A stretch of DNA of 37,535 nt, taken from the NCBI GenBank assembly GCA_029252685.1, contig JAQXAY010000149.1:1-37535 (forward strand), written 5' to 3'. This DNA is from Saprospiraceae bacterium. GTDB lineage: Bacteria; Bacteroidota; Bacteroidia; Chitinophagales; Saprospiraceae. Below, piece by piece: positions 1 through 37,535 of the stretch (position 1 is the stretch's first letter; each line of letters starts with the position of its first letter). Both the position numbers and the translations under genes were made by a program. The notes below the pieces were generated by a model, which saw only the letters and a list, made by a program, of their open reading frames with translations, had not been told where the DNA came from and did not search any database.

Positions 1-302
1 TACTCACAGAATCAACTGAAACCTCAGAAATAACTTCCTCAGTACTCACAGAATCAATTAAAACTCCAGAAACAACCTCCTCAGTGCTCACAGAATCAAT
101 TAAAACTCCAGAAACAACCTCCTCAGTGCTTACAGAATCAACTAAAACTTCAGAAACAACCTCCTCAGTACTCACAGAATCAACTAAAACTTCAGAAATA
201 ACCTCCTCAGTGCTCACATAATCAACTAAAACCTCAGAAATAACTTCCTCAGTGCTTACAGAATCAACTGAAACTAGGGGAACAGCTTTCTCTGTGCTTT
301 TA
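1..302. repeat. 42-bp tandem repeat array inside a coding region
   Basis: Units begin at 9, 51, 93, 135, 177, 219 and 261, exactly 42 bp apart, with a partial unit at the left edge. The 51 and 93 units differ at a single base. The 261 unit is degenerate. Forty-two is a multiple of three, so gain or loss of units keeps the reading frame (14 residues per unit). The array may continue beyond the window. Confidence 0.95.
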
Positions 303-778
303 GGAGCTAATAAACCAGAGGAAGTAACCTCCTTGAGATCTTTTTTAGTGCTTAAAATAGGAGAACTTTTAGATTTATTTATAACACTAGATTTTTCTTG
401 GCCTTGATCGAAATTAGTTTCAGAAGCGTACTCTTCATCAGAGGATATTGAATTTGATGCTTGTTCTATTAGCACAACAGGCTCATCATCATCAGCACAA
501 GGATCAACATCAGAATTTGCAATAAGCTCACTTGGTAAAACTACCTCATTACTATTTTCATCCTGTCCAGGATTCCATGCTCTAAATATCAATAGTCCGA
601 GAAAAACAAGCATTGCTGCACCTGATAAGAAAATCCACCAGATAGGCTTTGCCTCACTAGATGGTTCAACCTTTAGTTCTTCAGAAATATTATCCCACAA
701 GCCCTCTGCATCGAAATCATCCGAAGACATTTGTTCATTTTTGAACCTGTTCTTATATTCTTCTTCTAAAGGATTCAT
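1..778 (-). CDS. Single-pass membrane protein with 14-residue tandem repeats, probable sigma-factor partner (partial, 3' end off the window)
   Basis: The reading frame opens at an ATG (778-776) and stays open to the left edge, so the C-terminus is missing. The start lies one base after the stop codon of the ECF sigma gene, so the two are almost certainly co-transcribed. About 55 acidic cytoplasmic residues come first, including DDFDAEGLWDNISEEL. One membrane helix follows (starting PIWWIFLSGAAML), then an acidic, Ser/Glu-rich exported part. From about residue 160 this becomes a tandem 14-residue repeat with consensus VDSVSTEEVVSEVL. The topology (cytoplasmic segment, one helix, long exported tail) and the position right after a sigma gene fit an anti-sigma-like partner. 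I see no zinc-binding HxxxCxxC motif of classical zinc anti-sigma factors, so this role is inferred from context. Confidence 0.75.
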   Translation of the reverse strand, partial: MNPLEEEYKNRFKNEQMSSDDFDAEGLWDNISEELKVEPSSEAKPIWWIFLSGAAMLVFLGLLIFRAWNPGQDENSNEVVLPSELIANSDVDPCADDDEPVVLIEQASNSISSDEEYASETNFDQGQEKSSVINKSKSSPILSTKKDLKEVTSSGLLAPKSTEKAVPLVSVDSVSTEEVISEVLVDYVSTEEVISEVLVDSVSTEEVVSEVLVDSVSTEEVVSGVLIDSVSTEEVVSGVLIDSVSTEEVISEVSVDSVS

Positions 779-779
779 A

Positions 780-1334
780 TTACTTCTTTTTAGCTAATTT
801 GGATGGATTAATTGTTTGTTCATTCCACCTTAACCATACTCTTGCTCTGCTTAATCTTTTTCTAGATAATGTAGTCTCTATGGAGAGTATTTCTGCTATT
901 TCCTTATGATCATAACCCTCGATCACAAAAAGATTAAAGACATCTGAAAAATCTGGAGGCATATCCTTAAGCATTTTATTTAAAACAGCTTTTCGATCCT
1001 CCAACTGATACTTGGATTCATCCGGTTGTAAATGCCCTATAGATTCCAATGCTTCTGTTGGAAGTCCAATCACACGTTTATTCAGATTCAGACAGGTATT
1101 GATTGTGATTCTGGCAGCCCAGGATTTCAAGGCACCTTTTTGCTCTTCATAACACTCTATGGTCTTAAAAATCTTCACAAAACTTTCCTGTAGGGCATCC
1201 TTCTCATAAGAAGTATCCCTTAAATACCTGTTTACAATTGCTCTCAGATAGGGAAGCAGCATCGTGTACAAACGCTTTTGTGCATTTGAATCATTTTTTT
1301 TACAAGAATGTATGAGTGCTTCCTCTATATGCAT
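780..1334 (-). CDS. ECF-type RNA polymerase sigma factor
   Basis: The 184-residue product has the two-domain layout of sigma-70 family ECF factors. A region 2 at about residues 15-85 includes YLRDTSYEKDALQESFVKIF and a following SWAARITINTCLN segment. A region 4 helix-turn-helix at about 122-172 includes FVIEGYDHKEIAEIL and LSRKRLSRARVWLR. It would direct core polymerase to a small set of promoters. The gene sits 52 bp after a SprB-repeat lipoprotein gene and one base before a single-pass membrane protein gene. This is a typical Bacteroidota arrangement in which the membrane protein restrains the sigma factor. The turn between the two region 4 helices reads SIETTLSRKR rather than the more usual S-x-x-T-S-R-S-Q. 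The specific regulon cannot be told from sequence. Confidence 0.9.
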   Translation of the reverse strand: MHIEEALIHSCKKNDSNAQKRLYTMLLPYLRAIVNRYLRDTSYEKDALQESFVKIFKTIECYEEQKGALKSWAARITINTCLNLNKRVIGLPTEALESIGHLQPDESKYQLEDRKAVLNKMLKDMPPDFSDVFNLFVIEGYDHKEIAEILSIETTLSRKRLSRARVWLRWNEQTINPSKLAKKK

Positions 1335-1347
1335 TTTTATTTATTAA

Positions 1348-1381
1348 ACTGCACCATGCACATTGAAGTGCATGGTGCAGT
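1348..1381. other. Perfect 14-bp inverted repeat upstream of the sigma gene
   Basis: The arms ACTGCACCATGCAC (1348-1361) and GTGCATGGTGCAGT (1368-1381) are exactly complementary around a 6-base loop. The element lies between the SprB lipoprotein stop and the sigma start codon, 13 bases before the latter. On the transcribed (minus) strand it is followed by TTTAATAAATAAAA, which is not a clean U-run. It may be a weak terminator, an mRNA-stability hairpin, or a translation-control element. Confidence 0.6.
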
Positions 1382-1386
1382 GTATA

Positions 1387-2403
1387 TTATATTTCAATAG
1401 TCGCATAAGTTGTACAGCCTTCGTCATCTACAACCGTCAAGACATATTCTCCAACTGAATTAACCTCTATATTTGGAGTAGTTATACTGTCGTGAGCCCA
1501 TAGATAACTAAAGGGCGCTGTCCCACCAATAACTTGTGAGTAAATCGCTCCAGAACCTGGAGGTTGTTCAGCAAGTACCACATTAAACATGGAACAAGGA
1601 TCTGCCCCTAAGGTTACATTATAACCTGCTCCATACAAACAGCCTTCGGAATCAGTTACAGTCACCGAATAAAAGCCATTTTCTGGAGCAACAATTACAT
1701 TCGTTGTTTCTCCTGTAGACCATAGATAACTAAAAGGTGGTGTCCCACCAAATAAAATGCTTGCTTCAAGGTTACCTGAGCCAGCTGGAGTTTCACCTAT
1801 TACTGCATCAAACTGATTACATGGATTATCCAATACTACAGTTAAAGAATCAAAAGCACTGCACCCTAAGCCATCCATAACACTTAAGTAAACAAGAGTA
1901 CTGCTCGTTACAACTATATCCTGTGTAAACTGTGCTGTTGATGTTGAATTCGGAGCCCAAGTATAGGTATAAGGAAGTGTTCCACCTGTTACAGATGAGT
2001 ACAGATTTCCTGAACCAGGAGGCTGTTCAGTGATTATAGTAGATAAGCCATTACAAGGTATATTGATATTGACGACCTCAAAAGAATCATTGGCCACACA
2101 TCCCTCTACATCGGTAACTTCTATAGAATACCACCCTTTACTATTTGGGGTAATTTCCTGCGTAGTTTCACCAGTTGACCAAAGGTACGAATACGGTTGA
2201 GTTCCATCTGTAACTATTGAATTTAATAAGACTGTTGTTTGAAATGACTCGACCAACTCAACACTCATATTACAAATAACCACATCAGGATCATTATCAT
2301 CTTTATCAAGATCCGATATATCCATATTATCCGGCCCGCAAGCACTAAACACTAAAAGCAGAAATCCTGCTAAACTTAAATTTCTTAACAAACTGTAATT
2401 CAT
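1387..2403 (-). CDS. SprB-repeat lipoprotein
   Basis: I place the start at the ATG at 2403, because it is followed directly by a lipoprotein signal peptide with a lipobox ending FSAC (Cys22). An in-frame upstream start would add 11 residues before the signal. The 338-residue product is acidic after the Cys, then carries four SprB-type repeats (family PF13573). Each has the pattern GGT-x-P-[FY]-[ST]-Y-x-W followed about 30 residues later by V-x-D-x-x-G-C. Three of the linkers contain a P-x-GSGN/A phrase. SprB repeats are found in large Bacteroidota surface adhesins, including gliding-motility protein SprB. A short lipidated version is probably displayed at the cell surface. It lies upstream of the sigma gene in the same direction and may be part of the same unit. 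Confidence 0.85.
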   Translation of the reverse strand: MNYSLLRNLSLAGFLLLVFSACGPDNMDISDLDKDDNDPDVVICNMSVELVESFQTTVLLNSIVTDGTQPYSYLWSTGETTQEITPNSKGWYSIEVTDVEGCVANDSFEVVNINIPCNGLSTIITEQPPGSGNLYSSVTGGTLPYTYTWAPNSTSTAQFTQDIVVTSSTLVYLSVMDGLGCSAFDSLTVVLDNPCNQFDAVIGETPAGSGNLEASILFGGTPPFSYLWSTGETTNVIVAPENGFYSVTVTDSEGCLYGAGYNVTLGADPCSMFNVVLAEQPPGSGAIYSQVIGGTAPFSYLWAHDSITTPNIEVNSVGEYVLTVVDDEGCTTYATIEI

Positions 2404-2525
2404 TACTCTATTTTTTAAGATTGAAAAAACGATCAATTCGAATTGTTACACTCAGAATACACAGATCAATCTTAGGTGTGACACTTAGGTCAATATTTTT
2501 TTTGAGATAGAGGTATAAACTCGTT

Positions 2526-3092
2526 TTAGAAGGGTATAAGTTTTTTATTTTTTCGAATTAAAACTCCAAATCCGAGGCAGGCTAAAATATAAATGCCTAT
2601 AAAAATAAAATGTATCAAAGAGGGCTCGGCCCCTTGGAAGTCGCCATTCGCTCTGGCAACATATGTGATGATCATAACCAGACTTACATAATAAAAGTAG
2701 ACCAGTTGCAAGCCTCTTTTTAATCGATCGAACACCAAAGGTGCTGTGACGATCATACCATAGGCCAATGCTCCACCGACAAGTTTCACTGGAATCAGCT
2801 CAATCGAATTCATTAACACATTGGCAGCTAAAAATCCAAAATGAATTATATGAAGGATTGCAAATAATATCAGATTATAAAAAAAGGGACTTCTTCGTTC
2901 TACTTTGCCGCCTTTTAAATTAGCGTACAAAAAGAAAACCATTAAAAAAAGAACGGCAGATAACCTGCCCGTAAAGCGAGCCGAAAGACGAATAGCTTCA
3001 TTAAAATTCTCAGCAAAAAAATAAGACAACATAAAAATCATCAACTCGAGTAGTACTCCAGTCAAAATTAATTGCCTTAGGGATGTCTTCAT
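2526..3092 (-). CDS. Six-helix integral membrane protein of unknown function
   Basis: The 188-residue product has about six hydrophobic helices, near residues 8-26, 44-58, 70-92, 98-120, 128-146 and 159-180. The connecting loops are short and positively charged. A histidine pair in the third helix (ILHIIHFGF) and one at the start of the last helix (SLIHFIF) faintly recall the haem-ligating helices of ferric-reductase-like membrane domains. The resemblance is too weak to assign a function. The start is an ATG at 3092. It is followed by 78 bp before the rluE gene in the genomic order and is probably its own unit. Confidence 0.7.
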   Translation of the reverse strand: MKTSLRQLILTGVLLELMIFMLSYFFAENFNEAIRLSARFTGRLSAVLFLMVFFLYANLKGGKVERRSPFFYNLILFAILHIIHFGFLAANVLMNSIELIPVKLVGGALAYGMIVTAPLVFDRLKRGLQLVYFYYVSLVMIITYVARANGDFQGAEPSLIHFIFIGIYILACLGFGVLIRKNKKLIPF

Positions 3093-3170
3093 AGCTCTTA
3101 GTTTTTTTGCATGCCGTGTAATGCTATTCTAAGTTATCAAAAAAAGAGAATAATACTGATTTTCAAGGCA

Positions 3171-3755
3171 TTAAAAAAGATTAAAATGATCAACTTCTTT
3201 AACTGCCCCAATCTGCATATCGGAAAGCTGCACATTTCCTATTCGAACTCTGACCAAGCGAAGTACCGGAAATCCAACAGCAGCAGCCATTTTTCGGACC
3301 TGTCTGAATTTACCTTCACGAATACATACGGACATCCAAGAGGTAGGACCATGTCGCTCATCTCTAACTTTTCGTGCTCGTTCTCCAGTAAATGGTTCAT
3401 CTTCTACCCTAGAACAAACTGCCGGAAGTGTTCGATAAGTTTTACCCTTTATACTTATATCTACGCCCTTTTCTAAAGCATCCAATGCTTCGTCGGTAAC
3501 TAAGCCATCTACTTGTATGTAATACTCTTTTTCAATTTTCCTTCCGGTAACAAGAGCACTCAGCTTCCCATTGGTGGTTAGCAGAAGTAAACCTTCTGAG
3601 TCTTGATCCAAGCGCCCTACAGACATGACTCCATCGGGAAAATCGTGAAGTTCCCCCAATAACTTCTTGTTGGTCCTCCTTCTCTGATTATTGATAAATT
3701 GAGATAAATAACCATAAGGTTTGTAAATTATAAAATGTCTGTGCTGTTCCTCCAA
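3171..3755 (-). CDS. rluE: 23S rRNA pseudouridine synthase RluE
   Basis: The 194-residue product matches the RsuA/RluE group of pseudouridine synthases. The N-terminus has the KPYGYLSQF phrase. The catalytic motif is GRLDQDSEGL at residues 47-56, with Asp50 as the expected nucleophile. The C-terminal part carries GKFRQVRKMAAAVGFPVLRLVR. There is no S4 domain, as in RluE. E. coli RluE makes pseudouridine 2457 in 23S rRNA, and that specificity is inferred here by similarity. The start is a TTG at 3755: an in-frame TAA lies 15 codons upstream, and the next Met would remove the conserved N-terminal motif. Confidence 0.9.
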   Translation of the reverse strand: MEEQHRHFIIYKPYGYLSQFINNQRRRTNKKLLGELHDFPDGVMSVGRLDQDSEGLLLLTTNGKLSALVTGRKIEKEYYIQVDGLVTDEALDALEKGVDISIKGKTYRTLPAVCSRVEDEPFTGERARKVRDERHGPTSWMSVCIREGKFRQVRKMAAAVGFPVLRLVRVRIGNVQLSDMQIGAVKEVDHFNLF

Positions 3756-3766
3756 ACCTATAGATT

Positions 3767-4138
3767 TTAATTATCTGATTCCTCTCTATGCACTGCATCC
3801 ATAGAAAATGCTGGCATACAAAGCGCTATGTAATGACAGTCTCCGTCAAAAGGATTGGAATATTGTATTCGTGTACCTGCTTTGATCAAAATCGACTCTC
3901 CTGCAGCTACAATAATCTCTTCCCCTTCATCAATGATAAATTTCTTTTGTCCTTTAAAAACAAATGTCACCTCATCGAATTCTGGAGTCTGGTAGGGTTC
4001 CGACCAGCCCTGAGGAGCGATCATATGAGCCAGACTGAAATTCTTATCTTTTGTACTCGCCAAACCAAAGTGCTCTCGAATAGTCTTACCATCGGTTGTT
4101 GGAACCACAAAAGGTTGTGTTTGCTTGAAATATTTCAT
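3767..4138 (-). CDS. Single-domain cupin protein
   Basis: The 123-residue product is a small cupin-fold beta barrel. A first cupin segment surrounds PEFDEVTFVFKGQKKFIIDEG and a second surrounds GESILIKAGTRIQYSNP. The usual metal-binding histidines are largely missing: the first motif has Glu but no HxH, and the second has no clear His. It may therefore bind a small ligand without metal, or be non-catalytic. I prefer the ATG at 4138. A TTG 12 codons upstream is possible but starts inside the short gap to the next gene. The gene lies between a GNAT acetyltransferase and rluE in the same direction. Confidence 0.75.
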   Translation of the reverse strand: MKYFKQTQPFVVPTTDGKTIREHFGLASTKDKNFSLAHMIAPQGWSEPYQTPEFDEVTFVFKGQKKFIIDEGEEIIVAAGESILIKAGTRIQYSNPFDGDCHYIALCMPAFSMDAVHREESDN

Positions 4139-4176
4139 ATGCTTTATGTAAGTGAATCTATCGAAATAATACAAAT

Positions 4177-4680
4177 CTAAAACACCTTTCGCTGATAAAG
4201 GTTACAGGAAAAGTCTTCAAAATCCTTCGTTCCAACCTGATTAAAATTCTGATCTTCATAATATTTACATAATCTTGGATTGGAAGCGTTGCAATCAAGT
4301 CGAAGCCATAAGATGTTGCGCTTAGCCGCCATACTCAATATCCGATCAATTACTTGTAAACCAACACCTTTCCCACTAAAACTTGACCGTATGATTAGAG
4401 AATGGACATAAAGAGCAGATTCTTCCTGTTTGCCCCAGTAAAGTACATCCTCTTCCTGAATGCGGACCATACCAACGGTTCCCCATTCCTTATGTTCTAA
4501 AAAATAAAACTCGCCTTGCTCAAAACCTTCCTGCACCCATTCAAGGTCGGAGGCACTTGGTAATAACCAACACTTCCACTGATCTACTCCTTTTTCTTGG
4601 AGCATCTTTGCTACCTCTTCTAATAAAGTAAAGGCCTTAGACAAATCAGATAAATCTGCTCTTACAAATGCAAAGTCCAT
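4177..4680 (-). CDS. GNAT-family N-acetyltransferase
   Basis: The 167-residue product has the GNAT fold. Motif A, which binds the acetyl-CoA pyrophosphate, is at about residues 95-112 (SLIIRSSFSGKGVGLQVID, with G-K-G-V-G as the core). A downstream segment with NPRLCKYYEDQNFNQVGT is the usual motif B region. The substrate cannot be deduced. The start ATG at 4680 is only six bases from the stop of the sulfotransferase gene upstream, so these two genes are likely co-transcribed. Confidence 0.85.
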   Translation of the reverse strand: MDFAFVRADLSDLSKAFTLLEEVAKMLQEKGVDQWKCWLLPSASDLEWVQEGFEQGEFYFLEHKEWGTVGMVRIQEEDVLYWGKQEESALYVHSLIIRSSFSGKGVGLQVIDRILSMAAKRNILWLRLDCNASNPRLCKYYEDQNFNQVGTKDFEDFSCNLYQRKVF

Positions 4681-4686
4681 CTTTAC

Positions 4687-5340
4687 TTATTTATTCCAAA
4701 GCCCAAGTCGATCAATGTACCAGATTTTGATGGCATTCTTTATCCGTTTACGTATCAATTTAAAGCTATTCGCCCTTGGTTCCTGTTTCTTAGACCAGTT
4801 TGTTTTATTATAGTGAGGTAGGCTCTTTTCAGGCATAGGCTTATCCAAGAAAGGACAAAGTTTCTCCCAGCTCTCTCCTGCTGTAAAATCTATAATAATA
4901 AAATCATCCAGACGGTCTTTGAAGTACGCCTTTACCTCTTCATTGTGCTTTCTGTAAACTGCTATAGTGTTTTCCTTGTCGTCCATTGGAAGTCCCTTGC
5001 CTCTTCCATAAATCCATTCATGGTGTGCACTTCGCAAATCACCGATATGTCGATTTACAGAGCGGTACCACTTTTCTTCATCCCTAAGGGTGAGCACAAA
5101 CTTAGATCCAGGATATAAGCGATCCAAATCTTTATAAATATAATACCATGGTGTATCTTGAATAGCATCATACTTTCTTAGGATTCGATCAATCTTTCCC
5201 CAATCCTTTTTCAGAATAGGCAGCAATGCTCTTGGTGTAGCATCCTTCACGGTATATCCTAGTATCTTCAGCGACTCGCGCAGTGTAGATGTCCCGGTTT
5301 TTTGAAATCCAACGCCTATTACCAATGGTCTATTACTCAT
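4687..5340 (-). CDS. Sulfotransferase family protein
   Basis: The 217-residue product has the two signatures that bind PAPS in sulfotransferases. A 5'-phosphosulfate loop GFQKTGTSTL lies at residues 11-20. A 3'-phosphate segment LTLRDEEKWYRSV starts at residue 83, with Arg86 and Ser94 as likely ligands. The C-terminal part is basic. The short length and the Q-K-T-G-T-S-T loop place it with the P-loop sulfotransferases often found near glycan or natural-product genes. Neither acceptor nor pathway can be read from the neighbours. There is no signal peptide, so it is probably cytoplasmic. Confidence 0.85.
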   Translation of the reverse strand: MSNRPLVIGVGFQKTGTSTLRESLKILGYTVKDATPRALLPILKKDWGKIDRILRKYDAIQDTPWYYIYKDLDRLYPGSKFVLTLRDEEKWYRSVNRHIGDLRSAHHEWIYGRGKGLPMDDKENTIAVYRKHNEEVKAYFKDRLDDFIIIDFTAGESWEKLCPFLDKPMPEKSLPHYNKTNWSKKQEPRANSFKLIRKRIKNAIKIWYIDRLGLWNK

Positions 5341-5413
5341 CTTCCTATTCTTTTACTATAGTGTATTCAACAATGGCCGCAATATAGCACTTTTCATATT
5401 GAACAGATTTAGA

Positions 5414-5962
5414 TCACTGTCTAATCACATAATTACTATTATCCTTGAAAACAAAATATTGCTGTGGTAAGGAATTATAATCAAAATCTCCCCAGGTTGC
5501 AGAGAACTTTGTTGAATATTGCTGGATATATGATTTTCCATCAACATTAGGGGTCAATATAATTGAGGCAGACTCTTGATCCCTGCAAGTAGACAAAACC
5601 CATACTTCATAGGGAACTGCCCAGGTCATCATTAATGCTTCTTTATCAGCTTCTCGTTCCTTTAGTACTACTTTAGAGTTGGAATCTGACTTAACATCAT
5701 CAATAACTCCATATAGATAATCCACTCGCTCCTCATAAAAGTCATGCGTGTAATAGATATCTGCAAGGCGTATAACCACAACTAAGATTAATGCATAAGC
5801 AGCATAAGTCATTTTGAGCTTAGGCATTAAATCATATACCAGTGGGAATGCTATAAATATGGTCAAAGGCAAATACAAATTTTCTAGATAAAATTGATGT
5901 TCCCCTCCCGGATAAGGCATATTGACCAATAGCAGGTAAGCAATGAAAAATCCTCTGTCCAA
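5414..5962 (-). pseudogene. 3' remnant of a multi-pass membrane protein gene
   Basis: The open frame (182 codons) has no convincing start. An in-frame TGA precedes it, the first possible start is TTG at 5962, and the first ATG (5920) falls within what reads as a loop after a membrane helix. The protein begins in a hydrophobic segment (GFFIAYLLLVNM). It continues through NLYLPLTIFIAFPLVYDLMP and another helix (YAAYALILVVVIRLADIYY), then a soluble C-terminal part of about 110 residues. This looks like the last helices and tail of a larger membrane protein that lost its 5' part. The 100 bp upstream contain stops in all frames and no matching N-terminus. A short functional protein is possible but less likely. 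Confidence 0.6.
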
Positions 5963-6064
5963 GCATAAAACAGATCAAAAAATGAACCTCGGTTACCTAA
6001 TTTTAAATTACTTTTTATTCATACATATATAATTTAGATTAGTGTATAAACCAATCTAAACACC

Positions 6065-6559
6065 ATGTTTAAAATGAAATTCAAATTTATCTATCTAGCC
6101 CTTTTTACAAGCCTATTATTTTTATTTGCAAACGGAAGAGATACCAATCAAAAGGCAGCAGAAAACTTTTATAGTAATGATTATAAGGTTCACTTTGTGG
6201 TGCACAAAACAAAGAAAGCTAAAAAAGAAAATTTCTTAAAGCGAAAAATGAAACGGATCCAAAAAAAGGTGAAAAGACTTATTAAGAAATATGATGAAAT
6301 AAAAAAAGATAAGAAATCAGTAAGAAAAGTTACAGGTATTTTGCTACTCATTTTATTACTTTCCTTATTGATTGGTCCTATTTTAGCTTTACTAGCATTA
6401 AAATTCATTTTCGGTATGATAATTGGAGAAGTGCCAAGTTTTGGAGCTTCTGGAGGATCGGGAGGTGTAGGTGCTCTTTTAGTATTCATTTTATTGTTTC
6501 TAATAATATTAGCAATCGCTAATCGAGCTTCTAAAAAGAAGAAACTACAGAAAGGTTGA
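6065..6559 (+). CDS. Exported lysine-rich protein with two C-terminal membrane helices
   Basis: The 164-residue product begins with a signal-like hydrophobic stretch (IYLALFTSLLFLFA). A segment containing HFVVH and a strongly basic, probably helical stretch (residues 55-88, many Lys) follow. Two hydrophobic helices come next, separated by a Gly/Ser-rich loop (FGASGGSGGVGAL). It ends in a basic tail. I do not recognise a characterised family. The same order (signal-like helix, VHx segment, Lys-rich helix, two membrane helices, basic end) occurs in the C-terminal half of the protein at 11021-11761, so the two probably share a domain. An ATG three codons downstream is an alternative start. Confidence 0.7.
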   Translation: MFKMKFKFIYLALFTSLLFLFANGRDTNQKAAENFYSNDYKVHFVVHKTKKAKKENFLKRKMKRIQKKVKRLIKKYDEIKKDKKSVRKVTGILLLILLLSLLIGPILALLALKFIFGMIIGEVPSFGASGGSGGVGALLVFILLFLIILAIANRASKKKKLQKG

Positions 6560-6618
6560 TACTATTATTTTTTTTAGATCTTATACCTAAAACAAAAGCA
6601 AGATTAAAAAAGGAAAAG

Positions 6619-6632
6619 GAGCTACTTAGCTC
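6619..6632. terminator. Short GC-containing hairpin between convergent genes, possible terminator
   Basis: GAGCT (6619-6623) pairs with AGCTC (6628-6632) around ACTT. On the plus strand it is followed by ATTTTT, and on the minus strand by CCTTTTCCTTTTTT. It lies 60 bp after the plus-strand gene and overlaps the stop of the minus-strand hexosaminidase gene, so it could end both transcripts. The stem is only five pairs. Confidence 0.45.
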
Positions 6633-8322
6633 ATTTTTCTTCATTCAATTCGTCTTCAAAAACATGTTTAGCATAATTATATCCTAAACGATCGTAATCT
6701 TCTCGAACATCCTGCAGCCTAACTTTAAAATCTTCAAAATCCTTAATCGCTGTATCCGTCCACAAAGCTTCTGAAAGGGCAGTCATTCTTGGCAACAGCA
6801 TATACTCCGCATGGGATTCTGTGGCGATATATTCGGTCCATAGGTTGGCCTGTCCACCAAGAATATACTTTGCCTTTTCTGCATCCAATTCTGCGGGCAT
6901 AGGATCAAAAGCATATACTTTTTCAACAGGTAAAAAACCACCAATTGCCAAAGGCTCCTTGTCGCGGTCCTCTGATTGGTAATAATCAAAGTAGCAATGG
7001 GAAGTTGGAGACATCACAACCTTGTGTTCCTCCTCTGCTGCTGCTATACCTCCTTGCGTACCCCTCCAAGACATCACACTGGCATTAGGGGCTAGTCCAC
7101 CTTCCAATATTTCATCCCATCCTATGATATTCTTTCCTTTGGAATTAACGAACTTCTCTATGCGCTTAATAAAATAACTTTGTAGTTCATGCTCATCCTT
7201 CAAGCCTTCATTTTTTATGCGTTCCTGACAAGCTGGAGATCGTTCCCAGTTACCTTTTGGACATTCATCACCACCAATATGAATTAGAGCTGATGGAAAC
7301 AAGTCCATAACTTCCGTCAAGACATCCTCCAAAAACAAAAAGGTAGTCTCCTGTCCAGCACAATACACGTCATCAAAGACCCCCCAAGTTTCCTGAACAA
7401 CCTTGTTGATCCCTGCATCCTGAATAGACCTTGAGGATTTAGACATCATATTGTTCCCAATAATTGTATTCTCTTTTGGAAAACTACTCAACCAAGGATA
7501 AGCTGCAATTGCAGCACTGCTATGCCCTGGCATCTCAATTTCGGGGATAACCTCAATATGCCTTTCCTTAGCATAGGCAACAATATCTCTGATCTCATCC
7601 TGTGTATAAAAGCCACCATATTTTTCATTGTCGTTTGCCTCTCCAGGATGGTGACCTACAATCGTACCATTGCGATATCCGCCCACCTCAGTAAGTCCAG
7701 GGTATTTTTTGATCTCTATTCTCCAGCCTTGATCTTCTGTCAAATGCCAATGAAAGGTATTCAACTTATGCATGGCCATAACATCAAGATATCGCTTCAC
7801 GAATTCGACCGAAAAGAAATGGCGACAAACATCGAGATGCATGCCTCTATAAGCATAATTGGGTTGGTCTTTAATACGTACTGCAGGCACGCCAAAAACA
7901 GTAGCATCTTCAAGGGGATACTCTCCCAATAATTGCAGTAAGCTTTGAATCCCATAGAACACGCCTTGGGCTTGCTGCCCACGAATTAGAATACTAGAAG
8001 GAGTCACCTCCATACTATAGCCCTCTTCTGCTTGAATGGAAGGATCAATTAAAAGCTGGATAGATCCCTTTGAGGCTTCCTCAAAGCCAAGGCCAGTTCG
8101 GGCACCAAGCATTTCTATTAGGTAAGATGATTCATTATGCAAACCCTCTGAGGCTGAAATCTTACATCCGTTTTCCAATTCAAAAAGCCCTTCTGCCATT
8201 TCCAGAGCATCTGGTTTTGGGACTAGAGCATAGTCTTCCTCAATATTCTTATGCGTCTTAAATTCATTTGCACATGCACTGAGTAAAAAAAATGCAGTAA
8301 GAAAAACAAGTATCTGTTTCAT
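6631..8322 (-). CDS. GH20 beta-N-acetylhexosaminidase, lipoprotein
   Basis: I choose the ATG at 8322, which gives a lipoprotein signal with lipobox LSAC (Cys17) and a 563-residue product. The longer in-frame opening would run back through a transcription terminator. An N-terminal GH20b-like domain precedes the TIM barrel. Barrel motifs include YRGMHLDVCRHF, HWHLTEDQGWRIEI and PEIEMPGH. The catalytic pair is in HIGGDECPKG (Asp352-Glu353), where Asp orients the substrate acetamido group and Glu is the acid. It would release terminal GlcNAc or GalNAc from chitin oligomers or glycans. The lipid anchor suggests a periplasmic or outer-surface location. The gene appears to be a single unit between two hairpins. 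Confidence 0.95.
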   Translation of the reverse strand: MKQILVFLTAFFLLSACANEFKTHKNIEEDYALVPKPDALEMAEGLFELENGCKISASEGLHNESSYLIEMLGARTGLGFEEASKGSIQLLIDPSIQAEEGYSMEVTPSSILIRGQQAQGVFYGIQSLLQLLGEYPLEDATVFGVPAVRIKDQPNYAYRGMHLDVCRHFFSVEFVKRYLDVMAMHKLNTFHWHLTEDQGWRIEIKKYPGLTEVGGYRNGTIVGHHPGEANDNEKYGGFYTQDEIRDIVAYAKERHIEVIPEIEMPGHSSAAIAAYPWLSSFPKENTIIGNNMMSKSSRSIQDAGINKVVQETWGVFDDVYCAGQETTFLFLEDVLTEVMDLFPSALIHIGGDECPKGNWERSPACQERIKNEGLKDEHELQSYFIKRIEKFVNSKGKNIIGWDEILEGGLAPNASVMSWRGTQGGIAAAEEEHKVVMSPTSHCYFDYYQSEDRDKEPLAIGGFLPVEKVYAFDPMPAELDAEKAKYILGGQANLWTEYIATESHAEYMLLPRMTALSEALWTDTAIKDFEDFKVRLQDVREDYDRLGYNYAKHVFEDELNEEK

Positions 8323-8345
8323 TCGAGATGTTTTCTTAAAAATAA

Positions 8346-8385
8346 AAAAAGGCAGTAAGATTGAGTTTAATCGTACTGCCTTTTT
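8346..8385 (-). terminator. Rho-independent terminator after the decarboxylase-cupin operon
   Basis: AAAAAGGCAGTA (8346-8357) is perfectly complementary to TACTGCCTTTTT (8374-8385), with a 16-base loop. On the minus strand the stem is followed by a T-run. It lies 25 bp after the stop of the upstream cupin gene and 24 bp before the hexosaminidase start, separating the two units. Confidence 0.85.
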
Positions 8386-8409
8386 ATTCAAATTCTAAAA
8401 ATAGAAAGC

Positions 8410-8778
8410 CTAAATCCAATCCAGCGACTTCACTGTTTGAGCGGTTTCCACATCCCCCGTATGCTTTGTTTCTTTAGGCTCAAATAAAAGATTGAATACG
8501 ACCTCACCGTTCTTGGTCCAAGGTCTGTGCTCTACTCCTTTCGGAACAATAATAATCTCTCCAGGATTTATTGATTCCGTTCGTCCATCTCTAAAATCCA
8601 TGTAAAGCGTACCTTGAAAAACCATAAACAACTCATCCTCGTGCTCATGGCTGTGCCAGACAAAGTCATCTTTAAGCTTACAAAGTTTAACTTGCTGACC
8701 ATTTAGCTCACCAATAATATGTGGAGTCCATTGTTTTTCAAATTTGGAGAACTTCTCCATTATATTGATCGCCTTCAT
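8410..8778 (-). CDS. Metal-binding cupin-domain protein
   Basis: The 122-residue product is a single cupin with intact metal ligands. The first motif is WHSHEHEDELFMVFQG (His42, His44 or His46, and Glu49), and the second is PKGVEHRPW with His84. Such small cupins serve as dioxygenases, isomerases or sugar/amino acid binding proteins, and the substrate is not evident. The gene starts 17 bp after the stop of a PLP-dependent decarboxylase in the same direction, and a strong terminator follows, so the pair forms a two-gene operon. An alternative ATG six codons downstream (8760) is possible. Confidence 0.85.
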   Translation of the reverse strand: MKAINIMEKFSKFEKQWTPHIIGELNGQQVKLCKLKDDFVWHSHEHEDELFMVFQGTLYMDFRDGRTESINPGEIIIVPKGVEHRPWTKNGEVVFNLLFEPKETKHTGDVETAQTVKSLDWI

Positions 8779-8795
8779 AAATTATGTTTTAATGA

Positions 8796-10073
8796 TTAGG
8801 ACCAGAATTTAAGAATATCAAACAAGGTTTCCTTCTTTTTTAAAATACTAATATCCTTTCTTCCCACGCCAAGAACGGTAGGCATTTGCCTGCTGTTGTA
8901 CCTTGACCACATACTCAAGGTATATGCACCCACATCATGAATCACTAAGTAATCCCCTGGTTCGATAACAGGAAGTTGTATGCTTTCTTCAATAACATCA
9001 CCACCAAAACATAGTGGTCCAGCAACCATGTAAGGTTTCTTATCTGTTCCTATTTTCAGGCGACCATGCTTATCTAAAACAGTTATATCATGATGCCAAT
9101 TTTTTGGATTGTAGGCTTTCCTAAGCAAGAAATCCGCCCCCAAATGAATGATTGCAATTTTACTATCTGCCTGTTCCTTTACATATTCAACCTTACTAAT
9201 TGCACTTGCAGTATTAGCAAAAATATATCTTCCAAACTCAGTAATCAACTTGTAGGATCCATCAAATAATCCAGGACACTCCAGTTCCAATGCCTCCGCA
9301 TAATCTTTTATATCTGGCGCTACCTGATCCTTACTGTAGGAAACTGGAAATCCGCCCCCCATGTCAAAAATATCAAGTTTCCACCCTTTTACCTCTCTCA
9401 CAACTCTAGCTAAGCTTGCTAATTTATAGACCTTTCTTACAGCAGAGACCAGTTGATCTTGACTCATACCTTGAGATCCTATATGCAAATGAATTCCTCT
9501 TAACCATTTATACTTATCGTAAGCTTCTATAATTGCGCCTCTCTGCTCATCAGCTGGCACCCCAAACTTTGATAACTTACCTCCAACACTTGTAGCATGA
9601 ATATTTCCCTCACCCATCTGTGGGTTGATTCGTAATCCAATGAGAGATTTACTTCCAAGATCTCTGTAAAGCTCGTCAATTCGCTCCAACTCAGCAAAAG
9701 AATCTGCATTTACGCGTACACCTGCTGTCAAAGCAAACTCCAAGTCTTCAATCGTTTTACATGGAGAGTCAAACACTATATCTTTTGCCTTATATCCCGC
9801 TTTTAAGCCTAAATAAACTTCAGGCAAGGATGCAGCTTCCAAACCTATACCATCTTTATTCTGTGTGCGTAAAAGGTTAACTAAGGGACTAGCTTTGATA
9901 GCTAAGGCATGCAATGCATTATCAGGAAAGCAATATTGTACTTTTTGAATACGCTCCTTGATAAATTCAAGATCATATACAATCAGTGAAGCATTGTTTC
10001 TAAAAAGCTTTTTACTATCCACCACTTTTTGCAAGTAAGCTGGAATGGTTTCCAGCCCTGAAATAATTTCCAT
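8796..10073 (-). CDS. PLP-dependent decarboxylase of the Orn/DAP/Arg decarboxylase 2 (fold III) family
   Basis: The 425-residue product has the alanine racemase-type barrel followed by a beta domain. The PLP lysine is Lys60 in LAIKASP. The barrel also has HLHIGSQG (195-202), GGGFP (239-243) and TEFGRYI near 278-284, where most family members have EPGR. The second active-site half has GPLCFGGD with Cys355, then HDVGAYTLS and Tyr392 in SRYN. The overall pattern is closest to diaminopimelate decarboxylase-like enzymes. The deviations (AIKAS, EFGR) mean that lysA should not be assumed, and another amino acid substrate is possible. It is followed by a cupin gene in the same operon. Confidence 0.85.
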   Translation of the reverse strand: MEIISGLETIPAYLQKVVDSKKLFRNNASLIVYDLEFIKERIQKVQYCFPDNALHALAIKASPLVNLLRTQNKDGIGLEAASLPEVYLGLKAGYKAKDIVFDSPCKTIEDLEFALTAGVRVNADSFAELERIDELYRDLGSKSLIGLRINPQMGEGNIHATSVGGKLSKFGVPADEQRGAIIEAYDKYKWLRGIHLHIGSQGMSQDQLVSAVRKVYKLASLARVVREVKGWKLDIFDMGGGFPVSYSKDQVAPDIKDYAEALELECPGLFDGSYKLITEFGRYIFANTASAISKVEYVKEQADSKIAIIHLGADFLLRKAYNPKNWHHDITVLDKHGRLKIGTDKKPYMVAGPLCFGGDVIEESIQLPVIEPGDYLVIHDVGAYTLSMWSRYNSRQMPTVLGVGRKDISILKKKETLFDILKFWS

Positions 10074-10301
10074 AGGTTATGAATGTTAACAACTGTGTAA
10101 GTGCTAAGTCTAATCCGAAATGAGCGGACTTAGATTGGAGGAAAGCAATAAAGTACCAATTTAGTTTAATTGATTCAACTAGAAAAGAAGATCAAGATCT
10201 ATTTCTTAAAATTTTGTGTTAAAGGTATTTTATTTACTGACGAAGCGAATAATCCAATACCCTTAGAGCATTAAACTATACAAAAGAAGTATAAACTACA
10301 T

Positions 10302-10964
10302 TTAAAGTAAAAGCTGATTAATGAGTGCTTCCCAAAACTGAAGACCTGGAAGTACTGCAGTACAAATAACGCCAAATACAATCAAAACTAAACCTAGCCA
10401 ACTTACTTTGGTAATACGATTCAAAACTCTCAACTCGTAAACAAATACACCCATTAATAGGCATGCTAAAAAAACTAAAGCCAGCTCTGCCCCTTGATTC
10501 AAAAAACCTGAAATCCTTTTTAAAGCTGGAAAAATTATCGCCAAGTTAGTCATCACCATATAGCGTTCATATTCACCACCTAGAGAATCATTTTTCATTG
10601 TAGCACGAAAAAGAATTACAAAATTCAGGCAAACAAATAAGTTAAACGTTAAATCTTCTAAGGTCTTTTTACCCGATTGAAAAGCGAAAATCGTAACAAG
10701 TACTAAGCTGAGCAAGACTAGTGGTGCTAATAATACATTCCATGAAAACCAAGCCTTAGGTAATCGACCTTTACGATTTCGAACTAAAAAACTCTGAATG
10801 CACATCCAAATCAACCATGAAAACATTATCAAACCATGCAAAAGAACCCAGTTAGAGACTTGACTTAAAGAATCATAGAACAATGCATTGCCCCCAAACC
10901 CAAAGACAGCTAGCACGAGCATTAAAATACTACACACTAAAAAATAGATTGAATTATTATTCAT
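10302..10964 (-). CDS. Seven-helix integral membrane protein of unknown function
   Basis: The 220-residue product has about seven hydrophobic helices with short loops. The second helix region has the spacing L-H-G-x-x-x-x-x-W-x-x-x-x-x-x-Q-S-F-L-V followed by a basic loop. This pattern occurs in a family of uncharacterised bacterial membrane proteins in which the loop usually carries an extra His, absent here. The function is unknown. The gene starts at an ATG (10964), 56 bp after the stop of the membrane protein gene upstream (11021), so the two may be co-transcribed. Confidence 0.7.
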   Translation of the reverse strand: MNNNSIYFLVCSILMLVLAVFGFGGNALFYDSLSQVSNWVLLHGLIMFSWLIWMCIQSFLVRNRKGRLPKAWFSWNVLLAPLVLLSLVLVTIFAFQSGKKTLEDLTFNLFVCLNFVILFRATMKNDSLGGEYERYMVMTNLAIIFPALKRISGFLNQGAELALVFLACLLMGVFVYELRVLNRITKVSWLGLVLIVFGVICTAVLPGLQFWEALINQLLL

Positions 10965-11020
10965 TCCTTTATTTTTCTCGAATTATAAATCAATTAATAA
11001 GCCAAGCCAACTAAAAACTA

Positions 11021-11761
11021 TCATTTATAAATGACCTCTACATCTGTTCTATATTTCCTTACAATTTTTCGAATGGTAATAAATAACAAGGTGGGTATAC
11101 CAATCACGGCGATAAGTGCCACCAAAACAGCTAATACATCAGAACCATTACAAGCCAAACTGCAGGCTGCAATAGCAGCCAAACCAACCAACATAGTGGC
11201 AGCTAGAACACTTGCTAAGATTAGTAGGATCATAATTACCACGTTCCCACCAGAGCCTTTTTGAGCTTTCAGCTCCTTCTTCATCAATTTTAATTCAGAC
11301 TTGAATTGCTTTTTCAACTTACGATATTCCTTTACAACAAACCGATCAGATAAATTTAAAAAACTCCGATCTTTTTTTAGGGATGGGGTATGCACCGTAA
11401 AAACAGCACTTGCTTCGCCAATACCTTGATTTGCCGAATCTGAATAAAGAAATGCATTAGACCCAGAGGCTACTAATAATACATAAAGTACCGAAAGACC
11501 CAAATCCAGCTTTTTCCTATTTACAAATGTGTAAGAGATAAAAGATCCTTTGTATTTTCTTGAAGGATATAGGATGATCAGGCCTGCCGCACTTATCCCC
11601 AAAAGCCAAGTAAATATACTTGGAACAGATATATCACTTAGGAACAATAGCCCTCCAAAAACTAAACCATTTAATAACAATGCAATACGAATCAAAAATA
11701 AGAAGACCTGTGATTTACGGGGATTCAAACTAGCCCACCTAGAATATTTAATAAGGTTCAT
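11021..11761 (-). CDS. Multi-pass membrane protein sharing a lysine-rich/two-helix module with the 6065 gene
   Basis: The start is taken as the ATG at 11761, giving 246 residues. A 14-codon longer in-frame opening has a poor start context. Two helices come first (LIRIALLLNGLVFGGLLFL and FTWLLGISAAGLIILY), then a third (LGLSVLYVLLVASG). A segment with VFTVHTPSLKKDRSF follows, then a Lys-rich helical stretch (FKSELKLMKKELKAQK). Two long hydrophobic helices and a basic tail ending RKIVRKYR complete the protein. From the third helix onward the order and local phrases match the 164-residue protein at 6065-6559. No known function is recognised. The last helix pair is rich in Ala and has two Cys. 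Confidence 0.7.
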   Translation of the reverse strand: MNLIKYSRWASLNPRKSQVFLFLIRIALLLNGLVFGGLLFLSDISVPSIFTWLLGISAAGLIILYPSRKYKGSFISYTFVNRKKLDLGLSVLYVLLVASGSNAFLYSDSANQGIGEASAVFTVHTPSLKKDRSFLNLSDRFVVKEYRKLKKQFKSELKLMKKELKAQKGSGGNVVIMILLILASVLAATMLVGLAAIAACSLACNGSDVLAVLVALIAVIGIPTLLFITIRKIVRKYRTDVEVIYK

Positions 11762-11874
11762 AGTTATTATTTTAGTAGATAAGATTATTGTTTTTTTTGG
11801 CAATACATGAATTTCGGCGCAACTCTCTACCCATTTGAATGAAAAAAGAATAGTCTAATATTGTTTCAAAATAA

Positions 11875-11891
11875 TTAGATGCTGCATCTAA
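11875..11891. promoter_or_regulatory. Perfect 17-bp palindrome, candidate operator
   Basis: TTAGATGC (11875-11882), one central T, then GCATCTAA (11884-11891). Both arms match perfectly. It lies 114 bp upstream of the 11021 gene start and 279 bp upstream of the 12170 gene. No cognate regulator is adjacent, so the assignment rests on symmetry alone. Confidence 0.4.
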
Positions 11892-12112
11892 AAAACCTAA
11901 GATTAGTTTTAAACTCTATTTCTGTGCTAAAAGTCTTCAACGCTTTTCTATTTGAACGCTAATCCTTCTATTTCTGAGTCAGAAAATAATCTTACACATG
12001 ATTCTTAAAATAAGTATAATTATCTAGAAATCATTCCAAAAACTCACTCGTCTTCCAAAAAGTACAAAACAAACAACTCAACTCTATTTACACAGAATAC
12101 CAACACAACACA

Positions 12113-12142
12113 TTGATATGCAATAAATTATGCCTAATTTAT
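12113..12142 (+). promoter_or_regulatory. Candidate Bacteroidota-type promoter for the NTF2-like lipoprotein gene
   Basis: TTG at 12113-12115 and TAATTTAT at 12135-12142 are 19 bp apart, close to the Bacteroidota -33 TTTG and -7 TAnnTTTG elements. The downstream ATG is at 12170. In so AT-rich a region a chance match is likely enough to keep the call tentative. Confidence 0.35.
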
Positions 12143-12169
12143 GAGATTATTCACTCACAAAATTAACGT

Positions 12170-13102
12170 ATGAATTTTAAGTCAACCTTTAACATCCTAT
12201 CCATTATAATGGTACTCTTCAGTTTCGCTTGTACGCAAGAGGCAGAGCAAGAAGCAAGTGCTGAAACCGCAAAGTCTGCGATGGAATTAATGCAAGCATC
12301 AGCAGATGAATTTTCAGCAGCTTGGAAAGCTGGGGATTCCAACGCAATCGGGGAGGTATTCGTAGAAGACGCTATTCAGGTTGTTGGAAGTGCTCAAATT
12401 CCAACACTAGGTCGCGCTACTATTGCAGGAAGATTTGCAGCAGCATTCAGCCAAGAGGGGCCTTTCCACAATACCCACATAGAAATAAAAATTAATGAAG
12501 CCAGAAAGCTGAGTGACGACATCATGATTGCAGCAGGCTACTGGAATGTTTTAGATGAATCTAACGAATCACTACTTGATGGTAAATGGGGTAATGTATA
12601 CGAAATACAGGAAAACCGAATAGAATTTATTCAAGAAGCAGCGTATAGTTCTGCTGACCAAGTTGACATGGCGAATCTTTCAGAGCGCATCACTCATCCA
12701 GTAATGGAAGCCAATGAAAGTGAAAACTATACCGCAATAAGTAGTAATATAGATAGCTTTCTAAGTCTATATAACTCAGGAGACTTCAAAACCTTGGCTA
12801 CAACGGTCTTTATAGAAGACGGTATACGAGTAGTAAGTGGTGTAAAAGAAATATGTATTGGTCCGGATGCAATTGCAAAAAGCTTCAATGCCGAAAACTC
12901 ATCTGTAAAACTGGACGCTCATATTTGCGGAATGAGAGATCTTGGGAATTCTTTAGTTATTGCACATGGACAATGGTATGAAACGAATGAAGACGGAAGT
13001 TTATCTGCCTTTGGACAATGGGGAAATCTTTTCCAGGTAAAGGATGGAACAGCGAAAATGGTAATGGAATCCGCTGGTATGTACAATAATAAATTTGAAT
13101 AA
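12170..13102 (+). CDS. Lipoprotein with two tandem NTF2-like (SnoaL/DUF4440-type) domains
   Basis: The 310-residue product has a lipoprotein signal with the Cys at residue 21 (FSFAC). It then carries two copies of an NTF2-fold domain, at about residues 38-155 and 182-305. Both copies show A-GD or SGD, then VFxEDxIxVV, a G-x-x-A/D-x-I segment, and late on G-x-W followed by [KQ]WGN. NTF2-like folds of this type bind small hydrophobic ligands or act as isomerases. No catalytic residues can be assigned here. The gene has its own upstream region and a strong downstream hairpin, so it is a single transcription unit. Exported location is predicted from the signal. Confidence 0.85.
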   Translation: MNFKSTFNILSIIMVLFSFACTQEAEQEASAETAKSAMELMQASADEFSAAWKAGDSNAIGEVFVEDAIQVVGSAQIPTLGRATIAGRFAAAFSQEGPFHNTHIEIKINEARKLSDDIMIAAGYWNVLDESNESLLDGKWGNVYEIQENRIEFIQEAAYSSADQVDMANLSERITHPVMEANESENYTAISSNIDSFLSLYNSGDFKTLATTVFIEDGIRVVSGVKEICIGPDAIAKSFNAENSSVKLDAHICGMRDLGNSLVIAHGQWYETNEDGSLSAFGQWGNLFQVKDGTAKMVMESAGMYNNKFE

Positions 13103-13103
13103 C

Positions 13104-13135
13104 AAAAAAGCAGGTCTGAGAAGACCTGCTTTTTT
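13104..13135. terminator. Bidirectional rho-independent terminator
   Basis: AAAAAAGCAGGTCT (13104-13117) is perfectly complementary to AGACCTGCTTTTTT (13122-13135), with a GAGA loop. It starts one base after the stop of the plus-strand lipoprotein gene and ends one base before the last codon of the minus-strand TetR gene. It can end both convergent transcripts. Confidence 0.95.
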
Positions 13136-13136
13136 A

Positions 13137-13739
13137 TTAAGCCTTCAATAAACCATCCAACCTTAGATTTAAATAATCTCTCACAAGGTCACTAACCGAA
13201 TATTTTTCATCTGTAAAAAGAGCACTATTTGTGACAATTTCGATTACAAATAATTTGTCCATAGTGGTCAATAGTTCAACTGAAAAATCTCTGTATAAGC
13301 CAAGATTGATACCGTGGGAATATAAGCTGCTTAGCATATCCACATAAGTATCTGTCAATACTTCAATTTCACCCCAGATTGATTCATAATACTTGCGAAT
13401 GGATTGCAGGAAGGAGAGCCTTATTCCGCTAGTTCCATTAGCGAAAATTTCAATTAACTGTTTGTAAGTTATAGAAACATCATCTGTTCCAAATTCAACC
13501 TTACCCAGATCATACAGAATAGCATAAATTCTAGTTTGACAAGCAGCCAGCAAAACATCTTCCTTTCTTTCAAAATAAGTATAAAATGTAGATTTACTCT
13601 TCCCTGAGATACGGACCAAATCATCCATTGTAAGCATACCTAAATCTGCATCTTGAATATCGATCAATAGCGTGGCTAACCAAGCATTAACTTTTGGAGT
13701 AGGTCTTTTCCGAATCTTCTCAATTGACTTTCTACCCAT
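13137..13739 (-). CDS. TetR-family transcriptional regulator
   Basis: The 200-residue product has an N-terminal TetR DNA-binding domain. The helix-turn-helix spans about residues 36-62, with LTMDDLVRISGKSKSTFYTY and then FERKEDVLL. The all-alpha C-terminal domain would bind a ligand, which is unknown. It is divergent from an AlkB-type alkane monooxygenase gene, and the 114-bp gap contains an 11-bp palindrome. The likely role is repression of that gene, with release by a lipid or hydrocarbon signal. The N-terminus is unusually basic before the domain. Confidence 0.9.
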   Translation of the reverse strand: MGRKSIEKIRKRPTPKVNAWLATLLIDIQDADLGMLTMDDLVRISGKSKSTFYTYFERKEDVLLAACQTRIYAILYDLGKVEFGTDDVSITYKQLIEIFANGTSGIRLSFLQSIRKYYESIWGEIEVLTDTYVDMLSSLYSHGINLGLYRDFSVELLTTMDKLFVIEIVTNSALFTDEKYSVSDLVRDYLNLRLDGLLKA

Positions 13740-13823
13740 TTGCTATTGTATTAACATATTCTGAAGGAATCATTCAAAAATAAGGAAAATCAACCAAAAT
13801 AAAACTATATTACATAAAATAGT

Positions 13824-13834
13824 TCGATTATCGA
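13824..13834. promoter_or_regulatory. Palindromic candidate operator for the divergent TetR regulator
   Basis: TCGAT-T-ATCGA is a perfect 5+1+5 dyad, 20 bp upstream of the alkB-like start. It is the most GC-containing symmetric site in this very AT-rich gap. Nearby ACTAT (13804-13808) and ATAGT (13819-13823) form a second, looser dyad. Such sites commonly bind TetR proteins. Confidence 0.5.
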
Positions 13835-13853
13835 CCCTAAAAAATTAATAAAA

Positions 13854-14891
13854 ATGGGCAAATTAAAATACATAGCGGCATATATCACACCTCTTCTGGC
13901 TCTGCTTACCTTCTACAGCTATGGTTTTACAGCCTATATCGGAATATTCGTTCTCTACATTTTGATTCCTGTAGCTGAACAAGTTCTTCCATTATCTACA
14001 GAGAACTTCTCAAAGGTAGAAAAACATATGGCAAAGGATGATTGGTTCTACGATCTCGTTGTTTCGCTAATTGTTCCTATCCATTTATTCACTATGTACA
14101 TTTTCCTTACAACAATTACAGAAGCAGGGCTTACTTTATCAGACAGCATAGCTCGGGTCTTTATGATGGGAACACTCCTAGGAGTTATTGGAATCAATGT
14201 TGGACATGAGCTAGGCCATAAGACCCAGCAGCCTTTCAAACAATTCCTTGCACAGATTTTGCTAACCTCATCCGTTCAGAACCATTTCATGACCTACCAC
14301 AATGGTGGGCACCATAGGGATATAGGAACACCTGCAGATTTATCCTCCGCTAAAAAAGGAGATAATTTTTATTTATTTGCCTTAAGGTCCCAGATAGGTG
14401 GCTACTTTAAAACTTGGAAATTAGAAGGAGAAAGACTAGCAACAAAAGGTAAAAGCAAATTGCTTAACCCAATGATCATCTATACCCTTCTACCCTTGTC
14501 CATGCTACTTGCTATCTATTTTTATTTTGGTGCTTATGTACTCATATGCTACTTTGTAGCTAGTGTTTACGGCATTGCAATCCTTGAATCGCAGAACTTC
14601 TTCGCGCACTACGGATTGAGAAGAAAAAAATTAGAAAATGGCCGTTATGAACGAGTAAACCCAAAACATTCATGGAATTCAGACCATTTGATAGGTCGAG
14701 TACTTCTTTTTGAACTTACTAGACACTCTGATCATCATCACAATGGGGCCAAGGAATTTCAGGTTTTAGATTCAAAGCACGAAAGCCCTCTTCTACCTTT
14801 TGGTTATCCTGCTATGCTCATTTTATCTTTCTTTCCATTTTTATTTAAGCCACTAATGGCTAGGCAATTAAAATCATACGGAATTGAATAA
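13854..14891 (+). CDS. alkB: AlkB-type alkane 1-monooxygenase / membrane fatty-acid hydroxylase family
   Basis: The 345-residue membrane protein has the histidine clusters of the di-iron AlkB family in order: HELGH (118-122), HNGGHH (149-154), an HYGL motif (His252) and HSDHHH (291-296). About six hydrophobic helices surround them. These enzymes hydroxylate the terminal carbon of alkanes or other hydrophobic chains using rubredoxin-supplied electrons; no rubredoxin gene is in the window. The usual N-Y-x-E-H-Y-G signature reads N-F-F-A-H-Y-G here, so the Glu is replaced by Ala251. Length is typical for shorter Bacteroidota members. The divergent TetR gene is the likely regulator. The gene converges on the ecotin-family gene with only 4 bp between the stops. 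Confidence 0.85.
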   Translation: MGKLKYIAAYITPLLALLTFYSYGFTAYIGIFVLYILIPVAEQVLPLSTENFSKVEKHMAKDDWFYDLVVSLIVPIHLFTMYIFLTTITEAGLTLSDSIARVFMMGTLLGVIGINVGHELGHKTQQPFKQFLAQILLTSSVQNHFMTYHNGGHHRDIGTPADLSSAKKGDNFYLFALRSQIGGYFKTWKLEGERLATKGKSKLLNPMIIYTLLPLSMLLAIYFYFGAYVLICYFVASVYGIAILESQNFFAHYGLRRKKLENGRYERVNPKHSWNSDHLIGRVLLFELTRHSDHHHNGAKEFQVLDSKHESPLLPFGYPAMLILSFFPFLFKPLMARQLKSYGIE

Positions 14892-14895
14892 GTGC

Positions 14896-15417
14896 TTATT
14901 CTTGTTTCAAAGCTTTCTGTTCACTTCCTGTATTTTCCCATATGGAATAGCGTACTTCTAATCCTTCAGGCACATATAAAACCAATGGGATTTTTACATT
15001 ATGGATGACACGAATACTAGAAGAAGCTATAAATTCAATTTGCTTTTCATAATCAGGACAACCCATCTTCGTTGAAAAAACAGCTCCGCTTCCTTCAAAT
15101 AGATAATAACTAATTCCAAAACCTTCGACCTGTTTTTCTAAAAAATCACCATTCAATCGATGCCTATTACAGTCCACCAATTGTTCTTTCCCGGCATAAA
15201 ATTCTATCATAAGCTCCTTTCCCTCTGCGCTTGGATTGATAATAAATTGCTTCATACCTTCAATAGATGCAGGAAACATATTGTACAATGCTTTATCAGG
15301 CTGACTTGAAACACCAAAGTCTATATTTTGATTTGTTTTCAAACTACTTGAACAAGAAGAGATTAGTATCGAAAATACTGTAAACACAAAAATTATAAGG
15401 GTATTTGCTGATTTCAT
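14896..15417 (-). CDS. eco: Ecotin-family serine protease inhibitor, lipoprotein form with lysine at predicted P1
   Basis: The 173-residue product begins with a lipoprotein signal (ISSC, Cys22). From about residue 45 it follows E. coli ecotin closely: YNMFPASIEGMKQ, VDCNRHRLNG (Cys83), VEGFGISYYLF, STKMGCPD (Cys120), KIPLVLYVPEGLEVRYSIW. Cys83 and Cys120 correspond to the ecotin disulfide that holds the reactive loop. The reactive bond of ecotin is Met84-Met85 in STMMACP. Here the equivalent residues are Lys117-Met118, which predicts trypsin-like target specificity. Ecotin is a dimeric periplasmic inhibitor of S1 serine proteases. Here the lipobox and a linker of about 20 residues suggest tethering to a membrane, possibly the cell surface. 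The gene stands alone. Confidence 0.92.
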   Translation of the reverse strand: MKSANTLIIFVFTVFSILISSCSSSLKTNQNIDFGVSSQPDKALYNMFPASIEGMKQFIINPSAEGKELMIEFYAGKEQLVDCNRHRLNGDFLEKQVEGFGISYYLFEGSGAVFSTKMGCPDYEKQIEFIASSSIRVIHNVKIPLVLYVPEGLEVRYSIWENTGSEQKALKQE

Positions 15418-15768
15418 AAAGCGCTTAATTTAAATATAAAAAGTAGGACTTTTTCAGGATAAATCCATCCTCGCAAGCCACATAAAAGGGGACTACTATC
15501 AATTTCGATAGTAATTCCAAATTACTATATTCTCCATTTAAAAACGAAAACCACCAATAGCTATTGCATTAATTAGGCATCTAAAAAAAAGCTCCTATTT
15601 AGACTAACAGAGTAATTAAGCACAAACTCTGACTAGCTTCCCTTATTCTATTTATATCAATATCAGAAAAACCTTCATATTAGGTTAAAAAAACAAGAAA
15701 GTTAGCCACCTGCTGAAAACAAGCCAAGCAAAAAGAAAAAATGCATTATTTTAAAACAAAAACTAACA
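15418..15768. other. 351-bp AT-rich intergenic region without a gene
   Basis: This separates the divergent ecotin and SRPBCC genes. I see no coding or RNA gene. The only structure noted is a 7-bp inverted repeat, TACTATC/GATAGTA, at 15494-15513. Confidence 0.7.
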
Positions 15769-16200
15769 ATGGTTCCGATTAAACACATGTTTCACATCAA
15801 TAGTCCGATAGAGGATGTCTTCAGAGCATTAAATGATATAGATAGTTTAAAGGACTGGTATACTTCTGATGTGGAAGGCGGGAAACACCTAAGTGATAGG
15901 ATCACGTTTAAATATGGAGACATGAAGATGGATGTACAGATCACTGAACTGCAATCAAATAGCAGAGTGCAATGGACCTGTATAGAGAACGACAGTCCAT
16001 TTGAACACCATGTATTTACTTTTGATCTAGATATGAATGTTGAAAAGACCCGAGTTCGATTTACACACAATGGATTTATGACCCAAGATGACAACTATGC
16101 AAACTTAAACTACAGCTGGGGAAAATATCTTGAGAGTTTAAGACAATTTTGCCAGACTGGAAAAGGAGAAGCATTTGGATCAAAAAGATACAGAAGCTAA
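15769..16200 (+). CDS. SRPBCC (START-like) domain protein
   Basis: The 143-residue product spans one SRPBCC helix-grip domain. The N-terminal strand and helix are FHINSPIEDVFRALND. The body includes DWYTSDVEGG, then the curved sheet segments and RVRFTHNGF. The C-terminal helix is WGKYLESLRQFCQTGKGEAF. This fold forms a deep hydrophobic pocket for lipids, polyketides or similar molecules. The ligand is not known. There is no signal peptide, so it is probably cytoplasmic. It ends 7 bp from the convergent phosphatase gene with no room for a separate terminator. Confidence 0.85.
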   Translation: MVPIKHMFHINSPIEDVFRALNDIDSLKDWYTSDVEGGKHLSDRITFKYGDMKMDVQITELQSNSRVQWTCIENDSPFEHHVFTFDLDMNVEKTRVRFTHNGFMTQDDNYANLNYSWGKYLESLRQFCQTGKGEAFGSKRYRS

Positions 16201-16207
16201 GATTCTA

Positions 16208-17983
16208 TTAAGGTTTAACAAATTTCCTACTTACACTTGTTTGCTTATAGCTCAATGATAAAACATACACTCCTGGAAGTAAATCAGATGTGTTGTATTG
16301 CATTTGTTGACCATCTACAGCTATTTGATCCAAAAGAATGCCCAAATTATTAAACAAAAATATTTCATCTACCTCATTAGATATATATGGGTCCAATGCT
16401 ATAGTCAATTGCTGCGTTGTATTCGAGTGACTGATTGCAAAATCAGCATCATCTAGCAAATCTTCAAGGCCTGTATTCAAACTACTATGCTGCAATGTAA
16501 TGCACCCAAATTCAAATCCATTTTCATCAAAGGCACAATACTTCAAAGAATCCTTTCCAAAAACCTCAATTGTGCCATAAGAATCATTGAAATTCAAATT
16601 ACTGACACCATTACCTCCTCCATTCCATAAGGCATCTTCCACTAAAGGATATCCAATAAGTGCACCAATTGAATCCACATAATAATTAATAATGCCCTCA
16701 TCACCTGCGGATAGTCCACTAGCTGTAAGTTCAGGAATCCCCGCATTAGAGCCATCGTCTAAAGCAGAGCTGTGTGAATCTCCTGACACTATAAGCAAAT
16801 CTCTTATTGCCCCACTATCATACAAATCTAAAAGAGCTTGTTGGTCTGCGGGATATCCTACCCAATTGTAGGATAGGTTAGATGCTAGTGTTGCGCCAGA
16901 GCCATTTTGGCCAGAGATATTAACCTCTAGCCCTTGAAAGACAAGAGCAACTTTTAGAATCTCCGCGTAGTAGGCATTAAAAATAACACTACTACCCATG
17001 ATCTTCCAGTCTGCCTCAGATTGCTGAAGTCCCTCCAACAGCCACTCCCTTTGATCTACACCGAGCATAGAGTGATTTACTGAATCGGGTTCGAAGAGCC
17101 AATTACCGTTTAAAGAATCATACAAAAACGCGTCATGTCTCGGCATTCTCGAATTGCGCGTATCTACCATAAACAATTCCAGGTTCCCTATTTGAAAACT
17201 ATGTTGAATACCATGAGCAGTATCAGCTGCTGGGTAACCAGGAAAATAATTAAAATAACTTTGTATAGCCCCTTCTCTTATACCAGCAGGCATATCATTG
17301 GTTATCAACTCTGTGCTCACACCACCACTTCCAGTTTCTACAGTAAAGGTCGGATAAGTCCAACCTTCAGAATCATTGTAACTGTAATCATCATCATAAA
17401 TATACTCGACAGCCATGTAGGGCTGAACATAATTTTCCATATTAGAATCGGAATACCTTAAAGCAAAAGACTCTGCTCGTTTATCAGGATATAGGCAATA
17501 ATCATTTCCAAGCTGCGCAGGGGGCCAACCCCAATCACCCAAATGTAAAAATAGGTGGGGCTCAAACGCTTGAATTTGTTCAAAAATCCCCGGATTGTTT
17601 CCATAATTACAGGAACCAACAATCAACTTTAAGGGATTCTTTGAGTTTGGCTCAGGAAAGGTCCTAAAGCTCCCAGAACTTGCATCAGGTAATCCATCAA
17701 ACATAAATCGATAATAGTACTTCTTATCCGCTTCTAGCCCATCAACATCAACGATTACCGTACCAAAACGCTCTATCCTAGTAGAATCAGTAAACACTAA
17801 AAAGTCATCGAATTCTTCGGTATCTGAAACCTGTAGATCGAAAGGTAAGCCAAGATCTGCTGTCTTGATATAGATTCGTCCCCCTGTATCATGCACGCCA
17901 CCGACGACGGGCCCATGGGAGATAGTTTGAGCATTTATATTAGTCAAGAAAAAAATAAATAGCGTGCAATATATAAGCTTCAT
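16208..17983 (-). CDS. PhoD-like metallophosphatase with C-terminal type IX secretion sorting domain
   Basis: The 591-residue product has a signal peptide (cleavage probably after NAQ) and an N-terminal Fn3-like domain typical of PhoD proteins. The metallophosphoesterase domain has GSCNYGNN (from 123), HLGDWGW (from 147, Asp150), MVDTRNSRMPRHD and LIVSGDSHSSA. The C-terminal 80 residues, with IFLFNNLGILLD and a final KFVKP, have the pattern of a Bacteroidota type A T9SS signal. This implies export and attachment or release at the outer surface. PhoD-family enzymes hydrolyse phosphate mono- and diesters with Ca/Fe-type metals. The exact substrate is unknown. It appears to be monocistronic. Confidence 0.9.
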   Translation of the reverse strand: MKLIYCTLFIFFLTNINAQTISHGPVVGGVHDTGGRIYIKTADLGLPFDLQVSDTEEFDDFLVFTDSTRIERFGTVIVDVDGLEADKKYYYRFMFDGLPDASSGSFRTFPEPNSKNPLKLIVGSCNYGNNPGIFEQIQAFEPHLFLHLGDWGWPPAQLGNDYCLYPDKRAESFALRYSDSNMENYVQPYMAVEYIYDDDYSYNDSEGWTYPTFTVETGSGGVSTELITNDMPAGIREGAIQSYFNYFPGYPAADTAHGIQHSFQIGNLELFMVDTRNSRMPRHDAFLYDSLNGNWLFEPDSVNHSMLGVDQREWLLEGLQQSEADWKIMGSSVIFNAYYAEILKVALVFQGLEVNISGQNGSGATLASNLSYNWVGYPADQQALLDLYDSGAIRDLLIVSGDSHSSALDDGSNAGIPELTASGLSAGDEGIINYYVDSIGALIGYPLVEDALWNGGGNGVSNLNFNDSYGTIEVFGKDSLKYCAFDENGFEFGCITLQHSSLNTGLEDLLDDADFAISHSNTTQQLTIALDPYISNEVDEIFLFNNLGILLDQIAVDGQQMQYNTSDLLPGVYVLSLSYKQTSVSRKFVKP

Positions 17984-18070
17984 CTCAAGGATATTTGTCT
18001 ACAATCTTTAAAACCTGTATAATTTAGCACAATGGATACTTCTAAGTGAACATAATCAGATATAATATTC

Positions 18071-18661
18071 CTAACCAACAGATTTATTCACAAACTCACC
18101 AACACGAACTCTTGTAGCAAATTCTATTTTATCTTTTCTTTTACTAAACAGTGGGTTGTATCCAAATTGATTTGCTTTCACACGTTCGCCAGTCTCAATA
18201 TAAAATTTGACTCCCTGGGTAACTGCATGAACATATCGCTTCATTAATGGCATATATATTAGATTCATTACAAGTCTCTTCAATAGCAGAGGGACTCTAT
18301 CTAGTACAATATCCGGATACAGGTGAATCTGTATCTTCAGGGCAGTTTTATCAACGTCTACATCATCCAGACTCCACACTACCTTAGCAGATGCATAATA
18401 GCTATTGCCTATTTTTAGCGTATAACCCTCACCCTCTCTCCAATCCGTGAATACCCGTTTCAACATTAATCCATTGAAGTATTCAATGCTATCTTCTGCC
18501 CCAATCTTACCCCAAGTATACACTTGATTTTCTTTACAAAACGGATGGCAAAGATTTAAATTACCAGGCATAGCTATAGTATTCCAGACGGTAGAACAAT
18601 CTGCATCAATAGTAAGCTCATGGCATACGAGATGTCTTGTAATCTTGTTATAGATTCTCAT
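18071..18661 (-). CDS. SRPBCC-family protein (second in window)
   Basis: The 196-residue product has the start of a helix-grip fold (HELTIDADCSTVWNTIAMPGN, then HPFCKE). A central sheet includes FTDWREGEGYTLKIGN and KTALKIQIHLYP. A long amphipathic helix near residues 130-150 ends the domain. A basic, less conserved tail of about 40 residues follows. It resembles polyketide cyclase/dehydrase-like SRPBCC proteins only at the fold level, and no ligand can be assigned. It is unlike the first SRPBCC protein (15769) in sequence. No signal peptide is evident. A perfect inverted repeat begins 3 bp upstream of its start codon. Confidence 0.7.
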   Translation of the reverse strand: MRIYNKITRHLVCHELTIDADCSTVWNTIAMPGNLNLCHPFCKENQVYTWGKIGAEDSIEYFNGLMLKRVFTDWREGEGYTLKIGNSYYASAKVVWSLDDVDVDKTALKIQIHLYPDIVLDRVPLLLKRLVMNLIYMPLMKRYVHAVTQGVKFYIETGERVKANQFGYNPLFSKRKDKIEFATRVRVGEFVNKSVG

Positions 18662-18663
18662 TT

Positions 18664-18690
18664 CAATTAAATTAAAGTGTCCTTTAATTG
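18664..18690. promoter_or_regulatory. Inverted repeat adjoining the second SRPBCC start
   Basis: CAATTAAA (18664-18671) and TTTAATTG (18683-18690) are exactly complementary, with an 11-base spacer. Within it, on the minus strand, ATTAAAG-GACA-CTTTAAT forms a tighter hairpin immediately before the start codon. It may be an operator or an mRNA structure affecting translation. The AT-rich sequence weakens the call. Confidence 0.4.
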
Positions 18691-18887
18691 TTCGTGGAAT
18701 TTTTTTTTGGATAAGTGCTTACTGTGGGTTGTAAATGAGAATTAGGAATTGGACTCCTAATTTATAAAAACCAACAAGCAGAGTCAATAACAAAGATTTT
18801 TATATGAAGGTATTTTTGTACTTTTTTGAAAAAAATCACTAAAAACAGGTGTTTTTTCTCATTTTTTAATGAAAAAATAAGCAAAAA

Positions 18888-20129
18888 CTACAAATTAAGC
18901 TCAAAAACAGCCGTTTCTACATACTCTGATTCTGCCGTGGTAACATTTGTCCAAGCTAAGTAAAGTCTATTTTCCTGTAATACGATCTTAGGGAAACCAC
19001 TATTCCTGTTACTATCAGTTTCAACAAGCACATCATCTTTAACTAGTCCATGATCCAAGTTGAGAATCGCTGCTTTTATAACAGTCTTATCTGAAGTCAA
19101 TTGTTCCATCCAAACCAGTAAAGCATTTTCCTGATCGATAAATTTAACATCTACACGTCCAATCGGATTTTCAGATTTGAGCTTGATTGCTTTATCAAAA
19201 GTTTCCCCCAAATCGTCGGACAGCGCATAACGAAGTATTGGGGATGCATCAGACATAGTATACCAAAAAACAATAAGGTTATCTCCACTAGCAGCAATTG
19301 AAGGACCATTAACTGGACAACCTGCAATCTCCCAATTATCCTGATAAACTGCTTTGGGTTCATACCATATGCCATCTACAGACCTGGTGATATAAATATC
19401 CCTAATCTCTTTATCGCTCCTATCTCTATAGACGACTATGGGTCCCGAAGTAGATATTGCCATATCCGTTTGGCAACAATCACAAACTTTATGATCTAAC
19501 TCAACAGAGGGCTCAATAACTCCGTCTGAATTTATTTTTGTGTACCGCAGACTCATACTTCCGTGATGACCATGACCATCGTCCTTTGCATGTTCATGAT
19601 CTTCCGAAATAGTATTCCTTCCATCCAGCCAACACATTGCGAAACCGCCCTCCGCCAAATACTGAATACTAACAAAGCCGTGTTCAGCATGCACTGAATC
19701 CTTATGAACTACTTCTCCCTCTGACCAGGAGTCACCTCCATCAAAAGACTGGCTCACTGTAACATCATAATCAAATGTACCTGCATCGCTTTTAGCCAAC
19801 CAATGCGCAGCCATATGTTGATCCTCTTTCCCACCTACAGCCATAGCCGGAAAATCGGCCCAGTTCACAAACCAATCTGTCCCTCTTGCTATCTCCTTTC
19901 CGGGAGACCACCCAGTTGTATCCCACTTTGAATATTTCAACACAGACAAGCTATCATTTTCATACTCAATCCAGGACAAATAAACATTTCCATTTGCACT
20001 TAAAAATAAGTTGGGCTCTCCACCTATTTTGCAAGGAGTCTCCACAATGCTTCCATCACCAATCGAGACCTTTTCATTACAAGCAAAAAAGCACAAGACA
20101 ACACTTAATAAGATAAAATAGCGGATCAT
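18888..20129 (-). CDS. BNR/sialidase-like beta-propeller lipoprotein with His-rich and CDCC segments
   Basis: The ATG at 20129 gives a lipoprotein signal ending FFAC (Cys17). A longer in-frame opening would run into the terminator upstream. The 413-residue product has Asp-box (BNR) repeats such as SFDGGDSW and SDDLGETF, which mark a sialidase-type propeller. It contains none of the clear catalytic Arg triad or Tyr/Glu pairs of true sialidases that I can place, so the enzyme name used for such proteins may not apply. A His-rich loop (EDHEHAKDDGHGHHG, residues 177-190) and VCDCCQT (Cys216, 218, 219) suggest a metal site. Location is probably periplasmic or outer surface. Confidence 0.8.
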   Translation of the reverse strand: MIRYFILLSVVLCFFACNEKVSIGDGSIVETPCKIGGEPNLFLSANGNVYLSWIEYENDSLSVLKYSKWDTTGWSPGKEIARGTDWFVNWADFPAMAVGGKEDQHMAAHWLAKSDAGTFDYDVTVSQSFDGGDSWSEGEVVHKDSVHAEHGFVSIQYLAEGGFAMCWLDGRNTISEDHEHAKDDGHGHHGSMSLRYTKINSDGVIEPSVELDHKVCDCCQTDMAISTSGPIVVYRDRSDKEIRDIYITRSVDGIWYEPKAVYQDNWEIAGCPVNGPSIAASGDNLIVFWYTMSDASPILRYALSDDLGETFDKAIKLKSENPIGRVDVKFIDQENALLVWMEQLTSDKTVIKAAILNLDHGLVKDDVLVETDSNRNSGFPKIVLQENRLYLAWTNVTTAESEYVETAVFELNL

Positions 20130-20167
20130 AGGATGATACGTTTGATTATTAGTATCAATATAAAAAA

Positions 20168-20205
20168 AATACCGCAGTTTTTGAGTGTTCAAAAGCTGCG
20201 GTATT
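20168..20205 (-). terminator. Rho-independent terminator after the serine hydrolase gene
   Basis: AATACCGCAG (20168-20177) pairs perfectly with CTGCGGTATT (20196-20205), with an 18-base loop. On the minus strand the stem is followed by a T-run. It lies 21 bp after the stop of the serine hydrolase gene. Confidence 0.85.
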
Positions 20206-20225
20206 AAAGCAAGTTATAAGCTATC

Positions 20226-21974
20226 TTAGTCTAACTTCTTACCCTTTATATCCATTTCACTATGAACTACATGAAGGCCAGTAATGCGCTTCCCATTTTC
20301 TGATAAAAATGATAGATTGGCATTAATCCCCAGAGCCAAGAACTTGGCATCGGAAATGGGCTGAAGTTCAAAGGTTCCTTGTCCAGTTGCATCAGCAAAA
20401 AGCGTATTATCTTTCTGAAAGACCTTGATCATGAAGCCTTGCCCCATATCATAGGTTCCTACATAAAGCTCCATATCGGCGCTTGACAACTTTATCTGAG
20501 GCTGCTCCGTATACGAAACGCCCATTCTTGCCAGCATATCTTTCCCATTCTGATTATTCGGATTAAGCTCCAAAGAACGTTCATAGTACTTTATGGCCTG
20601 CTTTCTTTTCCCAGAATACAACATAGCCTCTGCATAGCTATCGTACACATTAAATGACTCTGGGAAACGCACCATGTTTGCTTCAAATACGCTGGCTGCC
20701 CCTTTCATGTTTTTTACATTTAAAAACTGATAGCCTAACTCATTGATATCAGATTCTAGAAATTCGTATTTCTCATTTTCTAGATTAGCTTCAAAGAACT
20801 TAATCGCCTCTGCATATTTACCTTCTTCTGCCAGTATTCCTGTTTCTCTTGCTAAGGATTCTTTAGGTTGATTAAATGATTTATCGTAAAGTACAGCAAG
20901 AATGGCATTCTCAATATCTCTAAGAGGTGCAGCACCCGTATTATTGAGCATTACAATAAGAGCCTTATCCGCTTTAATTTTTGTTATTCGAGTATTGAAC
21001 CCGTTTATTCCACCATCATGTGAAATAACAGTCGCCAAATCAGAACTTGTACCTATTGGAAGATCTCCATGTCCCCAACCATAACCATAGTAAAAGCCTT
21101 CTTTCGTTTCTTGATGAGGTCCTAGAAAGATGTTCATATACTTCTCATTCAATAGCTTAGTTGTATAGAGCGCTGCATCCCAAATTGCAAGATCTTCTGT
21201 TGTGGAATACATAGATCCAGCAGCATAAGGAACGCTCATATCTAAGTACCTAGAATTTATGTACGATCTTCTACTTTTTTCATACCCTACAGCTCTATTC
21301 CTTATAATTGCGCTATGTGAATCATAACCCGTGTTTTTCATACCTAGTGGCTCAAAAATTCTTTGAATCAACAAGTCTTCGTATGACATATCCGTCAGTT
21401 CTTCCAATATATAACCCAGCAAGAAATATCCTGAATTACTGTAATTAAACTGTGTCCCAGGTTCAAATTCTAAATCTAGATCTTTGAAAAAATCAAGAAA
21501 TTCAACAGGACTAAAAGCGTCCATAGAATAGGATTGAATAAAGCCTGGGATAGCTGTGTAATTTGGAATACCCGCTGAATGTGTCAATAAATGATGAGCT
21601 GTAACTACTTGACCTACCTTTTTAGGGTAATCCGGCAGGTAAGTGGATATTGGTTTATGCAAATCTAAGTCACCTTTCTCGGCAAGCTGTAGAATAAGCA
21701 TAGCTGTAAATTGCTTTGTTACAGATCCTAAACGATGCTTAGTATTTGCCGCATTATTCTGCTCCCACTCCATATTCGCATATCCATATCCTTTGTTTAG
21801 CAATATTTCATCTTCAAAAGACACTAGGATAGAACCATTAAATTTTCCGTATTCGAAATATTTTTGAAGAAGTTGGTCAAGTTGAGCTGACTTAGTCTGA
21901 GCAACAGAAGTGCTATTAAACACAAATAGAAAAAGGGCTAGGAAAAGTAAATTAAACTGTTTTAAAAATTTCAT
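20226..21974 (-). CDS. Secreted class C beta-lactamase-fold serine hydrolase with TPR and C-terminal domain
   Basis: The 582-residue product has a signal peptide (cleavage after VAQ) and a beta-lactamase/transpeptidase-like domain to about residue 365. The active-site motifs are SVTK (Ser84 nucleophile, Lys87), YSN (178-180) and HDG (319-321, in place of KTG). A tetratricopeptide-like helical region follows, at about 375-480, with SYAEAMLYSGKRKQAIKYYE and ERSLELNPNN. A last domain (490-582) has the YVGTYDMGQGFM phrase of DUF3471-type C-termini. Members act as esterases or D-amino acid peptidases. The substrate is unknown. It is probably periplasmic. The gene appears monocistronic. Confidence 0.9.
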   Translation of the reverse strand: MKFLKQFNLLFLALFLFVFNSTSVAQTKSAQLDQLLQKYFEYGKFNGSILVSFEDEILLNKGYGYANMEWEQNNAANTKHRLGSVTKQFTAMLILQLAEKGDLDLHKPISTYLPDYPKKVGQVVTAHHLLTHSAGIPNYTAIPGFIQSYSMDAFSPVEFLDFFKDLDLEFEPGTQFNYSNSGYFLLGYILEELTDMSYEDLLIQRIFEPLGMKNTGYDSHSAIIRNRAVGYEKSRRSYINSRYLDMSVPYAAGSMYSTTEDLAIWDAALYTTKLLNEKYMNIFLGPHQETKEGFYYGYGWGHGDLPIGTSSDLATVISHDGGINGFNTRITKIKADKALIVMLNNTGAAPLRDIENAILAVLYDKSFNQPKESLARETGILAEEGKYAEAIKFFEANLENEKYEFLESDINELGYQFLNVKNMKGAASVFEANMVRFPESFNVYDSYAEAMLYSGKRKQAIKYYERSLELNPNNQNGKDMLARMGVSYTEQPQIKLSSADMELYVGTYDMGQGFMIKVFQKDNTLFADATGQGTFELQPISDAKFLALGINANLSFLSENGKRITGLHVVHSEMDIKGKKLD

Positions 21975-22144
21975 ATTGATAGTTAAAAGACTGCAGAACC
22001 TAGGCCATTAAAAAAGTTAAACAAATCCTAGAACTGCATTATTTGTTTAGGTAAATTATTTCAACACACTTTAAGTATGTTTGGTCTTAAGATGATGGAT
22101 ACTTTAACAATGGTGTACCAATAACAAATAATATTCCTGGTGGT

Positions 22145-22288
22145 CTAATCTTTATTAATTCTAGAGACAAGTTCAATATATGCATCAGCAAAGGCTCTTC
22201 CAAGATCTAGATAGCCCTCCGTGTTATAATGCCAAATATCTGAATAAGAATAGGAAGTATGAACAAACAGAAGCTTAAAAATACACGT
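22145..22288 (-). pseudogene. C-terminal remnant of an SGNH/acetylesterase-type hydrolase gene
   Basis: Within the 594-bp gap 21975-22568, the minus strand reads ...SDIWHYNTEGYLDLGRAFA..., about 30 residues, then a TAG at 22147. This is the block V (D-x-x-H) end of SGNH hydrolases, most like sialate O-acetylesterase-type enzymes, and carries the catalytic Asp and His. Only about 48 codons are open before an in-frame stop at 22291-22289, and there is no start or N-terminal part. It is therefore a decayed or truncated gene. The rest of the gap to the left (21975-22144) shows nothing else. Confidence 0.7.
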
Positions 22289-22375
22289 CTAAAATACTGC
22301 ATAAAAAAAGATTAGATTTAATATAACCTATTCTTTTTATTGCAAAAAATGGGCAGATGAATAAAAACAAAACAA

Positions 22376-22489
22376 TTATTTCAAATCCTTCTTAGAAAAC
22401 GTTCCTGCCTCTACCAAGTAAGAATCCAATCTGAAATCTGTATTATAAAACGTCGATATGGTATCGAATATTTTTAATGATTTTTGAAT
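22376..22489 (-). pseudogene. Possible second coding remnant, unidentified
   Basis: The minus-strand frame from 22489 to the TAA at 22378-22376 encodes 37 residues, ending with LDSYLVEAGTFSKKDLK. Composition and codon use look protein-like, but there is no start codon or recognised family. It lies upstream of the SGNH remnant in the same direction, in a different part of the same gap. It may be another piece of decayed DNA, or chance. Confidence 0.35.
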
Positions 22490-22568
22490 TTAAACGTGTC
22501 AAAGTAATGGAATACGAAGCAGCATAAAAAGTCACATCCTATCCATCACCCACCTATTAAATTCTCCT

Positions 22569-23210
22569 TTACTTCAACCTCAACACTTCATCCTCCGCAC
22601 ACACATATACAGCAGCACATTTTTCTAAATCAATAGGATGCAAGCCTGTAAATACGCCAAATGCAGGTAAAACAAGTCGATTTTCTTCTACTGCAAAACA
22701 AGCACTTTTGGCATAGGATTTTCCTCGACCTCGGATTACTACTCCGGGATGAATATGCCCACAAATATTGAATTTACCTGCATGCTCTTCTGGATGATGA
22801 CTTAAAAGAAACCTATCTATATCCAAGTCTGAAATCATATTAATAAGTCCTTCAGGAATTGATTTCAAATCATGCCGGTCATGATTCCCTAAAATAAGAT
22901 TCACTGGAACAGAAACAGTTTCCATCCATTTAAAAAATCGATCCCATCCACTATTTTTTTTACTGTGAAAAAGGTCTCCCAAAAAGTAGATGTGTGCCGG
23001 TTTAAAAGTATCCAATACCTTGTTTAATCTTTGAAAATTTCCCTCAACTATTCCTGCAGGCACTGCGAGACCTGACTTCCTGAAATGTTCAATTTTTCCA
23101 ATATGGAGGTCTGCAATTAAGACCATATCCATGCGAATCCAGTATACTGCTCCGTATGGGTGTAATATCATCTCTTCGTTTGCTATACTTATTTTCAGTG
23201 TACCCTCCAT
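22569..23210 (-). CDS. pdeM: Ligase-associated DNA-repair metallophosphoesterase PdeM
   Basis: The 213-residue product has all calcineurin-like motifs in order: DLHIGK (34-39), GDLFHS (78-83), GNHD (108-111), SHHP (137-140) and GHIHPG (151-156). These bind two metal ions for phosphodiester cleavage. The family partner context is exact: the gene directly follows the helicase gene (start at 23210, helicase stop at 23211), last in the exonuclease-ligase-helicase-PdeM operon. Proteins of this family are reported as DNA endonucleases linked to crosslink or alkylation repair. The start is an ATG. Confidence 0.95.
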   Translation of the reverse strand: MEGTLKISIANEEMILHPYGAVYWIRMDMVLIADLHIGKIEHFRKSGLAVPAGIVEGNFQRLNKVLDTFKPAHIYFLGDLFHSKKNSGWDRFFKWMETVSVPVNLILGNHDRHDLKSIPEGLINMISDLDIDRFLLSHHPEEHAGKFNICGHIHPGVVIRGRGKSYAKSACFAVEENRLVLPAFGVFTGLHPIDLEKCAAVYVCAEDEVLRLK

Positions 23211-25664
23211 CTATGCTTTAGTATATTCAGCAATCATACGTTTAATCTTATCTCCGAGTGCTTCACTACTCATACGAGCTCGAAGTCGATCTGTAATAAT
23301 AGGAAAAGAAAATGGACTTGGTTTTGGACAGGACTGGATCAGCAATTCCTGCTTACTCATTCTTTGCATCGCTTGCTCCATCCGTTCCTGCTGAAACTGA
23401 TAAGCATACACTTCGCTATATGCCTGATTGAATAATAAATTTTCCGGTTCGTAATCCTCAAATACAGAGAAAAACATTTGAGCGCTAGATTGAAGGTGCT
23501 TATCTTTTTTTCGTTTATCTGGTGGCCCTGTAAAAACTAGTCCTGATATGACTGCTATATCTCTGAAGGTTCGCTTTGCAATCTCCGCAGCATTGACACT
23601 CTCCAAAAGATCTTCATGCATATCCTCTACTCGAAGTAATGCCTTAGACCGTATTAGTTCTGGGTCCACATATTGATCGGACAAGATTTCAAAACCATAA
23701 TCATTATAGGCCAAAGAAAATGAGATTGGAAATTCTTGAGATATTCGATAAGCCAGCAATGCACACATTGCTTCATGTACATATCTACCCTCAAAAGGAT
23801 AGACCAACAAATGATGTCCTTCTCTAGATTCAAAGGATTCTATAAGCAACTGATTTGACGATGGAATTGCAGACAAAGCTTCTTGCTTCTCCAAGAAAGA
23901 ACTCAGTGCTTTAAATTCCTTACAAGCATTTCTATTTTCTTTCATGTTTTGCATCTCTTCCCTCAAAAGAGCACCCAATTGAGCGGACAAAGTCATTCGT
24001 CCACCCATCCAACTCACCACTTTAGGTTTCTTAGCTCTGGAGATTTTTACCTGAGCAATCATCTCCCGAATACGAACCAGCTGTAGTACCCTTCCAGCAA
24101 AAATAAAGCTATCGCCAGGTTCTAATTTTGAAAGAAACCACTCTTCTACGGTTCCCAAATAACCCCCTTTCACAAATTTCACTCGGAGTTCTCCATCTCC
24201 TACTATAGTCCCAATTTGCATCCTGTGACGCATAGCCACACGCCTACTATTTACTTTGAACATGCCATCCTCAAGTACTTCCACTCGTCTAAACTCATCA
24301 TAGGCCTCCATACTCTGAGACCCCTTAGATATGTAGTTTAAAATCCACTGCCATTCATTCAAGTCTAGATATTGAAATGCATGCGTCTGCAGTATTTCTT
24401 CTAAAATTTGATCGGGATAAAAGCCATCTGACACGGCAAGTGTTACAAGATATTGAGCAAGCACATCAAAGGATAGCTCGTAGGGTTTTCGATCTTCCAT
24501 AATCTCACGCTCTACAGCCGTTCGAATAGCTTTAGCTTCCAACAGCTCTAAAGAATAGGTAGGCACAAAATAAATTCTGCTGCTCTTACCTGGAGCATGA
24601 CCACTTCTTCCGGCACGTTGTAAAAATCGAGCTACACCCTTAGGACTCCCAATTTGAACGATTGATTCAACAGGTGCAAAGTCAACGCCCAAATCTAAAC
24701 TAGAAGTACAAACCACCACCTTTAGTTTCTCGTCCCGAATTGCCTGCTCCACCCAAAGACGCATTTCTTTCTCAATACTCCCATGGTGCATGGCGATTAC
24801 TCCTGCAAGATCAGAATACTGCTCCAAAAGCGCCTGAAACCAACTTTCACATTGACTTCTCGTATTGGTAAACACCAAGGTTGTTTTACTTTTCTCAATC
24901 ACAGCTGCGACCTGTTCAATCTGATGCAAGCCCAAATGCCCTCTCCAAGGGAAAGCATCCATTTTCATGGGCGTTAAGCTTTCAATTGTAATTTTCTTCT
25001 TTTTCTTCGATCGAACTAAAATCGACTGTTCTAGCACTGCTTGACGTGTACCTAAAAGTACCTGCATCGCTTGTTCAAGGTTTCCAATAGTTGCAGATAT
25101 TCCCCAAACTCGAAGCTTAGGAGCAATGCTCAACAACCTTGATGTTGCTAATTCAATCTGTACACCTCGCTTACTCCCTATCAACTCATGCCACTCATCG
25201 ACAACAAAAGCCTTCAAGCCTTTCATTTTTTGTTGATAGTCCTTAGATGCCAAAAGCAAGTGTAAACTCTCTGGAGTAGTAATCAGAAGTGTCGGGAAAT
25301 TTCGTCTCTGCCTTGCTCGCTCAGATGTAGAAGTATCTCCATTCCGAATACCTACGGTGATATCGATACCCATATCTTTCGCAAAGCGTTCAGAGGCTAT
25401 CTTAATTTCATTGGACAAGGATTTCAGTGGCGTTATCCAAATTGCTTTCAATCCTTTCACCGGTTTTCCTTTGGACGATTGGATAAGATCGAGTACAATG
25501 GGAACCCAAAGTGCAAGAGTCTTTCCACTTCCAGTTGGAGCGTTCAACAAACCATGCTTTCCCGACAGATAAGCATCCCAACAAGACCGCTGAAAAGGAG
25601 CTGGCTTCCAGGCTCGTTCATCAAACCAATCCTTGGCAATTCCTATGACTTCCTTCCTATTCAT
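23211..25664 (-). CDS. Ligase-associated DEXH-box helicase (Lhr-core type)
   Basis: The 817-residue product has the superfamily 2 motifs: APTGSGKT (42-49), TPLKSL, VVDEWHEL (the DEWH box), SATIGN and QRAGRSGH. A winged-helix and Lhr-like C-terminal part follow. It is the single-stranded-DNA-dependent ATPase of the ligase-associated cluster. Helicases of this group move 3' to 5' and unwind RNA:DNA hybrids in studied relatives. The start codon overlaps the ligase stop (ATGA, 25664-25661), so translation is likely coupled. It is of normal length and has all motifs. Confidence 0.95.
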   Translation of the reverse strand: MNRKEVIGIAKDWFDERAWKPAPFQRSCWDAYLSGKHGLLNAPTGSGKTLALWVPIVLDLIQSSKGKPVKGLKAIWITPLKSLSNEIKIASERFAKDMGIDITVGIRNGDTSTSERARQRRNFPTLLITTPESLHLLLASKDYQQKMKGLKAFVVDEWHELIGSKRGVQIELATSRLLSIAPKLRVWGISATIGNLEQAMQVLLGTRQAVLEQSILVRSKKKKKITIESLTPMKMDAFPWRGHLGLHQIEQVAAVIEKSKTTLVFTNTRSQCESWFQALLEQYSDLAGVIAMHHGSIEKEMRLWVEQAIRDEKLKVVVCTSSLDLGVDFAPVESIVQIGSPKGVARFLQRAGRSGHAPGKSSRIYFVPTYSLELLEAKAIRTAVEREIMEDRKPYELSFDVLAQYLVTLAVSDGFYPDQILEEILQTHAFQYLDLNEWQWILNYISKGSQSMEAYDEFRRVEVLEDGMFKVNSRRVAMRHRMQIGTIVGDGELRVKFVKGGYLGTVEEWFLSKLEPGDSFIFAGRVLQLVRIREMIAQVKISRAKKPKVVSWMGGRMTLSAQLGALLREEMQNMKENRNACKEFKALSSFLEKQEALSAIPSSNQLLIESFESREGHHLLVYPFEGRYVHEAMCALLAYRISQEFPISFSLAYNDYGFEILSDQYVDPELIRSKALLRVEDMHEDLLESVNAAEIAKRTFRDIAVISGLVFTGPPDKRKKDKHLQSSAQMFFSVFEDYEPENLLFNQAYSEVYAYQFQQERMEQAMQRMSKQELLIQSCPKPSPFSFPIITDRLRARMSSEALGDKIKRMIAEYTKA

Positions 25665-27262
25665 TCTATTATCATTGCCTTTAGATCATCCAATGTATTT
25701 GCCTCTTCAATTTTTTTATCCTGTCGCCACCTAAGTATCCTCGGAAAACGTGTGGCGATGCCACTTTTGTGTCTACTCGAAGGAGCGATTGCTTCAAATC
25801 CGATCTCAAAAACCAATTCGGGAACAACACTCCTTACTGGACCGAATCGCTCTATAGTATTGCTTTTTATAAACTTATCTACTGCCCTAAACTCCTTATC
25901 TGTAAGCCCTGAATAAGCCTTTGCAAAAGTCACTAATTCCCGTTCACCTGACTCATTCTCTCGCCAAAGTGCAAAGGTATAATCTGTGAAAAGATTGGAT
26001 CTCCTGCCATGTCCTCGCATCGCATAAGTCAAGACAGCATCTATACACATTGGGTCGAGCTTCCATTTCCACCAATCGCCTTTTTTCCTTCCTATCCGGT
26101 ATGGAGCATCCTTGCGTTTTAGCATCAAGCCTTCGCTCTTCATGTCTCTTGCCTTTGCTCTAACTTTCTCGAGGTCTTCCCACTCCTCAAACTCAACTAA
26201 AGGAGATATATCTATTAGGGGATTATCAACCCTCTGAACTACAGCTTCTAATTTGATTCTTCGTTCCATAAAAGCATCAGCCCGCAAATCGTCGCCCTCA
26301 CACTCTAAAAGATCATATGCCCTCAAAATAACAGGTACTTTTTCCAATAGAGCTTTAGACACCGTCCTTCTTCCTATGCGTTTTTGCAAATCATTAAAAG
26401 TACCAATCTTACCATCGATCATAGGCAGCAACTCTCCATCAAATACAGTACCATCTGGAATATTTGTGGAAATCCTATCGAACTCTGGATATCTGTCTGT
26501 CACCAACTCTTCTCCTCTTGTCCAGATAAATATGGCTCCATTTCGCTTGATCAATTGAGCCCGAATCCCATCCCATTTGTGTTCAGCATACCAATCATCT
26601 ACAGTACCTAAGGCAGGAAGCTCATCCTCCAGAGCGTAGGCTAGATAAAATGGATATGGTTTAGAGTCCTGATCTCCGGAGCGCTCATCCAGAACGAGTT
26701 CTTGAAAACTAATTGACTGAGGTTTCCAATTTCCCATCAATTTATAGGCTAAAATATCTTCTTCTATTTCAGTAGCCATAGAAAGGGACCTTGTCATCAG
26801 TTTTTGGCTTACCCCAATTCTAAAACCTCCGGTCAGCAACTTTGTGAATACAAATCGTTCGTAATATGGAAGAATGCTCCATTCGCGCTGCAGGTATTCC
26901 TTTTTAACTGAGTCTTCTTCTTTTTTCAGCCAGATCATATCATTCAGATAATCCGTTAAGGAACGTTCTTTTTCCTTTTCAGCGGTCTGAGGAACAACCA
27001 AGGCTATCGTCTCGGCAAGGTCACCAACAATATGATAAGAATCTTCAAACAGCCAAAGGTCTATCTGAGCAAGTTCAGCGGCATACGCTCTAAGTAGTGT
27101 TGTATTGACTGGCCTTGAAGGTCTACGATGGGATAGTAAGGCGATCGTCCAAACTTTGTCTGTATCTGAAGCCGAACGAAAATATTCAGCTAGGGCTCGA
27201 ACTTTTACAGTTGTTTTATTGGTGGTATCCAATTGCTTTATCAGTGCTGCAAATGCTTTCAT
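25661..27262 (-). CDS. ATP-dependent DNA ligase (ligase-associated repair cluster)
   Basis: The 533-residue product has an N-terminal DNA-binding domain of about 200 residues, a nucleotidyltransferase domain and an OB fold. Motif I is AEHKWDGIR with Lys229 as the adenylated residue. The later motifs include FDGELL, EGLMLKRKDAPY (motif IV region) and KWKLDP. The OB fold near residue 420 onward ends with GIATRFPRILRWRQDK. It would seal nicks in the cluster's repair pathway. The start codon overlaps the exonuclease stop by ATGA (27262-27259). It is distinct from the housekeeping NAD-dependent ligase of bacteria. Confidence 0.95.
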   Translation of the reverse strand: MKAFAALIKQLDTTNKTTVKVRALAEYFRSASDTDKVWTIALLSHRRPSRPVNTTLLRAYAAELAQIDLWLFEDSYHIVGDLAETIALVVPQTAEKEKERSLTDYLNDMIWLKKEEDSVKKEYLQREWSILPYYERFVFTKLLTGGFRIGVSQKLMTRSLSMATEIEEDILAYKLMGNWKPQSISFQELVLDERSGDQDSKPYPFYLAYALEDELPALGTVDDWYAEHKWDGIRAQLIKRNGAIFIWTRGEELVTDRYPEFDRISTNIPDGTVFDGELLPMIDGKIGTFNDLQKRIGRRTVSKALLEKVPVILRAYDLLECEGDDLRADAFMERRIKLEAVVQRVDNPLIDISPLVEFEEWEDLEKVRAKARDMKSEGLMLKRKDAPYRIGRKKGDWWKWKLDPMCIDAVLTYAMRGHGRRSNLFTDYTFALWRENESGERELVTFAKAYSGLTDKEFRAVDKFIKSNTIERFGPVRSVVPELVFEIGFEAIAPSSRHKSGIATRFPRILRWRQDKKIEEANTLDDLKAMIIE

Positions 27263-28311
27263 ACCTCTACCTTTTCTACCTCCAACAATTCCCCTTCATA
27301 CTGAGTTTTCTCTGTTCGAGCATCCAAGCCGATAGACCTCAAGTACTTTGAAAATATGTCCGTATATCCATGTGTACAGATCACCTTCTCCGCTCCAGAT
27401 GACTTGATAGCTTTGAGTAATGCTTGCCAGTCACAATGGTCTGACAGGACAAAACCTCGATCTACTGCCCGTCGTCTTCTTGCGCCCCGAAAGGCCATCC
27501 ATCCGCTAGCAGAGGCTGTTTCAAAAGGCACCATTTTTCGAATCCAGGAAGAACCATGTGCACTTGGCGGAGCAATAACTATATTACCTAACAGGTCTTG
27601 TTTCTTTGTGTCTCTAGTGATCAGTTCTGTTGGAGGAAAATCTACTATCGACCGCAATACTTCCGTCATCTTCTCTATGGCACCATGGGTATATATTTTA
27701 CCCTGATCAACATTCAAATGCTTAAGAATACGCTGAGCCTTACCTAGAGAGTAGGCGAAGATAACACTTGTCTTTTCTTCCGTTTTATTGTCTGCCCACC
27801 AGCTATTGATGTCCTGCATTACCTCCTGTTGCGGCCTCCAATTGAATGCGGGCAAACCAAAGGTACATTCTGTAATAAGAGCATGACATTTTACAGGTTC
27901 CCAAGGCTGACATACACCATCATCTTGTAATTTATAATCTCCTGTAAAAACCCATACCTCCCCTTTGTACTCAACCCTTACCTGAGAAGAACCTATCACA
28001 TGACCAGCAGGATGCAAGGAGAACTGAACACCATTAACTGTAAACACCTCTCCCCACTCTATACCTTTTACTGCAATATTACCCAGACGATGGCGTATGA
28101 TAGGCACGTTAAAATGATGGGTTAAATAGTACTTGTGACCAAATTTTGAATGGTCAGAATGACCATGTGTTATTATACATCTATTAACGGGTTTCCAAGC
28201 ATCGATGTAAAGATCTGCCTGCGGGCAGTAAATACCTCTTTCATTAAAGACTAGCAGTGGCTGATCTTTGTTCGTTTTGATGTTAAAACCTAATTTGGTA
28301 TCCCCAGTCAT
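27259..28311 (-). CDS. Ligase-associated MBL-fold exonuclease
   Basis: The ATG at 28311 gives a 350-residue product in the usual family range. An upstream TTG is possible but adds 25 residues without family likeness. The metallo-beta-lactamase motif THGHSDH (48-54) binds two metals. Downstream are HPAGHVIGSSQV, FTGDYKL and TECTFGLPAF. The beta-CASP-like part has SDHCDWQALL and a final VICTHGY. It resembles the SNM1/CPSF nuclease group. It is the first gene of the four-gene cluster and lies 102 bp after the gltD stop codon on the other side, so the cluster may have its own promoter. Confidence 0.95.
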   Translation of the reverse strand: MTGDTKLGFNIKTNKDQPLLVFNERGIYCPQADLYIDAWKPVNRCIITHGHSDHSKFGHKYYLTHHFNVPIIRHRLGNIAVKGIEWGEVFTVNGVQFSLHPAGHVIGSSQVRVEYKGEVWVFTGDYKLQDDGVCQPWEPVKCHALITECTFGLPAFNWRPQQEVMQDINSWWADNKTEEKTSVIFAYSLGKAQRILKHLNVDQGKIYTHGAIEKMTEVLRSIVDFPPTELITRDTKKQDLLGNIVIAPPSAHGSSWIRKMVPFETASASGWMAFRGARRRRAVDRGFVLSDHCDWQALLKAIKSSGAEKVICTHGYTDIFSKYLRSIGLDARTEKTQYEGELLEVEKVEV

Positions 28312-28413
28312 ATGATGGTATCGATAAGTTTCTATACCAACAATTGAATGGGGGCATTGTTCAACAGAAGAAAGATGTAAAAACAAGCTTGAATTGACAG
28401 GAAAAGTCCTTGT

Positions 28414-29835
28414 TTACTTTTGAAAATCGTGATGAAGAGCCTCAGCTGCCGATCTTCCCTCAGCAATAGCCCATACCACTAGAGATTGACCACGGCGCAT
28501 ATCACCAGCTACATAAACTTTATCTTGAGATGTTTTGAAATCATCGGAATGTACATTCCCTGTGTCATCGAGCTTTACCCCCAATTGATCAAGTAATCCT
28601 TTCTTTTGAGGATTTGAGAAACCTATCGCTAAAAAAACTTGATCACATATAAGCGTTCTGCGTGATTCTTCAATGGGCACCATTTGATTGTTCCCCTCAG
28701 GACCTGTAGTCCACTCTACATTAACCAATTCAACTCCTGATACATTGATTCCATCCTTTGAATAAAAACGACTAGTCAAGATAGCCCATTCACGATCACA
28801 GCCTTCCTCATGCGAGGAGGATGTCCTAAGAACCATTGGCCAATTGGGCCATAAATCAGTTAATGATCTAGTATGAGAAGGCTTGGCAAGGAGTTCTATC
28901 TGTGTAACAGAAGCCGCATTCAAACGATTTGAAGTTCCTACACAATCTGCACCTGTATCACCACCTCCTATGACAAGTACATGCTTACCTTTTACATCAA
29001 TCTGTGGCAGTGTTGACTGCTCAAGTCCTGCAACCTTCCTATTATTCTGCTCTAAAAAATTCATCGCAAAATGAATTCCCTTCAAATCCCTCCCCTTTAT
29101 CGGAAGATCTCGTGGTACTGTTGAGCCACCACTTAATACGACCCGATCATAGTGGTTTAGAAGATCTTTTGCACTTATATCTACGCCAACATTGACAGAA
29201 GTATGCATGCGAATACCTGAATTTTTCATCACTTTAAGCCTTCGATCTATGATATTCTTCTCTAACTTAAAGTCTGGAATACCATAACGCAGTAAGCCTC
29301 CAATACGGTCACTGCGTTCATAGACGTCAACAGAATAGCCCAGCTTATTGAGTTGATCCGAGCAGGCTAGGCCTGCTGGACCTGACCCAATGATTGCAAC
29401 CTTAATTCCGTTTCGTTTAATATCTTTTACGGGCTGAACCCAGCCCTGCTCAAATGCATGTTCTATGATAGATTTTTCGACAAACTCAATTGTAACCGGA
29501 TCGGCATTAATATTCAAAACACAAGATGCTTCGCATGGAGCTGGACAGATGCGACCTGTAAATTCAGGAAAGTTATTTGTCTGTGATAGTAGAGTATATG
29601 CAGACCTCCAATCTCCGCTATGCACTGCCTCGTTAAAGTCAGGTATTAAGTTACCTAGGGGACATCCATTATGGCAAAAGGGAACACCACAATCCATACA
29701 TCTAGAGGCTTGTTTTTGTGGCATATCTGTACCAAAAGGCAAATCAAATTCACCGAAATGAGACAACCTCCCGCGTACAGATTCATTCTGAGGAGTTTGC
29801 CTTTGTACATCTTTAAATCCCTTAAAATGCTCCAT
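28414..29835 (-). CDS. gltD: Glutamate synthase small subunit (GltD)
   Basis: The 473-residue product has two [4Fe-4S]-type Cys clusters at the N-terminus (Cys46, 49, 54, 58 and Cys97, 101, 105). It also has an FAD-binding GSGPAG motif at 150-155 and an NADPH-binding GGGDTG motif at 290-295. It passes electrons from NADPH to the large subunit. The gene starts 9 bp after the stop of gltB and ends the P-II/amt/gltB/gltD operon. Its start is the ATG at 29835, preceded by an unusually strong Shine-Dalgarno sequence. Confidence 0.97.
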   Translation of the reverse strand: MEHFKGFKDVQRQTPQNESVRGRLSHFGEFDLPFGTDMPQKQASRCMDCGVPFCHNGCPLGNLIPDFNEAVHSGDWRSAYTLLSQTNNFPEFTGRICPAPCEASCVLNINADPVTIEFVEKSIIEHAFEQGWVQPVKDIKRNGIKVAIIGSGPAGLACSDQLNKLGYSVDVYERSDRIGGLLRYGIPDFKLEKNIIDRRLKVMKNSGIRMHTSVNVGVDISAKDLLNHYDRVVLSGGSTVPRDLPIKGRDLKGIHFAMNFLEQNNRKVAGLEQSTLPQIDVKGKHVLVIGGGDTGADCVGTSNRLNAASVTQIELLAKPSHTRSLTDLWPNWPMVLRTSSSHEEGCDREWAILTSRFYSKDGINVSGVELVNVEWTTGPEGNNQMVPIEESRRTLICDQVFLAIGFSNPQKKGLLDQLGVKLDDTGNVHSDDFKTSQDKVYVAGDMRRGQSLVVWAIAEGRSAAEALHHDFQK

Positions 29836-29839
29836 TTGT

Positions 29840-29846
29840 ACCTCCT
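29840..29846 (-). promoter_or_regulatory. Strong Shine-Dalgarno sequence of gltD
   Basis: On the minus strand AGGAGGT lies four bases before the gltD ATG and overlaps the gltB stop codon. Most genes here have no such match, as usual in Bacteroidota. It may help keep GltD levels up at the end of a long operon. Confidence 0.7.
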
Positions 29847-32800
29847 ATTTAGTTTGCGTAAGTCTACTTCGCTTTAGTTCGAGTATTGCTTTAAATTCTT
29901 TAGGGAATACCTTATAAAATCGCTTTTTTTCCCGCTGCCAGTTATTTAATAGCTTTGTAGCTTTCGCACTTGATGTAAGTTTAACATGCTCTTTTAATTG
30001 ATTCTGAACGAAGAGGTGATCTTCTGTACCCATTGTTTCAATGAGAACCATCTCTCTATTTATACATTCCAGATTATTCATATTACCATCGTAGATATAG
30101 GCTAGTCCACCACTCATACCTGCCCCAAAATTCCTTCCTACTGGTCCTAAAATAATGACACTACCTCCAGTCATATATTCACAGCCATTGTCGCCAATTC
30201 CTTCTACAACAGCATTTGCGCCACTATTTCTGACGCAAAACCTGTCACCGGCTAAGCCACTAATAAATACATTTCCGGAGGTAGCACCATACAAACAAAC
30301 ATTACCTACGATGATATTTTCTTCTGATTTTAATCTATTTTTCCTGTCTGGCAATAGGGCAATCCTCGCACCACTTAGCCCCTTTCCCATATAATCATTT
30401 GCTTCACCTTCCAAAGTAAAATGAAGCCCTTGTGCCCCAAAAGCTGCAAAACTTTGACCAGCACTTCCTCTAAAGTGCATGCGAATAGTATTTACGCTCA
30501 GTCCATCTGAACCAAATCTTCTTGCTATTTCATTTGACAACATAGCACCTACCGCTCGATCTGTACTTTTGACTTCAAAGAATTTATTGATGTGGTATAT
30601 CTTTGATCGATTCAATTCAGCAAATTTAATAAGTGCTTTATCTAGAACATCTTCTAAGCGATGATCTTGACCTTTACTTGCATAAAGCGTTTGGTTTGGT
30701 CCAGGATCAAACTGATGAAGCATTACTTCTAGGTTCAATTTATTAGTCTTCCAAAAATCTTCTGTATGACCAATACGCAAAAGGTCCGTACGTCCAATCA
30801 GGTCCCTAACCTTTGAAATACCTAAGCTTGCCATTATTTCCCTAAGGTCTTGAGCAAGAAAGTGGAAATAATTAACCAAATGTTCAACCTTACCAGCGAA
30901 CCTTTCTCTTAAATCGGGATCTTGAGTCGCTATACCTACTGGACAAGTATTAAGGTGGCATTTACGCATTAGAATACAACCTTCTACTACCAAAGCAGCT
31001 GTTGCAATACCCCATTCATCTGCGCCCAACATAGAAGCAATTGCAAGATCTCTTCCTGTCCGGAGTTGTCCATCTGTCTGAAGCACAACTCGATCCCTCA
31101 GTTTATTCTTCAATAAAGTTTGATGTGTTTCTGATAAGCCCAACTCCCAGGGCAATCCTGCATGTCGAATGGAGCTCAAGGGAGAAGCACCTGTGCCACC
31201 ATCAGCACCGCTAATCAATATATGATCAGCCATTGCTTTTGTAACTCCCGATGCTATCACCCCTACTCCGGCTTTAGAAACAAGTTTTACGCTTATTCGA
31301 GCATTCCGATTTGCATTCTTTAGATCATAGATCAGCTGAGCCAAATCTTCAATGCTGTATATATCATGATGCGGTGGAGGAGAAATCAATCCAACTCCAG
31401 GTGTACTTTTTCGCACACGTGCAATATTATCGTCTACCTTATGACCAGGAAGTTGCCCCCCCTCACCAGGCTTAGCACCTTGGGCCATTTTTATTTGTAA
31501 TTCTACAGCATTAGATAAGTAATTAATTGTAACTCCAAACCTTCCCGAAGCTATTTGCTTAATAGCGGAATTCATGTTGTTTTGCTTGTCTGTTGGTTTG
31601 AACCTTGCCTCATCCTCTCCTCCTTCCCCACTATTACTTTTTCCACCTATTCGGTTCATCGCTTTTGCCAACGTGGTATGTGCTTCATAGCTTAAAGACC
31701 CAAAGGACATTGCACCTGTTGCAAAGCGCTTAAATATATCTTCAACAGGTTCAACCTGGTCGATAGAAATTGGCTTTTGTCTCCCTTCGATCGTCAAATA
31801 AGACCTTAACGTACTTGCATTTTTAGATACCTCATCGATCTCTTGGGTAAAAGCCTTGTATGTTTTATAATTATTGAGTTTTGTAGCATGTTGCAACAAA
31901 TGGATTGAAGTAGGATTAAATAAATGATACTCCCCTTTGCGCTTCCACTGATGAATGCCTGCTTTGGGTAAAGCAAGATTTTGACCTGAAGTATTAAAAG
32001 CCAAGGTATGCTTCATCGTTTGCTCTCGCTGTAAATCTTCAAAATCAAGCCCACCAATTCTACTTATTGTACCCCTAAAACACTTTTCAACAACAGTATT
32101 ATTCAGGCCTAGAATCTCAAAAGTTTTAGCCCCCTTGTATGAATTAACTGTAGATACTCCAAGCTTTGCCATTATCTTCAACAAACCCTTCTCAGCCGCT
32201 TTCTTGTAAGACCGTATCAACTCATGGGCTTGAATATCTTTCATCTTTCCAGCAAGACTTCTACAGCATTGATATGCCATATATGGAAAAATAGCATCTG
32301 CTCCATATGAAATAAGGGAGGCAAAATGATGGGTCTCCCAGACATCACCACCTTCTATTATCAAAGACACTTGTTTACGTTTACCCTTTCCGATCAAGGC
32401 ATGATGAATACCACCTGTTGCTAAAAGAGTTGGTATGGATAAATGCTTTTCATCGAGATCAGAATCACATAAGCAGATTATGTTGAAGTATTCCGACAAT
32501 TTATCTACGCTTTCTACAACTCTGTCCAGAGCTGCTTCAAGGCCTTCAGATTTAGTATATGCTAAAGAGATTCTAATAAATCGGAAGGAATCTCGGTCAA
32601 GCTTTTGAAGTTCTTCGAAGCCTTCTTCACCAAGGATTGGAGAATCCAGACGAACTACATCAGCCTCCGATTCAGTAGTTTCCAACAAGCGACCAGATCC
32701 ACCTAAAAATGTTTTCAAAGACATGAAGAATTCCTCTCTGATAGAATCAATAGGAGGATTTGTAACCTGCGCAAATTGCTGCTTAAAATAATTTGAAATA

Positions 32801-34338
32801 TGCTGTGGTTTCTTTGACAGTACAGCCAAAGGTATATCCGCTCCCATAGAACCAATAGGCTCCTTAGAATGAATAGCCATTGTATTAATGATAAGCTTTT
32901 CATCTTCATTAGAAAATCCAAAAGCTATCTTCTTCTTCCTAAGAATATCACTGGAAGCTATCATTTTATGCCCAGGAATTCGATAGGAACGATCATCAAG
33001 AAAGTGGGTACGCTTCTCGATCCAATTCTGGTAGGGATGTTCCCTACAAATATTTTCTTTTATAGCTTGATCATAAATAATCTGCTTTGTCTTAAAATCC
33101 ACCAAAAGCATTTCTCCTGGCTTCAATCTTCCTTTCTTTACTATGGATGCCTCATTCAAAGGCATACAACCGGCTTCACTTGCTAGCACGATGAATCCAT
33201 CACTTGTGACTGAATATCTCGAAGGCCTTAATCCATTTCTATCCAAAGCAGCTCCTGCAACATCTCCATCTGAAAAACAAATAGAGGCTGGGCCATCCCA
33301 AGGTTCCATAACCGCATCGTGATAGGTGTAAAAAGCTTTTTTATAGGCTGGCATTTCCATATCATTCTGCCAAGCTTCCGGCATCATCATCATGATTGCT
33401 TTTGGTAAACTTCTTCCGCTTTTCGCTATATACTCAGCGACTTTGTCAAAATTCCCTGAATCAGATAGATTGGAGTTACATACAGGAAAGACGGAATTAC
33501 GAGTTTCGTCGAATTCCTTCAGTTGTTTCTCTCTGGCTTCCCACCAATTAAGATTACCTTTTATTGTGTTTATTTCTCCATTGTGTGATATGCATCTAAA
33601 AGGCTGTGCAAGTTTCCACTTAGGAACAGTATTTGTGCTAAACCTACTGTGTACGATTGCAAAATTACTTTCGTATTCCTTCTCCTGAAGATCTTTAAAA
33701 TAGGAACGTAATTGAATTGCGGACAACTGACCTTTGTAGACAATAGTTTTGGAAGAAAAAGAGCTCGCATAGAAATCATCAACAAGACTTTTGTCTTGCG
33801 AATAGACATCATTCAAAATAATAGATCTTAATAAAAATAAATCGGTTTCTAAGTTGAGCTCTTTTTCGAAACCACTATAATCTATAAACCATTGTTCCAT
33901 ATCTGGTTCGGCACTTAATGCCGTAGACCCAACCATAGAATTATCGACTGGAACTGGGCGAATCATAAGAACTGATTTACCATTTTTATCCAATTGTTTT
34001 CTAATTACAGATCTACAAAACTCTTTTTTAAGAGGATCCTTAGGCATAAAAAACATACCTACACCATAAGACCCTATTTCGGGCAGTTTTATACCACTTT
34101 TAAGCGCTTGGCCTTTAAATAATTTATGTGGAATTGCCGTGAGAATTCCGGCACCGTCTCCTGAGTTCTTTTCTGCCCCATAGGCTCCCCGATGCTCCAT
34201 GTTCTCTAGCATCGTCAAGCCATTTGTAATAACATAATGTGAGTGCAAGCCATTTATATTGCATAACATTCCTACCCCGCAAGAATCTGATTCAAGCTGT
34301 GGTGTATATAATCCATGTTTTTGTTTATTCAGTGTCAT
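29845..34338 (-). CDS. gltB: Glutamate synthase large subunit (GltB)
   Basis: The 1497-residue product has the full four-domain layout. A glutamine amidotransferase domain begins at Cys20 (SDSCGVGM) once a short propeptide is removed, and HRGAYGAEKNSGDGAG is its conserved stretch. A linker domain and a FMN-binding synthase domain follow, with the [3Fe-4S] cysteines 1121, 1127 and 1132 (motif CHLNTCPVG) and the FMN phosphate region SGADGGTGASP. The GXGXG domain is at the C-terminus. It converts glutamine and 2-oxoglutarate to two glutamates with GltD. The gene starts 8 bp after the amt stop codon. Confidence 0.98.
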   Translation of the reverse strand: MTLNKQKHGLYTPQLESDSCGVGMLCNINGLHSHYVITNGLTMLENMEHRGAYGAEKNSGDGAGILTAIPHKLFKGQALKSGIKLPEIGSYGVGMFFMPKDPLKKEFCRSVIRKQLDKNGKSVLMIRPVPVDNSMVGSTALSAEPDMEQWFIDYSGFEKELNLETDLFLLRSIILNDVYSQDKSLVDDFYASSFSSKTIVYKGQLSAIQLRSYFKDLQEKEYESNFAIVHSRFSTNTVPKWKLAQPFRCISHNGEINTIKGNLNWWEAREKQLKEFDETRNSVFPVCNSNLSDSGNFDKVAEYIAKSGRSLPKAIMMMMPEAWQNDMEMPAYKKAFYTYHDAVMEPWDGPASICFSDGDVAGAALDRNGLRPSRYSVTSDGFIVLASEAGCMPLNEASIVKKGRLKPGEMLLVDFKTKQIIYDQAIKENICREHPYQNWIEKRTHFLDDRSYRIPGHKMIASSDILRKKKIAFGFSNEDEKLIINTMAIHSKEPIGSMGADIPLAVLSKKPQHISNYFKQQFAQVTNPPIDSIREEFFMSLKTFLGGSGRLLETTESEADVVRLDSPILGEEGFEELQKLDRDSFRFIRISLAYTKSEGLEAALDRVVESVDKLSEYFNIICLCDSDLDEKHLSIPTLLATGGIHHALIGKGKRKQVSLIIEGGDVWETHHFASLISYGADAIFPYMAYQCCRSLAGKMKDIQAHELIRSYKKAAEKGLLKIMAKLGVSTVNSYKGAKTFEILGLNNTVVEKCFRGTISRIGGLDFEDLQREQTMKHTLAFNTSGQNLALPKAGIHQWKRKGEYHLFNPTSIHLLQHATKLNNYKTYKAFTQEIDEVSKNASTLRSYLTIEGRQKPISIDQVEPVEDIFKRFATGAMSFGSLSYEAHTTLAKAMNRIGGKSNSGEGGEDEARFKPTDKQNNMNSAIKQIASGRFGVTINYLSNAVELQIKMAQGAKPGEGGQLPGHKVDDNIARVRKSTPGVGLISPPPHHDIYSIEDLAQLIYDLKNANRNARISVKLVSKAGVGVIASGVTKAMADHILISGADGGTGASPLSSIRHAGLPWELGLSETHQTLLKNKLRDRVVLQTDGQLRTGRDLAIASMLGADEWGIATAALVVEGCILMRKCHLNTCPVGIATQDPDLRERFAGKVEHLVNYFHFLAQDLREIMASLGISKVRDLIGRTDLLRIGHTEDFWKTNKLNLEVMLHQFDPGPNQTLYASKGQDHRLEDVLDKALIKFAELNRSKIYHINKFFEVKSTDRAVGAMLSNEIARRFGSDGLSVNTIRMHFRGSAGQSFAAFGAQGLHFTLEGEANDYMGKGLSGARIALLPDRKNRLKSEENIIVGNVCLYGATSGNVFISGLAGDRFCVRNSGANAVVEGIGDNGCEYMTGGSVIILGPVGRNFGAGMSGGLAYIYDGNMNNLECINREMVLIETMGTEDHLFVQNQLKEHVKLTSSAKATKLLNNWQREKKRFYKVFPKEFKAILELKRSRLTQTK

Positions 34339-34346
34339 CCAAATTG

Positions 34347-35600
34347 TTATTGATAGGCAACTGCCTGATGTTCCCCAATATCCAAACCTTGGATTTCTTC
34401 TTCCTTGTTAACTCTTATACCTACAGTTACCTTGATTATATAAAACACAAAGAATGCAAAAGAGAAAGTAAACAAGCCAACAGCCCCTATACCCAATAAT
34501 TGAATGCTTAATGTTCCGACACCTTCTCCGTAATTACCGAAAATAGCCACAGCAATTGTCCCCCAAATACCACATACCAGATGTACAGATGTAGCACCTA
34601 CTGGATCATCAATTTTTATTTTATCAAAGAAATTAACGGACAATGGAATCAGTACCCCTGCTACAAAACCAATCAACAAAGCTGCTGATAATAAAACACC
34701 ATCTGCACTTGCTGTAATACCTACAAGACCACCTAATATACCATTGAGCACCATGCCTAAGTCGAACGACTTATAGACCAATTTTGAGATTAAAAAAGAA
34801 CCTATTCCACCTGCGGCTGCTGCCAAAGTAGTGGTTACAAAAACCAATGATACTAGATCTGGATCTGCGGATAAAACGGAACCTCCATTAAAACCAAACC
34901 ACCCAAACCACAACAGAAATACACCAACAGATGCTAAAGGCATACTATGCCCAGGTATGGGCTTGATACCCTTTGAACCATATTTACCTGTTCGAGGCCC
35001 TAAGAGAATAGCTCCTGCTAATGCACCCCAACCACCTACTGAATGTACAAGAGTAGAACCGGCAAAATCATAAAACCCTTCAGCATCAAGCCAGCCTGCA
35101 CCCCACTTCCAATAACCAGTAACAGGATAAGACAAGCTAACAAATAACAAACAAAAGAATAAAAATGGGAGTAACTTGATTCGCTCTGCTACTGCTCCGG
35201 AGACTATCGTACAACAGGTAGCAGCAAACATACCCTGAAATATAAAATCAGTGTAATAAGTATAATTACCTTCAGCATAGTCGATTGAACTTGACAAACT
35301 TTCAGGATTATTAAGACCAAAGCCTCCAAAGGCAAAAAAACCACCCTCAGCGCCCGGATACATAAGTCCAAAACCAATAAAATAATAAGACAGAATACCT
35401 AGTGATACGATCATTACATTTTTAAAGAGAATATTTACAACATTCTTTCGCTGTACAAATCCAGACTCTAAAGTTGCAAAGCCCAAATGCATGATGAAAA
35501 CTAAAACAGTAGCAACCAACATCCAAGTGTTGTTAGCAACAAAACTAGCCTGTTCGGCAGCTTTAAGAGCTTCTTTTGCTATTGTTAATGATTCGTCCAT
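34347..35600 (-). CDS. amt: Ammonium transporter (Amt)
   Basis: The 417-residue product has 11 predicted membrane helices. The twin histidines of the Amt pore are His186 (DFAGSTLVHSVGG) and His340 (GATSVHLVCG). The conserved GFATLESGFVQ and FGWFGFNGG segments are present. The C-terminal tail carries GLDIGEHQAVAY, the region that contacts a P-II protein. The N-terminus has no cleavable signal. The gene lies between P-II and gltB in one operon, so ammonium uptake, its control and assimilation are encoded together. Confidence 0.97.
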   Translation of the reverse strand: MDESLTIAKEALKAAEQASFVANNTWMLVATVLVFIMHLGFATLESGFVQRKNVVNILFKNVMIVSLGILSYYFIGFGLMYPGAEGGFFAFGGFGLNNPESLSSSIDYAEGNYTYYTDFIFQGMFAATCCTIVSGAVAERIKLLPFLFFCLLFVSLSYPVTGYWKWGAGWLDAEGFYDFAGSTLVHSVGGWGALAGAILLGPRTGKYGSKGIKPIPGHSMPLASVGVFLLWFGWFGFNGGSVLSADPDLVSLVFVTTTLAAAAGGIGSFLISKLVYKSFDLGMVLNGILGGLVGITASADGVLLSAALLIGFVAGVLIPLSVNFFDKIKIDDPVGATSVHLVCGIWGTIAVAIFGNYGEGVGTLSIQLLGIGAVGLFTFSFAFFVFYIIKVTVGIRVNKEEEIQGLDIGEHQAVAYQ

Positions 35601-35623
35601 GGTTCTTAAAAATTTTCTGTTGT

Positions 35624-35968
35624 TTATGAATTAATGGCAGCACTTCCTGTACTTCCTGTTCTAATATTTACTGTTTTTTCAATGTCGCTAACATAAATCA
35701 GGCCATCCCCTTTTTCTCCAGTCTTTGCTGCTGATTCAATTGCTTTGATCGCGGCGCCTACAAAATCCTCGCTGACTAAAATCTCTAACTTAATTCGCGC
35801 TATGTAACCCACATCATAAACTGTACCTCTGTAAGACCTGCTTTCTCCTTTTTGATGACCATAACCTTTAACCTCGTAGAAGGTTAGGAAATGAATATCG
35901 CTTTGGGCTAGGGCCTCTACAACCTCATCAAACTTGGATGCCCTTACTATCGCTTGAATCTTTTTCAT
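35624..35968 (-). CDS. glnB: Nitrogen regulatory P-II protein
   Basis: The 114-residue product matches P-II: KGYGHQKG begins the T-loop, with Tyr46 and Tyr51 conserved, then the B-loop (TGEKGDG, 83-89) and the C-terminal RTG. It would bind ATP, ADP and 2-oxoglutarate as a trimer and block Amt when nitrogen is plentiful. Tyr51 is the uridylylation site in enteric GlnB, but whether it is modified here cannot be told. The gene is first in the operon, 23 bp before amt. By context it is a GlnK-type rather than a GlnB-type partner. Confidence 0.95.
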   Translation of the reverse strand: MKKIQAIVRASKFDEVVEALAQSDIHFLTFYEVKGYGHQKGESRSYRGTVYDVGYIARIKLEILVSEDFVGAAIKAIESAAKTGEKGDGLIYVSDIEKTVNIRTGSTGSAAINS

Positions 35969-36108
35969 ATCAATTTCATTTACAATTCTAAATTAAGAGG
36001 GGATTAGGTTTTAATCTTCAAAATTTAATTAAAAAATGTTATGTCTCAAGACTAAATTCATTCCCTAAAAGACTTATATTTAAAGGAATAATAGAAAAAT
36101 AAAATGTT

Positions 36109-37535
36109 ATGCCTATATCAAAATCTGAACATGTATTTAATCTTATAAAATCACTCTCAAAAGCAGAGAAAAGGAATTTCAGGATTTATGCCAAACGGAT
36201 TCAGAATAGCGAGGAATTACTTTTTCTTAGATTATTTGATCTTGTCGACAAACAAAAAAGCTTTGACGAACAGGAAATCTATGTAAACTTGGGTCTAACG
36301 GATCGGGGTCAATTCTCAAACATCAAAAGGCATCTTTATACCCAGATTATTGCAAGTCTTCGAATGCTCTTCAAAGAAAAAGGAGCGAATTACAAGGTCA
36401 GAGAATATGTTGATTACGCTTATATACTTTATGGAAAAGGCCTGTACTTACAGGCATTAAAGATCCTAAAAAAGGCCAAAGAAATGGCTAAAAAACACCA
36501 TCTAATATATCTGCAACTTACTATTATTGAGTTCGAAAAAAAAATTGAAACTCGGCACATCACAAGAAGTGGAACCAACCATGCTCTTAATCTACTCGAA
36601 GAAAGTGAACGTATTCAAAAGAACGCTAATCACCTGGTAGGCTTGAGCAATCTAAGGATACAAATGCATGCAAAATATCTCCGTGATGGACATGTAAAAG
36701 ACCTAGAAGAAGCTAAAGAGATTAGAGCATACTATCACGAAAAAACAGATCCTATGGACTTAGAAAACCTAGGTCTAATGGAACGGATATATTATGTACA
36801 ATCTAGAGTTTGGTACAATTATATATTGCTTGATTTCGTATCGTGTATGAAGTACGCAGTAGAATGGACAGAACTACTCGATAAGCATCCTACTATGATT
36901 GAACGGGACACCGATTTATATATGCGAGGATACCATTATATCCTAACTTCAGCAAACCACACCAAAAGCCACCAAACTCACAAAGAATATCTTGAAAAGT
37001 TTGAAGCTTATCGCACAAAAAATTATAAACGATTCAATACAAACTCTCAGATTCTTTCTTTCCTTTATGTTCATACAGGAAGGCTAAATAGCATAATTCT
37101 TAATGGCAACTTCCGTGAAGCTGAACCTGTGATTCAAAAATCAATTGTAAGAATTCGAAAATATAATTACAAATTAGACGATCATAGAATCATGGTGTTC
37201 TACTTTAAGTTTGCATGGATCTACCTAGGTGCAAACAAAACAGATAAGGCTATTATTTATCTAAACAAGATTATCAACAATGAACTAAACAAACTTAGAG
37301 AAGACATCCAAAACTATGCCCGAATCTTAATGCTAATTTGCCATTACGAATCTGGAAACATTGATATCCTTCAGTATCTGATTAATACTTACTCAGCTTA
37401 CTTCCAAAGAAAGAAGGAAATCAATAATTTTCTTAAAATCTCTATGGAAATGTTTGCATCATTAAAAGCAAAAGGGCCCTTAGAGCATAGAAGTATATTA
37501 AAAGATTATTTCAAGCAAATTAGCATAAAGATTCG
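36109..37535 (+). CDS. Helical-repeat protein of unknown function (partial, 3' end off the window)
   Basis: The frame opens at the ATG at 36109 (a nearby ATG at 36104 soon meets a stop) and is open to the right edge, at least 475 residues. The N-terminal region reads NLIKSLSKAEKRNFRIYAKR. This phrase is shared with uncharacterised Bacteroidota proteins that appear built from TPR-like helix pairs. Later segments such as QALKILKKAKEMAKKHHL and AIIYLNKIINNELNKL support that fold. There is no signal peptide or membrane helix. It is divergent from the P-II operon, with a 140-bp gap of AT-rich DNA. I see no catalytic motif. Confidence 0.75.
   Translation, partial: MPISKSEHVFNLIKSLSKAEKRNFRIYAKRIQNSEELLFLRLFDLVDKQKSFDEQEIYVNLGLTDRGQFSNIKRHLYTQIIASLRMLFKEKGANYKVREYVDYAYILYGKGLYLQALKILKKAKEMAKKHHLIYLQLTIIEFEKKIETRHITRSGTNHALNLLEESERIQKNANHLVGLSNLRIQMHAKYLRDGHVKDLEEAKEIRAYYHEKTDPMDLENLGLMERIYYVQSRVWYNYILLDFVSCMKYAVEWTELLDKHPTMIERDTDLYMRGYHYILTSANHTKSHQTHKEYLEKFEAYRTKNYKRFNTNSQILSFLYVHTGRLNSIILNGNFREAEPVIQKSIVRIRKYNYKLDDHRIMVFYFKFAWIYLGANKTDKAIIYLNKIINNELNKLREDIQNYARILMLICHYESGNIDILQYLINTYSAYFQRKKEINNFLKISMEMFASLKAKGPLEHRSILKDYFKQISIKI

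Follow-up and report, generated by a model that had tools for sequence, protein, structure and literature searches.

Escherichia coli ecotin takes a two-point grip on its target proteases, the second contact being formed by residues 67-70 together with residues 108-113 (PMC7773321). This secondary site has been proposed to compensate for the sub-optimal Met at P1, and Arg at that position strengthens the binding of ecotin to three complement proteases; why most ecotins retain the sub-optimal Met is the question of the same recent study (PMC9136129). Ecotins are already known from Bacteroidetes, where 40 species have been counted (PMC6944378). Here we describe a Bacteroidota ecotin with Lys at P1, an eroded secondary site and a lipobox. 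The gene lies in a stretch of 37,535 nucleotides (contig JAQXAY010000149.1 of the Saprospiraceae assembly GCA_029252685.1), to which we refer as the window.

An ecotin-family protein with Lys at P1

The ecotin-family gene occupies positions 14896..15417 on the minus strand of the window, with an ATG start and a stop codon at 14896-14898, and encodes a protein of 173 aa, as delineated by the open reading frame, profile and PDB matches. The product is a genuine ecotin relative, as the first-pass annotation had proposed. In a profile search of the 173-aa protein, residues 46-161 (14935..15282, minus strand) match PF03974 Ecotin (E 9.3e-29; 100.3 bits, the cut-off being 22.2), and a sequence search of the PDB retrieves ecotins, the best at E 6e-22. 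The fold points the same way. The AlphaFold model has a mean pLDDT of 74.7, with block means of 86-94 across residues 71-160 and values below 50 for residues 1-5 and 12-39. All 29 Foldseek matches to this model at E <= 0.001 are ecotins, structure comparison gives a top Z of 15.2 and a best non-ecotin row of Z 5.1, and the model superimposes on 1ifg and 7pqn_C with rmsd of 2.4 and 2.1 Å over 130 and 128 residues, respectively. The NCBIfam model for ecotin, NF002987, also matches (E 1.5e-33), yet at 115.5 bits the score is below the equivalog cut-off of 162, and the protein is therefore filed as ecotin-family rather than as an equivalog of E. coli ecotin. The C-terminal arm after W160 (14899..14937, minus strand), which is the counterpart of the dimerisation interface of E. 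coli ecotin, residues 133-142 (PMC7773321), is modelled at low confidence, with a strand at 166-172 and block means of pLDDT of 58 and 51. No second ecotin was found in the window genome, which is 95.85% complete.

The reactive loop, S115-T116-K117-M118-G119-C120, is encoded at 15058..15075 of the minus strand. Sequence alignment of the window phrase STKMGCPD with the ecotin phrase STMMACPD places Lys117 (codon 15067-15069) on Met84, the P1 residue, and Met118 on Met85, the P1' residue. The ecotin in structure 1fi8 is split into two chains; the sequence match of chain D begins at window residue 118, and the structural match of 1fi8_C to the AlphaFold model ends at model residue 117, which is chain residue 84. 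The chain break thus falls between residues 117 and 118 in both the sequence and the structure alignments, which identifies Lys117 as P1. The first-pass annotation had made this assignment, naming beforehand an alignment with another residue at P1 as its refutation; once the alignments were run, Lys117 stayed in place. It had also reported that both disulfide Cys are kept, and the alignment confirms this: Cys83 (15169..15171, minus strand) and Cys120 have equivalents in all 112 ecotin domains with a canonical loop that we compared, and they are expected to form the disulphide corresponding to Cys50-Cys87 of E. coli. The residue numbers it gave (22, 83, 117 and 120) are all correct.

Comparison of P1 across Bacteroidota, which that annotation suggested, shows what it missed, namely, that Lys and Arg are widespread at this position. 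From 127 ecotin domains, we removed 4 duplicates (L009, L010 and both genes of L034, seen again in L083) as well as 11 domains that lack the canonical loop, leaving 112, of which 110 come from the phylum of the window and 2 from Shewanella. The set is weighted to one family, that of genome G502, which contributes 98 of the 123 rows before the loop filter (98 of its 132 matches, counted by hand, were taken in). P1 is Leu in 62 domains, Met in 22, Lys in 11, Arg in 7, Gln in 6 and Asn in 4; thus, a basic P1 occurs in 18 of the 112 domains, 13 of which have no lipobox. On two trees of 61 representatives selected at 80% identity, a minimum of 13 and 12 changes, respectively, is required for the basic P1; for all P1 residues, the minimum on the first tree is 30. 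The many changes indicate that P1 evolves fast in the phylum and that Lys belongs to the ordinary variation. Lys at P1 is common rather than exceptional among these proteins, and, given this recurrence, the window ecotin is a modest variation of an inhibitor already known and not new in kind.

Ecotin variation in the phylum also takes other forms. In genome G888, four consecutive ecotin genes (L136:4191-7443) have Leu, Asn, Lys and Asn at P1, and two-gene arrays with different P1 residues are present in G908 (Leu, Lys) and G924 (Leu, Asn). A 307-aa chain from a Bacteroidia MAG (L013:4827-5750) combines the lipobox LSAC with two ecotin domains, both with Lys at P1, and is matched by PF03974 over two stretches with E 4.9e-59, that is, it is a natural single-chain double ecotin; the predicted model is poor in the first half (pTM 0.43), and we draw nothing from it. 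The 11 PF03974 members without the canonical loop (L008, L074, L079, L080 and L084-L090) have extra residues before the second Cys and no STxM motif, and perhaps are ecotin-like proteins rather than inhibitors of the usual type.

Ecotin is patchily represented in the genome draws, which overlap, with the window genome included in each of the family, order, phylum and class draws. The genomes in which it was detected number 3 of 298 (family draw), 8 of 298 (order), 5 of 395 (phylum) and 3 of 395 (class); in the family of G299, 10 of 121 genomes have the gene, and in that of G502, 116 of 246. Lewinella sp. W8 (L009), from the same family as the window, has an ecotin with Leu at P1, the frame being identical to that of L002 (G275). 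In trees, the three family members cluster (98/93; 93/96), and the two lipobox-bearing congeners pair (100/92; 98/90), on long branches.

The eroded secondary site

In the alignment, the first half of the secondary site, W67-G68-Y69-D70 in E. coli, is replaced by F100-G101-I102-S103 (15109..15120, minus strand), and the second half, R108-Y109-N110-S111-K112-L113, by I138-H139-N140-V141-K142-I143 (14989..15006, minus strand). Among the 112 domains, W67 is conserved in 98, Y109 in 110 and N110 in 101. Of the six core residues of this site, the window protein matches the family consensus at two and its orthologue from a congener at none; 93 of the 112 domains match at all six, and in 19 at least one deviates. 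An intact secondary site is usual for ecotin without being family-defining, and the window protein does not have one. It is this erosion, which the first-pass annotation missed, that makes the genus of the window worth a look.

Loss of the second site in a protein with a basic P1 is consistent with the view that this site compensates for a sub-optimal P1 (PMC9136129). Across the domain set, W67 is lost in 9 of the 18 domains with a basic P1 versus 5 of the 94 others, and raw rows, with kinship ignored, give p of 1.2e-5 by the Fisher test and 1.1e-5 by the Mann-Whitney test; the full secondary site is retained in half of the basic-P1 domains. In independent pairs, tried in each direction, the median p is 1. 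Because the association disappears after correction for kinship, we regard a link between basic P1 and loss of the second site as conjectural.

With the secondary site eroded, binding should rest mainly on the P1 loop. By the proposed mechanism, the loop S115-T116-K117-M118, tied by Cys83-Cys120, would enter the active site of a chymotrypsin-fold protease, with Lys117 filling the S1 pocket and so favouring trypsin-like enzymes. The earlier claim that Lys117 narrows the target to such enzymes holds in part. The Met84Lys exchange in ecotin dramatically reduces affinity for elastase (PMC7773321), and some narrowing is accordingly plausible. Against the full claim, certain P1 exchanges are described as leaving trypsin inhibition unaffected, and the title of a 1994 paper cited in the same source states that the P1 Met is not crucial for specificity (PMC7773321). 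Campylobacter ecotins with Leu at P1 and a changed second site behave like E. coli ecotin (PMC7773321), which calls for caution in reading specificity from the residues at P1 and the second site.

The lipobox and the side of the membrane

The N-terminal signal (15352..15417, minus strand) ends in the predicted lipobox I19-S20-S21-C22 (Cys22 codon, 15352-15354), preceded by a hydrophobic stretch with Lys2. The first-pass annotation had pointed out this ISSC motif ahead of the ecotin domain; it is there, and the 38%-identical orthologue of the congener also has a lipobox, LTG-C. The window ecotin contains three Cys in total, so that the expected disulphide does not require Cys22. By itself, the lipobox pattern is unspecific: it matches 6 reading frames of the window, two of them implausibly. 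Our list of lipobox-bearing ecotins, which we set ourselves, comprises seven proteins, and a wider pattern applied to 122 reading frames returns the same seven plus L110. The Cys of L110 is inside an otherwise ordinary signal, and the L078 frame starts late; both were counted as having no lipobox. In L059, the second Cys was taken (MFSC), and the pattern stops at an earlier one. Of the 8 domains with a lipobox, which belong to 7 proteins, 5 (from 4 proteins) have a basic P1, versus 13 of the 104 others. As a mark of lipoprotein ecotins, the basic P1 was discarded: the tree provides 3 independent pairs (the starred branches), with a median sign-test p of 0.5.

Among the titles and abstract openings listed by searches of open-licence papers, none describes a lipoprotein ecotin; no paper on an ecotin with lysine at P1 was returned either, and the word 'lipoprotein' is absent from the main text of PMC7773321, PMC6944378 and PMC12620975.

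The first-pass annotation placed the putative lipoprotein at the cell surface, and indeed many lipoproteins of Bacteroidota are exported to the surface (PMC5080379). A surface-displayed ecotin would meet the proteases of a host, predator or prey outside the cell, a role that the lipobox would allow and that agrees with the reported protection by ecotins against exogenous proteases (PMC7773321). The residues that follow the lipobox Cys suggest otherwise. Lipoproteins displayed at the surface of Capnocytophaga and Bacteroides have acidic residues close after the Cys, as do the SusD proteins predicted in Flavobacterium; periplasm-facing lipoproteins show no highly conserved residues at these positions (PMC5080379). 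In the window ecotin (CSSSLKTNQNI), no acidic residue is present in the 10 positions after Cys22; the congener reads CSPKVNSSA, and none of the seven lipobox-bearing ecotins has an acidic residue within five positions of the Cys. By comparison, each of the four readable SusD proteins of the window genome, among five hits, carries an acidic residue no more than three positions after the Cys (CQSDF, CADFL, CEQEL and CTDLD); the argument draws on these four proteins and on export motifs determined in other members of the phylum. The fifth hit, L115, was dropped because another frame was picked, and the Cys of L112 and L114 were placed by eye. The surface placement therefore draws no support from the N-terminal residues and appears unlikely; a periplasm-facing position is more likely. 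Most likely, then, the window ecotin would be exported, lipidated on Cys22 and held at the periplasmic face of the outer membrane.

Divergence, target and relation to known inhibitors

Two of the three genomes of the window's genus encode ecotin. The orthologue comes from Sphingobacteriales bacterium AM_2324 (L010; G096 has the identical ecotin frame) and has Arg at P1. The gene order of ecotin, a desaturase-like gene and a TetR-like gene is common to the window and this congener, in mirror image. At the amino acid level, the two ecotins are 37.7% identical (33.9% by tblastn), compared with 84.1% for the desaturase and 67.3% for the TetR-like protein; the identity at second codon positions is 0.60, 0.93 and 0.83, respectively. 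At third codon positions, it falls to 41-45% in each of the three genes, for which reason dN/dS was set aside. A search of 20 window ORFs against five loci detected further matches in the congener: 15769-16200 (79%), 16208-17983 (69%), 18071-18661 (74%), 11021-11803 (47%) and an 85-aa part of 18888-20192 (46%). Of these eight genes, ecotin has diverged the most, with two others near. This fast divergence, also missed by the first-pass annotation, fits an arms race or relaxed constraint, and with saturated third positions there is no choosing between the two.

If constraint is relaxed, the protein could be a decaying inhibitor, in which the long branches and the lost second site reflect loss of function. 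The 38% identity next to 84% and 67% for two syntenic neighbours, the eroded site and the third congener, which has no ecotin in an 87% complete genome, can all be read in this manner. However, both orthologues keep the frame, both Cys, T116, M118, a basic P1 and the lipobox, and two other genes, at 11021-11803 and in part of 18888-20192, diverge almost as fast; we consider decay quite improbable.

In a different genus (code g126), ecotin has an alpha-2-macroglobulin-like neighbour. At L135:1377-7816, an alpha-2-macroglobulin gene (1967 aa; MG2, A2M, bMG10) lies 44 bases before ecotin, and such a neighbour was seen in 22 of 62 sources scanned, all from g126; the sources are short stretches, some of which repeat a place. 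In nine loci of this genus, ecotin and part of the neighbour differ in identity by at most six points in 36 of 36 pairs. The window has no A2M-like neighbour of ecotin.

With regard to the target, an alternative to defence is that the ecotin regulates exported serine proteases of the cell itself. At E up to 0.1, chymotrypsin-fold matches occur at six places of the window genome, one of them below the cut-off. By eye, we take three to be HtrA-like, one to be a 344-aa protein and one to be S46-like. The sixth, L049, encodes a protein that looks secreted, resembles lysyl endopeptidases (E 1.2e-32 to 4nsy) and has a dockerin-like tail; a Lys P1 would suit a lysyl endopeptidase. In the alignment, the positions that we take to be the catalytic His, Asp and Ser are kept in L049, and Thr, beside a gap, stands opposite Asp225, presumably the residue that gives lysyl endopeptidases their preference for Lys. 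With Thr at this position, the Lys preference of L049 is doubtful, which weakens it as a neat partner for the Lys P1. Furthermore, the ecotins that were tested failed to stop HtrA or DegP from degrading protein (PMC7773321), so that the HtrA-type enzymes of the cell are unlikely targets, and ecotin is present in only 3 of the 298 genomes of the family draw. Regulation of endogenous proteases thus seems unlikely, and the target is more likely to be a trypsin-like protease of exogenous origin, which may come from a protist, a predator or animal gut effluent.

Taken together, these observations make it fairly probable, in our estimate, that the window protein is a lipid-anchored, periplasm-facing ecotin that depends on the basic P1 to block trypsin-like proteases as they come in, that is, a guard against those enzymes that get through the outer membrane. 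A more far-reaching scenario, which we consider tentative and on balance doubtful, is that ecotin of this genus, formerly soluble and promiscuous with two binding sites, became a lipid-anchored inhibitor of trypsin driven by P1, diverging fast in an arms race with trypsin-like proteases and dropping the second grip. If so, the two-domain protein of L013, with Lys at both P1 positions, would be a second and more extreme case of the same route. Natural ecotins of Bacteroidota differ in P1 (Lys, Arg, Leu, Gln or Asn), in whether the second site is intact and in whether a lipobox is present; this variety makes the proposed trade-off between P1 strength, second site and breadth testable on natural proteins rather than engineered mutants.

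Several described systems share features with the window protein. E. coli ecotin (PF03974; inhibitor family I11) has the same fold, disulphide Cys, position of the reactive loop, primary-site residues N51/H53/R54 and C-terminal arm, but is a soluble periplasmic protein with Met at P1 and the reference secondary site, in contrast to the lipobox, Lys P1 and eroded secondary site of the window protein. The ecotins of Campylobacter rectus and C. showae resemble the window protein in having a secondary site unlike that of E. coli, with a natural P1 change to Leu in C. rectus, and are nevertheless active against trypsin, factor Xa and neutrophil elastase; their P1 residues are Leu or Met, not Lys (PMC7773321). 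Brucella Omp19, a lipid-anchored bacterial protein discussed as a protease inhibitor (PMC6607954), is similar in concept only. A parallel to the combination of residues is PDB 1ezs, in which ecotin engineered as M84R, W67A/G68A/Y69A/D70A, with a basic P1 and a disabled first half of the second site, is bound to rat trypsin, which indicates that an inhibitor of this kind can bind trypsin; 1ezs is a laboratory construct with Arg, whereas the window protein is a natural one that presents a similar combination with Lys and other residues at the second site.
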